Part shown: positions 1-64,000 of the stretch, in pieces
How positions within the stretch are numbered: position 1 is the first letter of the stretch
Layout: each line of letters starts with the position of its first letter
The notes under the pieces: model-generated
Told to the model about the DNA's origin: nothing
What the model saw: only the letters and a program-made list of their open reading frames with translations
Databases searched by the model: none
Made by a program: the position numbers and the translations under genes
Assembly: GCF_000970045.1 (NCBI RefSeq)
Contig: NZ_CP009505.1
Coordinates: forward strand, 3,186,808-3,250,807
Length of the DNA: 64,000 bases
Source: Methanosarcina sp. MTP4
GTDB lineage: Archaea > Halobacteriota > Methanosarcinia > Methanosarcinales > Methanosarcinaceae
Reading direction: 5' to 3'

Positions 1-226
1 GGGCATTTGTCGCTGCAAGGGAGTGGGAAGTCGGGCAGACCCCGCAGATCCTCTGGGTAAGAAGGGCAGCATCCCGGGGGTCCTGGTGCTGGAGGAAACG
101 TTCAAACCCCCTGAGCATAAGCCCCATGCTCTGGGCTTCCGTAATCACCCCTTCCTCGTTGACCTGGGTGTCGATCCTGTAATGCCCTTCAATCCGGGTA
201 AGCTGATCAACCGTAACTTTGACCAT
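1..226 (-). CDS. vhoA: Methanophenazine-reducing NiFe hydrogenase large subunit, N-terminal part (cut by window edge)
   Basis: The 75 codons visible begin at an ATG (224-226) immediately after the stop of the small-subunit gene. They encode a start very like the complete large subunit at 3262-5049: a [10 protein letters not shown] opening and the L1 Ni-ligand motif [10 protein letters not shown] near residues 58-67. The large subunit binds the NiFe(CN)2CO centre and splits H2 on the outside of the membrane, carried through the Tat pathway together with its small subunit. The rest, including the C-terminal Ni motif, lies left of the window, so I cannot tell whether the gene is intact. I call it vho rather than vht because the complete operon here carries the D gene, as vht does in Methanosarcina mazei; this naming is an inference. 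Confidence 0.9.
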
Positions 227-1480
227 TTACTGATCCTCTCCTTCATCTTTGCCCGCTTTTCTACCTGGAACTTCCTCCGGTTCTTTGCCCGGCGCTTGCT
301 CCGGCTCTTTACCTGGAGCTTCCTCGGTCTCTTTTCCTTCAGTCACGGCGACTCTCCGGATAGCATGGGCTCCTACCGCAAGCATGGAAGCCCCGATAGC
401 CACTTTCGCAACGGTATCAATATTTGTGCCTGCAATCCCCACGTCCTCAATTTCCTGGAAAAAGGGGCGTGAACTATCAGGGAAACCCGGAGATACACAG
501 GAGATACACGGGGACCCTGACTGAGGGCAGAGGCTGTGGTAGCCATTCCAGCGGCGTATGGCACAGTCCGCATGGGTATATGGAGCCTTGCACCCGAGTT
601 TCCAGAGACATTTCTCCCCGCCTACGACGGTATCAAACTCTCCTTTGTCGTAGAACCCCCTTCTAGGGCAGTTATCGTGGATGACATAATCAGGAGGGAA
701 AAAGACTTTCGGACGCAGCCATTCATCCAGAACCTCAGGGAGGTCGTCGGGAACTTTGATCTTCCCCAGCACCACCGCTCCCAGGGTCAGGAGCATCCAG
801 TCCGGGTGAGGAGGACAACCGTTGATATTAATAACGGGCTTTTCGATTCCCAGTTCCTGCAGCATTCCTTTCTCCCCGTCTTCCATGGTAAAAGCAACCC
901 CGCGGAAGTCCATAAGGTCCTTGATCTCACTGTCCGCCGAGTTAACCCCCCCGTTCGTTGCACACTGCCCTACTGCCACGATTAAAGAAGCATTTTCAGC
1001 AGCCTCCCGGAAAATATCCTTATAGGTCTTGCCCCCCAGAATCATGTACTTGCCCGTGCCTTTCGGGCCATTGGCAATAGCCCCTTCCACAACCAGGATA
1101 TAACCTTCCTCTTCAATAACTTCTTCAAAAAGAATTTCAGAATTAAGTTCGGAAGTATTTGCCATCTCCCCGTCCACGTAAATCCCCTGCTGCCCGAGCA
1201 GGAGCTCGTGATATTCAAGTCGGATGTTCAGGCGGTCAAAAGCCTGCAAAACATCAGGCTCACCTCCATTTAACAGGGACTCGGAACAACCCGTACACTC
1301 CCCACCGTGGATCCAGACAATCCTGGTTTCCGCGAATTCCAGGGCTTTAACAATATCGCTTCGATAAGTTTGCAAAAACAGAGACGCTCCCAGAGCCCCT
1401 AAGGCTTTCAGGAACGTTCGTCGCCCCATCTTCATAAAATCAAGATTCTTGAATCGGTCAGGAGAGATTCCTCTACCCAT
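227..1480 (-). CDS. vhoG: Methanophenazine-reducing NiFe hydrogenase small subunit (second operon)
   Basis: This is the iron-sulfur small subunit that moves electrons from the NiFe site to cytochrome b. A twin-arginine signal (GRRTFLKALGALGASLFLQ) sits near residues 19-37, followed by the proximal-cluster motif CTGCSES and later cysteines in [18 protein letters not shown] and CISC contexts. I chose the ATG at 1480 because a GGAGGTG ribosome-binding site precedes it by a few bases; an open frame runs 21 codons further upstream. A hydrophobic segment near the C-terminus could anchor it. The protein then ends in an unusual charged tail of repeated PGKEPE-like units, absent from its paralogue at 5052-6206. 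The stop abuts the vhoA start, so the two are translationally coupled. Confidence 0.92.
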   Translation of the reverse strand: MGRGISPDRFKNLDFMKMGRRTFLKALGALGASLFLQTYRSDIVKALEFAETRIVWIHGGECTGCSESLLNGGEPDVLQAFDRLNIRLEYHELLLGQQGIYVDGEMANTSELNSEILFEEVIEEEGYILVVEGAIANGPKGTGKYMILGGKTYKDIFREAAENASLIVAVGQCATNGGVNSADSEIKDLMDFRGVAFTMEDGEKGMLQELGIEKPVININGCPPHPDWMLLTLGAVVLGKIKVPDDLPEVLDEWLRPKVFFPPDYVIHDNCPRRGFYDKGEFDTVVGGEKCLWKLGCKAPYTHADCAIRRWNGYHSLCPQSGSPCISCVSPGFPDSSRPFFQEIEDVGIAGTNIDTVAKVAIGASMLAVGAHAIRRVAVTEGKETEEAPGKEPEQAPGKEPEEVPGRKAGKDEGEDQ

Positions 1481-1775
1481 ACAACACCTCCACCAGAGTA
1501 GAATATTATTACATAAGAAAGTCCTGAATATAATTAATATCATAAACCAATCGATAAATAGCTTACCTAAAAAAAGAATATCGTTCGAGCAAAAGAAGAA
1601 AATGTCACCTATCTTTAGCAGGGGTTTTCCCCTCCATAAGGAGCTGATCTATTCAAAAAACAGCACCATGCCAGACCTTTCCAGAAAGCCATTATTTGCA
1701 AGTGGATGCCAAAATGCTATTACCCTTACATGCGGAAGGCCGCTCTCACGTCAAGGAAAAGAAAAGATTAATTCT
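1481..1775. other. Intergenic spacer between vhtD and vhoG
   Basis: This 295-bp spacer separates the end of vhtGACD from the start of the vho operon on the same strand. On the minus strand a TTAATTATATTC stretch near 1529-1540 is a possible TATA box for vhoG. No convincing gene is present. Confidence 0.4.
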
Positions 1776-1843
1776 GGAAAAAAGAAAAAGAAGGAAAAAA
1801 GCAGTTCCGGATCAAAACTGATCAGGATCAAAACTGATCAGAA
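1776..1843 (-). terminator. T-rich terminator after vhtD, with a 16-bp tandem duplication
   Basis: On the minus strand the vhtD stop is followed by two copies of a 16-bp unit (about 1809-1841) containing GATCAGTTTTGATC and then a long T-rich run (complement of 1776-1800). The first copy covers the last codons of vhtD, so the gene tail was duplicated into the spacer. T-rich tracts are the usual archaeal termination signal. Confidence 0.55.
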
Positions 1844-2313
1844 ACTTCTTCCCTGATCAACCGGACTGCCTCGTTTACGGCTTCAAGCACATCAGGGCTC
1901 ATTTCCATTGTAATTTCCGTAGCCTGTTTTCCTATTTCTATGCCGAAGACCACGATTTCCGGAAGTTCCTGCACCTGTTCCCCTATCTTCAGGACATCGG
2001 ATATGGTCATGTCGTGTACCGAAATGATGTCGTGGGGTGCAGTGCCTGCTATCAGGTCCAAGCCGGAAAGCCGGTGAATGGTACCTGCCCGGGCGCCGGT
2101 CAGGATCGCGTCAACAATTATGACTTTCCGGGCGCCATCCAGCAGGCTTAAAAGGTCCAGGCCGCAAACGCCAGCGTCTTCTACTTCAAGGCCGTCAAGC
2201 CCTTCAAGTTCCGTTTTTTTAAGGGCTTCAACAACCTTCAGGCCGACGGCGTCATCTCCCATGAAAGGGCTTCCGCAGCCCAGGATTCGGACCGGAGCAT
2301 TTAATATAGACAT
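1828..2313 (-). CDS. vhtD: Hydrogenase maturation endopeptidase for the Vht large subunit
   Basis: This 161-residue protein belongs to the HycI/HyaD/HoxM protease family, which removes the C-terminal extension of the large subunit once nickel is inserted. The family signature GCGSPFMGDDAVG is at residues 12-24, with the nickel-sensing Asp/Glu (GDD), and VDA lies near residue 66. Its substrate should be VhtA, which ends 16 residues after its DPCVACAVH motif. It is the last gene of vhtGACD, 115 bp after vhtC. The length is normal for the family. VhoA may also depend on it, because no protease gene is seen next to the visible part of that operon. Confidence 0.92.
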   Translation of the reverse strand: MSILNAPVRILGCGSPFMGDDAVGLKVVEALKKTELEGLDGLEVEDAGVCGLDLLSLLDGARKVIIVDAILTGARAGTIHRLSGLDLIAGTAPHDIISVHDMTISDVLKIGEQVQELPEIVVFGIEIGKQATEITMEMSPDVLEAVNEAVRLIREEVSDQF

Positions 2314-2428
2314 ATTCTCACGTCAACATAGGTATTCTGGTCAACACAGGTCAATTCAGGACGTTTTATTTTTTCGAGAGGGATATGCCTATATTAGCGG
2401 GATACGGCTATAAACCTCACTCTTGAAT

Positions 2429-3247
2429 CTACTCTTTTGCGGCATCCAGGACTTTTTCGGATGAATCGTGCCAGACAAGCTCTCTGTCAGGCACGTTGTT
2501 CCTCGGTTCATGGCCCACGATATCAACGAAGTGCCTATCTGCAAGGTTTTCCTTTCCTGACCAGAAAATTGCCCTGTAGTACTTCCAGACATGGGGGTCG
2601 AATTCCAGGATCCCGATGTGCACCACCAGTTCAAAGACGAACCAGTAGGTCATGAGCAGGTGAATCGCCCTCATTAACTGCAGGGAAGACATACCTAAGA
2701 AAGGTGCCATCAGGTCCCCTGCCGAAAGGATCCAGGAGCCCACGGGAAGCCCGAAAAGAACCCAGTCAAGCTTGTACAGGACAATTCCCGAAACTGCAAT
2801 GACCAGGATAGCAGTACCTTCCAGCACGATAAGGATCTTCATCAAGGGGTGAAGCTTTGTCTTGTAGTGCCCCTCGACCTCATCATAGATGGTAAATGCC
2901 GGGTAGTCACCCTTCCCGAAGAAATTTAACATTATTGCTTTCAGGCGCATTGCATCTTCAAGGCTGAAGATATACGTGTCCATGAAATGTTCCATTTTTG
3001 CCTGAACTCCGCCCTCACTTGCAGAGAAGATGTTGTAAGGGATCAGAATCCAGTTCACCGCAAGGAGAACCGGAACCATGATCATATGAAGAGCTCTGGC
3101 GTTGTGGAAGCTCATGAAGTCCCAGCCCATATAGATTTTTAACCCTGTCAGGATAAGCACTACCATTGCAAAAGCATGGGTGGTGTGAGCCACCCTGTCG
3201 AGTACCGTGTAGCGCTCAACAACCATAGGGTTGTTTTTGCCTCTCAT
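2429..3247 (-). CDS. vhtC: Hydrogenase cytochrome b subunit (methanophenazine reductase module)
   Basis: This 272-residue integral membrane protein carries electrons from the hydrogenase small subunit to methanophenazine and contributes to proton-motive force. It has about four to five hydrophobic segments, with histidines placed as haem b ligands (for example VAHTTHAF near residue 21 and the ALHMIM, AIHLLM and VVHIG contexts). The start follows GGAGATGATC. It lies 14 bp after vhtA in the operon. The C-terminal 40 residues are polar and cytoplasmic. The length and the position after the large subunit match VhtC/VhoC. Confidence 0.93.
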
Positions 3248-3261
3248 GAAAGATCATCTCC

Positions 3262-5049
3262 TTATACGAGTCTTAAGGTTTTAGGAGCGTTTTTCCCGGT
3301 AAGGTCAATGGTGTGAACCGCACAGGCAACGCACGGGTCATAGGACCTGCCGATATGCAGGATGTTAACAGGGTTAGAATAATCGATACCGAGTGCGTTT
3401 TCCGCCGCATTGATCTTTGACCCGATCAGGGCCTGCTCAAGCGGACCCGGGACACCTGCACCGTCCCTCGGGGACATGTTCCAGGTACTCGGAACCACGG
3501 GCTGATAGCGGACAACCTTTGAGTTGCTGTCTGTGGAGACCCAGTGCCCGAGAGCTCCGCGGGGAGCTTCCCAGAGTCCCATGCCTTCGGAGTCCTTCGC
3601 CATGGAAAGGTCAGTGTGCACGGAAATCTTGCCGTTCGGGTCATAGTCAACAGTTACCCACTTAAGGAGCTCATTTGCGATAATGGCAATCTCCTGGATG
3701 CGGGCCACCATCCTGGTGTAGGTGTTTGCCGGAGAGTATCCGTTATCCTTGAAGGCCTGGGCCAGTCCGGTCACCAGGGGCTCTTTCATAGCGAGCAGGC
3801 GGGAAAGGGGACCGACTTCACAGGGTATGCCTTCATATCTCGGGGCCTTGCCCCAGGTATACCTACTCTCGGAGCCGCGGTCATAGCGGATTTCTGCAGG
3901 ATCGCCTATTGGGTTTGTCTCACCCTTCGAGGGGTGAAGTTCCCCGGTATCTTCATAGAAAGCGTGTGAAACGCCTTCGGTGATCTTGCTGGCATCGAAG
4001 TTTTTGTATTCGAGGTTTCCGGTCACGATACCCGAGGTCTGGAAACGGTCGCCTGCCGGGCTGTTCGGATCGTACCCGTCCCCGTTTTCAGTCTTGTAGA
4101 AAGCGCCGAAAGCCAGGAAGTTGATCTTTGAGGGATCGCTATATCCGCCGGTACGGTCGTGTTTCAGGCTGGCCGGAAGCCCGAGGAGGGTTTCGCCCAC
4201 AAGTTCGGAACCGAATGCGGCGTAGAATTCCGTGTCACCCCAGCCGGCTTCCCTGCTGAAGTTGTTGGAAGTGACGGTGCTGTCCACGAGCCCCTGGAGG
4301 TGCTCGAGCACGAAGTTCACGGCCTTCTGGGGAGAGCTTGCCTTATAGGTATTTTCAATCCAGGTCTCGAAGGGAACTCTTAAGGTGTAGCTGGAAACAA
4401 AGTCCATCACCTGAAGGTAATAAGAGGAAAGTTTGCCGATGTCTGCGATGTTTGGCTTGTAGGTGTACCCACCCGGGTAGGAAGTGACCTGGTGAGGCAT
4501 CTTTCCACCGATGACTGCGATGGCTTCCTGAAGGCGTTTCTTTTCAGGGATTGCTGCAAGGTAGGAGCTGCCTGGCGGAATGGCATTCCCATCAATCCTG
4601 TAGCTGATAGGGGCAAACCTGCCCACAAGTTCCTTCCAGACAGCACTTCCGGTTTCTCCAAGAGGGGTAAGGACATTGCGGTAAGAGGGGTTTGCAAGGT
4701 CAGGGCCCCAGAGCACATAGACATGGGTTGCGTGGCTTGCAAGGGTGTTTAACGCCTGGTTGATGTTCCTTGCCACAAGAGCATCCTTGGGCACACTGTC
4801 AGCAACCCCGAAGAGCTGGTCAAGAGCATTTGCTGCTGCTAGAGAGTGAGAAGTAGGACAGACCCCGCAGATCCTCTGGGTAAGGAGAGCAGCGTCTCTG
4901 GGATCCTGGTTCTGAAGCATGCGTTCAAAGCCCCTGAACATCAGGCAGGAACTCTGAGCATCGGTGATTACACCTTCTGCATTAACCTCGGTGGACAGGC
5001 GGAGGTGGCCTTCAATCCTGGTAAGGGGATCGACTGTTACGTTTACCAT
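3262..5049 (-). CDS. vhtA: Methanophenazine-reducing NiFe hydrogenase large subunit
   Basis: This 595-residue catalytic subunit oxidises H2 at a NiFe(CN)2CO centre. The two nickel-binding motifs are complete: [10 protein letters not shown] near residues 58-67 and DPCVACAVH at 571-579. Sixteen residues follow the final histidine, the tail VhtD would cleave, so the enzyme is made as a precursor. It has no signal of its own and should be exported with the Tat-bearing small subunit. The start is 2 bp after the vhtG stop, which suggests coupled translation. It is a membrane-bound [NiFe] enzyme of group 1, not an F420-reducing or Ech type. Confidence 0.96.
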
Positions 5050-5051
5050 TT

Positions 5052-6206
5052 TTAATCATCTCCTTTCATTCTGCGCACTGCATGTACACCTGCGGCAAGC
5101 ACGGATGCACCGACTGCGGCTTTAGAGACGGTATCGATATTTGCCCCGAGGAACACGCCCTTGTCCTCAGCTTCAACATACAGGGGTCTTGCAGAATCCG
5201 GGAACCCGGGCTCCACACAGGCAATGCAGGGGGAACCTGCCTGGGTGCACATGCTTACGGAACCGTTCCAGCGGCGCAGGGCACAGTCCGAGTGGGTGTA
5301 AGGAGCTTTGCAGCCTAACTTCCAGAGGCACTTTTCCCCTCCGATTTCCGTATCGAATTCCCCGCGGTCGTAGTAGCCGCGCCGGGGACAGTTTTCATGC
5401 ACCGTGTGCCCGGGGGGGAAGAATACTTTGGGTCTTCCAAACCTGTCCAGAGCGGAATTGAGGTCGTCGGGAATCCTGAGCTTTCCAAGGATTACCGCCC
5501 CAAGGGTCAGGAGGATCCAGTCAGGGTGCGCAGGACAGCCAGGGATATTGATCACAGGCTTGCGGATGCCAAGTTCCTGGAGCATGCCTTTGGAGCCGTC
5601 TTCTTTTGTGAACTGCACTCCCCTGTAATCGGTAAGCTCGGAAACGGCACTGTCTGCGGAGTTTATTCCTCCGTATGCTGCACAGGTGCCCACTGCAAGA
5701 ATAGCGTTAGCGTTCTTTGCCGCTTTGGAAAAGAGTTCCTTGAAGGGCCTGTTCCCAATCACGCAGTAGCGGCCGGAACCATGTGGTCCGTTTGCGATTG
5801 CGCCTTCAACGATCAGGATGTAGTTGCCTTCTTCGATCAGTTCATCAACGAGGATTTCGGAGTTCAGCTCTGAGCTGTTTGCAGGCTTCCCATCCACGAA
5901 AAGTCCCTGCTGAGCAAGGAGGGTCTCGTGGTAAGCGAGATTAACGTTAAGCTTGGTAATCGCCTGGACAATGTCCGGGTTGCCACCGTTTAAGATGGAT
6001 TCGGAACAACCTGTGCATTCCGCCCCATGCAACCAGACAAGCTTTGTCTCTGCAAATTCAAGAGCACTTACAATCTCCGTTTTGTACGTACCGAGAAATG
6101 CCGTTGCACCGACTGCGCCCACGGCTTTTAGAAAGGTACGCCTATCCATATTTAAAAAGTCCATACTCTCCAGTGTATGAACCAAATTTTTTTTTCCAAT
6201 GACCAT
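5052..6206 (-). CDS. vhtG: Methanophenazine-reducing NiFe hydrogenase small subunit
   Basis: This 384-residue Fe-S subunit opens the vhtGACD operon. A Tat signal is visible at residues 20-45 ([20 protein letters not shown]). The proximal cluster motif CTGC is at 64-67, and further cluster cysteines lie in the CPAHP, CPRRGYY, CLWKLGC and [11 protein letters not shown] contexts. The hydrophobic C-terminal helix followed by RRMKGDD looks like a membrane anchor. I kept the first ATG; a second possible start (MDFLNMDRR, residue 15) also has a GGAGAG in front. It is clearly homologous to vhoG but lacks the repeated charged tail. Confidence 0.95.
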
Positions 6207-6214
6207 ATTCTACC

Positions 6215-6310
6215 ACATCTTGTTTTTTATATACCCAAACTATATGTCCGAAAGGAAAATGGTTCTTAAATATTCGTTGAAATTATATAAATCGTTATAT
6301 AAATATGCAG
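6215..6310 (-). promoter_or_regulatory. Promoter region of the vht operon with tandem TATA boxes
   Basis: Upstream of vhtG the minus strand shows two strong TATA-like elements about 15 bp apart (ATTTATATAA and GATTTATATAA, complement of about 6284-6306) and a third (GGTATATAAAAAAC, about 6219-6231) closer to the gene. Boxes at 6284-6306 would give a leader of about 60 nt. The nearer box would place transcription almost at the start codon, so it is less likely to be the main one. Confidence 0.5.
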
Positions 6311-6890
6311 ATAATATTTGGAATGAGTAAATAGTATTTAAGTTTTTTTACATGAGAAAATAAATATATTTTTCTATGAAATGAAAGTTATAAGTATTCT
6401 TTTGAAAATATATGATTATGTTTAATTTAATAATGACCATCAAAGGACATGAATATACATAGAGAACCAGAAATAACCAGACGAGGAAAATCTAAACTTT
6501 TGAAATAATAATGATAGATTCACACTGATGCAAATAACAAAAATATAGAAAAAATGATTATTAAAAGATCTATAATTATATAGAAAGTACTAAAAAATCA
6601 GAAATAATTATTGAAAAATAACACCAAAAATAAAACACATATTTTAACATTTAAATGGATTCAATTCTGATTTCGAGAAAAATATAGGGGAAAAACCCCG
6701 GAAAAATTAAGGTAAAGATAAGGCAATAAAGAGGAATAAATTTTCGAGCAAATGAGGGAAATTTTCATTTATACCTCATATACACCTTTCAATACATGTT
6801 ACATACCGTCCTCTTAATTCAGCTTACATACCTTTTCAATTCAGCTTAAATGCCTTTCCAGTTCCTCTGACGTACACTTCCAATTCAGCT
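6311..6890. other. AT-rich intergenic region without recognisable genes
   Basis: About 580 bp of very AT-rich DNA lie between the vht promoter and the hydrogenase gene fragment. I see no open frame with a ribosome-binding site, no tRNA and no clear repeat. Near 6765-6885 there are short repeats of a CATACC/TTCAATTCAGCTTA type. Confidence 0.4.
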
Positions 6891-7061
6891 TCATATTATT
6901 CTTAAAATGCCCGGAGCGCTCTTCCCTGTTAGGTCGAGGATATGGACAGCGCATGCAATACAGGGGCCGTATGACCTTCCAACATGGAGGATATTGACCG
7001 GGTTGGAGTAATCGATGCCGAGAGAGTTTTCCACAGCGTTAATCTTTGTTCCGATCAAAGC
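6891..7061 (-). pseudogene. C-terminal fragment of a third hydrogenase large-subunit gene
   Basis: The minus strand encodes 56 residues that match the last 56 of VhtA closely, from [20 protein letters not shown] to the stop, including the second nickel motif and its 16-residue tail. The motif reads GPCIACAVH here, so the nickel-site aspartate has become glycine. The match stops abruptly at about 7061; upstream codons are unrelated and the reading frame there has no ribosome-binding site. This is the tail of a deleted vhtA/vhoA paralogue. No matching vhtG or vhtC pieces were found next to it. Confidence 0.85.
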
Positions 7062-7601
7062 ACGATATACATAAAAAATACAGAATTCTTTTGAAATGCA
7101 ACGGAGCATGATAATACTATGTAAAATTTATAGTCCAAAAAGAGAAAACAAAAAGGTTATAAAAGAGAACTATAAAAATGCAGGAAATAATTTTGGGTAT
7201 ATATTTGTTTTAAAAAAACAGTGTGAAAGGTTTGAAGAAGGCTTTGCGGCATGCCATGTAGGCCTCATGCAAATGGTAAACTGCAGGGAAACCGCTAAAC
7301 CTTGAGACATAAACGGTTATAAAGTGCAGAGAATACATAATATAGGGAGAACAGGGAAAATTACAATCTGGAGATAGGTGCAGGAACTTACCGGAAAAGT
7401 TACCGGGACTTACCTGAAACGGAACCGGGAATTTCTGAAAAGAGCCCGGTACTCACAAAAAAATCCAAAAATAAAAAAATCCGGCAAACCCCAAAGCCCG
7501 GGAAAGGGCCACACAGATTGTTTTCATGCATAAATATTTCTCACCTGAAATATGGTTCTCATACACTTACGGATTTTAAAAGAAAAAACAGCAGAGGTAA
7601 C
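7062..7601. other. Intergenic region upstream of hypC
   Basis: This 540-bp stretch holds no convincing gene. A TGCATAAATATTTC element near 7527-7540 on the plus strand is a possible hypC TATA box, which would give a leader of about 45-50 nt. Several imperfect repeats of a CTTACCGG/GGGACTTACC type lie at about 7385-7450. Confidence 0.4.
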
Positions 7602-7883
7602 ATGTGTATAGCTATTCCTGGAAAAGTTAAGGCGATCATCAATGAAAACACCGCCACCGTCGATATGGGTGGAGTCCGCAGAGACGTGAACATGGACCTG
7701 CTGGGAGGGGCAAGCGAAGCCCTGCTCGGGAAATACGTGCTGGTTCATGTGGGCTATGCCATATCGGAAATCTCCGAAGAAGAAGGAGAAGAAACCATGC
7801 GCCTCCTGAAACTGATGGCAGGGCTGGATGACGGAGAGCTCGGTTTTGAGGAGACCTTACCGGAAAACAGGGAAACTGATTGA
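7602..7883 (+). CDS. hypC: Hydrogenase maturation chaperone HypC
   Basis: This 93-residue protein begins MCIAIPGKV, the family signature in which Cys2 binds the Fe(CN)2CO unit together with HypD and delivers it to the large-subunit precursor. The ATG at 7602 follows a GAGGTAA site; the open frame upstream would put the essential cysteine in the interior, so it is rejected. The C-terminal 20 residues are acidic. It opens the hypCDABE cluster, one base from hypD. Confidence 0.96.
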   Translation: MCIAIPGKVKAIINENTATVDMGGVRRDVNMDLLGGASEALLGKYVLVHVGYAISEISEEEGEETMRLLKLMAGLDDGELGFEETLPENRETD

Positions 7884-7884
7884 A

Positions 7885-9003
7885 ATGGCTTCCGAAAACC
7901 CCCAACCGAAACAGGGGATTCCCGAAATCGAAAAGAAGCTCCTGGAGAGAATCGAAGCCTCGGCCCGGCCGCTTCGCATAATGCACGTCTGCGGGACCCA
8001 TGAGCGGACAATAGCGAAATACGGGCTTCGGAGCGTGCTCCCGGAAGAAATCGAAGTAATCAGCGGCCCGGGCTGCCCTGTATGCGTCACCCCCGAAGCA
8101 GATATTGACATTGCAATCGCCCTGGCAAAGAGCGGGGCAAGCGTGGTAACCTTTGGGGATATGATGCGGGTCCCGGGCTCCGCGGGCAGCCTGCTGGACG
8201 CAAAAGCCGAAGGTGCGGACGTGAGGATGGTCTACAGCATAGACGATGCCGTAACCCTCGCGGAAAAAAAGCCCGGGCAGGAAGTGGTCTTCTTAGGGAT
8301 AGGCTTCGAGACCACGGTCCCTGCCAATGCGGCAACCCTCCTTCGGGGCGTGCCTGAAAACTTCAGCCTCCTTGTTTCCCAGAAGCGGACACCTCCGGCA
8401 ATAGGACTGCTTGCCAGGGACACCGAAGTGGACGCCTTTATTGCCCCGGGACATGTGGCAACCATCATCGGGACAAAACCTTTCGAGCCCCTTGCAGAGC
8501 AGGGTTTCCCCACAGTCGTGAGCGGGTTTGAAGCGTACGATGTCCTCCTTGGGATTTCCCTCCTCCTGGCCCAAATTGAAAAAGGTGAAGCAAGGGTTGA
8601 TAACGGGTATCCGAGGGTCGTTAAGCCCGAAGGGAACCTGATTGCCCTGAAAATGATGGAAGAGGTTTTCAAGACCGCGGATTCCGAATGGAGAGGCATC
8701 GGGAATATAGATAGTTCCGGGCTTGTCCTGAAAAAGGAGTTCGAAGAGCAGGACGCAGCAAAGAGGCATGAGGATTTCTATGCAGCCGCCCTCGGAGAAA
8801 TCGGGAAAAAAGCCGAAGGCAGAGATAAAAAGCGCTGCATCTGCGCTGCTATCCTTACCGGAAAGGCAAAACCCCCCCAGTGCCCGAACTTTGGAAAGGA
8901 CTGTACCCCAAAAACCCCTGCAGGTCCGTGCATGGTCAGCCAGGAGGGCATGTGCTACAACTGGTTCAAGTATGCCAGGACAGGAGGCAGCGGGCGTGCA
9001 TGA
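7885..9003 (+). CDS. hypD: Hydrogenase maturation factor HypD (Fe-S protein)
   Basis: HypD (372 residues) is the [4Fe-4S] scaffold on which the Fe(CN)2CO group is built. The motifs are present: the CGTHE context near residue 36, GPGCPVC near residues 65-71, and the C-terminal cysteine cluster (CICAAI, QCPNFGKDC, GPCMV, GMCYNW). I chose the ATG at 7885, just after the hypC stop at 7881-7883, because it gives the usual family length. The end overlaps hypA by 8 bp, so the genes are translationally coupled. Confidence 0.96.
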   Translation: MASENPQPKQGIPEIEKKLLERIEASARPLRIMHVCGTHERTIAKYGLRSVLPEEIEVISGPGCPVCVTPEADIDIAIALAKSGASVVTFGDMMRVPGSAGSLLDAKAEGADVRMVYSIDDAVTLAEKKPGQEVVFLGIGFETTVPANAATLLRGVPENFSLLVSQKRTPPAIGLLARDTEVDAFIAPGHVATIIGTKPFEPLAEQGFPTVVSGFEAYDVLLGISLLLAQIEKGEARVDNGYPRVVKPEGNLIALKMMEEVFKTADSEWRGIGNIDSSGLVLKKEFEEQDAAKRHEDFYAAALGEIGKKAEGRDKKRCICAAILTGKAKPPQCPNFGKDCTPKTPAGPCMVSQEGMCYNWFKYARTGGSGRA

Positions 9004-9544
9004 GTACTCTATTGCCTGCGAAATCTTCGAACAGGTGATCGCTACCGCCAGAGCCCACGGGGCATCCGAAGTCAAGGCCGTGACCCTTCAGATGGGAAGG
9101 CTGACCCACACGAACCCGGAACAGCTAAAGTTCTGTTTCGATGTCCTTGCAGAAGACAGCATTGCCAAAAGGGCGGAATTTTTGGTGGAGATGATCCCCC
9201 CAACCGTAGAATGCGAGTGCGGATACATGGGTACTGTCGATACCCCCGGAAAGCCAGCTGGCAAGTCTGAAGAGGACAGAAGCGAAGGAGGGGGCAAAAG
9301 CGGAAGCGAAAATGGAGACGAAAACAAAGCCGACGCTGAAAACGAAACCGGACTTCAACAGAGCGAACTGCTGGAATACGTTGCAGCCCTTAACTGTCCA
9401 GCCTGTGGGAGAGCTGCCCGAATTACAGGAGGACAGGAACTCATCATTAAGACGATAGATATAGAGACCGAACCCGAAGCTGAGCCTGAAGCTGAAACTG
9501 AAGTTGAAACTAAAGCTGAAACTGAACAAGGAAACCGGGCTTGA
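8996..9544 (+). CDS. hypA: Nickel-insertion protein HypA with acidic insertion and tail
   Basis: HypA brings nickel to the hydrogenase precursor with HypB. The GTG at 8996 yields VHEYSIA, the expected HypA N-terminus with the Ni-ligand histidine at position 2, and an AGGAGG site lies just upstream inside hypD. The zinc site is split: a CECG half near residue 70 and a CPACG half near residue 133. They are separated by an acidic Gly/Ser/Glu-rich insertion. A Glu-rich repeated tail (EPEAEPEAE) ends the protein. At 182 residues it is much longer than the usual 110-140. The start is a rare GTG, but the motif at residues 2-7 makes it convincing. Confidence 0.9.
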   Translation: MHEYSIACEIFEQVIATARAHGASEVKAVTLQMGRLTHTNPEQLKFCFDVLAEDSIAKRAEFLVEMIPPTVECECGYMGTVDTPGKPAGKSEEDRSEGGGKSGSENGDENKADAENETGLQQSELLEYVAALNCPACGRAARITGGQELIIKTIDIETEPEAEPEAETEVETKAETEQGNRA

Positions 9545-9637
9545 AAAACCCTTGATCATGATAATTTCAAAGTTAATTTCATCCACAAACGATTTTTAAA
9601 AACAATATTTACAAATAATTTTCAGAAGTGATTTTTC

Positions 9638-10297
9638 ATGTTAATGCACGTAATCAATGTGGGACACGACGTCTTTAAGGCAAACGACAAGCTTGCCGAA
9701 AAAAACCGGAAGAGCCTTGACAAGCACGGGGTCCTTGCGGTGAACATCATGGGAGCTATAGGCTCCGGAAAGACCACCCTGATCGAGGAAGCCATCAAAG
9801 CCCTCAAGGACAAATACAGGATAGCAGTGATCGCAGGGGACGTTATCGCAGAGATGGACGCCTCCCGTTTCCGGAAACTCGATGTGCCGACCGTCCCTGC
9901 AAACACGGGAAAGGAATGCCACCTGGACGCTAAACTTGTCGAGAAAGCCCTGAAAGAAATCGACCTCAAAAACACCGATCTCCTTATAATCGAAAACGTG
10001 GGCAACCTGATCTGCCCCGTGGACTTCAAGCTCGGGGAACACCTGAGGATAGTCGCCGTCAGTGTGACCGAAGGAGACGATATCATCCTGAAACACCCCA
10101 TGATCTTCAAGACCGCCGAACTTGCAGTGATAAACAAAATAGACCTTGCGGCGGCTGTTGATGTTGACCCGGAAAAGATGGTCGCCGATATCCAGGCCCT
10201 GAACCCCGAAGTCCCCATTCTTCTGACCTCAAAACATTCCAGGGAAAGCCTTGACCTGTGGGTAGGTGCAATTGAAGCAGGGCTCGAAAGCAGATAA
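9638..10297 (+). CDS. hypB: Hydrogenase nickel-insertion GTPase HypB
   Basis: This 219-residue SIMIBI-class GTPase powers nickel delivery. The P-loop GAIGSGKT is near residues 39-46, with AGDVIAEMDASRF as the switch region, ENVGNL and NKIDLA as the guanine-specificity motif. There is no His-rich nickel-storage N-terminus and no CxxCGC motif. It lies 93 bp after hypA; a TTTTTAAAA element near 9592-9601 could be a separate promoter, but a read-through operon is just as likely. Confidence 0.95.
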   Translation: MLMHVINVGHDVFKANDKLAEKNRKSLDKHGVLAVNIMGAIGSGKTTLIEEAIKALKDKYRIAVIAGDVIAEMDASRFRKLDVPTVPANTGKECHLDAKLVEKALKEIDLKNTDLLIIENVGNLICPVDFKLGEHLRIVAVSVTEGDDIILKHPMIFKTAELAVINKIDLAAAVDVDPEKMVADIQALNPEVPILLTSKHSRESLDLWVGAIEAGLESR

Positions 10298-10381
10298 GGA
10301 AAAAGTAAGCAGATGGGACGGGAAAGAGCCTGGAGAAAGCAGGAAGAGATAAAGCGGAAAAAAATTGAAAAAGAGGTCAGT

Positions 10382-11434
10382 ATGAAGTCCACTACAATTA
10401 CTCTGGAACACGGGGCAGGCGGAGAAGTGATGCAGGCTCTGATAGGCGAAATCATCCTGAAAAACTTCAATAGCAAGAGCGCAGGCTCGGTGGGGCTCGA
10501 GAGCCTGGACGACGGCTCCACGGTCAAACTTGAAAATTTTGATTCGAATTCCGAACTGGTCCTGACCACGGACAGCCATGTGATCATACCTGCTTTTTTC
10601 CCGGAAACGAACATAGGCAGGTTGGCCGTTGCAGGCACAATCAACGACCTGACGATGATGGGGGCAAAACCCCTTGCCCTGACCTGTGCGGTCATTGTAC
10701 CGGAAGGTTTTCCCATGGACGACTTTGAAGCAATCATCAAAACCATGGCCGTCACGGCAGCCGAAGCTGAAGTCCCGATCATCACGGGAGATACCAAGAC
10801 CGTGGAAAAGGACGCTCTTGATTCGATCATCCTGAACACCGCGGGGCTCGGGATAACCGCAGCAGAAATACCCGTAAGGGACTCAGGACTTTCCCCGGGA
10901 GACAAAGTCCTGGTCACGGGCACCATAGGTGACCACGGGATCTCCCTTATGGCTCACAGGGAAGGCTTTGACTTCGATACCGACCTGGTCTCGGATTCCG
11001 CACCCCTCTGGAAGCTTATAGAACCCCTCCTTGAGCTCAAAACCCCCGAAGGGGCAGCAGTCATAACCGCCATGAAAGACCCGACCCGCGGGGGGCTTGC
11101 AAACGCCCTCAACGAGATGGCGGAAAAGAGCGAAGCCGGAATCCTCCTGGAAGAAGAAGACATCCCCTTCAAGCCCGCAGTCTCCGCAGCCTGCGAGATG
11201 CTGGGCCTCGACCCCCTGGAAGTCGCAAACGAAGGAAAAGCCGTAATAGGGGTAAAAGCCGGCTTCGAAGAAAAAGTGCTGGAAATCCTGAAAAAACACC
11301 CCTACGGAAAAGATGCTGCGGTCATAGGGGAAGTGACCTCCGAAAACAAAGGAGAAGTGGTCCTCAGGAACCGCTTCGGCGGCATGCGCTACGTTGATGT
11401 GCCTGCAGGAGACCCCATTCCGCGCGTGTGCTAA
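10382..11434 (+). CDS. hypE: Hydrogenase maturation protein HypE (cyanide-ligand synthesis)
   Basis: HypE (350 residues) dehydrates the carbamoyl group on its C-terminal cysteine to a thiocyanate and so supplies the CN ligands. The protein ends in PRVC, the invariant tail cysteine. The N-terminus TLEHGAGGEVMQ and the PurM-type motifs (DPTRGGLANALNEMA) are typical. The ATG at 10382 is preceded by GAGGTCA; an upstream ATG at 10313 would add a lysine-rich stretch unlike the family. HypF, which supplies the carbamoyl group, is not encoded in this window. Confidence 0.95.
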   Translation: MKSTTITLEHGAGGEVMQALIGEIILKNFNSKSAGSVGLESLDDGSTVKLENFDSNSELVLTTDSHVIIPAFFPETNIGRLAVAGTINDLTMMGAKPLALTCAVIVPEGFPMDDFEAIIKTMAVTAAEAEVPIITGDTKTVEKDALDSIILNTAGLGITAAEIPVRDSGLSPGDKVLVTGTIGDHGISLMAHREGFDFDTDLVSDSAPLWKLIEPLLELKTPEGAAVITAMKDPTRGGLANALNEMAEKSEAGILLEEEDIPFKPAVSAACEMLGLDPLEVANEGKAVIGVKAGFEEKVLEILKKHPYGKDAAVIGEVTSENKGEVVLRNRFGGMRYVDVPAGDPIPRVC

Positions 11435-11570
11435 AATTGAAAATATTGAAGATATTATAAGTGGCCGATGTTCCGGCGGAAATTTCCCGAGATGCCGGGG
11501 AGATTCTTCCCGAGGATCTTCCCGAAGACACCTCAGGCGATTTCCCCGATAATATTCACCCAGATTTAAA

Positions 11571-11612
11571 AAATATATTTGTAAGTTTTCTCATTTTTAT
11601 TTTTCATTCTTA
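11571..11612 (+). terminator. T-rich terminator after hypE
   Basis: After hypE comes a C/G-rich stretch with repeated TTCCCGA motifs (11476-11545) and then a run of T-rich sequence (TTTTCTCATTTTTATTTTTC) on the plus strand, typical of archaeal termination. It overlaps the end of the convergent gene at 11613. Confidence 0.5.
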
Positions 11613-11963
11613 TTATACATCCCTGTGAAGGCGGCATCCCCTGTAAAGGACATCTCTCAGGTAAATAGTGTATAAAACGAGGTCTTTAACAAGGCTCGGA
11701 CTGAGATCCTCATCCAGTTCAAAATCCAGTAAATTGTCCCTTAGTTTTTCAAAATTTTCGGGATCTTCCGATTTGAGGTAGTCGCAACCTTTCAATAAAA
11801 GAAAAAGTGCCCTGCTGTGTATATCAAAACATGCCTCTCTGCTTATTTCCCGGTTGAAATTAAGAGATGTTAAAACCTCGGAAATAGGAGAGTTAAGTTC
11901 AAGCAGCACATTGCTCAAAGCATCAAAGTCTATGTTACTCGCACCAGTATTTTTTACAGCCAT
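11613..11963 (-). CDS. Hypothetical small helical protein
   Basis: This 116-residue, probably all-helical, soluble protein is not a family I recognise. It is acidic, with no signal peptide or membrane segment, and two cysteines (KGCDYL and RGCRLH). It converges on hypE and shares no obvious function with it. The upstream minus-strand sequence has TTTATAAAG near the start codon but no strong ribosome-binding site, so the start is uncertain. Codon use looks like that of real genes nearby. Confidence 0.6.
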   Translation of the reverse strand: MAVKNTGASNIDFDALSNVLLELNSPISEVLTSLNFNREISREACFDIHSRALFLLLKGCDYLKSEDPENFEKLRDNLLDFELDEDLSPSLVKDLVLYTIYLRDVLYRGCRLHRDV

Positions 11964-12237
11964 ATTCTTTATAAAGTATTTTGAAAAATAAAAATATTTC
12001 TTTTCATGTTATAAATATTTGTAATGTGTAGCTGTTGGAAACTGCAAGGACCGCAAAGAAAAGTCAAAAACAAAATTAAAATATAAAATATGTAACAGGT
12101 ATCTAATTGTCCTGCGTATAATTATCCACATAACTGCAACGGTAATGTGTCCAGGGGTGTTTATGCCCCGGCAGACACCCGAAGAACCAATAATTAATGA
12201 AAAGCATGCATGGAGAAACTTGACAGGAGGAGAGACA

Positions 12238-12756
12238 ATGGTTATAATGGAATTTAAAGACAAAATCCCAAAAATCTCCGGAACAGCTTTTGTTGCGGAT
12301 TCTGCGGATATAATAGGAAACGTGGAGATCGGGGATTTATCAAGCATCTGGTTTAATGCGGTGATCCGCGGGGATGAAAACCGGATAAAGATCGGAAACA
12401 GGACCAGCATCCAGGATAACGCGGTTATTCATGTAGACACCCATGACGGGATTGAGATAGGGGACAACGTGACAGTCGGGCACGGAGCGGTAATTCACGG
12501 ATGCAAAATAGAAGATAACGTGCTGATAGGAATGAATGCAACCGTTTTGAATGGGGCTGAAATCGGGAAAAATTCCATAGTCGGAGCGAATGCCCTCGTG
12601 TCCCAGGGGAAGAAATACCCTGAAAGCAGCCTTATTATCGGGGTCCCGGCGAAGGCAAAAAGGGAAACTAACGAAGCAGAGATTGAGGGAATAAGAGAAA
12701 ATGCAGCGGAATATGTTGAACTGGCAAAAGAGTACAGGGAAGCAAGCGGTAAGTGA
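12238..12756 (+). CDS. Gamma-carbonic-anhydrase-like hexapeptide-repeat protein
   Basis: This 172-residue left-handed beta-helix protein is built from hexapeptide repeats. Three histidines placed like the metal ligands of archaeal Cam are visible: the AVIHVDTH context near residue 64 and the VGHGAVIHGC pair near residues 81 and 86. A trimeric zinc or iron carbonic anhydrase or CamH-like enzyme is the best guess; an acyltransferase fold without activity is the alternative. The ATG at 12238 has GGAGGAG upstream. There is no signal peptide, so it should be cytoplasmic. It is distantly related to the protein at 34734-35294. Confidence 0.85.
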   Translation: MVIMEFKDKIPKISGTAFVADSADIIGNVEIGDLSSIWFNAVIRGDENRIKIGNRTSIQDNAVIHVDTHDGIEIGDNVTVGHGAVIHGCKIEDNVLIGMNATVLNGAEIGKNSIVGANALVSQGKKYPESSLIIGVPAKAKRETNEAEIEGIRENAAEYVELAKEYREASGK

Positions 12757-12783
12757 TGAAAAAAAGGCCAGGGAGTAGCCCGG

Positions 12784-12814
12784 AAAATTAGCGGATAGAC
12801 CACTAATTTTTTTT
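12784..12814 (+). terminator. Hairpin and T-run terminator
   Basis: The inverted repeat AAAATTAG (12784-12791) and CTAATTTT (12803-12810), followed directly by more T residues, lies 27 bp after the carbonic-anhydrase-like gene. It can act as a stem-loop/U-run terminator. Confidence 0.6.
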
Positions 12815-12922
12815 AAAAGTTGACAGGGTGTTTGCTAGATAACCGAAGGTTTCTTTAATAACCCTTAAATTTAAAATTGGGAGTGACGTTAACTACTACT
12901 TACAAAATTAGAAAGTGATACA

Positions 12923-13384
12923 ATGGGGAATAGAAATCTACTCAAAGTACCGATACTTGTAACGATGCTGCTTATGTTAAGCCTTACAATAAGCGGTTGC
13001 GCAACTCTGCAATATGTAAGCCAGGAACCCGAAATAACGGAAGAAGTATATTCGATCTCAGGGAACACGGTTGAGCTTTCCTTAGACCAGGTCCCTGAAC
13101 TGGCAGAAGTAGGCAATGCAGTCACCATAGTTGATGAAGGGCTGCCCACATACATGGTAATAGCCAGGACCGGAGAAGACAGCTACGTGGTTGCCTCCAG
13201 CGAGTGTACCCACAGGGGCATGGCCCTCTCCTACGAGCACGACGAAAAGGTCTTCAGATGTTCATCCCTGGGGCATTCGGAATTCAACCTGGACGGATCT
13301 CCGGGAGAAGGGTTTACGGAAGAGCCTTTGAGGATATACGAACACTCAATTGAAGGAGATCTGATGACAATATCCTTCGAATAA
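12923..13384 (+). CDS. Rieske-type [2Fe-2S] lipoprotein with atypical second motif
   Basis: This 153-residue protein starts with a hydrophobic signal ending in SGC (residue 26), a lipobox-like site, so it is probably anchored outside the membrane. The C-terminal half is a Rieske fold: box 1 reads CTHRGMAL, and box 2 reads CSSLGHSEFNLDG followed by a GEGF/EEPLRIYE ending. Box 2 has four residues between cysteine and histidine instead of the usual two (CxxH). Methanosarcina has no quinone bc1 complex, so a role in envelope electron transfer, perhaps with methanophenazine, is only an inference. The gene stands alone, with no neighbouring cytochrome b. Confidence 0.82.
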   Translation: MGNRNLLKVPILVTMLLMLSLTISGCATLQYVSQEPEITEEVYSISGNTVELSLDQVPELAEVGNAVTIVDEGLPTYMVIARTGEDSYVVASSECTHRGMALSYEHDEKVFRCSSLGHSEFNLDGSPGEGFTEEPLRIYEHSIEGDLMTISFE

Positions 13385-13534
13385 AAGCCGAAAACAATTC
13401 ATTCCTTTAGCACGGGGAGCCGGTCGTAATCAAGGGTCGGCAAACCCGCCATTCATGTCCTAACAGTCAGGCAAACTCATCAATTAAGGCACACACAGGC
13501 ACGCCCAGGCACACACAGGCACGCCCGGGTACAC

Positions 13535-14929
13535 TCATATACCTTTCTCGACTGTAATTTTACCGGACTCCACAGCCTCCACCAGCATCTTATAATCACG
13601 TTCGTTCTGGTCAGCGTAAGCCACGGCAAAGTCAGCGATAGCCCTGGGAAGTGTCTTACCTTTGCCGATGTATCCCGAGATGGCAGACGCATCTCCGGTC
13701 CTGGCATGGGCTCGGGCAAGGCAGACACTGCACACCTTCAGGTAGGTCTCCAGGCCTTCTTCGTCCAGGTCAGCTACGTCCATCGAACCTTTCATGTCTT
13801 TCAACTGGCGCCAGTAATACTGGACACCTGTCAACGGACTCTCGTGCCATCCCAGGAAGATGTCACTTGCAGCCTGCATCAGGCGCTGTCCAACCACCAC
13901 ACGTTCCGCATAGCTGCCATAGTCCCTCTTTGGGAGGTAAGGCTCCAGGACCGACGGCCCTGCCTCTTTCAGCTGCAAGATCAGCGCATCACCTTCAGCA
14001 CCCCCTTCCAGCAGGACGATAAAACAGCGCGTACCGACACTGCCAACGCCGCCCACCCGCAAGGCCACGCCCGAGATCTGGAAGCGTGAGAGGAGCAGAC
14101 GCCGCTCTTCCGACAGGCTGCTCAGGTAGTCCTTCCACATCTTTTCGACATCTTTCTCGGTTATCTGGGCTTTCTGTTCCTCGGTAAGCAGCTCGCTCAG
14201 CCGCACCAGGAGCGGAGGGTCATTGAGGATCCGCCGCCGCCCATCAACTACCTCGGTGAGCTTTTCCAGGGTCTGCTCGTGCGTATGCTCACGAGCCTTC
14301 TTGACCATCTTCCGAGCGCTCTTTCCCGCTTTTCCGGAGGAGCGCTGAAAGGCTTCGAGGACCCTGTCCACCTCCACGTGGAAATACCACACGTCCAGGG
14401 CCGATGCCCGGGCGAGGCGCAGCATGGCATCCTGATAGGCAGCGGTGACTGTCTCTGCCAGTTTCCGGTTCACCTTGTCGCTAAACCCATTATTCCGTCC
14501 GGCAACCACTGCGCTTGCTGCCAGGCGCTTGAGGTCCCACTCCCAGGGACCCGGATAAGCCTCGTCAAAATCATTGACGTCGAAAACCAGATTCCTCTCA
14601 GGCGTTGCAAAGACGCCGAAGTTTAAGAGGTGGGCATCGCCGCAGAGCTCCACCTGCAGCCCAGTCACCGGCGTTGAAGCAAGGTCTGCCGCCATCACAG
14701 CCGCCGAGCCTCGCAGGAAGGTAAAAGGCGATTCCAGCATCCGCCCATATTTAATGGGCAACAAATGCTCCAGACGACCTTTATCCTGCTCCTGAAGCAG
14801 GCTGACCGGATCGGGACGGTCAGGGGCGGGCCCCCAGATCCCGTGACTGCTGCGGGGAGCCTCCCTGCGCAGCGCCTTACCACTCTCCCACCTTTCCAAA
14901 CGGGTAGACATCCTTTCATTGAATGACAC
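13535..14929 (-). CDS. DUF2252 family protein
   Basis: This 464-residue soluble protein matches the DUF2252 family: the CGDAHLLNFG motif near residues 97-106 followed by DVNDFDEAYPGPWEWDL. The family is thought to have a kinase-like (aminoglycoside-phosphotransferase) fold, but its reaction is not established. The base composition is clearly richer in G and C than the neighbours, and the family is mostly bacterial, so transfer is likely. The longest frame starts at a GTG (14929) with GGGGG upstream; an ATG 18 bases later is possible. A TTTATA element near 14980 on the minus strand may be its promoter. Confidence 0.85.
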   Translation of the reverse strand: MSFNERMSTRLERWESGKALRREAPRSSHGIWGPAPDRPDPVSLLQEQDKGRLEHLLPIKYGRMLESPFTFLRGSAAVMAADLASTPVTGLQVELCGDAHLLNFGVFATPERNLVFDVNDFDEAYPGPWEWDLKRLAASAVVAGRNNGFSDKVNRKLAETVTAAYQDAMLRLARASALDVWYFHVEVDRVLEAFQRSSGKAGKSARKMVKKAREHTHEQTLEKLTEVVDGRRRILNDPPLLVRLSELLTEEQKAQITEKDVEKMWKDYLSSLSEERRLLLSRFQISGVALRVGGVGSVGTRCFIVLLEGGAEGDALILQLKEAGPSVLEPYLPKRDYGSYAERVVVGQRLMQAASDIFLGWHESPLTGVQYYWRQLKDMKGSMDVADLDEEGLETYLKVCSVCLARAHARTGDASAISGYIGKGKTLPRAIADFAVAYADQNERDYKMLVEAVESGKITVEKGI

Positions 14930-15226
14930 TTATAAACCCCCCAATAATTCAGCGCCCTCTTTTCGAACTTATTTGTCTGCTATAAATGCTGATTATTTAT
15001 ATACTGGTTAATATAAAAATTAATCATTTTCGTGTTTTGCATGAAGCGTGAGGAAAATGCACCCCTGGCATTTCATATTCTTCACCGTTGGGCCACCTAT
15101 TGAGTGAAACACTTCGACAGGATGTAAGCTAAAACCTCAGTACAGTATAATAAAGATCAAATAGTAAAGCACCCAATCTAAGGAAAAAAGTAAAAACCTG
15201 ATGAAGAAGTGTATGGAAGCAAAAAT

Positions 15227-15838
15227 ATGAAAACAGACCCGATTGTGCAAGAAGAATTATGGCGTTCGGTTGCAGTATACTTTTTTTCCCTTTTAACCAT
15301 TGGGGCCCTGAATTTGAAAGGATATATCTCAATTGGGGGGATTGAAACTATTCTTCTGGCCTTTCTTATAACAGCAGTCCACTTCTCACTCATGGTCAGG
15401 TACAGAAAAAAAGAGGGCCTGATCGACTCTTCGATCTTCTCAATAATTGGCTACATTTTTCAATCAGGGTCACTTGAGAAAGGAAAAACCAGGTGTTCAG
15501 CCTCGGGGCAAAAGTCCCGGATCATTCTGGCTGTTGCAATCTTCGCATACATTGTTTATCTTGATGCGTCCGTAAAGTACGGGCTGGACCAGATCATCTG
15601 GCCACTGGTGCTTGTCTTTTTCGGAGCTTCCCTTTCAGAAGTTGTTTTTTCAGGAGGGAAAAAAGACCATGCCGACCTACTTAAATGGGGAACTTTCTAC
15701 GCAATAACCTCGGTTTTCGTATTTGCCCGCTATCTGGTGCTGGGCTACCCTGTTTTACCGGTCCTGAAGGGAGCCATGATTGTCGGGACCGTATTATTGA
15801 TGTTCCTGCTTTTGATGCAAAAAAGGAGCGCCACATGA
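15227..15838 (+). CDS. Hypothetical membrane protein
   Basis: This 203-residue protein has about six hydrophobic segments (for example VAVYFFSLLTIGALNL, ETILLAFLITAVHF, ILAVAIFAYIVYL, IIWPLVLVFFGASL, FYAITSVFVFARYL and MIVGTVLLMFLLL) separated by basic loops (RYRKKEG). It is not a family I recognise. I prefer the ATG at 15227 (MKTDPIVQEELW), preceded by GGAAGC; an earlier ATG adds six residues. It stands alone, divergent from the DUF2252 gene, with a TATTTATATAC element at about 14993-15003 upstream. Confidence 0.7.
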   Translation: MKTDPIVQEELWRSVAVYFFSLLTIGALNLKGYISIGGIETILLAFLITAVHFSLMVRYRKKEGLIDSSIFSIIGYIFQSGSLEKGKTRCSASGQKSRIILAVAIFAYIVYLDASVKYGLDQIIWPLVLVFFGASLSEVVFSGGKKDHADLLKWGTFYAITSVFVFARYLVLGYPVLPVLKGAMIVGTVLLMFLLLMQKRSAT

Positions 15839-16017
15839 AAAAATATATGAGGAAGAAAATGGTTGTCCTGCATCCTTCATTTGATATTTTTAAGCAAAAA
15901 AGAGTATAGCTTGCTCTGAACCCTTAATTATGCCCCATACAACCGGAATTAGTAATCTCACGTCATTCTTGTCTCCTGGCGCCGAAGGCGGCTGGCTTTT
16001 ACAGAATAAAAAATAAT

Positions 16018-16255
16018 AAAAGAGAAGAAGAAAGATGAAGAGAGAAGAAAAAAGAGAAGAAGAGAGAGAAGAAGAAAGATGAAGAGAGAAGAAAAAAGAG
16101 AAGAAGAGAGAGAAGAAGAAAGATGAAGAGAGAAGAAAAAAGATGAAGAGAGAAGAAGAGAGAGAAGAGGAAAGATGAAGAGGAAAGATGAAGAGAGAAG
16201 AAAAAAGATGAAGTGAGAAGAAAAAGAGAGAAGAAGAGAGAAGGAGAATAGGTGT
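16018..16255. repeat. Purine-rich low-complexity tandem repeat
   Basis: About 240 bp are almost pure A/G on the plus strand, built from repeated GAAGAGAGAAGA, AAAGATGAAGAG and AAAAAAGAG blocks, with the longest near-identical unit about 58 bp. It lies between two convergent genes. The open frame across its minus strand (Ser/Phe/Leu repeats) is an artefact of composition. Confidence 0.85.
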
Positions 16256-16288
16256 AAAATTCATAATATTTCCTTCATAGTAATTGCT

Positions 16289-17113
16289 TTATTTTTCAAT
16301 AAATCCATAGGCTATTGAGCCAGGGCTATTATTACCATAGTAATTTTTAATTCTCAATCTTTCAAATTCGCCACTACCAATTCTCTCTTTGATAACAACT
16401 CTTTTTTTACAAACACGTAATGCGTTCAAGACGATTTCCTTTGTTAAAGGTCGGTGTTCTGCAAAAGGTCGTAAAGAATTTATTGAAGCTGACTTTTGAT
16501 TTGGGGTGCGAAACATAGGGTCAAAATATACCACATCAAAAGTATTATCCACTTGATTTAAAAGGTACTCTTCATAAGATGCATTTAATACTTCTATTCT
16601 ATTCATTAAAATTTTAGTTTGAACATTCACATTTTCATAGGTGTCTAAACCATTTTTAGTTAAATAGGCAATGTACTTGCTTACTTCAATTCCTACAACC
16701 GTTCCCTTTTCTCCGACAGCACAAGATGATACAATAGCATCTGAAGCAAGACCTAATGTACAGTCCAGTACACTAAATCCGGGTTGTAGTTTCATGGCTT
16801 TCAGCATAGGATTTTCAAACCCCTGGCTAATTGCTCTCAGCTTAAACTCAGCCATGTTCGGATGCCAGAAGAGTACACTGTCAGCCCCCTTTAAAGTAAG
16901 TCTATCCCTCCCAACAATTAAAAAGCGCTCAAAATTATGTTTTTTTATCATTTGACTGACTGTATAATCCCCCCTTTGGATATATACAGCATCCAGTTCG
17001 TTGGATATTTTTAAGGCTTTGTCTATAAGATGTTGTTCCGCTTTTCTTGATGTTGTAACTGCAACTTTCGTCAACTGGCTATGTTTGGAATTTGGATCGT
17101 TTTTTATATCCAT
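16289..17113 (-). CDS. Class I SAM-dependent methyltransferase, RsmJ-like, bacterial-looking
   Basis: This 274-residue Rossmann-fold methyltransferase has the SAM motif LDCTLGLASDA near residue 119, an acidic GIEVSK motif, and the catalytic-region motif YFDPMFRTPN near residue 200. The layout, with an N-terminal helical region before the SAM motif, resembles RsmJ (16S rRNA guanine N2 methyltransferase) and its Firmicutes relatives; the substrate is not proven. Upstream lies GGAGGTGA, a very strong ribosome-binding site. AT-rich codon use and the isolated position suggest transfer from a bacterium. Confidence 0.75.
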   Translation of the reverse strand: MDIKNDPNSKHSQLTKVAVTTSRKAEQHLIDKALKISNELDAVYIQRGDYTVSQMIKKHNFERFLIVGRDRLTLKGADSVLFWHPNMAEFKLRAISQGFENPMLKAMKLQPGFSVLDCTLGLASDAIVSSCAVGEKGTVVGIEVSKYIAYLTKNGLDTYENVNVQTKILMNRIEVLNASYEEYLLNQVDNTFDVVYFDPMFRTPNQKSASINSLRPFAEHRPLTKEIVLNALRVCKKRVVIKERIGSGEFERLRIKNYYGNNSPGSIAYGFIEK

Positions 17114-17466
17114 TATAATTCACCTCCATAAATAGTAAAACAAAACGGTTTTAGGGAGGAATAATATAAACACAAATTACAATTTTATGATATACAGGCT
17201 TATTGCTGCCTATTAATATAATCTTCATGTTTAGTAATTTATAATGGTAAGGGCACAAGTTATCCAAGTTTATCCTCTAATATAGTAGATGTTGTAATAG
17301 TTAGTTTCCTTAGTTTTCCAACTCTCTTGGAAGGGTTATACCTTTATCGGCCACTTTTGTAAAAAATGTATTAAATGAATTGAAATATTAAAAAATTAGA
17401 AAATTAACCTAAGTATAATTTTAAAGAGCGGCGTCTTTTAGAGATACCTATATCCCAAAAATTTAG
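17114..17466. other. AT-rich intergenic region
   Basis: About 350 bp lie between the methyltransferase and the first tRNA-Leu-like copy. I see no gene, tRNA or repeat that I can support here. Confidence 0.4.
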
Positions 17467-17551
17467 TGTGAGGGATGGGATTCGAACCCACGAGCTCCTA
17501 CGAGACCAGGCCCTCAACCTGGCGCCTTTGACCTGGCTGGGCAACCATTGC
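17467..17551 (-). pseudogene. Degenerate tRNA-Leu(GAG) copy
   Basis: This 85-nt copy keeps the D arm, the anticodon loop TTGAGGG (GAG), the variable arm and the T arm of the two copies downstream. Its acceptor stem is broken: the 5' strand GCAATGG faces the 3' strand CCCTCAC with three mismatches of seven pairs. The other two copies pair perfectly. It is probably not charged and is best called a pseudo-tRNA. Its anticodon stem, by contrast, has paired changes (CCAGG with CCTGG), so that stem still forms. Confidence 0.8.
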
Positions 17552-17670
17552 AATTCTATTTTTGGCACAACATGCACCTTAATGAAGACGACACACAGAC
17601 TCTAAATAGATGGGATAAAATTTTTAGAAAAAATGCATTTTAAGAGAATAACACTTCAAAGAAAGTTTGG

Positions 17671-17755
17671 TGCGAGGGATGGGATTCGAACCCACGAACT
17701 CCTACAAGACTAGGCCCTCAACCTAGCGCCTTTGACCTGGCTGGGCAACCCTCGC
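17671..17755 (-). tRNA. tRNA-Leu(GAG)
   Basis: This 85-nt class II tRNA has acceptor GCGAGGG/CCCTCGC (all seven pairs), anticodon stem CTAGG/CCTAG around TTGAGGG, so anticodon GAG reading CUC and CUU, a long variable arm, a T arm with GGTTCGAATCC, and discriminator A. CCA is not encoded. It is identical to the copy at 17868-17952. Confidence 0.95.
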
Positions 17756-17867
17756 TCTTCGATTTTGCGCCTTAATGAAGACGACACACTGAACTGTGAA
17801 TGAATTGAAACAAGGCTTTTAGGAAAAACGTATTTTGAGAAAGAATAACACTTCAAAGAAAGTTTGG

Positions 17868-17952
17868 TGCGAGGGATGGGATTCGAACCCACGAACTCCT
17901 ACAAGACTAGGCCCTCAACCTAGCGCCTTTGACCTGGCTGGGCAACCCTCGC
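17868..17952 (-). tRNA. tRNA-Leu(GAG), first of three tandem copies
   Basis: It is identical in sequence to the copy at 17671-17755, 197 bp away, with the same flanks (AAGAATAACACTTCAAAGAA on the 3' side and CTCTTCGATTT on the 5' side). This copy is nearest to the only clear promoter, so it probably leads the transcript. Confidence 0.95.
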
Positions 17953-18002
17953 TCTTCGATTTCTGGCGCAGCACGCACCTTGCACTCCCTCACAATATCA
18001 AC

Positions 18003-18020
18003 GATTATATATAAAGATTT
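18003..18020 (-). promoter_or_regulatory. TATA promoter of the tRNA-Leu array
   Basis: The minus strand reads CTTTATATATAATCG, a strong archaeal TATA box, which should start transcription about 30 nt before the first tRNA-Leu. Confidence 0.6.
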
Positions 18021-18225
18021 CGAGCCGTGAGGAACGGTAATAATAATTGGCGGAAGACTCCGCATGGAACTGAATAATTCCGAAGGTGTTCAGGGCCCCT
18101 AAGGGCCTCTAATAGTTTCTGAAAACCCCCGAAAACATCAGAATTTCCGGGGCCGGAGAGTAAACAGATAGCATATACTCTACCGACCCGGGAGAAGGGT
18201 ATGAACCGGCTCTTAAAGCACGGGC

Positions 18226-19020
18226 TCAGAGCTGATCCAGGATACTGATGAGTCCTTCGGCTTTGCCTTTAACCACATCAGAGGCGTGCAATATAAGGTC
18301 TCTGGCGGTATAGGAACCATCGGATTCCATGGTAAAGACAAAAGCGTTTTCATCGTAGTTGACCTTGATGGCGTTGATGTCACATGCCTTTTCACAGAGT
18401 CTGCAAAGAGAACACTTGAGAAGATCCTCTTCGGGGACCATTGCCCCGGATTCTTCGATCCGGATGATGCTCTTGGGGCATTCCGCCGCACAATGTCCGC
18501 AAGCGTCGCAGTTCTCAACGCTTATAATCGGCATGTTTTTATAGCCGCATGCAATGCCCGCCTGCCACTTCACGCTATCCCTGCCGTAGCCCATATGAGC
18601 TATGGCCTCGAGCACGAGTTTCTGTCCCTTCTTCAGCTCGACGATCGAGATGTTAGCATCTGCGGCCTGCACCAGAGGGTCGGAAGAGATAAGGTCTCCG
18701 GAATGAACAATCGCCGGACCTTCGGAACTCAGGGTAAGGGAGACCTCACAGGCAGGGCAGCCTTCGCCTCCACAAACCATGCACTCGGCTTGAGGCACAT
18801 ACGTCTCAATGTCTGTTACAAGCGGGATTAAGGACAGACGGAGAGCCAGCTGCTCGTCATAGAGTACGGAGGTGTTGTCGTAGAGATTTACGTACTCGAT
18901 CGCAAGGGTAGGGACATCGGCGATCATAGCGCGCCGGATGCCGTTAGCAAAAGCCATGCCGACCTTTGAAAGCACAAACTTTGCAGATCTGTCCGATAAC
19001 TCCAGAATGTCTACTTCCAT
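18226..19020 (-). CDS. rpo3: RNA polymerase subunit D (Rpo3) with two Fe-S cluster motifs
   Basis: This 264-residue alpha-like subunit nucleates RNA polymerase assembly with subunits L, N and P. Between the two halves of the dimerisation domain lies a ferredoxin-like insert with two sets of cluster cysteines (CDACGHCAAECPKS and CSLCRLCEKACDIN), as known for Methanosarcina Rpo3, and a separate CMVCGGEGCPAC zinc-like motif near residue 80. The ATG at 19020 has AAGGT at the right distance; an ATG two codons upstream lies too close to it. It is the last gene of rps13-rps4-rps11-rpo3. The rpl18e-rpl13-rps9 genes that follow it in many archaea are absent here. Confidence 0.95.
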   Translation of the reverse strand: MEVDILELSDRSAKFVLSKVGMAFANGIRRAMIADVPTLAIEYVNLYDNTSVLYDEQLALRLSLIPLVTDIETYVPQAECMVCGGEGCPACEVSLTLSSEGPAIVHSGDLISSDPLVQAADANISIVELKKGQKLVLEAIAHMGYGRDSVKWQAGIACGYKNMPIISVENCDACGHCAAECPKSIIRIEESGAMVPEEDLLKCSLCRLCEKACDINAIKVNYDENAFVFTMESDGSYTARDLILHASDVVKGKAEGLISILDQL

Positions 19021-19109
19021 CGTCATATACCTTAATTTCCCTTAATTTCCCTTATTTTCCTTATTTAGACCTTCAAAAAAATAAAAAATTTGAAGGTTTT
19101 GCTTTTCGC

Positions 19110-20161
<1,052 letters not shown>

Positions 20162-20184
20162 TTATGTCACCTCGACTAAGGAAA

Positions 20185-20640
20185 TCACTTTTTCCTGCTA
20201 ACCCCAACGGTTGAACCGCGGCGGCCGGTGGATTTTGTCCTCTGTCCCCTGACTTTCAGACCTCTCTCGTGCCTGAGACCTCTGTAGGCACGAACCTTCT
20301 TCAGGTTGTTAATATCCTCTCTGAAGGTCATGACGATGTCCGTTCCGAGCAGGTGCTTGTCTTCTCCGCTAGTGGGATCATTTCTCCTGTTCAGCATCCA
20401 GGCCGGGACATTTGTCTCGAAATTCCCGATTGCAGAGTCGAGTTTTTCCACGTCTTCGTCGGGCAGGTATCCAAGTACAGCATCGGGGTCAACCTCTGCT
20501 CCCTTCGCAATGAGCTTTGCAGTACGCCTCCCAATTCCGGGAAGACCAGTCAAAGCATACTGCACGGGTCGCGACCCCTGCAAGTCGGTATTCATGATAC
20601 GAACAAGATGCCTTAGTTCTTCGTTATGTTCTTCTACCAT
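20185..20640 (-). CDS. rps13: Ribosomal protein S13 (uS13)
   Basis: This 151-residue head protein of the small subunit contacts the P-site tRNA and the intersubunit bridge. The motifs [19 protein letters not shown] and the C-terminal [23 protein letters not shown] are typical. I start at the ATG ending at 20640, six bases after GGAGG; an open frame extends nine codons upstream without a better site. It heads the small rps13-rps4-rps11-rpo3 operon. Confidence 0.96.
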
Positions 20641-20777
20641 ATACATCCTCCAAGATGTAAACAGCATCCTGTAGCCCCCGGTCGAATACCCATAAATGAA
20701 TATGCGAAAACTCAGGAGCAGCTCTCAAAAGGAGCTTCTTTACAGTACATACTGATGAGTTCCTTTACATGCCACTC

Positions 20778-20792
20778 CAGTATATAAGGTTA
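20778..20792 (-). promoter_or_regulatory. Promoter of rps13-rps4-rps11-rpo3
   Basis: The minus strand reads AACCTTATATACTGG, a good TATA box. Transcription would begin about 115 nt before rps13. The spacer from 20793 to 20985 is AT-rich and probably also carries the 3' end of the tRNA-Ser transcript. Confidence 0.55.
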
Positions 20793-20985
20793 TCTGCAAG
20801 CGCTTTCCAGACAGGTACAAACCTGAAAACAAAGATAGAGAAGAAACAATGAATAAAAATTAAAAATGAATTGAAAATGAATTGAAAAAAGCAGGGAATT
20901 GACAAAAAAATTACAAAGAAATTGATAAAATTTACCAGGAATATCGGACTTTCAAACCATCCTGAAAAACATAAAAAAATGTAAG

Positions 20986-21068
20986 CGCCGAGGGGGAGAT
21001 TTGAACTCCCGAGGGGCTAAGCCCCACAAGCTTTCCAGGCTTGCGCCCTACCACTAGACTACCTCGGC
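20986..21068 (-). tRNA. tRNA-Ser(GGA)
   Basis: This 83-nt class II tRNA has acceptor GCCGAGG/CCTCGGC with discriminator G, anticodon stem CAAGC/GCTTG around CTGGAAA (anticodon GGA, reading UCC and UCU), a long GC-rich variable arm (GGGGCTTAGCCCC) and a T arm with GTTCAAATC. CCA is not encoded. It lies between cbf5 and rps13 on the same strand. Confidence 0.94.
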
Positions 21069-21105
21069 ACATGCCTCATGGCACGACTTATGCTATAACG
21101 GAATA

Positions 21106-21122
21106 GTGATATATAAACCTTA
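21106..21122 (-). promoter_or_regulatory. BRE/TATA promoter of tRNA-Ser
   Basis: The minus strand reads AAGGTTTATATATCACT: a purine-rich BRE joined to a strong TATA box about 45 bp before the tRNA, so the transcript starts close to the mature 5' end. Confidence 0.65.
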
Positions 21123-21294
21123 TTCTAGAAACGGTACAGGATAAAGGATTTTTTAAGGATTAGATAAAACTTCCCCTTCATTTTTTATATTTTTATCTGG
21201 AATGACCCACATTTTAATCCTTTATACTGCCCACTTTTAATCCATAGATCCTTTTTATCCTTTTTTATCCTGCTTTACCCGGCTTTGTCCCGAA

Positions 21295-22359
21295 TTATCC
21301 TTCTGTATCCATTCCCGGGTCAGCTTCCATTTCCTGATCTGCCGCTACCTTCCCCTCTTCTTTACTTATCCAGCCCTTCGGGTAGGTCCCGATATCCAGC
21401 ATCACGCGAATGGGGATGGCTGCAATTCCTGTAGAGGCGCCCATAATCTCTTCGGTGCTCATATCAGCTTTTGCAAGGGCAACAATTTCCCCTTTCAGGG
21501 TAAATAAACCTGTGAGTTCCCCTTTCTTGAGGTCGGAGTCAAGGCTAACAATCCCGGGCACCGCAAGGGAAGCCCCGGAACAAACGGCATCTACAGCGCC
21601 ATCCCGCAGGATAATTTTTGGGAGGTGAGACAATGCGCTTTCCATGGGCCTGACCACCCGCCGGAGTTCGGACTCGTCCCCGAATTCCTTCCAGAAAACA
21701 TAGGCGTCTTTCACGTCCTGGAGGGTCACAAGGGTCTCTTCCGTAAACGGGCCGGCTTTTGTTCTCCGGAGTTCCTGCATATGTCCGCCGCAACCAAGGG
21801 CCATCCCTATGTCGTGACAGAGTTTCCGAATATAAGTCCCGGCCTCGCAGCCCACACGAAAGAGCACATACATCCCTTCGATTTCAAGCAATTCGATATA
21901 ATAGATCGTGCGTACCCTGAGAGCCCTTTTCACTGCAGACTTGATGGGAGGCATCTGATAGATGGGACCGGAAAACTCCTTACAGACCCGCCTGATTTCC
22001 TTTGCCGGCACGGGCCTGTGCAGCCTCAAGAGGCAGACGTATTCCTTACCCGAAAGGCGCAGTGCCGGAACCCCTTTCGTGGCTTTCCCGAGGAGTGTTG
22101 GAAGAAGCCCCGATACCTTCGGGTCAAGAGAACCTGAATGCCCGGCCCGATTCACCTCCAGGATTTCTTTGACCCAGGCAGCAACCTCGTGGCTGGTTGG
22201 TCCTTTAGGTTTGTCGATGTTTACGACACCTTTCTCGATGTACTCGCGGATAGGGCGCTTTTCGGGAGGGCAGCCATAAGCGGGATTGGTGTAAGCCCTA
22301 GCTTTCCTGATAAGTTCCCTTTCTTTTTCAGCAGGCAGTTTACCGGAAGTCGAAGACAT
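21295..22359 (-). CDS. cbf5: RNA-guided pseudouridine synthase Cbf5
   Basis: This 354-residue TruB-family catalytic subunit of archaeal H/ACA ribonucleoproteins has the GHSGSLDPKVSGLLP motif with the catalytic aspartate near residue 79, the REYI/VNIDKPKGPTSHEV opening, YIRKLCHDIG, and a C-terminal PUA domain (DGAVDAVCSGASLAVPGI onward) that holds the guide RNA 3' end. The last 20 residues are acidic. I start at the ATG ending at 22359 (MSSTSGK); one six codons upstream is possible. It is in the usual archaeal position between cmk and rps13, although rpl14e and rpl34e are missing. Confidence 0.95.
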   Translation of the reverse strand: MSSTSGKLPAEKERELIRKARAYTNPAYGCPPEKRPIREYIEKGVVNIDKPKGPTSHEVAAWVKEILEVNRAGHSGSLDPKVSGLLPTLLGKATKGVPALRLSGKEYVCLLRLHRPVPAKEIRRVCKEFSGPIYQMPPIKSAVKRALRVRTIYYIELLEIEGMYVLFRVGCEAGTYIRKLCHDIGMALGCGGHMQELRRTKAGPFTEETLVTLQDVKDAYVFWKEFGDESELRRVVRPMESALSHLPKIILRDGAVDAVCSGASLAVPGIVSLDSDLKKGELTGLFTLKGEIVALAKADMSTEEIMGASTGIAAIPIRVMLDIGTYPKGWISKEEGKVAADQEMEADPGMDTEG

Positions 22360-22480
22360 GATACTCAAAAGCTCCATGAAGCATTACTCAGACTTAAAAG
22401 CTGCGCCGCCCGGTGACCACCGAGCTGGCAGACAGAGAGAAAACGAAATAAGTAAGAAACATAAGAAGGGGAGAAAAGAA

Positions 22481-23023
22481 TCAAAAAAAACCGCCCAGGG
22501 AATCGATCGCAACTGTGAGGATCTCCAGGGTCTGGTACTGGTTCCATTTAGAGGAATCGATGACAATGTCATAAATTGACAGGTCTTCGATATCGAGCCC
22601 GTAGTATTTTTTGTACCTGAGAGTCTCGGATTTTTCCCTTTCCATCGTTTTTTCAAGCTCTTCATCAAAGGTGAGGGTTTTTTCCCTTTTCTGGATGCGC
22701 TGCACCCTGAGCAGTTTAGGAGCTTTGATCCAGATTTTAAGGACATTAGGAACCCCTTCCGCCATATACCCGGCCAGCCGGCTTTCGAGGACAATATTGT
22801 CCTGGCTGTGGGCAATAGCTTTCTGGTTCCTGTCGATTTCCAGGTCTATGGATGCGTCTTTTTCAGCCATGGCTCCGAATTCGGAGAGGCTCATCCTCCG
22901 CTGTTTTGCAAGCCTTCGGAAGATCTCGCCCGAAGAAATCAGCTCAAGCTCGTAGTATTCGGCCAGGAGTTTTGAAATCGTGGTCGTTCCTGACCCAGGA
23001 AGCCCGCTTACCGTTAGAAGCAT
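22481..23023 (-). CDS. cmk: Cytidylate kinase (archaeal type)
   Basis: This 180-residue enzyme transfers phosphate from ATP to CMP/dCMP. The P-loop GLPGSGTTT is at residues 7-15, and ESRLAGYMAE near residue 80 and the LID-like RIQKREKTLTFDEE follow. The ATG overlaps the stop of the DUF106 gene (ATGA), with GGAGCCTG in front. Its length and position match the short archaeal CMP kinases. Confidence 0.94.
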   Translation of the reverse strand: MLLTVSGLPGSGTTTISKLLAEYYELELISSGEIFRRLAKQRRMSLSEFGAMAEKDASIDLEIDRNQKAIAHSQDNIVLESRLAGYMAEGVPNVLKIWIKAPKLLRVQRIQKREKTLTFDEELEKTMEREKSETLRYKKYYGLDIEDLSIYDIVIDSSKWNQYQTLEILTVAIDSLGGFF

Positions 23024-23643
23024 CAGGCTCCACCGATGTTCAGCGCTTTCCTGATAAGCTGGCTGACCCCGAGAGAGGAGATGAAATACCAGAAGATCCA
23101 GTACTGGAAGGGACCAAACGCCTTGTCCGTCAGCAACTGCTCACCCCAGAAGGGAAAGTTCATCGTTGCAAACTCATGCCCGCTGATGAAGTAGTAAGCC
23201 CACATGAAAAGGGGCAGGGAAAGGATACTGATGTAGGCCATGGGCTTGAACTGCTGTTTGGTCATCTTCATCTGGTCGTCCATCATCTCTTTGCGCTGGT
23301 CTTCAAGCTTTTTGAGCATGTAGGTGTTCTGGGAAAGCTGTGCCTCACGGAACTCTTTCTGGAAAGACTTCATGCGCTCCTGGGTGTTCCTCATAAGGTC
23401 CCAGTCGATGCTGTACTTCTGGATAAGGGACGCATAGGCGGCAGTGATCCCTGCCATCACAAACAGGACCAGATGGAAGTTCTCCGCTCCGACGAGAGTG
23501 ATCACGGGGTCCATCAAAATCCCGACGGCTTCCCCCACACTCTGCCTGAAGTCCTGCCCCAGAACCATGATCCCGAGCATCAGGGAAATCCCTAAAGCAA
23601 GCAGGAAGCGGTCGATTTGCTGTTTAAGTGCCTCTGAAACCAA
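23023..23643 (-). CDS. DUF106/EMC3-like membrane protein of the Oxa1/YidC superfamily
   Basis: This 206-residue protein has the archaeal YidC-like layout: an N-terminal membrane helix (LLALGISLMLGIMVLG), a second (HLVLFVMAGITAAYASLI), a charged coiled coil rich in Lys/Glu/Met (residues 85-130), then two more helices (AYISILSLPLFMWAYYF and YWIFWYFISSLGVSQL). It probably helps to insert membrane proteins beside SecY. The start is a TTG (23641-23643) with GGTGA seven bases upstream. In many archaea it directly follows adk; here 12.5 kb intervene. Confidence 0.88.
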   Translation of the reverse strand: MVSEALKQQIDRFLLALGISLMLGIMVLGQDFRQSVGEAVGILMDPVITLVGAENFHLVLFVMAGITAAYASLIQKYSIDWDLMRNTQERMKSFQKEFREAQLSQNTYMLKKLEDQRKEMMDDQMKMTKQQFKPMAYISILSLPLFMWAYYFISGHEFATMNFPFWGEQLLTDKAFGPFQYWIFWYFISSLGVSQLIRKALNIGGA

Positions 23644-23850
23644 GTTGTATTCACCATTTAGGTTTTGATAAATGATTATTTTGAATTATTCAGATAAAGG
23701 ATAAATCCCCGGGACGAATCCTTGAAGGGTAATTCCTTGAAAGAATTGATGTGAATTGAAATTGATAAGTGTAAAGTGGAAAATCAGCTCAGGCAAAAAG
23801 AGCCGTATTTAAAACGTTTACACAGGGTTTTTCTGGATAATAAGTTTCGA

Positions 23851-23866
23851 TGTATATATAAGTTAT
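23851..23866 (-). promoter_or_regulatory. Promoter reading into DUF106-cmk-cbf5
   Basis: The minus strand reads AACTTATATATACATCG, a strong TATA box. It would give a leader of about 190 nt before the DUF106 gene. Because the gene is cut off from the adk-secY transcript by the island, its own promoter is expected. Confidence 0.5.
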
Positions 23867-23885
23867 ACTATTTATTCAAAATTTG

Positions 23886-23985
23886 AGAGTGGTTCTTTCA
23901 AAGCAAACTTTGTTGAAGAACTTGCCACTCAGAGCCGAGATAACGTAAATATCGCATTCCTGTCGAGCTTGTACGCTCGAAGAGC
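23886..23985. other. Paired hairpin sequences at the island's left end
   Basis: Two inverted repeats lie close together. One has arms GAGTGG..TTCTT and AAGAAC..CCACTC around an inner CAAAG-CAAA-CTTTG stem (23886-23936); the other is TCGAGC-TTGTAC-GCTCGA (about 23965-23985). They could form a structured RNA, a terminator or the remnant of a small mobile element. Confidence 0.45.
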
Positions 23986-24225
23986 GGCATGCCCTGAAAA
24001 TTGAAGTTGGAGAACAAGCAGATTAAATGATTGCCTCAAATCAACCCGCCTAAATCAATGAGTAAAAGCATTATTATAACTTATTTTTTATTTTTCGCCC
24101 GATGCTTTCCCCCAGCAACCGATGTACAAACAAATGGAAAAACAAACGAACCCGAAGCACCCGAAGAAGAAAAACCTCAAAACCCAAAAGCTGACTTCCC
24201 AAATCCGAAGCAATCGAAAGTAATT

Positions 24226-24306
24226 CCGCTACCGCCTTCGAAACTTAACATTTAGCCCTACCGGAGGCAGCGGGACGATTCATCTTCATCCGGTAAACGC
24301 CGGCGC
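24226..24306. repeat. 81-bp direct repeat, left copy
   Basis: This copy matches 26146-26226 with four mismatches over 81 bp, exactly 1920 bp away. The first 48 bp have imperfect inverted ends (CCGCTACCGCC and GGAGGCAGCGG). The two copies flank the ATPase gene at 24408-25829. Confidence 0.85.
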
Positions 24307-24407
24307 AGGGCTTGCGGTCTGGTCACCATCTACGCAGGGGTACAGCGCCCATAAACACTGCAGGTTCTGACAGCCGAATTTCGCTTCGGCAAAAGACAAC
24401 AATACAT

Positions 24408-25829
24408 TCATTCCACACCGGCAAAAATGTCTTCTAGGTCAAAGACCATGACCCCGTTCCCCTTTAACTCTGCCTTATTCTCGATCTTCTTTGCAGCAAT
24501 GGCAAAATACTCTTTCCTCTCTTCGTTGTGCCATTGCACAGCCCCGGACTTATCCTTCAGATCATGTAAGATTTTTCTTGCACTCTTACCTGTTAGGGTC
24601 TGCCATTTGCACTCAACGAAGAGGATCTCTTTCGAATCCTCATTCAGTGCAACAAGATCGATCTCGTATGCATTTGCATTTTTTGGTTTTCCCCGGACCT
24701 TACCCCATTGCCTACCAATTTTCTCGAAAACAAAAGGCAATTTGCCGGCGGCATTCAGGTCTATGAAGTATTGTTTGACTATCTCTTCAAAAACATGGCC
24801 GAGGTAATGATCATATGAGTTAGCGATCTTTGATACAATGGCATCCCTGTTTATCTCCAGTATGGACCTCGTCGGAAATACATAGGTGTACCAGAATCTC
24901 ATGAAATTGTCTGAAAGAGCATAGACTGAGCCGGTTTTTATGTCCCGAGTCTTTTTGAGGGTCACAGGCCATTCCCGTGAGAGGAAACCAAGCCCGATGA
25001 GAACACGCAGATATTTCGGGATATTGTGAACAGGTATGCCGGTTTCGTCCGCAATCTCAGAGACCCGGCTCTTTCCCCTGGATATCGCCTCAAGGATCAG
25101 TTCGTAGTTTGTTGGCTCCCTTAACTCTTCCTTTAGCAGGAAGATAGCCTCATCGTAAAGAAAGGTGGCCCTGTTCAATATATTCATATTGACGTTATCG
25201 ATGAACGGGAGAGTCTGGTCAAATTTATTAAGGTAGGCAGGCACACCGCCCAGGCAACCGTATATCCTTACTATTTCCTCTGCATCCTTTTGAGGAAAGA
25301 AATGTCTGATGTGCCTGAACTTCAGAGGCTCAACCTTAATCTGCCCGCTCCTCCGGCCATACAGGGGAGATTTGTAGCCAAGCACTTCATTTTCCATCAT
25401 GCCTACACTTGAACCAAGCAGGACCAGCATGACATTGGCATCCTTAAGATACAGGTCCCATGCTGCCTGGAAAGCCGACATCACCGCACTGCTGCCTTCT
25501 ATTAAGTATGGGACCTCGTCGATTATGATCAGAGACTTACCTTCTGCCTGCTCTGCAACGAACTTGAGGGCTGCATCCCATTTTGGTATCTTCGGCTGGT
25601 ATGTTCCAAGCTGTTCGGACGCTTTTTCCAGAAAGTCCTCTACCTGCCGTTCAAGGTCCAGTTTCTGAGACAGATAATATACAACCGGTTTTCCAGCCGC
25701 AAATTTCAGGGAAAGCTCGGTTTTGCCAACCCTCCTTCTCCCATAGATGACAACAAGTGAAGAAGAATCCCTGGCATATTCAGCCTCAAGGAACTCAAGT
25801 TCTTCAGTGCGGTTAATAAATAGACTCAT
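24408..25829 (-). CDS. Archaeal AAA ATPase with DUF234 nuclease-like C-terminal domain
   Basis: This 473-residue protein has the P-loop YGRRRVGKTEL near residues 29-39, a Walker B IIIDEVPYL near residue 101 and a sensor LLGSS near residue 137. Next comes a winged-helix segment (SRGKSRVSEIADETGIPVHNI, about 250-280). The C-terminal DUF234 region carries EIDLVALNEDSKEILFVECKW, the conserved D...E-K pattern of restriction-nuclease folds. These COG1672-type ATPases are common in archaeal genomes and often mobile; the substrate is unknown. It stands alone and is bracketed by direct repeats. Confidence 0.9.
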   Translation of the reverse strand: MSLFINRTEELEFLEAEYARDSSSLVVIYGRRRVGKTELSLKFAAGKPVVYYLSQKLDLERQVEDFLEKASEQLGTYQPKIPKWDAALKFVAEQAEGKSLIIIDEVPYLIEGSSAVMSAFQAAWDLYLKDANVMLVLLGSSVGMMENEVLGYKSPLYGRRSGQIKVEPLKFRHIRHFFPQKDAEEIVRIYGCLGGVPAYLNKFDQTLPFIDNVNMNILNRATFLYDEAIFLLKEELREPTNYELILEAISRGKSRVSEIADETGIPVHNIPKYLRVLIGLGFLSREWPVTLKKTRDIKTGSVYALSDNFMRFWYTYVFPTRSILEINRDAIVSKIANSYDHYLGHVFEEIVKQYFIDLNAAGKLPFVFEKIGRQWGKVRGKPKNANAYEIDLVALNEDSKEILFVECKWQTLTGKSARKILHDLKDKSGAVQWHNEERKEYFAIAAKKIENKAELKGNGVMVFDLEDIFAGVE

Positions 25830-25879
25830 AATCCTAAGTATTACAAGTATAATGATTTATAGATTTCCTGTCCCTCCCA

Positions 25880-25935
25880 AGTTGCACTTCCCGAGTTGCA
25901 CTTCCCGAGTTGCACTTCCCGAATTGCGCTTCGGG
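25880..25935. repeat. 14-bp tandem repeat, four units
   Basis: GTTGCACTTCCCGA is repeated three times, followed by a diverged fourth unit (ATTGCGCTTCGGGA). It lies just upstream of the ATPase gene and is followed by CGCTCACTTCGTTCGCTCAAG, a phrase with a relative at about 31900. Confidence 0.8.
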
Positions 25936-26145
25936 AGCACGCGTCCTTTTCGCTCACTTCGTTCGCTCAAGAGGACAAAAAGACAGGTTTGGACGAGAGT
26001 TCAGAGAAAAACAGGGCAACTGTAATCCCTTACCAAACCTGTCTTGTCCCATTTGCGAAGCAAATGGCCTTTTCCGCAATCCAGAATACAAATACGAAGC
26101 GTAAGGAAAACACTAAACAAAAACCAGATAAAAGCTATGTAAAAA

Positions 26146-26226
26146 CCGCTACCGCCTTCGAAACTTAACATTTAGCCCTACCAGAGGCAGCGGGATAATT
26201 CATCTTCATCCGGTAAACGCCAGCGC
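26146..26226. repeat. 81-bp direct repeat, right copy
   Basis: This is the right copy of the repeat at 24226-24306. It lies between the ATPase gene and the first FGE-like gene. Confidence 0.85.
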
Positions 26227-26413
26227 ACTTCCTTATCAGCCAGAAAATCCGACATCTGCTGGTCAGGAAAATTTTCAGTTTTTTCCGAATATCTTACAGT
26301 AAATATTTTCAGCATTTCTTATCCAGCTTCAATAGAAATAAAGTATTGGAAACCTCCAACGGAGTCTATTCCAACTTACGGATTAAAGTAACGAATTGTT
26401 GAAAACGTGATAA

Positions 26414-28411
26414 TTAAATTTCCCTTAGGACGCGAAAACCTAGGTTGGCGTTGGGGGAGCCGGGTTCTTGGTCGGAGCGATTCGCTGACCGGCAGTCCCT
26501 GGCGAAACTGCTCAAGCAGCCACCCCGCTGGACCCGGATAGAGCTACTTCCACTTTCCCAGGCACTTCCATCAGATGGTGCACCATTATAATTTGAATGA
26601 TATCTGTCCTGGCACCATTCCCAAACATTACCATGCATACCATAAAGGCCCCAGAGATTGGGCTTTTTCTGACCAACAGGATGAGTTTTAATACCGGAGT
26701 TGCCATAATACCATGCGTAATCCCCAAGCTTCGACTCACCATCACCAAAGTAATACCTTGTTGTTGTCCCGGCACGACATGCATATTCCCATTCAGCTTC
26801 GGATGGAAGACGATATTTGTTTTTTCCCTCTATTCCATTGAGTTTTTCGAGAAACTCCTGAGCATCCTCCCAAGAAACCTGTTCAACGGGTAGATCATCT
26901 CCCACATTGTATGAAGGGTTGTTGCCCATAACTTCACGCCATTGTTCCTGAGTAACTTCAAATTTGCCAAGGTAGTATGAATCTTCAATAGTGACTTTAT
27001 GAACCGGACCTTCATTACCACCTCTAGGCTCTTCACCTAAAGGAGATCCCATCATAAATTCCCCCGCAGGGATCTTAACGAACTCCATGTCTATGGTGTT
27101 CGTATAAGTATCCGAATTTTGTGAGGACGCTGTTTCAGAGTCGGTGTTCGAACCAAGAAACATAGCCACGATGCCTATAAGAAGGACACCGAAAATGAGA
27201 CTGAAGACAAGTATTCCTTTTCCGGAAGAGCTCTTCGGTTTTGTTGAGGAGGACGAAGAAGACGGCTTTTTTGGAGGAACTTTCTGTTGAGCAGAAGATT
27301 TTGTTATATGTTTTGAAGCCTGAGTTTTTGTGGCTTCCTCAAGCTTCTTTCTCTCGGTTTCATCTTGTTTTTTTAATTCAACTTCCTGCTTATCTTTTCT
27401 CTCCACTTCCTCTCTTTGCCTACACTTTTCATCTTCAGCTTTCTTTAAGTGGGCTTCTTCCTGCTGTCTGAGCAAACTCTCCTGTTCTTCTCTTTCCCTT
27501 CTGGATTTCTCTTCCTCTCCAGCTTCCTCCTTTTCGGAGATGAGAGTAGAATGCTGGATTACGCTGTCTTCCACCAGAATGTTAACGGGGCAAGTCCCGT
27601 CCATGCTGCAAAGGTCGAGTAGATTGCTCCTCTGAATAACAGAATTGTTAATTGTTACATTGATGACATTGCCCTTACCACTCGCTTTGAATTCGATGCT
27701 GTGCTTCAGGCTGCGCCCGACTTCCGCAAGAAGGCCAGTCAGGGCTTCGGCGGTTTCCGTGGCTGCGAAGAGTTCGAGGAGCTGCTTTTCAGAAGAAATA
27801 TAGACCTTAATGACGATGTCGGCTTTCGTGACCTTGGTTTTCCCGTAATACCAGATCTCCCAGCCCCTGCCGTCTTTTGTCTTCAGGGTGCGGACGTGGC
27901 GCACGTCGTGCTTTTCCACAACTTCCTGGGCGATGGAGGCGAGTTTTTCTATGTCAAAACCGTGCTGGATTTCATAGACCTTGCTGTCCTTGCTCGGGAG
28001 CTTTTCGATGAACTCCTTGAGCCTCCCCACGTTGATGTCAAGGTCGGTCTTGATGATCGGGCAGACCACGCTGATAAGTTTGGGCTCCATAAAAACAGAA
28101 CTGAGCTTGCCCCGGGCGTCCCTGGAAGTTAGCTGGCAATTGATCTCAGCGCCCCTTGAGCACATCAAGGGATCAAAATAAACAGCTATGGACTTGGACG
28201 TACCCCCGTTTATGTTGCCCAGCAGGATTTTGCCGTTCCTTTTTTCGTAATGAGGTTCGTAACGGTCTATCCGGAGGAGGTCGTCTTCAAAAAGAAAGTC
28301 GAGAGTAACGTCTGTTATTACAGAAGGAGATTTGTTCGAAACAGACATCTTTAAGCGTATAAACCCCTGGTAGAATTCGGTTTCACGCTTAATCTCAATT
28401 TGAGAGTCCAA
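26414..28411 (-). CDS. Membrane-anchored coiled-coil protein with C-terminal FGE-sulfatase (CLec-like) domain, copy 1
   Basis: This 665-residue protein has four parts: an N-terminal globular region (1-290) that ends in two motifs, VTINNSVIQRS and ILVEDSVIQHS; a charged Glu/Lys/Arg coiled coil (about 300-385); a single membrane helix (GILVFSLIFGVLLIGIVAMF, about 400-420); and an FGE-sulfatase domain outside the membrane (445-665) with IPAGEFMMGS, LPSEAEWEYACRAG and MHGNVWEWCQD. It starts at a TTG with GAGAGGT eight bases upstream. The last 55 residues differ strongly from copy 2 although the core is alike. I do not see the paired cysteines of true formylglycine-generating enzymes in a clear position, so it may bind ligands rather than catalyse. 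Confidence 0.85.
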   Translation of the reverse strand: MDSQIEIKRETEFYQGFIRLKMSVSNKSPSVITDVTLDFLFEDDLLRIDRYEPHYEKRNGKILLGNINGGTSKSIAVYFDPLMCSRGAEINCQLTSRDARGKLSSVFMEPKLISVVCPIIKTDLDINVGRLKEFIEKLPSKDSKVYEIQHGFDIEKLASIAQEVVEKHDVRHVRTLKTKDGRGWEIWYYGKTKVTKADIVIKVYISSEKQLLELFAATETAEALTGLLAEVGRSLKHSIEFKASGKGNVINVTINNSVIQRSNLLDLCSMDGTCPVNILVEDSVIQHSTLISEKEEAGEEEKSRREREEQESLLRQQEEAHLKKAEDEKCRQREEVERKDKQEVELKKQDETERKKLEEATKTQASKHITKSSAQQKVPPKKPSSSSSSTKPKSSSGKGILVFSLIFGVLLIGIVAMFLGSNTDSETASSQNSDTYTNTIDMEFVKIPAGEFMMGSPLGEEPRGGNEGPVHKVTIEDSYYLGKFEVTQEQWREVMGNNPSYNVGDDLPVEQVSWEDAQEFLEKLNGIEGKNKYRLPSEAEWEYACRAGTTTRYYFGDGESKLGDYAWYYGNSGIKTHPVGQKKPNLWGLYGMHGNVWEWCQDRYHSNYNGAPSDGSAWESGSSSIRVQRGGCLSSFARDCRSANRSDQEPGSPNANLGFRVLREI

Positions 28412-28617
28412 CCCTTTTTACCTCTCGACTTCAATTTTCACTATTTTCCGAGTACTCGATGGTGAATATTTTCAACATTTTTCTCCAACTTCAATATTAT
28501 TAATTTTTGGAAGATTCTGGCGTGGCTCAGCACCTCAGGCCCGACGGCTGACGCATGCGTCGGACCTTCGGGTTTTGCCGTGATCACCCCCTACTTTAAA
28601 TATAAAGTGGTGAGTGG
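28412..28617. other. Spacer between FGE copies, with a segment repeated downstream of copy 1
   Basis: The segment at about 28438-28510 (ATTTTCCGAG and AATATTTTCA motifs) resembles 26277-26345, which lies downstream of copy 1. So the duplicated unit includes the gene plus its downstream flank. A GC-rich stretch at 28528-28585 with CCGACGGC/ACGCATGCGT phrases may form hairpins. Confidence 0.5.
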
Positions 28618-31020
28618 TTACACGGCCCTCAGAACACGGAAACCGAGGAAGCTGCTACGGGAGCCAGCGCCGTTATAGCTACGGGTAGCTGACCGACAGT
28701 TCCTGGCGCAGTTGGCCCCGCTACCGCCCCGACGGATCCGGGCAAAGGGATTTCTAGATTCACAGGCACTTCCATCAGACAGAGCCACACTATAATCTGA
28801 ACAATAAGTGTCCTGGCACCACTCCCAGACATTGCCATGCATATCATAAAGACCCCAGGGATTGGGCTTCTTCTGGCCAACTGAATGAGTCTTGCTCCCC
28901 GAGTTTTCAGTATACCATGCATAATCCCCAAGTTTTGAATCTCCATCACCAAAGTAATACCTTGTTGTTGTCCCGGCACGACATGCATATTCCCATTCCG
29001 CTTCAGATGGCAGACGATATTTGTTTGTGCCTTCCTTTTCATTGAGTTTTTCGATAAACTCCTGAACATCATTCCAGGATACTTGTTCAACGGGAAGATC
29101 ATCGCCTTCGAAATAAGAAGGATTGCTGCCCATCACTTCACCCCACTGTTCCTGAGTTACTTCGTATTTACCCAGGTAATAAGACTCTTCTATTGTGACT
29201 TTATGGACAGGATCTTCGCCATTATATCTGCCTTCTTCGTCTGAAGGAGAACCCATCCTGAATTCTCCCTCAGGAATGAGCACGAATTCCATGCCTACAG
29301 AGTTTGTATAGGTATCAGGGTTTTGTGAGGAAGATGTTTGAGCAGAATTGACCGTTGCTGCAGGGGCATCTTCGTCGGTGTTTTCAGAAGAAGTAGTTAC
29401 AGGAGCTGGCTGGATTTCCGGAGTGCTGTCGCCAGAGTCGCCATTCAAACCAAAGAACGCGACTGCAGAACCTATAAGAAGGACGCCGAAAATGAGGCTG
29501 AAAACAAGGATTCCTTTTCCGGAAGAACTTCCCGGCTTTTTTGGAGGAACTTTCTGTTGAGCAGGAGGTTTAGTTATTGGTTTTGTAGCTGGAACTTTTG
29601 CGACTTCCTCACGCTTCTTTCTTTCAAGTTCTTCCCCTTCTCTCCTTTCATCTGCCTGACGCCAGCTTTCCTGTTCCTCAAATTTTCTTCTCTTCCGATC
29701 TTCTTCTCTTCTCTTAATTTCTTCTTCCCTTTGCTTTCTGAGCTTTTCCTGCTCTTCCCTTTCCCTTCTGGCTTTTTCCTCTTCTGCTCTGCGTTTTCTC
29801 ACCTGAGCTTCCCGCTGTCTTCTTTCCAGAGCTTCTTTCTCTTTTTTCTCCCTTTCAGCTTCTTCTCTCTTCCTGCGGAGTTCTTCCTGCTGCTTTCTTT
29901 CCTGCTCTTTTTTCCTCTTATCAGCTTCTTCCTGAGCCTTTCTTTTGATTTCTTCTACGTCCCTTGCAGCTTCTTCCCGCTGTCTTCTGAGCTTTTCCTG
30001 TTCCTCGATTTCCTTTTCCCTGCGCAGCCTTTCCTCTTCAGCTTTCTTTAAGCGGGTTTCTTCTTCCCGCTGTCTGCGCAGCTTCTCCTGTTCTTCCCTT
30101 TCTTTCCTCAGGCGCTCATTTTCCTCTCTGGCTTCGTCCTTTTCGGAGATGAGGGTGGAGTGCTGGATTAAGCTGTCTTCCACAAGGATGTTAACGGGGC
30201 AGGTCCCGTCCATACTGCAGAGGTCGAGGAGGTTGCTCCTCTGGATCACAGAATCTTTAATTGTTACATTGATGACATTGCCCTTGCCGCTCGCCCGGAA
30301 TTCTATGCCGTGCTTAAGGTCGCGCCCGACTTCTGCAAGGAGCCCGGTAAGGGCTTCAGCGCTTTCCGTCGCTGCAAAGAGTTCAAGGAGCTGCTTTTCA
30401 AAGGAAATTGAGACCTTGATAACGATGTCGGCTTTTGTGACCTTGGTTTTCCCGTAGTACCAGATCTCCCAATCCCTGCCGTCTTTTGTTTTCAGGGTGC
30501 GGACGTGGCGCACGTCGTGCTTTTCCACGACTTCGCGGGCGATTGAGGAGAGCTTGCTTACGTCGAAACCGTGATGGATTTCATAGGCCTTGCTGTCCTT
30601 GCTCGGGAGCTTTTCTATGAACTCCTTGAGCCTCCCCACGTTGATGTCAAGCTCGGTTTTAATGATCGGACAGACCACGCTGATAAGTTTGGGCTCCATA
30701 AAAACAGAACTGAGCTTGCCCTGGGCGTCCCTGGAAGTTACCTGGCAGTTGATTTCAGCGCCCCTTGTGCACATAAGGGGGTCAAAATAAACGGCAATGG
30801 ACTTAGACGTGCCTCCGCTTATGTTGCCCAGCAGGATTTTCCCGTTCCTGACTTCGTAGGGAGGCTCATAACGGTCTATCCTTAAGAGGTCATCTTCAAA
30901 AAGAAAGTCGAGAGTGACATCTGTTATTACAGAAGGAGCTTTGTTCGAAACAGACATCTTTAAGCGTATAAAACCCTGGTAGAATTCGGTTTCACGCTTA
31001 ATCTCAATTTGAGAGTCCAA
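28618..31020 (-). CDS. Membrane-anchored coiled-coil protein with C-terminal FGE-sulfatase domain, copy 2
   Basis: This 800-residue paralogue of the preceding gene has an N-terminal region almost identical to copy 1 (1-290), a longer coiled coil of EEQEKLRRQREE-type repeats (about 300-480), a membrane helix (GILVFSLIFGVLLIGSAVAFF, about 505-525), a Ser/Thr-rich linker, and the FGE-sulfatase domain (580-800). The start is a TTG with GAGAGGT, as in copy 1. The C-terminal 55 residues are recast, with many changes in codons of the NNC/NNT form. The charged coiled coil would lie in the cytoplasm and the FGE domain outside. It is divergent from the coiled-coil gene at 31168, with a TATA-like element (ACTATATAG) between them. 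Confidence 0.85.
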   Translation of the reverse strand: MDSQIEIKRETEFYQGFIRLKMSVSNKAPSVITDVTLDFLFEDDLLRIDRYEPPYEVRNGKILLGNISGGTSKSIAVYFDPLMCTRGAEINCQVTSRDAQGKLSSVFMEPKLISVVCPIIKTELDINVGRLKEFIEKLPSKDSKAYEIHHGFDVSKLSSIAREVVEKHDVRHVRTLKTKDGRDWEIWYYGKTKVTKADIVIKVSISFEKQLLELFAATESAEALTGLLAEVGRDLKHGIEFRASGKGNVINVTIKDSVIQRSNLLDLCSMDGTCPVNILVEDSLIQHSTLISEKDEAREENERLRKEREEQEKLRRQREEETRLKKAEEERLRREKEIEEQEKLRRQREEAARDVEEIKRKAQEEADKRKKEQERKQQEELRRKREEAEREKKEKEALERRQREAQVRKRRAEEEKARREREEQEKLRKQREEEIKRREEDRKRRKFEEQESWRQADERREGEELERKKREEVAKVPATKPITKPPAQQKVPPKKPGSSSGKGILVFSLIFGVLLIGSAVAFFGLNGDSGDSTPEIQPAPVTTSSENTDEDAPAATVNSAQTSSSQNPDTYTNSVGMEFVLIPEGEFRMGSPSDEEGRYNGEDPVHKVTIEESYYLGKYEVTQEQWGEVMGSNPSYFEGDDLPVEQVSWNDVQEFIEKLNEKEGTNKYRLPSEAEWEYACRAGTTTRYYFGDGDSKLGDYAWYTENSGSKTHSVGQKKPNPWGLYDMHGNVWEWCQDTYCSDYSVALSDGSACESRNPFARIRRGGSGANCARNCRSATRSYNGAGSRSSFLGFRVLRAV

Positions 31021-31167
31021 CCTTTTTTACCTCTCGATTTCGAGCCCTGATTCAGTTTAAAGATACGGGTCAAAGTTATTTCAGGCTGATACTATATAGA
31101 AATTTTTGTTTTAATTTGTAGATGACTCTTGAAATAAGTTAAATAGTGATAGAACTAAATCTGAGAC

Positions 31168-31719
31168 ATGAAATCCCGGAAATCAATCACAATAAAAGAT
31201 TCCATCATAATAGGCGGCAAAACCCCCGAAACCGCAGAAACCGAAGACGCCTCCGAACTCCAATCCGACATGGAAGAAGCCCGTGAAGGTCTCGAACTCC
31301 TCCGCCAGCTCAAATCAATCAAAAGGGAAGACGCTGCCGGCTACCAGCAGATCGAAAACGAAGCAAAAATAGCCGGGGCGAAAATCGAAATAATGAAAAT
31401 GGAAGCTGAGAAGACCGGGGAAAGAAGAGAAGGAGAACTCGCCGCTCTTGACATTGCACGGACCCTGAACGAACTCCGGGACCAGTGTGTAAATGATGAA
31501 GCTTTTGCCGTCAAGGTGACCGTGGAAGTCCTGAAGAAAAAGGTGAAGGATGAAAAGTCCCTTGGGTATCTTGAGAGTGTTGGCAAAATGATGGATGCCC
31601 TCTACGATAACCCGTTTCGCAAACTTGAGGAGACGCACCAAACACGGGTGCTGGAATTGTGCAATTTCATTGAGGAAGCTTATTTTGCAAGTCTTGTGCA
31701 TGGAGAAAGAGGGGATTAA
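31168..31719 (+). CDS. Hypothetical coiled-coil protein sharing a motif with the FGE genes
   Basis: This 183-residue acidic helical protein has no signal or membrane segment. Residues 5-16 read KSITIKDSIIIGG, close to the VTIKDSVIQRS motif of the adjacent FGE proteins (28618-31020). The rest is Glu/Lys/Ala-rich helix with a probable coiled coil (60-130). It is divergently transcribed from FGE copy 2. I do not recognise the family; a partner of the FGE proteins is an inference from the shared motif and position. The start codon follows GAGAC, a weak site. Confidence 0.65.
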   Translation: MKSRKSITIKDSIIIGGKTPETAETEDASELQSDMEEAREGLELLRQLKSIKREDAAGYQQIENEAKIAGAKIEIMKMEAEKTGERREGELAALDIARTLNELRDQCVNDEAFAVKVTVEVLKKKVKDEKSLGYLESVGKMMDALYDNPFRKLEETHQTRVLELCNFIEEAYFASLVHGERGD

Positions 31720-32073
31720 CAGGAAAAAAATATTCAGAGCCTACATCCAGAACAAGCCACATGCTTAAGGTAAACAATTTCTGATTTTCGCATTGGATTC
31801 ACACAGGCTACTTTAATTTCTTTCTTTTCTCTCTTCAATTTACACTTGCTCAGGCCGGGCTTCGCCAGCCGAGTTGCGGCTCGGCAGTGCGCGGTCCGTT
31901 TCGCTCGCTTTGCTCCCTCAAGCGGACTAATGAGGAAAAGAAAAAAACCTGAGGATACTGCCCGTTCAAGTACAAACCAGCTTTTTGCTTAAAAGGAAAT
32001 GGGTTTTTTTGAAAAACAGACAGCTTAAAGCACATCCCGGGCACTAGATGAAAAAGTAAGAAAGAGAAAGGCT
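31720..32073. other. Intergenic region with a short perfect hairpin
   Basis: No gene is seen. GCCGAG-TTGCGG-CTCGGC (about 31868-31885) is a perfect stem-loop, followed by TTTCGCTCGCTTTGCTCCCTC, similar to a phrase near 25945. These look like dispersed non-coding repeats. Confidence 0.45.
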
Positions 32074-33450
<1,377 letters not shown>

Positions 33451-33984
33451 GCCTTCATCCCTGTCCTGGAGTTCTGTATATCCGGTTCCGGAGTCTTCCT
33501 TCCTGTCCCTCTCTTCGTTAATGGTTCCAACCCCATCAATTTATTGAATGTACCTTCATCCCATCCTCTCCCTTAACTCCCCTCCAGATTCAAAGACCGG
33601 AGTCAGGCAGCATGTCCTTTTTCGACCGTGGCTGTTACCTATAAATTTTTTTAAATATAAGTTCCCTTATATACAGATAAAGATAGTGATTTGAGGCGAA
33701 AAGAAAAATTTTGGCCCTATTCCTTCGTGAAGTTCACTGCCCTTTCCCCAACTACTAACCCTCCCCGGATCTCAAAATCCTGACCGAATTTCAAAACCCG
33801 AACCTGCCTCACAGGATCGAATAAATCAATAAGTTTTTCGCAGATCAGGATGAGAAATATAAGACAGATAGGAAAATAAGTTCAAACAATTTCTCATAAT
33901 TTGACATAAAAAGATTTAGAGATATTTGGAACCTGAAAACCGAAGTAAATAACACTGAAATTGCCACAAAACCTTCACATGGAA
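33451..33984. other. Intergenic region with a duplicated promoter segment
   Basis: About 530 bp hold no complete gene. The part at 33868-33925 (AAATAAGTT, CTCATAATTT, CATAAAAA) closely matches the promoter region at 34583-34630 of the hexapeptide gene and belongs to a decayed copy of it. Confidence 0.6.
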
Positions 33985-34052
33985 GGGAGATGAGTCGGTT
34001 GATTTTTCACGCCCTCCAAAAACAGCCCCTGAATAAGTAAAAATAGCACAGA
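33985..34052 (+). pseudogene. 5' remnant of a second hexapeptide-protein gene
   Basis: GAGATG, then 23 bases, then CCAAAAACAG, then an AATAAG phrase and a final A-rich stretch occur here with the same spacing as at the start of the intact gene at 34734. The start codon is lost and the rest of the gene is missing; the winged-helix gene follows at once. The similarity is short but comes with a matching promoter remnant and a matching downstream neighbour. Confidence 0.65.
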
Positions 34053-34077
34053 TATTCGAAAACGGAGATTTGCGAAA

Positions 34078-34356
34078 CTAGAAATTCATTTCCTCCATTT
34101 TCGCCAGAACTCTTTCCCCGACATCAGTAAGGATGTACTTCTTCCATGTGCTTTTCTCAGGGGTCAGGCATTCCATTAAACCTCTGCCTTCAAGCTCTTT
34201 CATGGCACGGCTGATATTCTGCGTCGACCTCCAGGTCTCATGAGCCACATCCGCGGCTTTAACAATATCGCGCCCTCTCATGGACTCCATGAGTATCTGG
34301 CGACGGTCAGAACTCACAACCCATTTTAACAGTTCATCAAACGTGTTCTCAAGCAT
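34078..34356 (-). CDS. Winged-helix DNA-binding protein, copy 1
   Basis: This 92-residue protein has a single winged helix-turn-helix: the recognition region is ADVAHETWRSTQNISRAMKEL (about 36-56), and the wing ends in KSTWKKYILTDVGERVL. It is a likely transcription regulator of the ArsR/MarR-like kind common in Methanosarcina. It lies convergent to the remnant of the hexapeptide gene. Its paralogue is at 35519-35797, about two-thirds identical by eye. Confidence 0.82.
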   Translation of the reverse strand: MLENTFDELLKWVVSSDRRQILMESMRGRDIVKAADVAHETWRSTQNISRAMKELEGRGLMECLTPEKSTWKKYILTDVGERVLAKMEEMNF

Positions 34357-34733
34357 ATCAGATCATCACAATTTTTTTAGGGCATAAGCCGGCACTAATA
34401 TTTAAATTATTTTGAAATTTAGAGAGTTCACGCCCATATTACGCACGCTCATGCGGCCTTAGCCCGGGAAAACTGCAAGAGAGAACTGCAAGGGAAAGTT
34501 CAAAACGGTACTTCGTTTCAAAGCGGCGTTTTTTTTGAAAAGCAGCAATTCATAATTATTGCTGAGATTAGTGCGGGGACAGCAAATAAGTTTAAATAAG
34601 TTCTCATAATTTATCATAAAAACGTTTCAAAGCTTGCCTGAAACAGTTCAGGGTTTAAAAACACGATTATCAAACAGTGCAAAAAACAGGATATTAGCGG
34701 AAAAACCTGCAGCACGAAAAGGAGATGCCTGGA

Positions 34734-35294
34734 ATGCAGATTCAAAACCCCCAAAAACAGTACCCGAAAATAAGCAAAACCGCATGGATAGCCGAAACCG
34801 CAGTAATAGTCGGAAACGTAACCATAAAGGATGATGTTTTCGTAGGGCCAAACGCTGTCATAAGGGCAGATGAACCGGGTTCTTCTATTGTCATCGAAAA
34901 CCGCTGCAATGTGCAGGATAATGTGGTAGTTCACGGGCTCTCAGATTCGGAAGTGATAATAGGCGGCAGCAGCTCCCTTGCCCACAGCTGTATCGTACAC
35001 GGTCCCTGCAGGATAGGGGAAGGCTGCTTTGTCGGGTTCGGAGCTGTGGTGTTTGACTGCAGCATCGGAAAAGATACGGTAATTCTCCACAACACGACCG
35101 TCCGCGGGGTAGAGGTCCCTTCCTGCAAAGTGGTGCCTGACGGGATGACCGTCACCGCCCAGGCAGGGGTCAGTGGCCTTGAAGAGCTCACCGGAGAGCT
35201 GGCAGAATTTAAAAAATCAGTCGTTGAAGCCAATATTGATCTTCTTGAAGGCTACAAAAAACTTGCTGAGGAAGAGGAAGAAGGGAAAGAGTGA
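34734..35294 (+). CDS. Gamma-carbonic-anhydrase-like hexapeptide protein
   Basis: This 186-residue left-handed beta-helix protein has histidines in the positions of the gamma-class metal site: VVVHG near residue 67 and the pair in LAHSCIVHG near residues 83 and 88. The N-terminus (residues 12-25) and repeats such as VIVGNVTIKDDVFVGPNAVIR fit Cam-type enzymes, and an acidic helix follows. There is no signal peptide. Start choice: the ATG at 34734 is nine bases after GGAG; an ATG at 34725 sits directly on that site. Its promoter region is duplicated at 33868. Confidence 0.82.
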   Translation: MQIQNPQKQYPKISKTAWIAETAVIVGNVTIKDDVFVGPNAVIRADEPGSSIVIENRCNVQDNVVVHGLSDSEVIIGGSSSLAHSCIVHGPCRIGEGCFVGFGAVVFDCSIGKDTVILHNTTVRGVEVPSCKVVPDGMTVTAQAGVSGLEELTGELAEFKKSVVEANIDLLEGYKKLAEEEEEGKE

Positions 35295-35360
35295 TTTGGG
35301 AAGTTTATTCAAACAAAAACTGAAGATCCTGTGAAAGAAGAAAGCAAATAAGCAAGCGAA

Positions 35361-35500
35361 AAAGGAAGAAGAAAACAAAAAAAAGGAAGAAGAAAACAAA
35401 AAAAAGGAAGAAGAAAACAAAAAAAGGAAAGAGAAAACAAAAAAAGGAAAGAGAAAACAAAAAAAGGAAGAAGAAAACAAAAAAAGGAAGAAGAAAGAAA
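35361..35500. repeat. 20-bp A/G-rich tandem repeat, about six units
   Basis: AAAAGGAAGAAGAAAACAAA is repeated about six times with a few changes (AAAGAG for AAGAAG) between two convergent genes. On the minus strand the T-rich sequence may act as a terminator. Confidence 0.9.
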
Positions 35501-35518
35501 AGATCCTGCTCCCCGGAA

Positions 35519-35797
35519 CTAGAGAAAATTCCCCTCCAGCTTCTTTAGAACTTGTTTACCCGTATTGGTAAGGATGTACTTTTTCCACGTGGTTTTTTCA
35601 GGAGTTAAACATTCAATTAACCCCTTATTTTCAAACTCTTTCAGGGCTCGACTGATATTCTGGGTAGACCTTTGAGTCTCGTGGGCAATATCGGAAGCTT
35701 TCACTATATTATGCTTTTTCATGGAACCCATAAGTATCAGCCGTCGGTCAACGCTGACGACCCACCTAAGAAGCTCATCGAGAGAGTCTTCATTCAT
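35519..35797 (-). CDS. Winged-helix DNA-binding protein, copy 2
   Basis: With the start at 35797 this protein is 92 residues, exactly as long as its paralogue at 34078-34356, and the two share LLRWVVS, RSTQNISRA, GLIECLTPEK and WKKYIL. A GTGATG site lies about 6 bases upstream in both genes. Longer frames run upstream but break the alignment. It converges on the hexapeptide gene, as copy 1 does on the remnant, so the pair was duplicated as a unit. Confidence 0.85.
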   Translation of the reverse strand: MNEDSLDELLRWVVSVDRRLILMGSMKKHNIVKASDIAHETQRSTQNISRALKEFENKGLIECLTPEKTTWKKYILTNTGKQVLKKLEGNFL

Positions 35798-36105
35798 ATT
35801 TTTCATCACACTTTTTCTAGTGAACATAAGCAGCCGCATGGTATTTAAAATTTAATCACCCCGAATTCCGGGAACTCAGGGAGAATTGAAACGGGATAGC
35901 AGCCAGGCAGGCACTCCAAAGCAGCAGTTAGCCTGAAAAGGATAAGAATGGAAAAAAGTAGATGGGAACAATCAACAAAAAAAATCAATAAAAAACCAGT
36001 AAAGAAAAATCAATAAAAGCAGTCAACGAAAATCAATAAAAAACCAGCAAAAAAATCGGTGAGGAAAAAAGTCAGCAAGAAAAAGAAAAATGAAAAAAGA
36101 AAAAA

Positions 36106-36753
36106 TCAGGCAAATTCGGAAAGAATTGCCTTGATTTCTTCAAAGACCACGTTGATGTCTGTGGTGCCGTCGAGAGTCCTTAAGATGCCCGTTTCATCAT
36201 AGTATTCGATGAGGGGCTGGGTCTGCTTCTTATAGACATCAAGGCGGTTCTGGACAGCATCTGCAGTGTCATCGGCGCGCTGGTAGATTTCAGCGCCGCA
36301 GGCATCGCAGATCCCGTCTTTTTCCGGCGGGTTGAAGGTCTTGTGGTAGCTGGCTCCGCACTTGCACATGAGGCGGCCACTGATCCTTTCGACCAGGTCC
36401 TCGTCCGGGACTTCGAAGTTGAGGACAACGTCGATGGGCTTTTCAATTTCTACCAGGATTTCGCCAAGGGCGTCAGCCTGGGGGATAGTTCTGGGGTAGC
36501 CATCCAGAATGAAGCCGTTTTCACAGTCAGCTTCCGTCAGGCGGTTCTTGATAATTCCGATCAGTACCTCGTCGGGAACCAGCTCGCCCTTGTCCATGTA
36601 TGACTTTGCGGCGAGGCCCAGTTCGGTTCCTTCCCTGACGTTTGCCCGCAGAATGTCGCCTGTGGCGATCTGCGGGATCTTGTAGAAATCAACCAGTTTT
36701 TTGGCCTGGGTGCCTTTCCCGGCACCCGGGGGCCCAAAGAGTATAATATTCAT
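36106..36753 (-). CDS. adk: Adenylate kinase, long-LID zinc-type
   Basis: This 215-residue enzyme interconverts ATP+AMP and 2 ADP. It has the P-loop GPPGAGKGTQ at residues 7-16, the DGYPRTIPQAD motif near residue 84, and a full LID domain with four cysteines (CKCG and CDACG) able to bind zinc. This is the bacterial-type long form, not the archaeal AdkA form. It follows secY by 99 bp, the expected position. The 3' flank (35840-36105) is A-rich, so T-rich on the transcribed strand, and likely holds the terminator. Confidence 0.95.
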   Translation of the reverse strand: MNIILFGPPGAGKGTQAKKLVDFYKIPQIATGDILRANVREGTELGLAAKSYMDKGELVPDEVLIGIIKNRLTEADCENGFILDGYPRTIPQADALGEILVEIEKPIDVVLNFEVPDEDLVERISGRLMCKCGASYHKTFNPPEKDGICDACGAEIYQRADDTADAVQNRLDVYKKQTQPLIEYYDETGILRTLDGTTDINVVFEEIKAILSEFA

Positions 36754-36852
36754 CCGAAGATCCCCATTTTTTGCAATTATATTTATTATTTTCCTGATTA
36801 TGCTTTTAGTTTATTGCTCGGTTCCTTGCTGCAGGTTTTAAGTTATCAACCC

Positions 36853-38331
36853 TTACTGTTCTCCGAAGAAAGACCTCATCAGCGGGTGCATCTCCATCAT
36901 CTGCTCCGAGGCGATATCCTCGTACAGGCGGTAGACGATACTCACAGTCAGTAGCAGGCCCGTACCCCCGGCACTTCCAAGCGTACCGAGCAGACTTGCA
37001 ACCAGGGTCAAAAGCCCAATGAAAGCCCCACCGATAACGGTTACCTTGGGGATGTAGCGCTGCATGACCTTTTCAATGCTCCCGATATTCCTCCTGAACC
37101 CGGGGATCTGCATTCCTGAATTGAAGATCTTCTGGGCTGTTGGCTTGGCACCCATGCCCGTGGTCTCGATCCAGAAGAGGGCAAAGATAATCCCGCCTCC
37201 GATCAGCATCACGGCGTCGGCAAAGACGTGGAGCCCGATCTGCCAGATAGCCGGAGCGGGAGCTCCATACCCTGCGAAAGATTCCCGTACAAGGGACGGG
37301 ATCCAGTCATATGGGCTGTGGATGGGAGCCAGGTAGTACATAATCCCGTTAAGCGGCTTCGAACCACTGAATTCTCCAAAGAGCGTTATCCCTCTGCCGT
37401 AGAGGATGATCCCGATCATCTGAACGTTAGCCTGAAGGGCTCTGACAAGGATCATGGGCAGAACGGATGCGTATATGAGCTTAACAGGGAAGCGGCCCCT
37501 GGCACCCCTCACCGCGCTGTGGGCAAGAGGGATCTCGATTCTTGTACTCTCCACAAAGACCACGAGCAGGAAGATGATAACCGTACTCATGAGTGCAAGA
37601 ATACCTCCCCTGACAAGCAGGAACATCAGGCCCTCGCCGGAGAAAAGGTAATCTGCCCCAACATTCTGGGCGATGTAGATCCACTTGGGGATCAGGCCTA
37701 CCGGAAGTCCGGAAGAATCAAGCTGCCAGTTAAAGATCCCTGTAACAATCTGCTGAGAGATTCCCGCGACGATGAAAAGCCCGACACCGGAACCGATACC
37801 CCACTTGGAGACGACTTCGTCCATGAAAAGGATCAGGACGCCTCCCATGAAGATTTGTATGAGGAGCAGTAAGGTGATTACTCCCAGGCCTACACCAAGT
37901 GCAGCAGCAAGCCCCGGGTCCGGCTGGATATACCCACCAAGAAGCTGCGGCAGAGCTTCCAGAAGGATCATGACAAAGACAAGGAACTTCTGAGCTCCCT
38001 GGAAGAATGCCTGATCTTTCGGGTCCGAGAGATTAAGATTGATAATGTCCGCCCCGACAAGGAGCTGCAGGACAATGGAAGCCGTGACGATCGGACCGAT
38101 ACCGAGGAGGATCAGTGACCCTGAGGCCCCGGCAAAGAAAGCACGGTATGATTCAAAAAGGTCGATCGAGTCCTGGGACATTCCGAAAAGCGGCACATTT
38201 GCTAAGGCAAAGTACAGCATCAGTATCCCAAGGGTCCACCACAGCTTATCCTTAAAATGAACATGTTTTTCAGGACTTGCAACTGCAGGTAACTTGTTAA
38301 AAAGCGGCTCTAACGTTTCCCTGAGAGTCAT
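36853..38331 (-). CDS. secY: Preprotein translocase subunit SecY
   Basis: This 492-residue protein forms the channel of the Sec translocon, with SecE and Sec-beta. Ten hydrophobic helices, the plug-region LFGMSQDSIDLFESY after the first helix, and the cytoplasmic loop PVKLIYASVLPMILVRALQANVQ are typical of the archaeal/eukaryal Sec61-alpha type. The ATG has GGTGTAA upstream. It is separated from rpl15 by 235 bp that carry 26-bp tandem repeats, so it may have its own promoter. Confidence 0.96.
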   Translation of the reverse strand: MTLRETLEPLFNKLPAVASPEKHVHFKDKLWWTLGILMLYFALANVPLFGMSQDSIDLFESYRAFFAGASGSLILLGIGPIVTASIVLQLLVGADIINLNLSDPKDQAFFQGAQKFLVFVMILLEALPQLLGGYIQPDPGLAAALGVGLGVITLLLLIQIFMGGVLILFMDEVVSKWGIGSGVGLFIVAGISQQIVTGIFNWQLDSSGLPVGLIPKWIYIAQNVGADYLFSGEGLMFLLVRGGILALMSTVIIFLLVVFVESTRIEIPLAHSAVRGARGRFPVKLIYASVLPMILVRALQANVQMIGIILYGRGITLFGEFSGSKPLNGIMYYLAPIHSPYDWIPSLVRESFAGYGAPAPAIWQIGLHVFADAVMLIGGGIIFALFWIETTGMGAKPTAQKIFNSGMQIPGFRRNIGSIEKVMQRYIPKVTVIGGAFIGLLTLVASLLGTLGSAGGTGLLLTVSIVYRLYEDIASEQMMEMHPLMRSFFGEQ

Positions 38332-38401
38332 CGATTACACCATTTCAGAAAGTACAATTATTTTAACAGTTGGATGCTTCTGACTTGACATTTGTTGGAT
38401 T

Positions 38402-38504
38402 TTCGTATAAAACACTGCTATATAACTTCGTATAAAACACTTGCTATATAACTTTGTATAAAACACCTGTTACATAACTTAGCATAAAACACTTGCTACA
38501 TAAC
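38402..38504. repeat. 26-bp tandem repeat with TATA-like sequence, four units
   Basis: Four units of TTCGTATAAAACACTTGC plus TATATAAC (first 25 bp, others 26 bp, with a few changes) lie between rpl15 and secY. On the transcribed (minus) strand each unit reads GTTATATAGC... and TTTTATACGAA, TATA-like twice per unit. Confidence 0.9.
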
Positions 38505-38566
38505 ATATCTTATATGAAAAAGTAACTGTTAAAAAGAATGGATAAGTAATGTCAATACGACATTAC

Positions 38567-38989
38567 TTATTCGGCATCAATACAGCTACCGCCTGCGTTT
38601 TCTATCTTTTCGCGAGCAGTCGCTGAGAATTCATCGGAAGTAACCGCCAGGCTCCTGGTGACATGTCCGCTCCCAAGTACCTTCTCAATTCCGAGAGTTT
38701 CAAGGTTGATGTGGTATGTTCCGTCCTTGATTTCTGCAAGTCCTTCTTCAACAAGATAGGAAGCAAGTTCGTCAAGTTCGCCCACATTCACAATGGAAAC
38801 ATCCCTGAGCACTTCAGCAGGGCGTTTGAAGCCATGCTTACCGTAGCTGTACCCCCGCTGGAGAGCCCTTACGAAATGGTGTTTACATCCACCGGCTTTC
38901 CCACGGCCTCCGCGGTTTCCGGCTCCACGTCTGTTCTTTGTGGTGCCGCCTCCGCAGGTCCGGGATCCTCTAAACTTCTTTGTGTTCAT
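38567..38989 (-). CDS. rpl15: Ribosomal protein L15 (uL15)
   Basis: This 140-residue large-subunit protein binds 23S rRNA at the central region. The Gly/Arg-rich N-terminus ([20 protein letters not shown]) and the C-terminal [12 protein letters not shown] are typical. I chose the ATG ending at 38989, with GGTGG five bases before it; a GTG three codons upstream overlaps that site. It is the last ribosomal gene of the cluster before secY, 10 bp after rpl30. Confidence 0.96.
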
Positions 38990-38999
38990 TCCAACCACC

Positions 39000-39461
39000 T
39001 TATCTCATCTTGTGCAGGAGCACGGTGATATCTTCCCCGTGATTTCCGAGAGCGCCACCCTGCTGCACAGACCTTTTGATACCCATGTGCCCTTTTCTGG
39101 GCGGGTGCAGCCTGAAAACAGGCTTCAAATTGGGGATATCATTAAGGCTGGCCTTTCCTTCGATTACTGCTCCGGCAAAGGCTTCAATGGAATCATACTC
39201 GGTGTTTTCCTTCACGTATTCCTCGGTCAGGCGGGCTCCGCCCTCGAGTCTTCCGCGGTTCTCAAGGATTCCAGCAAGCATCTCTGCATCGATCTTCCCG
39301 TATGCAACGTAGTCCTTGACCTTCTGGATCATACCCTTGTAATGAGGGTTATCGGGCACGATCACACAGTGGTTGACCCTATGAAGACGAAGCATCTTCA
39401 GGGTGTCCTCGATTGTATAACGGACATTAACCGGGCCTCTCAACCTCACAATTGCATACAT
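39000..39461 (-). CDS. rpl30: Ribosomal protein L30 (uL30)
   Basis: This 153-residue archaeal-length form (the bacterial L30 is about 60) has the opening [20 protein letters not shown] and a C-terminal extension ending in [21 protein letters not shown]. It has GGAGGAAG upstream and starts one base after the rps5 stop. Confidence 0.96.
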
Positions 39462-39462
39462 T

Positions 39463-40092
<630 letters not shown>

Positions 40093-40101
40093 CTAATCAC
40101 C

Positions 40102-40626
40102 TTAACTAAACTCAGCAAAGATTTTCTCTTTGGTTGCTTCAAACTGCTCTGGCAGGTCTGAGCTCTCTTCCCTGTACGCTGCAACATGCTCTCCCCGGAT
40201 CCTTTCCTCGGACGGGAAAATGTCAGAGTTGCAGGGGACTTCGAACCCGGCATCCACAACACCCTTAAGAGCAGCATAGACCCTGGAACCTGCAGAGGAA
40301 GCCTGGAGCCCGATGTCGAGCACGCCTCCTTCATAACCATTCTGCAGGCTCTTAAGCCCGAATAAAAGCCCTGTAAGGTATGCAGCCGTTGTGTTCCCTG
40401 TAGGCCCTGTATAGCCATACTTTGCAAGTTCACTTGAAACAGCTGTGGAATGGGTCATGTCCCCTTCGAGGGTTGGAGCTATCAACTGGATTTGCATGTT
40501 TCTCGCACTCTTCCTGACGACCACACGGTCCTGCTCGGAGAGCAGGAGTTTGAGACGCAGGTGGTAATTGGTGCGACCTTCCCTTCTTCTTCTAAAAGGA
40601 ACCTTATATCTTGGTCCTGTAGCCAT
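40102..40626 (-). CDS. rpl18: Ribosomal protein L18 (uL18)
   Basis: This 174-residue 5S rRNA-binding protein is of archaeal length. The N-terminus [21 protein letters not shown], the [16 protein letters not shown] strand and [18 protein letters not shown] fit the L18p/L5e family. GGAGGGG precedes the start. It lies between rpl19e and rps5. Confidence 0.96.
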
Positions 40627-40645
40627 TATAAGCCCCTCCGACTTC

Positions 40646-41104
40646 TTAATTTTCTTTAATTATCAATTTTTCGGCCTCAAGGTGGGACTCAAGGTGGGCA
40701 ACACTCCTGTATTCGCCGCCTTTTGCCTTCCTGTAGAGCCTGCAATACACAGACTTGTCGAGAGACTCGTCATCACGCAGTTCCTTAAGTCTTCTCCGAA
40801 GAGCCCGAATCTTTTTGACCCACTGCTCTTTTCTCGAGTTGCGAGCCCCTTTCTTACCCTTGCGCGAACCGTGCCCTTTGCGGTGCCCGTATTTGCGCTT
40901 TTCATCAACGACTCTGGCTCTTCCACGGCTGACTCCTCTGATAGGCTTTGCTTTAATCGTGCCTTTCTCGATGAGCCCGCGGAGGTCTTCCCTTGTGATT
41001 GCAGAGGCGATCTCTTCGGAAGCTTCAGGATCAAACCAGACCCTGTCAAGCCCACAGCCAAGAACCTTGGAAGCAAGTTTTCTCTGGTTGGAAAGGTTTG
41101 ACAT
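40646..41104 (-). CDS. rpl19e: Ribosomal protein L19e
   Basis: This 152-residue protein is found only in archaea and eukaryotes. The N-terminus [28 protein letters not shown] (given from its start) and the highly basic middle ([18 protein letters not shown]) are diagnostic. The ATG ending at 41104 follows GAGGTGA; a GTG two codons upstream is less well placed. It sits between rpl32e and rpl18. Confidence 0.96.
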
Positions 41105-41106
41105 CT

Positions 41107-41547
41107 TCACTCACCTCTGCCAGGGTTCAGCACCTTGATACTGAGTTCTTCGGCCTTTGCCAGAATCATGGCTTTCTTTTTCGAGCCGACCTTACTTGCA
41201 ATTCTGATGGCCTCGTAAGAGGGATCAACAAGCTCGAGATCTGCTACGGTAACAACCAGTACATCCGCATACCCGGAAGGGTGCAGGCCCTTTACAGCGG
41301 TCGGGCTTCCGAACCCTACCTGGGCAACGGCACCTTTTCCGAGGTATTTTCTGCGCTGCTTGCCCTGAAGACCTCTAGGGCGCCTCCAGTTAGAGTCAAG
41401 CCTCTTGAACTTGTGGCTGCAGGTCCTCTTAAACTGGGGTTTCTTCCCTTTCTGGACCTTCCTAACATTGAATAAACGCTTGGATTCAGGGTCCATATCC
41501 AGGGTGGAAACTGGAGTAACTTCATTTTCTTTGATTTCTTCTGCCAT
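41107..41547 (-). CDS. rpl32e: Ribosomal protein L32e
   Basis: This 146-residue archaeal/eukaryal protein has the [20 protein letters not shown] core and the [15 protein letters not shown] motif, with an acidic N-terminal extension of about 35 residues. The third ATG (ending 41547) has GGTGG five bases before it. It ends 2 bp before the rpl19e start. Confidence 0.95.
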
Positions 41548-41558
41548 CATAACCACCT

Positions 41559-42089
41559 TCAGGCCTTATCAACAATGTAGATTCCATCCTGGAAAACCCT
41601 GGGATCGAACCGCTTGATCTTGGTAACCTGCTCGATGTTTGCGGCAGTCTGCCCGACATCTTCCTTGCTGATTCCGGAAACAATTACTTCGTTTCCACTA
41701 ACCTTTACCTTGGTCTCGCCGAGGACCCTTGACGTCCTGGGCTTCTTCTCTCCAAGGAAGTTACCAACAACAAACTGGCTGCCTTCGACCTTGACCTGCA
41801 TCGGAAAGTGAGAGTACACGATAGTCATCCTGTACTCAAAGCCCTCGGTTACACCTTTAATCATATTTCTAATATGAGAGGAAAAGGTTCCTACCATGGC
41901 TCTTTCCTTTCTCCGGGGAGATACAGCGTCCACGAGAAGTTCGCCGTCATTGATTTCAATGTTAATCCCAGGATACCAGAGTCTTCTTTCAACGGACCCC
42001 TTAGGGCCCGTGGTGGTAAAGACATTCTGGGAGCAAGCTATTGTAACTCCCTCGGGAATGGCGATTCTTTTTGCGATTTCCTTTACCAT
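41559..42089 (-). CDS. rpl6: Ribosomal protein L6 (uL6)
   Basis: This 176-residue protein near the GTPase centre has the two repeated folds of the family: [21 protein letters not shown] at the start and [20 protein letters not shown] near the end. GGAGGGAT precedes the start. It lies between rps8 and rpl32e. Confidence 0.97.
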
Positions 42090-42107
42090 CTTTAGATCCC
42101 TCCCCGA

Positions 42108-42500
42108 TCAGTATACATAAGCCAGAAGCTGCCCGCCGATATTTTTCTCACGAGCATCGTGCTGGGACATAACCCCGTTTGAGGTGGTTACGATGAGCGC
42201 CCCGAAGTTCTTTGCCGGAAGGAACTGCTTTTCCCAGCGCTCAAAATTGTCAGTACCAACGGAATACCGCGGCTTGATTGCACCGCATTTGTTGATTTTC
42301 CCGGCAAGGGTTACATCATAGACCCCGGCCTTTCCGTCATCAACAAACTCAAACTCCCCAATGTAGCCCAGGTCCTGCATAACCTTCAGCACATTGCCGA
42401 TGGTCTTGGAAGCAGGCCTGACAACGCAGGAGCTCTTTCCAACGGCTTCCGCATTCTTGATTGTGGTAAGGGCGTTTGCAAGAGGATCAAGTAATACCAT
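42108..42500 (-). CDS. rps8: Ribosomal protein S8 (uS8)
   Basis: This 130-residue primary 16S rRNA-binding protein has the typical N-terminus [20 protein letters not shown] and C-terminal [20 protein letters not shown]. The start follows GAGGTGATG. It is 11 bp after rps14. Confidence 0.97.
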
Positions 42501-42511
42501 GTTTCATCACC

Positions 42512-42664
42512 TCATGAATACTTCTCGAAGCCCATGTCGTGGGCCATCTCCCTGAAACAGTGCCTGCAGAGGTAGATCCCGTACTTACGGACAAGGCCCT
42601 GCTTTCGGCCACACCGTTTGCACTCGTTTGCACCTCTTCCGAAAATCTTCTTGGTCTGTACCAT
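42512..42664 (-). CDS. rps14: Ribosomal protein S14 (uS14), zinc form
   Basis: This small gene codes for 50 residues: it starts [18 protein letters not shown], continues through [20 protein letters not shown] and ends FEKYS. The four cysteines in ECKRC and LCRHC make the zinc ribbon of the archaeal/C+ form. The ATG ends at 42664, just past the rpl5 stop region, and its stop is 11 bp before rps8. Position and motif identify it with certainty. Confidence 0.97.
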
Positions 42665-42665
42665 A

Positions 42666-43175
42666 TTACACGACCTCCACACCATAACTTTCGTTCAGGA
42701 AAACAATCGCATCATCCACAGTAACTCTGTGGGATGTCGGAATCTTCCGCTTTGCGATTCTTCTCTTGTTAATCCTTTCTCCCGGGCGCTTGAGCACAAC
42801 GGTCACGTCCATTCCGAAAACCCCGATGTTCGGGTCATATCTCATTCCCGGAAAATCGGTGTGTTCCTCAATCCCGAAGGAAACGTTTCCGAGGGAATCG
42901 AACTGGTACCTGTTCAGGGTCTTCTCAACGATCTCGAAAGCAGTTTCAAGGAACCCCTGGGCATTCTGGTCCCTGAGAGTTACTTTACAGCCAATGGGCT
43001 CACTTTTCTTGATCCCGAAAGCAGGCAGGGTCTTTTTGGCATGACACCGCACGACTTCCTGACCGGTAATGCTCCTGAGGATGTTTTCGGCATCCACAAG
43101 GTGCTGCCCGCTTTCTCCTACGCCCATATGGACGATAACCTTCTCGACCATTGGAGTGCGCATGGGATTAGTCAC
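42666..43175 (-). CDS. rpl5: Ribosomal protein L5 (uL5)
   Basis: This 169-residue protein binds 5S rRNA and contacts the P-site tRNA. It begins (V/M)[18 protein letters not shown] and carries [21 protein letters not shown] chose a GTG start (ending 43175) with GGTGA five bases upstream; it overlaps the rps4e end by 8 bp. A downstream ATG (ending 43163) is the alternative, and the frame upstream is only rps4e shadow. Confidence 0.93.
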
Positions 43176-43875
43176 TGATCTCACCACCGAGGCGGATCTC
43201 CGGCTTGTCCTCACCGATTACGATAACATAATCTTCAATGGTGTCAAAGTCCGTATCTCCGGAAATTGTAACCGTGTTGTGCCTGGAACTCTTGACTTCC
43301 CGGATATCCTTGATCGTTCCGATTTCCCCGGAGTGCTGGCCGCCTACAACCATTGCCAGGTTTCCAACCTTGTACTCCAGACGTTTTACGACCTGCTTGC
43401 CAGGAATGGACAGAATCAGAGAGTCCTTGGTCCTGTAATCATTAGACCCGAAGATGTTGGTCCCATCGCTGAGGTTAAGCTGCACCTGACCACCCTTGAT
43501 GGTAGTCTTGTTGTCGATTCTGCACAGCTTGTTTACAGTAGTCTCGCTCAGTTTGTGGAGAATGAGGCGTCCCTTTTCGTCCTGGAGAACCCTAAATGCC
43601 TCGTTCATGAGCGGGATTGAAATAACGTCAAAGAGCCCTACCGGAAACTTAAGTTCCTTTCTGGGGATCCCGTCCACCAGGATCTTGCCTTCAGCAAGAA
43701 TCCTTTTACCTTCCTTGCGGTTATCCGCAAGCTTAAGTACGTCCCGGATAATGACTCCAAGAGGAAGACTGCGTGCCTTGCTGTGGGGTCCCGGGCGGGT
43801 GGCGGTAACCCACTTGTTGGCTTTCTTTCCAACTTTCCAGCTTTTTGGAATGGATAATCTTTTCTGGTGTGTCAC
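43168..43875 (-). CDS. rps4e: Ribosomal protein S4e
   Basis: This 235-residue protein is restricted to archaea and eukaryotes. The N-terminus [20 protein letters not shown], an S4-like RNA-binding region and a KOW-type segment ([16 protein letters not shown]) are visible. The start is GTG, ten bases after AGGTGA. It follows rpl24 by 13 bp. Confidence 0.96.
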
Positions 43876-43888
43876 AAAATCACCTGCC

Positions 43889-44239
43889 TCACTTCTTTAT
43901 GCTCGATACTCTCCGCGGATCGTCCATTTCCAGCTTCGTGATCAGTACGTTGGAGGGATAGATCGGCCTTGAGACTTCGGTACCATCCACCTTTGTGGAA
44001 ATGACACCGTCAACTGAAATCGTTCCATCCTTCAGGGATACGGACTGGACTTTTCCTTCCTTTCCTTTGAAATCCCCGCGCATGACTTTCACGGTGTCGC
44101 CGGTGACGACTGCGGCACTCCTTGTGCCATACTGTTTGGTAAGTTCATCGCTGAGCCTTGCACCCATAAAACTATGTCTCTTGTGGAGAGGGGCATTGTA
44201 CCTTGACTTTCTCTGCTTTCTTGGCAGTTTTGAAACCAT
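43889..44239 (-). CDS. rpl24: Ribosomal protein L24 (uL24)
   Basis: This 116-residue assembly initiator of the large subunit has the N-terminus [21 protein letters not shown] and a KOW motif ([18 protein letters not shown]). The ATG ending at 44239 has GAGGTGG five bases before it; the longer frame would begin with TTG inside rpl14. Confidence 0.96.
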
Positions 44240-44249
44240 CCTCACCACC

Positions 44250-46457
<2,208 letters not shown>

Positions 46458-46913
46458 TTAGCGCACCTCGGAAAGAACCATCTCAATATTTACAGTATCT
46501 GTGTTTTTGGGAGTGGCCCGGCCCCGGGCTCTCGGAATGATCCCGTGGATCACCCTGCCGCGCTGCACGACCGTGTGGGCAATGTACATCTGACTGGGTT
46601 CAAGACCTTTGTATTCGGCGTTGCTCTCTGCGTTCTTGAGAATCTTTAAGAATTCTTTGGAAGCATTGACCGGATACCTGCCTGCTGCCATAGGCCCTTT
46701 CCTGTGTCCGGCTCCATCATGGTGCCTTTTGAAGGGTACGGCCTGCTTCAGGGCGATGACATCCTCGAGGAACTTTCTTGCCTCAACGGTTTTCATGCCC
46801 TTGATCTTGCAACAGATTTCTCGGGATTTCTTAGGAGAAATGTGAAGTTCGGAGCCCATTGCCTTGGAGGTCTTTTCAGGGTCCATCTCGACTGAATAAT
46901 TAATTTTTGCCAT
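46458..46913 (-). CDS. rpl22: Ribosomal protein L22 (uL22)
   Basis: This 151-residue protein lines the peptide exit tunnel. The archaeal N-terminus [20 protein letters not shown] and the beta-hairpin region [18 protein letters not shown] are visible. GAGGTGA precedes the start. It directly abuts rps3. Confidence 0.96.
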
Positions 46914-46924
46914 TCCCTTTCACC

Positions 46925-47335
46925 TCACTTCAGCGGAACAAACCTGCTTGAACGGGTTGCACCGACACCTGCACTGCCGTGGGAAACCCTTGGCCGGGTG
47001 GGTGCGAACTCTCCGAAGCGGTGTCCGACCATTTCAGGCTGGAACTCCACACTTACGAATGTTTTTCCGTTGTAGATTTCGACCGTCGTTCCGATCATTT
47101 CCGGGAAGATGATCATGTTCCTGTAGTGAGTCTTGACATTCTTTCCTTTCTTGAACTCGTGCAAGACCTTCTTCTGCCCGTCGGTAAACCCGCGCTTAAT
47201 GCTCCGGCGTTCCCTGGAGGGCAGAAGCTCTGCAAACTCTTCAATGCTCAGCTTCTGAAGTTCTGCAATGGTCTTGCCGCGATAAGTGTACTCACCCTTT
47301 CTTTTCGGTAACCTTGATGCTGCTTTTCTTGCCAT
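46925..47335 (-). CDS. rps19: Ribosomal protein S19 (uS19)
   Basis: This 136-residue head protein of the small subunit starts [20 protein letters not shown] and has the core [20 protein letters not shown] and [20 protein letters not shown] use the ATG ending 47335 (AAGGGG nine bases before it); a longer frame overlaps the rpl2 end and has no homologous content. Confidence 0.96.
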
Positions 47336-47351
47336 AATGAATACCCCTTGT

Positions 47352-48068
47352 TCAGCGCTTCTTTCCGGTCCTTCTTGCTGCAATCAACCCGACCTTTTGT
47401 CCAGGCGGGGCGTTTCTGCTCACAGTGGTCGGTCTAGTCGGATGCTTACGGTTACCCCCACCATATGGGTGGTCAACCGGGTTCATGGCAACTCCAGATA
47501 CCCTGGGATATTTTGCAGCTCTTGTCTTCATCTTGTGGTACTTTTTCCCTGCCTTGAGCCAGGGCCTGTCCACCCTGCCGCCGCCGGCAACAATTCCGAT
47601 AGTTGCCCGGCACTTGGGGTTCAGCCACTTGATGTTTCCGGAGGGCAGTGACACAGCTGTTCTGGTTTCTTCGTGGGTTACAACCGTTGCGTACACTCCG
47701 GAGGAACGGACGAACTTGCCTCCGTCATTAGGTTTGGATTCAATGTTGCAGACGAGGAAACCTTCCGGCACGTTTCCGATGGAAACAATGTTACCGGGTT
47801 TGATCTCGACGTCGTCTCCGCAGAGAACCTTTGTCCCGACGGAAATGCCTTCTGAAGCCAGAAGGAAGAGTTCTTCCCCGTTTTCAAAGGCTACTTTTGC
47901 GATGGGAGCGGAACGGGCAGGGTCGTGTTCGATCCCGATTACTTCCCCTCCGAGGATGGTGTTTTCATCCACGCGGGGGTGCCTCAGCTCTGCTTTGAAT
48001 TTATGAGAAGGAGCTCTGTAGGTCGGAGTGCCTCTACCCCTGTTCTGTGATATAAGCCGTTTACCCAT
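47352..48068 (-). CDS. rpl2: Ribosomal protein L2 (uL2)
   Basis: This 238-residue core protein of the peptidyl transferase region begins [24 protein letters not shown] (first 20 residues shown elsewhere in the family) and has the [18 protein letters not shown] motif with the critical histidine near residue 204. GAGGTG precedes the start. Confidence 0.97.
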
Positions 48069-48078
48069 ACATCACACC

Positions 48079-48327
48079 TCAAATAAGTCCTATTCGGGTA
48101 GCAATCTCGTGGGCCGCTTCGGTCCCCTCAAAGGTCAGGATTGCTTTTTTCATACCCTTCATGGTGGTCATGGTCCGCACGGAATTTACTTTGAACCCGT
48201 ACAGCTTTTCAACTTCCTCTCTGATCTGGTACTTGTTTGACCTTGTGTCCACGATAAACTGGAGCTTGTTATCGTCCAGCAGCATCATCGCTTTTTCTGT
48301 GACAAAAGGATATTTGACGGAATTCAT
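48079..48327 (-). CDS. rpl23: Ribosomal protein L23 (uL23)
   Basis: This 82-residue exit-tunnel protein is the docking site for the signal recognition particle. The motifs [19 protein letters not shown] and [15 protein letters not shown] are typical. It overlaps rpl4 by 4 bp. Confidence 0.96.
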
Positions 48328-49085
48328 TGGAATGCGCCCTCCAGTTTTTGAATTGCGGATTCAGTCCAGATCGTAAGGCGCCCTGCATGCGTACCGGGTG
48401 CGAGCATTTCAGCGTTCAGTGCATCCACTGTGACGGTGTCCACTCCCGAGAGGTTTCTTGCTGCCTTGAGGATAGGAGCATTTTCCCCTGCTACGATCAG
48501 GAGACTCTTTTTGTGCTTGTATTTCCTGCCTCTGAGCTTCCCGCGGCCTGCCCGGATGTGTCTTCCGTTCTTTGCCCTGAGAACATCTCCGTAGACGCCT
48601 GCAGCTTCAAGGAAATCTATAACCTGCTTTGTCTTTTCAAGGCTTTCAAGAGCGCTGTCCGCAACGATCGGAAGTTCGGCCTCGTAAATGTGGCCTCTCA
48701 GGCTCACAAGGGTCGGGTCCCGGGTTGCTGCGATTGCAGAGCGGATTGCATAGCGGCGTTCCTTGGTGTTGACCTTCTCGGTCCTGTCGGCTTCGGGTTT
48801 TGGTGGGTGTGCCCTTCTTCCGCCCTTTGCCTGCGGGACTCTTGCAGCCCTGCTGCCGTTGGTAAGCCTCGGGATCTGCGCGACGCCTCGTCCGGACCCC
48901 CAGGACCTTGCAGAAGTGTCCATACCTGAGTAGAGACGGGGACCGTAGGGTTGAAGCCTGTTTGCCTGTGCTGCGAGCACTGCCTTCTTGATCAGGTCAG
49001 GACGGTAGTCCACATCGAACACGGCAGGGAGTTCAACTTCCCTGACAACGTTACCTGAAAGATCTATGGTTTTTGCTGTAGCCAT
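48324..49085 (-). CDS. rpl4: Ribosomal protein L4 (uL4)
   Basis: This 253-residue protein has the long extended loop that reaches the tunnel ([20 protein letters not shown], about 62-81). The archaeal form ends [18 protein letters not shown] precedes the start. It is preceded by rpl3 (6 bp) and overlaps rpl23. Confidence 0.96.
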
Positions 49086-49091
49086 ATTACA

Positions 49092-50105
49092 TCACCCCTG
49101 CTTGGACTCCCTGCTAATGTGGAGAATCTGAGGTTCACCGAGGACGGTTTTCTTTGCCCTGACCGGGTCTCTTAACCTGATCAGCCTCTTGGAAGGCCCG
49201 GGCACGCTGCCCTTGATAAGCACATAGTCCCCACGGACCAGCCCGTAGTTAATGAAACCGCCTTCAGGAGTTACTTCCTCGCCGTCGGCCCCGATCTTCA
49301 GGATGCGCTTGTTGAACTCGGTCCTCTGGTGGTAACCCATTTGACCCATCTGCGGCACACGCCAGGAGACACGGGACGGATTGAAAGGTCCGAGGGTCCC
49401 GACTTGCCGGAGACTGCCCTGACGGGAGTGCTTGTTTTTCTGCAGCTGGATACCCCAGCGCTTTACTGGGCCCTGAGTTCCCTTTCCTGTTGTAATCGCA
49501 GCCGTATCAATGATGGTCCCGTTCCGGAACACGTCGGTAACGCTTACAAGAGTGCCCAGAATGGACTTTCCGAACTCGAACTTGGTGGGAAGGTCCTTTG
49601 CGGTGATTCCCGTTTCCATGACGTCCGGCTTCTTTTTAGGGACACCGGTCAGGCTCTTTGGAAGAGTGTAGGTGATGGCCCTGATGTCGGAAACCTTGCC
49701 TTCTTCAATCAGCGTGTTGATTTTTTCGAGGGAATCATCGGTGTTTCCCGTATCAGGCATTGGCATCCGCCTTTCAAGTTCAGGGTCAAGTTCCGCAGCC
49801 CAGGCTTCTGCAATTGCGATTTCACCAAAGCTATCATTCCCGTAAGCCCTGATGGCGGCTACCCTGATTGCAGGAGTTTCGACAACAGTGACCGGAACGG
49901 AGATCTCCATGCCTTCAGTCAAACTGTTCTTTACGTCATCAACCATGATAACGTGGGTCATACCCACCTTGTAGCCGGCAAAGCCCTGCAGCCTTGGTTC
50001 ACCTGTGGCTTCCGGCCATGACCTGAACCTTGGGATGTGGCTCTTGGCCCTTTTACGTGGGCTGAATGCGAGAGAACCTCGATTTGGTCGGTGTACATTT
50101 GCCAT
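49092..50105 (-). CDS. rpl3: Ribosomal protein L3 (uL3)
   Basis: This 337-residue protein opens the cluster; it organises the 3' end of 23S rRNA near the peptidyl transferase centre. The N-terminus [19 protein letters not shown] and motif [20 protein letters not shown] are archaeal/eukaryal. GGAGTAG lies upstream of the ATG. It has an unusually long transcript leader. Confidence 0.96.
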
Positions 50106-50700
50106 ATTTCTACTCCGTTATGTTTTAATAGAAATACCAGTCCCTCCGGTCGGCACAACCTGAGTGACAAAATCATAAGTCCCGGATTATTTCCGAACGC
50201 TGTCAGAGGATTATTTTCCAGACCTGCCTGGCCAGAAAGCCTCGAGCAGGCCAGAGCTATACGCCCTTTGGCACCTTATCCCTTCAGGCATCTGATAGTT
50301 CCAATTTCCCTCCTGCCAGCTACTTCAGAAGGCAGCATTGATGGGAGAACTGTATATAATTCCCTGACAAACCCAAATCCAGGTGATTTGAGCCCTGAAT
50401 TGAAACATTTCAGTCTCTACTAAACGCGACTCACCGAAAACATAAACATTTTCGTGCGATTTTGGGCGCCATTAAGGCGCCAAAAGCGGGCGTTTCAAAG
50501 CATTGGCCCTTTGACACTCATGTTGATCCGACGTTTCTCACTGGATAATCTTCACTGCCGAGCACCCACCACAATCAACAGCAGGTGACTCGTATCCCCC
50601 GGACGTATCCGGGATGTAAGTGTTAAAGCATCACATTGATCAGTTAAACACTGATTTCAAGCACCCGAAGTGCCTGAAACATCACATGTCGGATGTACTT
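50106..50700 (-). promoter_or_regulatory. Long leader of the ribosomal supercluster with a hairpin
   Basis: About 595 nt lie between the outer predicted transcription start and rpl3. No open frame with a start site is seen. At 50455-50488 the minus strand can form TTTTGGCGCC-TTAAT-GGCGCC(C)AAAA, a ten-pair hairpin with one bulge. CCCGGATACGTCCGGGG near 50591-50610 is a second stem-loop. Such leaders may carry autogenous control by a ribosomal protein, but no known binding site is recognised. Confidence 0.45.
50351..50366 (-). promoter_or_regulatory. Inner TATA promoter before rpl3
   Basis: The minus strand reads GGAATTATATACAG, a good TATA box, which would give a leader of about 220 nt. Confidence 0.45.
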
Positions 50701-50717
50701 TGCCCTTAGATATCACA

Positions 50718-50740
50718 TATTGTATATAAAACCTTTGCAG
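50718..50740 (-). promoter_or_regulatory. Outer BRE/TATA promoter of the ribosomal supercluster
   Basis: The minus strand reads GCAAAGGTTTTATATACAA: a purine BRE (AAAGG) joined to a TATA box that matches the Methanosarcina pattern well. It is the best promoter in the region and should start transcription near 50700. Confidence 0.65.
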
Positions 50741-50993
50741 AAAAAGAATAGATAAGGAAAAATAATCAGCAACCATCGTGACAAACATAAAATAATTTTC
50801 AACCCGGTTGGAAAGATGACAAGGCCGGGAGACGGCAGACCCGGACCGAACTTGATCAGAAGAAATAGAACACGAGAATTCAACCATATGCAGCCACAAA
50901 CAACTATAATTCATCCGAAAGAAGTCAGCCAAAAAAATCGACCATATTGAATAGACCGGAACAAATGTAATTTGAGTAGAATGATTCGAGCAG

Positions 50994-51114
50994 AATGCAG
51001 CATAGTATTATATAAGACCACATATTGCGCGAAAAAGTACATAAGTGGAATTGATGCCTGAATATGGAATGCAGCATAGTATTATATAGGACCACGTTTT
51101 GCAGGAAAAAATAC
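50994..51114. repeat. 47-bp direct repeat, two copies
   Basis: AATGCAGCATAGTATTATAT followed by (A/G)GACCAC and a weaker match occurs at 50994-51040 and 51068-51114, 74 bp apart. Each contains a TATATAAG/TATATAGG element, so they may be tandem promoters on the minus strand or dead copies of one. Confidence 0.75.
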
Positions 51115-51163
51115 AAAAGAAAAGAAAAAAAAGAAAAGAAAAAACCGGACCCGCCTCAAAAGC

Positions 51164-51427
51164 TTATGAGTCCGGCTGTTCCTCTCTGGAAACCCTTTTT
51201 GTGATTTTACGGATTTTTCTGCCCCTGAAATTGACCCCGCCTACAAGTGCCACACCTTTCTTTTTCTTTATTGCCCCGGCGTAGGCGCTATCAAAGCTTG
51301 CAATGATGATCCTGCCGGCAACCATTTCGATCCGCCCACCGACCCCGACAACCGTTTTCAGGACCTCCTGGATCTGAGGCTGGCTAGCATTATCAGAAAT
51401 TCTGATCATATGGGATTCTACTGACAT
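51164..51427 (-). CDS. Small conserved-looking hypothetical protein
   Basis: This 87-residue protein ends in a basic segment (VNFRGRKIRKITKRVSREE). The order of strands and helices (IRISD, helix, GVGGRIEMVAGRIIIASF, helix, GVALVGGVNF) suggests a small ferredoxin-like fold resembling subtilisin propeptide/inhibitor I9 domains; that is an inference from pattern only. The start is uncertain: either the ATG ending 51427 or the one at 51409, both without a strong site. It lies between the ribosomal leader and the PASTA genes, on the same strand as both. Confidence 0.6.
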   Translation of the reverse strand: MSVESHMIRISDNASQPQIQEVLKTVVGVGGRIEMVAGRIIIASFDSAYAGAIKKKKGVALVGGVNFRGRKIRKITKRVSREEQPDS

Positions 51428-51470
51428 GGGTGAAAACCTGGGGTCAATGTTTTTCGAAACTCAGCAATTT

Positions 51471-53066
51471 TCAGCGGCTTATCCTGCGGGTTATGCTGGA
51501 TACCCGAAGATTCGGGTCAGGCCTCTCTTTCGAAACCGAAAGGTCGACAGGAATTCGCGGGTTGGCGATAGAACCTGCTCTAGGGCTCTGGTTGAGCACT
51601 GTTCCGGGAGCTGCACGAGAATAAATTTCGGAAACCCTCCCGACTTTTATGCCCTCGCGTTCCAGAGTCGCAGTAGCCTTTTCAAAAGGAAGGCCGACAA
51701 CTCGGGGCACCTTTTTAACCTCGGTTTTCGGAGGTCCCGAAACTTCAGGCTTCTCGACAACCGGAGCTTTTGGTTCGGGTTCACGCACCGGTGCAGACTT
51801 TGCAACCACAAGGTCAACAGGAATCTGCGGGTTGGCGATAGACCCGGCCCTGGGACTCTGGTTGAGCACTGTTCCGGGAGAAATCCTGGAAACGATCTCC
51901 GAAACCTTGCCGATGTTTACCCCTTCCTTTTTCAGGATTTCAGCAGCTTTTTCAAAAGGTATGCCGGTAACCCGGGGGACTCTTTTGACCTCGGTTTTCG
52001 GAGCTAGCGAAACCTTAGCGGGAGCTTCGGTTGAAACCTTAGTTGGGGTCTCGGCGGGAACTTTCAGAGGAGTTATCTGAGGCCGCTTCAGCCTGTCAGA
52101 CAGAACGCCCTCTGTCCCCTCTTTTTTCATTTCGGTTGAGACCATCAGAAAGATTTTGGAATCCACTTCGGCTTCCGAGCCAGGTTTCAGGCTCTGGGCA
52201 AGGATGATCCCGGGTTTTGTATCCGAGGGCTGCCCCCTGACCCCGCCGAGCTTAAGCCCGAACTTATCCAGAGCCTGCTTTGCGCTTTCAAGCTCAAGCC
52301 CCAGCAGGTTCGGGACTTTCAGAGAAGAGATTCGGGAGATAATGAGGTCCACTGCAGCCCCGGGTTCGGCCAGGGACCCACCGGAAGGAATCTGGGCTAT
52401 GACCGCACCCTCCGGGGCACTGCTGTCCTTTTCCAGGACTTCCCCGGGCTTGAAACCTGCTTCCAGGAGTTTGCCTTCGGCGTCCTCTTTTAAGAACCCG
52501 ACAAGGTCCGGGACTTCCCCGTAAGAAGCTATGTCCGGTTTTTGGGGAAGCGCCTTTACGGAGAACTCTATGATGCTGAGGTTTTCCGGGCTGATGATGT
52601 CATCAGCTTTGGGCATCTGGAACCTCAGTTCTTCCCCCTCGAGGGCAAGATTGGTCTTCAGGGTCACGTTCATACTGCTGACACTGTACTTTGTCCCGGA
52701 TGGCGCCTTTTTGAGCCCCCTGTCCATTTCTTCAAGTGAAGTTTTGAAAGTGCTCACGAGGTTTGTCGGCGATAAGGCAGGCCGGGTCTTCTGGAGCACC
52801 GAAATCCTTGATTCGAGTTCCAATTTCTCTCGGGAAAGTTTTGCCACCTGGATTGACAGGGCATCTTTTTCCTGCACCAGGAGAATTTTTTCCTTCAGCA
52901 AGCTTTCCGAACTTTCCTTATAGACCAAAGATGCCTTTTCCACGGATTCGAACCCTGACTCCAGCCCTTTGAGGTTATTCAACATGACCGTATAACTGCG
53001 GCTATCAATTACCCCCTTCCTTCTGAATGTTTCCAGGTTGTTCCTGAGCTCCTTAATATTCTCCAT
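51471..53066 (-). CDS. Cytoplasmic coiled-coil protein with four PASTA-like repeats
   Basis: This 531-residue protein begins with a coiled coil (1-95). A conserved middle block follows (about 98-182: LVSTFKTSLEEMDRGLKK, YSVSSMNVTLKTNLALEGEE, PENLSIIEFSVKALP). Then come four PASTA units starting at EVPDLVGFL, KVPNLLGLE, RVPRVTGIP and KVPRVVGLP. There is no signal peptide or membrane helix. PASTA units usually sit outside bacterial cells on kinases and penicillin-binding proteins, so a cytoplasmic archaeal protein is unusual. AGGAGGAATGG precedes the start. It is the third gene of an apparent operon with the genes at 53088 and 53637. Confidence 0.85.
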   Translation of the reverse strand: MENIKELRNNLETFRRKGVIDSRSYTVMLNNLKGLESGFESVEKASLVYKESSESLLKEKILLVQEKDALSIQVAKLSREKLELESRISVLQKTRPALSPTNLVSTFKTSLEEMDRGLKKAPSGTKYSVSSMNVTLKTNLALEGEELRFQMPKADDIISPENLSIIEFSVKALPQKPDIASYGEVPDLVGFLKEDAEGKLLEAGFKPGEVLEKDSSAPEGAVIAQIPSGGSLAEPGAAVDLIISRISSLKVPNLLGLELESAKQALDKFGLKLGGVRGQPSDTKPGIILAQSLKPGSEAEVDSKIFLMVSTEMKKEGTEGVLSDRLKRPQITPLKVPAETPTKVSTEAPAKVSLAPKTEVKRVPRVTGIPFEKAAEILKKEGVNIGKVSEIVSRISPGTVLNQSPRAGSIANPQIPVDLVVAKSAPVREPEPKAPVVEKPEVSGPPKTEVKKVPRVVGLPFEKATATLEREGIKVGRVSEIYSRAAPGTVLNQSPRAGSIANPRIPVDLSVSKERPDPNLRVSSITRRISR

Positions 53067-53087
53067 TCCATTCCTCCTGAAAGGACC

Positions 53088-53492
53088 TTACTCCTCCCTG
53101 ACCTTTGAAGAAGCCGGGATGGACACTATTTTAGCCTTGATGCAGCTCGAACCCTGCACATTGTAGCTGTACAGCGAGTTATACGAAGCATTAAGAGGCG
53201 CCGCATTCAGGACAGGCTTGTAGCCCCGGACCACATTTTTGGAGTCCCGTTCTTCCTCGAGCTTCACCGTAAGCGACATCTTAAGCTCAAGGTCAACTTC
53301 CGGGATGTGGTACCAGGGAGCCTGGACATCATACTCTTTCATTACCTCGTCAGCCTCGATTTCGAGCTGGGTCCTGATGGAGTTACGGTCAAGGGTCCAC
53401 TGGGTCTCGGCTACGGAGCGCCCAACTTCCCCCAAAAGCTTCGATAGAGGAGTTATCAGTACTTCCTCGATCTCTTCCCCATTTTTAGCCAA
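53088..53492 (-). CDS. Small protein of the PASTA cassette (type B)
   Basis: This 134-residue protein has no signal or membrane segment. It shares an N-terminal helix pattern with the gene at 53637 (TPLSKLLGEVGRSVAETQWTLDRNS against VPFGDMIKEMALAIAEGQMALDMNS, each shown in part) and a C-terminal NASYNSLYSYNVQG against NAKYNSKYSFKEEG. It starts at TTG with GGAG eight bases upstream. The layout reminds me of DUF2589-type proteins, which I could not verify. It lies 22 bp before the PASTA gene. A decayed second copy is at 58739-59148. Confidence 0.75.
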   Translation of the reverse strand: MAKNGEEIEEVLITPLSKLLGEVGRSVAETQWTLDRNSIRTQLEIEADEVMKEYDVQAPWYHIPEVDLELKMSLTVKLEEERDSKNVVRGYKPVLNAAPLNASYNSLYSYNVQGSSCIKAKIVSIPASSKVREE

Positions 53493-53636
53493 ATTAACAA
53501 CTCCTTAGAACGATTATTGCAAAAAAGTGTGCAGGCACAGCCGGACCTCACCGGGCGGCCGTACCGTTGATGCCCCCAACCCTCCGGAAAGCCTTCAACA
53601 GCCCCCGGAGAGCCGGGAGAGTCGTACGGGCAGGGA

Positions 53637-54251
53637 TCAGCTGGATCCGCCGCTTTCCTTAACCGTTACCTTGGGTATTGCCCTATCGGGGGCCGGAACG
53701 GGTTTCAGGGTTGTCCGGAGCAGGCTTGTGCCTTCTTCCTTGAAGGAATATTTGGAGTTGTACTTTGCATTGAACGTGGAAGTGTAAGCAACCGTCGTCG
53801 TGTTTTCAGCGCTCACCTTTGCCTTGCCGAAGAGGAGCCCCGCAAGCCCTCCGGACTTGTAGCTGCCCTTGATCTTTGACTGGTTCGTGAACTTGAATTC
53901 GCTTCCGTACTTGAGCTCAAGGGAGCGTTCCCTCATCATCGTGATTGCCATCTTCACTTCGATGACAGACTCGGTGAACTCATAGAAACGGGGTTCGAGC
54001 CCGTAAGTAAGCAGGGACATGGGGCTGTCGTTCGTGACAACATTCGTAGCAGTCACGTTCCCGTCTTCGTCCACGGTTTCCTCGACATACATCACAACAC
54101 TGCCGGCATCCAGCTCGGTTGCCGCAAGCGCCTGTGCGACCTGCACGGAGTTCATGTCGAGTGCCATCTGCCCTTCCGCAATTGCAAGAGCCATCTCTTT
54201 AATCATATCCCCGAACGGGACATTCAGCAATTCCTGACCAACGCTAACCAT
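53637..54251 (-). CDS. Small protein of the PASTA cassette (type A)
   Basis: This 204-residue protein, first in the cassette, has a helical N-terminus (VPFGDMIKEMALAIAEGQMA), a beta-rich middle (TELDAGSVVMYVEETVDEDG; EVKMAITMMRERSLELKYG) and a C-terminus of Asn/Tyr/Ser-rich strands. No membrane segment or signal is seen. It resembles type B at both ends but has a longer middle. AAGGGG precedes the ATG. Its promoter region (about 54252-54360) is almost repeated at 59200-59290, upstream of the decayed type B gene. I recognise no function. Confidence 0.75.
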   Translation of the reverse strand: MVSVGQELLNVPFGDMIKEMALAIAEGQMALDMNSVQVAQALAATELDAGSVVMYVEETVDEDGNVTATNVVTNDSPMSLLTYGLEPRFYEFTESVIEVKMAITMMRERSLELKYGSEFKFTNQSKIKGSYKSGGLAGLLFGKAKVSAENTTTVAYTSTFNAKYNSKYSFKEEGTSLLRTTLKPVPAPDRAIPKVTVKESGGSS

Positions 54252-54741
54252 TTTCTATTCCCCTTTATAATTAAAATTCAAAGGATGGTAATAAATAGCA
54301 CTTTATTGTTTATAAAAACTTTGTTCAAAAAATGAGATATAAAAATAAAAAATGATAATACATGAGAAAGATATTTAGAAAAATTAACTTAGAAGAAAAT
54401 TAAGTGACCCGGCAACTAAATACGATTTTATTGCACACATCCTAACTTATCCGGGAGACATTACGGAAAAAGACGTGATAAATTGAGAGATGAAAACAAA
54501 TCATATTTAAAAAATAAAATAACAGAAATCAAAACATAAAAATGAAAAAGGTTTAAAATATAAAATAAAAGGAATTGCAGAGTATCAGAGCGGAAAATAA
54601 ATTGAAACCGGAAAACCCCTCAAAAAAGAAAAGGCAGGAACCCGATCGGATCAGGTTCCGGAGTCAGGTCAAAAACCCCCGGGAAAACCCCCGGGAAAAA
54701 GATAATCCGGAAAAAACGATTAACCCGGAGACAAAAACCTT
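54252..54741. other. Intergenic region with the cassette promoter
   Basis: About 490 bp of AT-rich DNA between the two PASTA cassettes. The right-hand part of the first cassette's promoter (54260-54360) matches 59200-59290 in the order ATTCCC, TATAATTAAA, CTTTGTTCAAAAA, AAAATAAAAAATGA. At 54580-54720 no gene is seen. Confidence 0.5.
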
Positions 54742-57700
54742 TCAGCGCCTCAACCTGGCAAGCCGACGCAGAGTCAGTCTCGACCTCTTTTTAGAAATCA
54801 CCAGATCAACGGGAAGCTCCGGGCCAGCGAAACATCCGTTTTTAGGGTTCTGGCTGAGCACCGTGCCGGGAGAAAACCGGGAAGCAGTTTCCAGAATATT
54901 TCCTACGTTAAACCCTTCCCGTTTCAGGACCTCTGTCGCCTCGTCAAGGTGCATGTTGACAACCAGGGGAACCTCTTTGACTTCTGCTTTCGAAGATATG
55001 GGAACTTCCAGCGGAACTTCCGGTTTCTGGACCGGAGAAGGTTCCGGCTCGGGAGGCTGTTTGGAAACAACAAGGTCAACGGGAATTGCCAGGTTGGCAA
55101 TGCAGCCTGCTCTGGGGCCCTGGTGGAGCACCATACCGGGAGAAGCACGGGAAGAAATTTCAGAAATTTTCCCGACTTTTACACCTTTCCCTGTTAGAGT
55201 CTCAACTGCCCCTTCAAACGGAAGCCCGATGACTTGCGGGACCTTTTTGACCTCAATTTTTGGAGCTTGAGAAACAACAAGGTCAACAGGAATCACAGGG
55301 TTGGCAATGCAGCCGGATTTGGGGCTCTGGAAAAGAACCATACCGGGAGAAATTCTCGAAGAAATACGGGAAACCTTGCCGACATCTACACCCCCGGATC
55401 CCAGAGTAGCGACCGCCTCTTCAAAAGGCATACCGACGACACGAGGAACCTTTTTGACCTCAGGAACGACCTCTTTGGAAACAACAAGGTCAACGGGTAT
55501 AATCGGGTTGGCGATACAGCCTGCTCCTGGACCCTGGAAAAGGACTATGCCCGGAGATACCCTGGAAGCAATTTCAGAAATCCTGCCGACGTCTACTCCT
55601 TCGCGGCCCAGAACATCAACTGCCTCTTTAAACGGAAGCCCGAGAACCCGGGGAACTTTTTTAACTTCAATTTTTGGAGCTTTAGAAACAACGAGGTCAA
55701 CCGGGATAACAGGATTGGCGATACAGCCGGCTCCTGGACCCTGGACAAGGACTATGCCCGGAGACGCCCTCGAAGCAATTTCAGAAACCCTGCCAACATT
55801 TACCCCTTCCTTCTTCAGTGTCTCAATAGCCTTTGCAAAAGGCATATCGATGACACGAGGAACCCTTTTGACCTCCGGAATTACCCCTCTGGAAACAACA
55901 AGGTCAACCGGGATGATAGGGTTTGCAATGGTACCGGATTTAGGGCCCTGGAAAAGAACCACACCAGGGGAAGCCCTTGAAGCAATCCTCGAAACCTTGC
56001 CGATGTTTACCCCCTCACGTCCCATAATAGCAACTGCCTCTTCAAACGAAAGTCCGGTTACCCGAGGCACAGTTTTAACTTCAAAAACCACAGCTTTTGA
56101 AACCACGAGATCAACGGGAATCAGAGAGTTAGCAATGCAACCCGCCTTTGGGCCCTGGTGGAGCACTGTGCCGGGAGTAATCCCGGAGAAAATCTCGGAA
56201 ATATTCCCCACTCTAATGCCTTCCTCATTCAGAATCTCAACTGCCTTTTCAAAAGAAACACCAATAACCAGAGGGATTTTCATAACATCGGTTTTTGGAC
56301 AATTCAGGGCTCCGGGACGCTGGATAATAGGAGGTTTCAACTTAGGCCGCTCTCCAGAGACCACAAGGTCAACAGGGATCAGAGGATTAGCAATGCAACC
56401 TGCCTTAAGGCTCTGGTGAAGCACCCTGCCCGGGGAAGCCCGGAAGATAATCGTGGAAATGTTTCCGACCTTTATGCCTTCCTGTTTCAGAACCTCAACG
56501 GCCTCTTCAGAAGGAAGCCCGAGAACCGGAGGAACAGTTATGGAATCCTCTTTACGGGATTTAAGAAATCCGGGGCGCTGGATGATAGGAGGTTTCAACC
56601 TGGGCCGTTCTCTGGAAACCACGAGATCAACAGGAACCAGGGAATTAGCAATGCAACCTGCTTTTGGCCCCTGATGGAGCACCGTACCGGGAGTAATCCC
56701 GGAGAAAATCTCGGTAATTTTCCCTACTCTACTACCGTCCTCATTCAGAATCCCAACTGCCTCTTCAAAAGAAACTCCGATAACCCGGGGAACTTCCCGG
56801 ACAGCTTTTTGTGGGGACTTTAGAGCTCCGGGACGCTGGATAATAGGGGGCTTCAACTTAGGCCGTCCTCTGGAAACCACGAGATCAACAGGAATCAACG
56901 GGTTGGCGATGCAGCCTGCTTTAGGGCTCTGGTGAAGCACCGTACCGGGGGAAATCGGGGAGACAAGCTCGGAAATTTTCCCGACCTTTATGCCTTCCGC
57001 GTTCAAGGTTTCAGAAGCATTTTCAAAAGTTAGCCCGATAATAAGAGGAACATTTTTGGCATCCGCTTTAGAGGATTTAAAAAATCCGGGACGCTGGATG
57101 ATGGGAGGTTTCATTTTGGGCGCAGGTTTAGAGGGAGAGGGCGCAACCTGAGTCTCAGTTGAAACCTTAGCCGGAACATTGGAAACCTCGGAGGGGGCCT
57201 CGATGAGAACCCTGGCTGCGGCATCTTCGGGATTCGCCCCCAATCCCTCGGACAGAACAGCCTCAGATGCATCTTTTTCCGGGGAAACCGAAACCACCAG
57301 AATGATTTTGGAATTCAATTCTACTTCGGAACCTGGTTTGAGGCTCTGGGCAAAGATAAGCCCGGGTTTGCCTTCTGAGAGCTTTTCCCTGACCCCACCG
57401 AATTTAAGCCCGCAAAGTTCTATGACCGTTTTTGCGATATCAAGCTCAAGCCCCAACAGGTCCGGGACCTTCGATGGAAGGAATTTAGCAATGATAAGAT
57501 CAACTGCCGAACCCCTTTCTGCCAGTCCCCCGCTTGCAGGAAGCTGGGAAATGACCATATCCTGAGGAATGCTGCTGTTCTTTTCCAGAATTTCCCCTGG
57601 CTTGAAACCTGCTTTTAGCATTATACTTTCGGCTTCCTTCTTTGAGAGCCCGACAAGGTCCGGGACTTCCCTGTAAGAGGAAGAAGAGGAAGAGGAAGAG

Positions 57701-58716
57701 GAAGAAGAAGAAGAAGAAGAAGCCGGTTTTTCAGGAACCGTCCCGAGGGAGAACTCGATAGTGCTGAGGTTTTCCGGAGGTATGATGTCATCGGCCTTTG
57801 GCATCTGGAACCTCAACTCTTCACCTTCGAAGGCAAGATTGGTCTTCAGGCTCACGTTCATGTTGCCGACGCTATACCCTGTCCCGGAGGGCGTCTTCTT
57901 AAGTTCCCGGTTAATTTCTTCAAGCGAAGTCCTGAAAGTGCTTACAAGGTTTACCGGCGTTAAGGCAGGCCTGGCTCTCTGGAGCACTAAAAGCCGGGAC
58001 CGGAATTCAGAATTTTCCTGTGTAAGTTTTGCTGCCTGGGCTATAAGGGAAACATTTTCCTGCTCCAGAAGAAGTTTTTCCTGTTCCAGAAGGAGCTTTT
58101 CCTTAAGCAAGTTCAAAGAACTTTCCTTATGGCCCAGAGCCACCTTTTCCATGGATTCAAACTCGATCTCCAGCCGATTCAGGTCTTTCGAAAGGTTTGA
58201 AACCCGGGACTCAAGAAGTCCTTTTTCCTGATTCAAGAGAAGTTTCTCGGCAAGCAATCCCTCGAAACGTTCTTTATGACCCGAAGCTACCTTTCTCATG
58301 GATTCGAGCTCATTTTCCAGCTTCGCCAGGTTTTTGGAAAGATTTGAAACCTGGGATGCAAGAGCCTCTTTTTCCTGCTCCAGAAGAAGTTTTTCGGAAA
58401 GCAGCCTCCCGGAACTTTCTTTATGCTCCAGAACCACCTTTTCCATGGATTCGAGTTCATATTCCACTCTTCTCAGGTCTCTGGAAAGCTTTTCAACCTG
58501 GGCAGTGAGAGCTTCATTTTCCTGCTCCAGAAGAATTTTTTCATCAAGTAACTCCTCGAGACTTTCTTTATTATTGGAAGGTGAATCCCCCTCCGATCCA
58601 AGCTTAGTCTCCAGTCCTTCCAGGTTATTCATGATAATAGCATAACTGCCACTGTCAATTGCCCCTATTCTATTGAAATTTTCCAGGTTATTCTTGAGTT
58701 CAACAATCTCCTCCAT
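54742..58716 (-). CDS. Giant cytoplasmic coiled-coil protein with twelve PASTA-like repeats
   Basis: This 1324-residue paralogue of the 531-residue PASTA protein has a long coiled coil of heptad repeats (about 1-225), in which LLLEQEKE-type blocks recur about four times, a conserved middle block (about 235-325), a polyserine stretch of about 14 residues (near 343-357), then twelve PASTA units about 70-100 residues apart. Units open with VP(R/L/Q)V(I/L/V/T)G and hold the recurring phrases SPGTVLHQ(S/G)P(K/R)AG and ANPxIPVDLVVS. Several are joined by KPPIIQRPGxLKS linkers. No signal or membrane helix is seen. It starts after AGGAGGAATGA, the same site as its paralogue. It may be a structural scaffold or a partner of peptidoglycan-like or pseudomurein-like ligands, but no role is shown. 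Confidence 0.87.
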   Translation of the reverse strand: MEEIVELKNNLENFNRIGAIDSGSYAIIMNNLEGLETKLGSEGDSPSNNKESLEELLDEKILLEQENEALTAQVEKLSRDLRRVEYELESMEKVVLEHKESSGRLLSEKLLLEQEKEALASQVSNLSKNLAKLENELESMRKVASGHKERFEGLLAEKLLLNQEKGLLESRVSNLSKDLNRLEIEFESMEKVALGHKESSLNLLKEKLLLEQEKLLLEQENVSLIAQAAKLTQENSEFRSRLLVLQRARPALTPVNLVSTFRTSLEEINRELKKTPSGTGYSVGNMNVSLKTNLAFEGEELRFQMPKADDIIPPENLSTIEFSLGTVPEKPASSSSSSSSSSSSSSSYREVPDLVGLSKKEAESIMLKAGFKPGEILEKNSSIPQDMVISQLPASGGLAERGSAVDLIIAKFLPSKVPDLLGLELDIAKTVIELCGLKFGGVREKLSEGKPGLIFAQSLKPGSEVELNSKIILVVSVSPEKDASEAVLSEGLGANPEDAAARVLIEAPSEVSNVPAKVSTETQVAPSPSKPAPKMKPPIIQRPGFFKSSKADAKNVPLIIGLTFENASETLNAEGIKVGKISELVSPISPGTVLHQSPKAGCIANPLIPVDLVVSRGRPKLKPPIIQRPGALKSPQKAVREVPRVIGVSFEEAVGILNEDGSRVGKITEIFSGITPGTVLHQGPKAGCIANSLVPVDLVVSRERPRLKPPIIQRPGFLKSRKEDSITVPPVLGLPSEEAVEVLKQEGIKVGNISTIIFRASPGRVLHQSLKAGCIANPLIPVDLVVSGERPKLKPPIIQRPGALNCPKTDVMKIPLVIGVSFEKAVEILNEEGIRVGNISEIFSGITPGTVLHQGPKAGCIANSLIPVDLVVSKAVVFEVKTVPRVTGLSFEEAVAIMGREGVNIGKVSRIASRASPGVVLFQGPKSGTIANPIIPVDLVVSRGVIPEVKRVPRVIDMPFAKAIETLKKEGVNVGRVSEIASRASPGIVLVQGPGAGCIANPVIPVDLVVSKAPKIEVKKVPRVLGLPFKEAVDVLGREGVDVGRISEIASRVSPGIVLFQGPGAGCIANPIIPVDLVVSKEVVPEVKKVPRVVGMPFEEAVATLGSGGVDVGKVSRISSRISPGMVLFQSPKSGCIANPVIPVDLVVSQAPKIEVKKVPQVIGLPFEGAVETLTGKGVKVGKISEISSRASPGMVLHQGPRAGCIANLAIPVDLVVSKQPPEPEPSPVQKPEVPLEVPISSKAEVKEVPLVVNMHLDEATEVLKREGFNVGNILETASRFSPGTVLSQNPKNGCFAGPELPVDLVISKKRSRLTLRRLARLRR

Positions 58717-58738
58717 TTCATTCCTCCTGATAGACCAT

Positions 58739-59148
58739 TTAATCCTCCCGGGCCTTTTTAGACGAAATAAGGATGGATTTTCCGGTCTTAATGTAACTTA
58801 AACCGCAAACACCGCAGCTGTACAGGGAACTATGAAGAAGCATTGAGAGGCGCCGCATAAATGAGAAGCTCCAAACATGAGACCCCTTTCAGGGACATGC
58901 TCTCCCCCGAGCTTCATTGAAAGCGACATCTTAAGCCAGGACCGGTTTTAGGGATATGACACCAGGATACCGAAATACCCGGATACCATACCCCCACCAT
59001 TTCCTCACACGAGTCCATTTCGAGATGGAGCCGATAGAGTCCTGCAAAGAAAACTGCAGAATCCTGATATAGAGAACCCGGCTTCCCCCCAGAAGCCTTG
59101 AAGAGAGGAGTGACTATCACTTCCTCAATTCCCCCCATATTAGCCACA
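58739..59148 (-). pseudogene. Decayed copy of the type B PASTA-cassette gene
   Basis: The minus strand reads through IEEVIVTPLFKASGG... and a GVWYPGISVSWCHIP tract that matches the type B protein (IEEVLITPLSKLLGE, YDVQAPWYHIPEV) but is then shifted out of frame. The nucleotide sequence goes on to match 53088-53300 (for example GAGGCGCCGCAT and CTTAAG blocks) past a stop at about 58914. The original TAA (58739-58741) and the GTG or TTG start at 59146-59148 can still be seen. It is a dead duplicate, 22 bp upstream of the second PASTA gene. Confidence 0.85.
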
Positions 59149-59395
59149 CTAACAGCACCCCAGAACGTTTGTTGTGAAAGGTGCATCAGTACAGCCTATT
59201 CCCATTATAATTAAATTTCAAATGACAATGAAGGATAGAACTTCATCATTTAAATAAACTTTGTTCAAAAATTTAGCATTTAAAATAAAAAATGAGAGAA
59301 TTTTGTTGAAAAAAGTTTTTAGAGTTTGCCCCGAAAAATTAGACCTGACAACTCTACAACATACGGAAACGTCCGCGGCACTAACTCGGTAAAGA

Positions 59396-59551
59396 TCATA
59401 CTGCCAGCGGAGAGAGAATCTCACCGTTTTTTATACGTCCCTGAGCTTTCGAAAGGCATTCGAGGGTACAGTAAACAGCCTTTTCTTCCGCACTTTTCAG
59501 GACGACAAATTCATTCCCACAAACCGGGCAAATCTTTCTTATGTATTCCAT
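59396..59551 (-). CDS. Small zinc-ribbon protein
   Basis: This 51-residue protein was found by translating the minus strand. It starts MEYIRKICPVCGNEFVVLKS, continues AEEKAVYCTLECLSKAQGR and ends EILSPLAV. Two cysteine pairs (CPVC and CTLEC) form a zinc ribbon. The ATG ends at 59551, eight bases after AGGTGG, so it has a good start. Such small zinc proteins often act in transcription, translation or protein interaction. It lies between the PASTA cassette and the PEF-CTERM gene and shares their strand. Confidence 0.75.
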   Translation of the reverse strand: MEYIRKICPVCGNEFVVLKSAEEKAVYCTLECLSKAQGRIKNGEILSPLAV

Positions 59552-59712
59552 TCAGATACCACCTTCTATTTTTCAGTATGTAGCTGACTTTTTATCAGGT
59601 ATCAATGGCACTTTTTGTATTTTTGAGCACACACTAACCCCACGTTGATGAATAAAAAAACATCAATCACGAAAAAAGAAAAATTTGAAAAAAGAAGGAT
59701 TTATGGAAGAAC

Positions 59713-60276
59713 TTATAATCCCTCTTTCCTGCGCCCGAATATGAAGACAAGACCGAGGATGGCTGCCACAGGGAGAGCGACGGTCGGGAATTCTGGGATT
59801 TGCACCTCATAAGTCTCGATACCATAATCGAAATCATCTAGTTCTGAGCCATCGTCCGTATAGTAGTCATCACTTATATCTTTTACACTGATAGTACCAT
59901 CGTTAGTACCTTTTATCTGTACAAGATAGCAATAATCTTTTGAGGCCTCTGCTGTATAACCAAAGCTAGTTTCACCAGACGTCCAGCCAAGCCACGTAGA
60001 ACCATCATTTGAGGTCTGTACCTCAATTGGACCACTGGCTACTTTCACTGAAAATGTCCTATCGTGCGTCCCATCTGGAGGAAACTGAGAGTAAAAGATG
60101 TCGGAAACCTCCATTTTTACTGTTACCGGAGTACCATCCGCAGGAATCATTATAGGTCCAACGATCTCATTACCAGACAAATCGCATAACTTAATCTTCG
60201 CAGGTGACGCAATAGCCGACCCGGCAAGGGATAGAATAAGCATCCCACTTACCAATAGTAATAGTATTTTCTTCAT
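59713..60276 (-). CDS. PEF-CTERM sorting domain protein
   Basis: This 187-residue exported protein has a signal peptide (KKILLLLVSGMLILSLAGSAIA) at residues 2-23, a beta-rich middle, and a C-terminal PEF-CTERM signal: IPEFPTVALPVAAILGLVFIF followed by GRRKEGL. The PEF-CTERM motif, a hydrophobic helix and basic end are processed by an archaeosortase, which would attach the protein to the cell surface. The function of the mature protein is unknown. No archaeosortase gene is in this window. Confidence 0.92.
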   Translation of the reverse strand: MKKILLLLVSGMLILSLAGSAIASPAKIKLCDLSGNEIVGPIMIPADGTPVTVKMEVSDIFYSQFPPDGTHDRTFSVKVASGPIEVQTSNDGSTWLGWTSGETSFGYTAEASKDYCYLVQIKGTNDGTISVKDISDDYYTDDGSELDDFDYGIETYEVQIPEFPTVALPVAAILGLVFIFGRRKEGL

Positions 60277-61020
60277 TCATAACAACCCCTATACCATTCG
60301 GAGTGATACCTCCTATGGTTTTCAACTAAATAACTTCTAAATACTCCACATTTTTTAGTCTGATTTAATATAATTTCATTTAGACAGTCGTTTTTGGGAC
60401 AAATTGAGGGACATTTGACGGATAAGTTTAATGAAATTAAATTCACCCAGTTGTTTTTTAGTCGCATGGGGAAAATAAAATATTGTAGATTATTATCTGT
60501 AAAGATACATTTGAATATTTTTATTTAATTCCCCGAAATAAAACCGTTTTTCATCATTTCAAAATGTTATATATTCAAAAGTATAAAAGGATGTTCAAAA
60601 AAAATATATAAATTAAGATTTTATAGTCGAAGAGTATGGACAGTGTAATGGGCGAATAAAACAAAAAATTAAATGTGTATTGAAATCGATGTATGGACAT
60701 CCATTTATATTTGGGTCATTTAACTTCAACATGAAAAAATATTTAAGATTCCAGATAATTGCTTGATTAAAAACAAAATGACAAAAAGATTATTATAATG
60801 AAGTAGTGTCAATTTTTGATAAATATATTTACGACGTGAGAAAGATAATTAAAAGCTGAAACTAAAATATGCAGGAGTAAGGACTATAGAGGAAAAAACT
60901 AAAGGATAAAATTTAGTCCTGTCCACAAAGATTCCTGTTAATTTCTATTTTGTCTGAACTTGCTTCTGGCGCATATCTCCGGAACCTCCGGATAAATAAA
61001 AAACTATTTTAATACATAAT
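60277..61020. other. Long AT-rich intergenic region
   Basis: About 740 bp carry no gene that I can support. An ATATATAAATT element near 60604-60615 is TATA-like on the plus strand, with nothing clear after it. Several runs of A and T occur. Confidence 0.45.
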
Positions 61021-63537
61021 TTAGTCCGGGTGTTCGACTGTAAATGAGCCTGAACCTTCTATTGTTTCAGAATCCAGCGTATATCCGGTTACGGAGACTT
61101 TGTGAGCCCCTTCATTTATATCGCTTCTGATTTTGGCCGTATATATATACTCCCCGTCTTCGGAATAAGTAAGGTAAACCACATCGATATCCTCATTGGC
61201 TGATATGGAAACATAAGGCTTGCTTTTTAAAGCTGTTGAGGGCGTGACTCTAATCTCGAGTTCGCCTTTGTCAATAGTCTTAGGGCTGATCTCAATCTCA
61301 AAATCAGAGAGAGAGTTGTCAACGAGCAATTCGTCAAACACGGAGACAGAATTGGAAAACATGTCCATACATACTGCTTCCACATATAATATGTCGCCAT
61401 GGTCTACCACATATCTACCTCTCCAGACCAGACTATCCGAAGAAGTCATCTCCACAAACTCAGGGTCCCAGTTTTCAATGGTGACAAGACAGAACTGCTC
61501 CTTAAGAGGCGCTGAAGAGGTTACAGTAAACCATGCGCCATCCTTGCACGGGTTTGGAGTGATATCAAGCGTAATTTCCGGAAGCCCACTGTAAACTGCG
61601 GTTTTTGTGTCTGGTTCAGTATGCTCCGACTCCCAGTTCCCGGCCCTGTCAACCGCTTTAGAACGGAAGTAATACGTTTTGCCGGGTTTTCCAGTAAATA
61701 TTGCAGAATTTGCAGTTGTTTTAGAAATCCAGGACTCCCAGCTGGTCCCATCAACACTATAGGAAATGTTATACCCGGCAATTCCCGAACCTTCATCAGT
61801 TCCGTTCCACTCAACTTTAAAGGTCTCATTGTTCATGTAAAGCTGAAGCTCCAGGACCTTTGAAACCGGGGGGATGCTTTCGACAAGATACTCCCCTTCC
61901 GTGTAGGGAGAGAGTTCTTCAACAGACTTGAGAGAAACACTGTCCCAGAGCACCTCTACGGGCACAAGTTCGGAGTTTCCGATTTGTATTAAGCGGAGAG
62001 TTAGATTATTTGTGCCCTCTTTCAAGGAAACGGGAACCTCAATGTGCTGCCAGCCCTCATCCCCGGAGATCCCGTCTTCCCAGAGGACTTCATTGTCCAG
62101 AACGATCTGCTTGAACTGGGTATTCCCCACTTCAGTGGGTCCTGAACTGAAGTTGTCTTTCACGAAGACAGAAACCACTGCCATGGTATTTTCCTGACAG
62201 TATATACTTTGAGAGAGTGACCCGGAATGCTGCGCAAATTCGGAAAAAGTCCCGCTGTATGAATTAACTATCCGGTATGCGAAGGAAGAATCCACACCCG
62301 AACTATTTACATACGAACCGTTAATGAATTCCATGCTTGAAACAAAATTCCAGCCTGTAGAGGATTCCATATCTCCGTTTACAATTACCGGAAGCCGGGC
62401 AACGTCCCCGTATTTATCCCCGAGGTGAGTGAGGGAGTTATTGTTCTGCAGGTAGAGATGAACAGACCTGTAAGGGAAGTATCCCACCTCTTCTTTAAAA
62501 AGTGCAAATTCAAGTTTGGACCTGTCATTTTTCAATTTTTGACGGGTATAGATCAGGTTTTCCTGCCAGGTACCCCCGTCTTCGACGGGAACGTTTAATT
62601 CTTCAATAACCTGCCCATCTACTTTCATCTGGAGGATATAATTGACTTCCTGAAGTTCATGATTGTCTATTCCAACCGTAACTGTGAGAGGGATATCGAT
62701 AAAACTCTCAGAAGGGTACCCTTCGGCTTTCCCTTCCGGCCCCAGGAGGTACAGTGACGTAAACGTTTCCTTTTCACGGGTCATCTTGGCATATACAAGC
62801 ATTCCGCTTGCAATTATTATTGAACCGATCAGGGCGATTACCAGAGCTTTTTCGATTTCAGGGGGAAGAGGCATTTCTCTGGTTTTAGCATTAGCTTTAA
62901 GATTGGAATTAGATTTAGAATTAGATTTAGAATTAGATTTAGAATTGGATTTAGAATTGGAATTAGACTTAGTATCGGTAGATTGAGCTTTCAGACCTTT
63001 TGCTTTGACTTTACTTTTTGACCTGTGAAAACGCCTGCTTTCGGCAGGTACAGGAGTTTCTTCCAGAGACCCGTCATTTTCATTAGCCCCATCATTTCCA
63101 TTAATCTCTTCAGACCGGATCTGTTCTATGAATTCTTTTATCGAAAAGGAAAACTGTTTATCTTCGTCCCGGAGTTTCCTTGTAAAAATTGCAATTATGC
63201 TGAAAAACACCGTCATGCCCAGGATGGAGACGACGATTGGAGCAGGACGATAACCCCAGGGCAGCAAACTTATAAAAAAACCGTCAAAAACCGTGAGTAC
63301 AAGACTGAAGCCGACACTTAATGTAAAGCGTTCAATGCCGCTGATTTCTTCATTTCCGGGAAAAAGTGCAGCTATAAATGCATAACCTGGAATGAAAAAA
63401 AAGAGAGATAAAGCTATCGGGATCCTGAGAAAAGTATCATTGAATGGAGGGATAAGTACGAAAAGGACCCCAAGACATGAAAAAATAGTAACTGCAAGCA
63501 AATCTTCAACAAAAATACATTTTTTGAAGTTTGGCAT
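61021..63537 (-). CDS. Large DUF1616-type membrane protein with extracytoplasmic beta domains
   Basis: This 838-residue protein begins with about five membrane helices (DLLAVTIFSCLGVLFVLIP, IPIALSLFFFIPGYAFIAAL, FTLSVGFSLVLTVFDGFF, IVVSILGMTVFFSIIAIF, then ALVIALIGSIIIASGMLVY). A DUF1616-like region with the TSLYLLGPEGKAEGYP and HELQEVNYILQMKVDG motifs lies near 265-320. From residue about 400 it has several beta-sandwich regions (fibronectin- or Ig-like, with KTYYFRSKAVDRAGNWES). The cytoplasmic linker (about 185-215) holds a Ser-Asn-Ser-Lys repeat. DUF1616 proteins are linked to surface polysaccharides and exported proteins in archaea; the role here is an inference. Confidence 0.82.
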   Translation of the reverse strand: MPNFKKCIFVEDLLAVTIFSCLGVLFVLIPPFNDTFLRIPIALSLFFFIPGYAFIAALFPGNEEISGIERFTLSVGFSLVLTVFDGFFISLLPWGYRPAPIVVSILGMTVFFSIIAIFTRKLRDEDKQFSFSIKEFIEQIRSEEINGNDGANENDGSLEETPVPAESRRFHRSKSKVKAKGLKAQSTDTKSNSNSKSNSKSNSKSNSKSNSNLKANAKTREMPLPPEIEKALVIALIGSIIIASGMLVYAKMTREKETFTSLYLLGPEGKAEGYPSESFIDIPLTVTVGIDNHELQEVNYILQMKVDGQVIEELNVPVEDGGTWQENLIYTRQKLKNDRSKLEFALFKEEVGYFPYRSVHLYLQNNNSLTHLGDKYGDVARLPVIVNGDMESSTGWNFVSSMEFINGSYVNSSGVDSSFAYRIVNSYSGTFSEFAQHSGSLSQSIYCQENTMAVVSVFVKDNFSSGPTEVGNTQFKQIVLDNEVLWEDGISGDEGWQHIEVPVSLKEGTNNLTLRLIQIGNSELVPVEVLWDSVSLKSVEELSPYTEGEYLVESIPPVSKVLELQLYMNNETFKVEWNGTDEGSGIAGYNISYSVDGTSWESWISKTTANSAIFTGKPGKTYYFRSKAVDRAGNWESEHTEPDTKTAVYSGLPEITLDITPNPCKDGAWFTVTSSAPLKEQFCLVTIENWDPEFVEMTSSDSLVWRGRYVVDHGDILYVEAVCMDMFSNSVSVFDELLVDNSLSDFEIEISPKTIDKGELEIRVTPSTALKSKPYVSISANEDIDVVYLTYSEDGEYIYTAKIRSDINEGAHKVSVTGYTLDSETIEGSGSFTVEHPD
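62893..62970. repeat. 12-bp tandem repeat inside the DUF1616 gene
   Basis: TTAGAATTAGAT recurs about five times with small changes and encodes SNSK repeats in a cytoplasmic linker. The length of the linker can change by slippage. Confidence 0.8.
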
Positions 63538-63945
63538 TATGCCATAAAGTAATTCACCAAGAGATATAACTTTTCCTAATTATATTTACCAGATTTTCGC
63601 AGGGGGATCAAGTATAATATGATAGAATACAGCCATAGTATACTACCGGTCTTAAAATAGTTATAGAGATTTGTTTCCAGGCACATTTCATTTTTTGAGG
63701 GGGCACTTTTTGCAAAAATGATTTAGATTAAAATCGAAAGTTTCATAAGAGCCATTAAGTTATCTATATAATGGTTATTAATTTTTAAATGAAATAATTA
63801 TAGTTGATATAAATATATTTATTATGTGAATATGTTTATAATGTAAATATATTCAGCCGGATTGTTTCAAAAAATAAAGTGATTTTGTAAAGTTACAATA
63901 ATCCGGAACTTTAACCGTAAGTCAAAAAACTATATGGGGGTTATT
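63538..63945. other. AT-rich intergenic region between divergent genes
   Basis: About 400 bp of strongly AT-rich DNA. TATA-like runs (AAATATATTTATTATG, about 63805-63830) occur on the plus strand ahead of the gene that begins at 63946. A TAAATATAATTAGG element near 63581 on the minus strand may be the DUF1616 promoter. Confidence 0.4.
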
Positions 63946-64000
63946 ATGAGCAACAGGTTTGGAGCATCTCTGTTTTTTGCAGTTCCTTCGGCTCTCCTGA
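63946..64000 (+). CDS. Start of a protein with a hydrophobic N-terminus (cut by window edge)
   Basis: Eighteen codons are visible, MSNRFGASLFFAVPSALL, running off the right edge. GGGGGTT lies just before the ATG. The basic start followed by a hydrophobic run could be a signal peptide or first membrane helix. Nothing else can be said. Confidence 0.5.
   Translation, partial: MSNRFGASLFFAVPSALL

Follow-up and report, generated by a model that had tools for sequence, protein, structure and literature searches.

Vht and Vho are hydrogenases that bind the membrane. Encoded in Methanosarcina by vhtGACD and vhoGAC, they are the methanophenazine-reducing enzymes assigned to [NiFe] group 1k (PMC5037454, PMC6030560), and Vht is described as recapturing extracellular H2, its repression being lethal in M. 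barkeri (PMC6030560). Additional sets of genes have been described in the genus, namely vhxGAC of M. barkeri, reported to be inactive, and vhtG2A2C2 of M. acetivorans, reported to be weakly expressed (PMC6030560, PMC2838876). The MIC hydrogenase of Methanococcus maripaludis, FohAB, is described as an enzyme outside the four classical groups that is exported by the Tat system, has a small subunit with a hydrophilic C-terminus and travels with tatA, tatC, fohD and fohE, and the island encoding the Methanococcus MIC hydrogenase was reportedly lost from one strain by a 12 kb deletion (PMC6181927, PMC12667266). N-X-S/T sequons are described as lost in some MIC enzymes (PMC12667266), and iron corrosion by a methanogen other than M. 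barkeri has been connected with a secreted hydrogenase (PMC6181927).

The window analyzed here is a stretch of 64,000 nucleotides from Methanosarcina sp. MTP4 (NZ_CP009505.1, positions 3,186,808 to 3,250,807; Table 1), in which a preliminary description had noted, without giving a strand, a piece of a third hydrogenase large-subunit gene lying between the vht and hyp genes. That placement is correct, with vht on the minus strand and hyp on the plus strand, and intact copies of the gene occupy the same place in relatives. The fragment is almost certainly the 3' stump of a third pair of small and large subunit genes, termed G3 and A3, that was left behind by one deletion of about 3 kb. Taken alone, such a stump is an ordinary deletion relic, and it draws attention to a third hydrogenase of the relatives that is seemingly exported yet not membrane-bound. 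The names vhtC and vhtD are our assumption, taken from position and from the known vhtGACD operon, and we likewise take the first hyp gene to be hypC.

Table 1. Features surrounding the relic, in positions of the window.
Feature	Position	Strand	Basis or remark
vhoA, first 75 codons; whole gene intact beyond the window	2..226	-	genome search, locus comparison
vhoG; mechanical ORF whose true start is probably internal	227..1543	-	ORF list, locus comparison
vhtD (presumed), maturation protease	1828..2313	-	position and known operon
vhtC (presumed), cytochrome b	2429..3247	-	position and known operon
vhtA, intact large subunit	3262..5049	-	ORF, Pfam
vhtG, intact small subunit; Tat motif and C-terminal hydrophobic segment	5052..6206	-	
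Spacer from relic to vhtG; its counterpart in relatives, between A3 and vhtG, is colinear	6207..6890		
Relic, 3' end of the third large-subunit gene (A3)	6891..7061	-	56 sense codons and TGA
Deletion junction, 22 bases unaligned by blastn	7062..7083		
Intergenic DNA towards hyp, which aligns colinearly with DNA upstream of G3 in BM5_bin.6 and BL5_bin.6	7084..7601		
hypC (presumed), first gene of the divergent hyp block	7602..7883	+	translation

Translation of the plus strand across the relic meets stops in frame; the relic frame is that of the minus strand, where its codons run without an internal stop. The product matches PF00374, the nickel-hydrogenase model of Pfam, over the final 25 positions of that model (E 2.2e-05), and its score of 24.1 bits falls narrowly below the curated cut-off of 25.8 bits. 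Its L2 motif reads GPCIACAVH where the family has DPC, so that the altered Ni motif of the preliminary description, Asp replaced by Gly, is indeed present in this C-terminal piece. When every locus, the bacterial ones included, was scanned with the patterns RxYxPCxxCxxH or RxFxPCxxCxxH, Asp was found at this position in 53 of 54 distinct contexts and Gly in the relic alone, where the replacement involves two base changes (GAT to GGC). Judged by the GPC motif and by a score below the cut-off, the relic itself is no functional member of the [NiFe] hydrogenase large subunits.

Intact G3-A3 pairs lie between the hyp genes and vhtGACD in BM5_bin.6 (G001, locus L016), BL5_bin.6 (G002) and Methanosarcina sp. 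KYL-1 (G095), as revealed by the comparison of vho and vht loci across relatives that the preliminary description had proposed, which was made with one genome per species. The A3 frames are open over 600, 600 and 597 amino acids, respectively, all three contain DPCIACAVH, with its DPCIAC, and the BM5_bin.6 protein scores 302.5 bits against PF00374. Among three other genomes of the same genus, BM5_bin.6 and BL5_bin.6 hold the full third large-subunit gene, with 89% and 88% identity to the relic over its length. In the three loci with the pair, hypE, hypB and hypD are on one strand and G3, A3, vhtG, vhtA, vhtC, vhtD, vhoG, vhoA and vhoC on the other, A3 and vhtG being separated by about 630-820 bases, and in none of them is the pair accompanied by a cytochrome b gene (C) or a protease gene (D) of its own. 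The A3 proteins are 86-89% identical to MTP4 VhtA, and G3 shares 71-73% identity with the VhtG proteins of its clade. Gene order and trees were taken from 19 archaeal records (L016-L034) of 77 loci, leaving aside L082 (Methanocellales, partial) and the other 57, which are bacterial by title; the pair stands between hypD and vhtG in three of the 16 archaeal records that show both genes and is absent from 13.

Across 111 genomes of the family, G3 is matched at 82-100% in four (G001, G002, G003 and G095), the next best match, at 73%, being VhtG. In G003 an intact G3 is present and a search with the A3 tail returned the vht and vho tails only. Its G3 contig, C159, ends 11 bases into the start of A3 (L124 2673-2683) and another of its contigs ends inside vhtA (L015 9904-10101), as is expected where an assembler meets two near-identical copies, and we infer an A3 in this genome whose sequence itself is unassembled. 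Two other loci stand apart from these. At G100:C86:6520-9192 there are vho-like large and small subunits, each in two pieces, perhaps a decaying set or assembly errors, and at G025:C5:390672-391673 a small-subunit match contains one in-frame TAG. TAG is read as pyrrolysine in some such archaea.

The extent of the deletion emerges from the alignment with these relatives. By blastn, window positions 6100-7061 align with BM5_bin.6 12459-11501 (86%; 77% for the BL5_bin.6 counterpart) and positions 7084-7700 with BM5_bin.6 8518-7841 (78%; 71% for BL5_bin.6), so that about 2,982 bases, L016 8519-11500, are missing and G3-A3 falls inside the gap. All of G3 (L016 8688-9872) is lost together with 542 of the 598 codons of A3, or about 90% of that gene; the left end of the gap is uncertain by tens of bases because the DNA is AT-rich, and the 22 junction bases are unexplained. 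A single event is the simplest reading of the gap. The preliminary description had allowed for a frameshift in case an intact frame existed in other strains; such a frame does exist in relatives, but here some 3 kb are deleted between colinear flanks, which rules out a frameshift. Recombination between A3 and vhtA was also considered and rejected as the cause of the deletion, because the product would lack vhtG and carry one fused large-subunit gene; in MTP4, vhtG and vhtA are each complete.

Which gene the relic belonged to was left in the preliminary description as a choice between vhoA and vhtA. At the protein level vhtA is indeed the closer of the two (77%, 94.7 bits in the whole-genome search, far above chance, versus 58% for vhoA), and neither is the best match, which is BM5_bin.6 A3 (89%). 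In DNA the relic is 89.3% identical to A3 of BM5_bin.6, 88.1% to that of BL5_bin.6, 75.6% to that of KYL-1 and 72.0% to the vhtA of MTP4. When the last 56 codons were placed in a tree, the relic grouped first with BM5_bin.6 A3 (bootstrap 90), then with BL5_bin.6 A3 (98) and then with KYL-1 A3 (91). The 77% protein identity to vhtA is what would be expected if the 3' end of vhtA (or vhoA) had been copied into the intergenic region and had then drifted. Against this very improbable origin, the relic has the tail of A3, with 88-89% DNA identity to A3 of two relatives versus 72% to its own vhtA, both of its flanks are colinear with the A3 locus, and the 56-codon tree contradicts it. Still less probable is that the third gene is complete elsewhere in the genome and that the stump is the leftover of a move: nothing was found in support of this, the tail search found three places only (the stump, vht and vho) and the G3 search two (vht and vho), and these searches, which returned no second copy of the missing pair, covered a 4.21 Mb genome in one contig that is given as 99.91% complete.

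How the remnant of A3 has changed can be judged against BM5_bin.6. Between MTP4 and BM5_bin.6 the identity is 84.1% in the spacer (679 aligned bases; 77.8% over 623 for BL5_bin.6), 89.3% in the relic, 92.6% in vhtG, 94.1% in vhoA and 94.5% in vhtA. Relative-rate tests of private changes in the relic and in BM5_bin.6 A3 gave 12 versus 5 with BL5_bin.6 as outgroup (p 0.072) and 9 versus 7 with KYL-1 (p 0.40), so that faster change in the relic appears as a trend only, one that fits decay and leaves neutrality without proof. It could be argued that the stump was kept for a function, as a short peptide, a regulatory RNA or a leader upstream of vhtG, since its frame is open, six of its ten relic-only codon changes are synonymous (four are not, and two more are shared-ambiguous) and the relative-rate test is not significant. 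The mechanical ORF reaches back to an ATG at 7109 to give 72 codons, of which the leading 16 are unrelated to hydrogenase; no Shine-Dalgarno-like sequence was seen by eye in the 31 bases preceding that ATG, the L2 aspartate has been lost, the identity to BM5_bin.6 is near that of the spacer, and a short frame is expected to stay open for a while after a deletion. A retained function is therefore very improbable, and the stump is most likely untranslated and drifting, given that the rest of the enzyme is gone, that there is no likely start site and that the L2 aspartate is missing. On the hyp side, a noncoding block upstream of hypC (7145-7206) is matched at about 76-85% in KYL-1, DH2 and 2.H.T.1A.6, with no match in STD2_179; it is thus matched also where G3-A3 is absent and is perhaps a shared hyp/vht control region.

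The large subunits of this locus also carry a record of gene conversion. The suggestion in the preliminary description that vhoA and vhtA had converted each other is not borne out in any of four genomes tested; the partner of conversion is instead the third gene, with vhtA. Identical stretches shared by vhtA and A3 of one genome measure 347 bases in BM5_bin.6, 303, 240 and 185 bases in KYL-1, and at most 59 bases in BL5_bin.6. When the 297 silent variable codons were permuted 10000 times and the longest concordant run was scored, the A3-vhtA runs of 56 codons in BM5_bin.6 and 71 in KYL-1 were equalled by none of the 10000 permutations, and the run of 11 codons in BL5_bin.6 by 470, which is weak. 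Judged by these runs, two of the three genomes where both genes are seen give a strong case for conversion between A3 and vhtA. The other pairings were rejected: the longest silent-site runs for vhtA-vhoA in four genomes spanned 5-6 codons, a length attained by 3965-9488 of 10000 permutations, and those for A3-vhoA were 6, 7 and 9 codons, reached in 5671, 1116 and 653. The last 70 or so codons stay distinct, with 73-81% identity between A and A3 in codons 526-575 and 551-599, and the three A3 genes form one clade (84) when codons 526-599 are placed in a tree. The locus thus clearly exemplifies conversion between paralogous genes in which one gene end is spared.

A trace of the lost gene may even persist in MTP4 vhtA, where residues 382-385 (GDPA, window 3895-3906) match A3 and none of seven other vhtA genes compared. 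Five of 88 informative sites in this vhtA are A3-like and three of the five are adjacent at the GDPA patch (chance 0.0075). At the level of runs no A3 footprint was detected in MTP4 vhtA (11 codons with BM5_bin.6 A3 and 9 with BL5_bin.6 A3, reached in 1252 and 680 of 10000 permutations). Since the patch was tested after being seen and the run test was null, it is only a hint of conversion by the lost gene.

The nature of the lost enzyme can be approached through G3. A twin-arginine motif, DRRTFLK, is present in all four G3 proteins, in agreement with the RRxFLK signal. The G3 of BM5_bin.6 scores 19.8 bits against the NCBIfam Tat model TIGR01409 (cut-off 16.7), which also matches VhtG; the Pfam TAT_signal model matches VhtG and does not match this G3. 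Both small-subunit Pfam domains are matched by BM5_bin.6 G3, and 11 cysteines are at positions shared with VhtG in the three G3 listed. Past the conserved RPFY, the C-terminus is hydrophilic in all four G3, and in the three counted it has a length of 41-53 residues, many of them Asp, Ser or Gly. By a crude 19-residue hydropathy measure, a C-terminal hydrophobic segment occurs in none of the four G3 versus all 51 other complete VhtG/VhoG rows, in which its hydropathy is merely 1.07-2.09. These VhtG/VhoG segments are read as anchors because Vht and Vho are known to bind the membrane and because of a published comparison of small-subunit C-termini. That comparison includes VhoG (PMC12667266). In MTP4 itself, the C-terminus of VhoG (window 227-335) has EAPGKEPE-like acidic repeats past the hydrophobic segment, in a number different from that in BM5_bin.6, and a repeat search on the vhoG tail found nothing. 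A midpoint-rooted small-subunit tree was built from 50 of 56 rows after removal of L023_8299, which is cut, and of rows identical to others. In it the G3 proteins form a monophyletic group (100/100), whose long stem (0.61) arises within the VhtG clade (99/98) at a position that the tree does not fix.

From these sequence features, G3-A3 probably represents a group 1 hydrogenase that is exported, has no anchor and works without a cytochrome b, and the simplest reading is that it would not feed the methanophenazine chain through VhtC. An ancestor of the MTP4 lineage would have carried this Vht-type pair between the hyp block and vhtGACD, its products presumably maturing with the help of the shared hyp genes and of VhtD and its A3 perhaps kept partly vhtA-like by gene conversion, as in two relatives, until one deletion of about 3 kb, starting upstream of G3 and extending through codon 542 of A3, removed all but the stump of the pair. 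A broader proposal is put forward tentatively and is on balance doubtful. It holds that G3-A3 evolved from membrane-bound Vht in some Methanosarcinaceae into an exported, unanchored enzyme with an acidic tail, acting apart from the cytochrome b chain, for instance in H2 electron exchange with minerals, metal or partner cells at or outside the cell surface, as an independent counterpart of the MIC hydrogenase whose large subunit was repeatedly homogenized with vhtA except near the C-terminus and which was lost here. BM5 and BL5 correspond in name to marine-sediment enrichments, benzoate-magnetite and benzoate-lepidocrocite, in which Methanosarcina is given as the main archaeal genus (PMC8115662); the link is by name only, and neither "bin.6" nor "hydrogenase" occurs in the text available from that paper. 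A literature search whose reach left out most subscription journals found no description of the G3-A3 pair and no paper on the habitat of KYL-1. Since a natural, unanchored relative of Vht is kept by some close species and has been lost from another, what such an enzyme offers a Methanosarcina can be tested directly.

Compared with the described enzymes, G3-A3 resembles Vht/Vho in its Tat motif, Fe-S cysteines, L2 motif, C-terminal extension and hyp-adjacent locus, and differs from them in the lack of a hydrophobic C-terminus on G3, the lack of a C or D gene and the distinct tail of the large subunit. Like vhxGAC and vhtG2A2C2, it adds a further Vht-like set to a Methanosarcina genome, and it is set apart by gene content, as both of those have a C gene and G3-A3 does not. 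Its likeness to FohAB lies in the predicted Tat export, the hydrophilic C-terminus of the small subunit and the deletion of the locus in one lineage. Unlike in FohAB, however, G3 falls within VhtG, none of three tails contains an N-glycosylation sequon, and hyp and vht genes flank the pair; G3-A3 is not regarded as a member of the MIC hydrogenases because of the position of G3 inside VhtG and the tails without a sequon.

Follow-up and report, generated by a model that had tools for sequence, protein, structure and literature searches.

Does the sharp divergence at the ends of two otherwise similar membrane proteins record the work of a diversity-generating retroelement (DGR), and if so, is that element still acting on them? 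Proteins A and B are encoded side by side in the window, by which we mean the whole 64-kb stretch of DNA that was analysed, and a third relative, C, lies close by. The original prediction, concerned with 26417-28790 (the span of the A and B 3′ ends), proposed DGR-type variable ends and left it open whether the proteins were old targets, targets served in trans or simply divergent paralogues. The genome that contains the window is 4.21 Mb long on a single contig (G000); together with three sister species (G001, G002 and G003) it makes up the four genomes of the genus considered here. The relevant features are as follows.

Protein A: 26414-28411, minus strand; N-terminal domain, coiled coil, one transmembrane helix and a C-terminal FGE-sulfatase/C-type-lectin domain
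Protein B: 28618-31020, minus strand; paralogue of A with the same architecture
Protein C: 32074-33450, minus strand; low-complexity KAE repeats, transmembrane helix and FGE domain
Variable region of A: 26424-26548, minus strand; RGG..GFR core at 26432-26527
Variable region of B: 28628-28752, minus strand; RGG..GFR core at 28636-28731
Former variable region of C: 32092-32187, minus strand; NNY at 11 of 11 AAY sites

Architecture of the FGE proteins

The FGE domains of A and B match Pfam PF03781 (E = 4e-51 and 5e-49, respectively), and the C-terminal variable region of each protein lies within this C-type-lectin/FGE domain, as in DGR targets. By sequence, their nearest solved structures are Treponema denticola TvpA (PDB id 2y3c; E = 4e-31, with the alignment reaching residue 661) and PvdO (5hha); TvpA comes from a bacterial DGR that carries a reverse transcriptase (RT), whereas PvdO is not a DGR target. 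The N-terminal domain that A and B have in common has no Pfam match. In A the transmembrane helix spans residues ~400-418 with positive residues N-terminal to it, and this single helix with its flanking charges indicates that the lectin-like domain probably lies outside the membrane, where it would bind a ligand. Protein C shares the transmembrane helix and FGE domain with A and B, and its (KAE)n low-complexity repeat is found at window positions 33110-33260. A search for the FGE family across the genome returned nine genes and one partial match, the latter being the template repeat described below.

An adenine footprint in the variable ends of A and B

A and B are 91% identical over the N-terminal 290 residues, 79% identical over the FGE scaffold and only 49% identical over the last 41 codons of the variable region. 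The predicted pattern of a near-identical N-terminus, a similar FGE domain and a sharply divergent end is therefore borne out, and the RGG..C.RSA.R..GFR framework is indeed retained within the divergent ends. Template-adenine sites were defined from a Methanolobus template and the template repeat at 403 kb (both described below), independently of A and B. At codon positions 1 and 2 of the 41 codons, A and B differ at 22 of 38 template-adenine sites and at 7 of 44 others (p = 8.6e-5). Changes at these two positions are almost as frequent as at position 3 in the variable region, unlike in the scaffold. Eleven AAY codons are common to both templates, and at these A has NNY in 10/11, B in 11/11 and C in 11/11, against a background of 0.53-0.56 in the FGE scaffold; this puts numbers to the earlier observation that the changed codons are of the form NNC or NNT, as an AAY template would produce. 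In the two Ser-to-Ser switches (AGT/TCT and TCC/AGC), codon positions 1 and 2 are altered while the third base is unchanged. Both proteins thus combine a concentration of differences at template adenines with the AAY-to-NNY conversion expected of DGR targets.

Part of the adenine bias may reflect relaxed constraint, as the template-adenine sites could be exposed, tolerant positions of the lectin fold; the retention of NNY disfavours this as the whole explanation. The framework also contains silent differences, as noted in the original prediction, and the silent sites of A and B are as diverged as the scaffold, which argues that the two genes are not kept alike by the surviving template.

A template repeat far from the window

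No template repeat was found in the 64-kb window, as the original prediction had stated. Elsewhere in the genome, 2.8 million bases away, a live-looking template repeat is present at C1:403036-403161. It reads NSSNRVIRGGSWNNNARNCRSANRNRNDPDNRDNNVGFRLLS, is noncoding in its context and matches the end of the FGE domain only. The gene directly before it, at 402-403 kb, encodes a caspase-FGE protein and differs from the template at 21 of 34 adenines and at none of the 89 other bases (p = 3.8e-15), so that this gene has a cognate template. In one sister species (G002) an FGE gene is likewise followed directly by its own template, with 17 of 33 adenines and none of 90 other bases differing. The adenine-only relation between template and target that marks a complete DGR is therefore seen in both species, and their two pairs combined show 0/179 non-adenine differences. 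Upstream of the caspase-FGE gene lies a KAP-NTPase-FGE gene, which differs from the template at 14 adenines and 4 non-adenine bases. Compared with each other, the KAP-FGE and caspase-FGE genes differ by 22% in the scaffold but at only 4/89 non-adenine sites of the variable region (23/34 adenine sites), indicating that both have been rewritten from a common template.

The variable regions of A and B do not behave in this way. Relative to the 403 kb template, A shows differences at 20/34 adenines and 23/89 non-adenine bases, and B at 21/34 and 21/89, so this template was not a recent donor to either gene and is rejected as their present one. Between A and B, 25/89 non-adenine sites of the variable region differ, with a scaffold difference of 19%; set against the KAP-FGE/caspase-FGE pair, this points to retirement of A and B from diversification. 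Against all four templates, A and B show 15-26 non-adenine differences, and neither the genome template nor the window provided a cognate template identical to A or B at every non-adenine base. The genome search advocated in the original prediction thus yielded a template, but one that differs from A and B at many non-adenine bases, and no DGR RT (see below).

A second template-like stretch, truncated and decayed, lies behind the KAP-FGE gene at C1:400384-400460 (L013:15384-15460). It was considered as the template of that gene and set aside for its decay.

In a Methanosarcina-like genome of a different genus (G111), the stretch corresponding to C1:403036-403330, which covers template and RNA, is 92% identical over 294 bp (L131:7302-7595), compared with 74-82% in the flanks. 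It follows that the element was selected or exchanged until recently. G111 itself has a broken KAP-FGE gene, to whose end the template is fused.

A structured RNA domain behind each template and downstream of A

Behind each template lies a conserved stretch of ~150 nt. Its consensus fold comprises five helices showing compensatory changes; 9 pairs are changed on both sides, a level reached by 1 of 500 shuffles, and the covariation exceeds that of slid controls and was equalled in only 0-1 of 500 shuffles. A covariance model of this stretch (R1) matched seven complete DGR loci outside its training set (L141-L145, L185 and the Prosthecochloris locus L090; E = 3e-25 to 5e-12), two of which, L141 and L142, look like one locus in two assemblies. 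Where the RNA core word lies beside a standard template (four loci), the distance from the start of the RGG codon to that of the word is 160 nt. The fold, the R1 matches and the fixed spacing together identify the stretch as the 3′ domain of a DGR RNA, the counterpart of the spacer in Bordetella phage BPP-1. A structured RNA 3′ domain thus follows the template here, as in a complete DGR. R1 did not match the BPP-1 locus itself, and Rfam gave no match to the domain. In BPP-1, where mutagenesis is likewise directed to adenines, the spacer beside the template folds and recruits bRT-Avd (PMC12875486); it is placed between template and brt, whereas the archaeal systems have both template and spacer after the RT gene.

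Two copies of this domain, overlooked in the original prediction, are located just downstream of A, with no template repeat in front of either:

DGR-RNA 3′ domain copy: 26143-26279, minus strand; R1 match of 65.1 bits (E = 2.6e-18) over the full length 1-151, outside the training set
Second DGR-RNA 3′ domain copy: 24223-24370, minus strand; R1 match of 139.1 bits, this copy being in the training set

Over 158 nt, the copy at 24223-24370 shares 74% identity with the spacer that follows the genome's template. Only four full copies exist in the genome, each beside an FGE gene: one behind the template, one behind an FGE gene at 4.05 Mb and the two in the window. Two template-less copies at the A/B locus are the remains to be expected of a local DGR. 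Between them, at 24408-25829, lies a DUF234/AAA ATPase gene, possibly a later arrival at a decayed DGR.

Complete retroelements in related archaea

Complete cassettes were found in Methanolobus psychrotolerans YSF-03 (G082, L130/L140) and in the uncultured archaeon LFW-280_2_2 (L169), both in the order target, HRDC protein, Avd, RT, template and spacer. Template and target differ at 17/40 adenines and 0/83 other bases in M. psychrotolerans, and at 28/32 and 1/91 in L169. The FGE domains of their targets are 59-68% identical to that of A (68% for M. psychrotolerans and 59% for L169), and the L169 target also has the N-terminal domain of A and B, at 44% identity to A. Both templates carry the RGGSWNNN..GFR framework seen in the window, and their RNA 3′ domains are homologous to ours. 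These relatives hold HRDC, Avd, RT and template in one cassette, whereas the window's genome lacks Avd and DGR RT and the window itself lacks a template. The case for DGR-type variable ends, as first proposed, accordingly stands on the adenine-only template pair in the genome, the homologous complete DGRs and the two RNA 3′ domains in the window.

DGR cassettes with the same template peptide also occur at L141 and L142. The MAG contigs concerned carry the labels Limnochordia and Dehalococcoidia, and their sediment samples have similar names. The RT of these cassettes is ~60% identical to that of Methanolobus, and mis-binning is possible.

Bacterial systems offer a further parallel. In Thiohalocapsa PB-PSB1 and other multicellular bacteria, whose DGRs diversify putative antigen sensors (PMC10907252), and in the conflict systems described by Kaur et al. 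(PMC7159879), C-type-lectin/FGE targets are fused to KAP NTPases or caspase-like peptidases, and there too a genome has several targets, with remote ones among them, and some loci are incomplete. Those genomes encode DGR RTs, whereas the four genomes of the window's genus yielded none. By analogy, a role in recognition or conflict is suggested by the fusion of FGE domains to a caspase and to a KAP NTPase at the 403 kb locus (PMC7159879, PMC10907252).

The reverse transcriptase is missing

The window contains no RVT_1 match, in line with the original prediction. In the whole genome there are two RTs, both above the group II intron/maturase cut-off, and neither was accepted as the missing enzyme: Rfam intron matches mark L001 as a group II intron, and L002 scores above the TIGR04416 cut-off and carries the motif QG rather than SQ. 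L002 is also ruled out as a solution shared within the genus, because G002 keeps a template yet has no RVT_1 match. L002 (also listed as L073, C1:3720250) is of the group II type, has no intron match in Rfam and lies ~5 kb from a CRISPR array. A search of the genus's four genomes found no RT of the DGR clade (SQ motif). A DGR-RT profile detected a single true DGR RT among 112 genomes of the family, that of M. psychrotolerans, and a profile built from close RTs found nothing further. The RT of G003 (L080, C89:5036-5605) is retron-type (best match retron_St85, below the curated cut-off) and not of the DGR kind. For Avd, our profile A5 gave a best E of 0.065 in the window's genome, which is not significant, and no Avd was found in the genus's four genomes; Pfam PF05635 had no match in the genome and none in any control either. 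A viral or plasmid source was likewise rejected: phage and plasmid records contained no template-like match, occurrences of the RNA core word at IMG/VR loci were due to chance, and the RT relatives on viral contigs were at most 39% identical.

Templates thus persist without a recognisable RT in two species, where they match their neighbouring targets at every non-adenine base. That match, with no DGR RT found in the genus, implies that some RT acted recently there. The enzyme may have disappeared only lately, or it may come from elsewhere. It is conceivable, if unlikely, that this genus, and perhaps Methanosarcina, maintains functional templates, RNA and targets while having no DGR RT of its own, the enzyme either arriving from outside on a transient mobile element or going unrecognised; hypermutation of the recognition proteins would then be on only while that enzyme is present.

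The same recent activity would favour A and B being still diversified in trans, from the 403 kb template or another, by an RT from outside the assembly (plasmid, virus or neighbouring cells) or one too divergent to be recognised, and action on remote targets has been reported in Thiohalocapsa PB-PSB1 (PMC10907252). We nevertheless regard this as rather improbable, for at non-adenine sites A and B differ from the template and from each other at least as much as the scaffold does (19%), which speaks against recent rewriting from one shared template, and a second intact template is absent from the window.

Comparison with sister species

Comparison with related strains, as called for in the original prediction, shows the differences between species in both A and B mapping to template adenines. 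B and its G001 counterpart differ at 25/38 template-adenine sites and 7/44 others (p = 4.4e-6), and A and its G002 counterpart (L069) at 25/38 and 2/44 (p = 1.7e-9). In B the silent difference is 0.21 in the scaffold and 0.27 in the N-terminal part; as the former does not exceed the latter, diversification of B continued after its lineage split from that of G001. In A the silent (4-fold-site) difference from G002 rises from 0.17 in the N-terminal part to 0.51 in the FGE scaffold, and this step points to exchange of the entire FGE domain through recombination, so that not every change arose in situ. Taken further, the ends might have been made once by a DGR, with most present differences among A, B and their orthologues due to recombination swapping whole FGE domains among paralogues, several of which the genome offers. 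We think this quite improbable, since in B 25/38 template-adenine sites differ with no excess of scaffold divergence and a swap is unneeded there.

The original prediction had named as contrary evidence a genome with neither RT nor template, together with ends that are fixed or that change away from adenines. The genome has a template and the differences map to adenines; the RT is missing. Protein C, put forward as a third copy, shares the NNY codons at AAY sites, yet its variable region is 88-93% identical across the four species with 0-2/38 template-adenine sites differing. As its sequence reads, C is a fixed descendant of a former variable protein.

A probable retired target pair of a lost local DGR

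Of the readings initially left open, old targets fit A and B best. We consider it probable that the two are variable proteins of a DGR, now retired: they would be former targets of a lost local element, since their variable regions are homogenised neither with each other nor with the surviving template and no DGR RT was found. An ancestral DGR RT with Avd would have copied a template-repeat RNA, consisting of the template and its structured 3′ spacer, misreading adenines; the cDNA would then have taken the place of the codons at the C-terminal end of the FGE/C-type-lectin domain, turning AAY template codons into NNY. Such mutagenic retrohoming presumably took place in the past and relied on an RT homologous to that of Methanolobus. 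Subsequently the A/B locus would have lost its own template, Avd and RT, leaving A and B fixed and slowly drifting.

That A, B and C are instead ordinary membrane FGE paralogues whose ligand-binding ends evolve fast under positive selection, with no DGR involved, is highly improbable and in its strong form already refuted: the nine FGE genes, the exposed loops that change in any lectin-like fold and the silent framework differences would all allow it, but not the NNY at 21 of 22 template-AAY codons of A and B (background 0.55), the Ser AGY/TCY switches that keep the third base, or the genome's template repeat, the homologous targets of complete DGRs and the DGR-RNA domains beside A.

These results tie hypervariable membrane proteins and caspase- and KAP-fused proteins of Methanosarcina relatives to a DGR. 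A DGR in Methanolobus is named nowhere in the literature searched, and the consulted text of papers pairing DGRs with Methanosarcina describes none there; DGRs of methanogens are hardly described so far. RT-first surveys would overlook loci of this kind, and the conserved RNA domain can be used to find DGR RNAs that lack a nearby RT gene.

Decayed template loci are present in all three sister species (L065, L066 and L067 in G001, G003 and G002, respectively), where the 3′ end of the template (TTTCGCTTGCTGAGTTC) and the RNA domain are left; in two of the three an insertion separates them.
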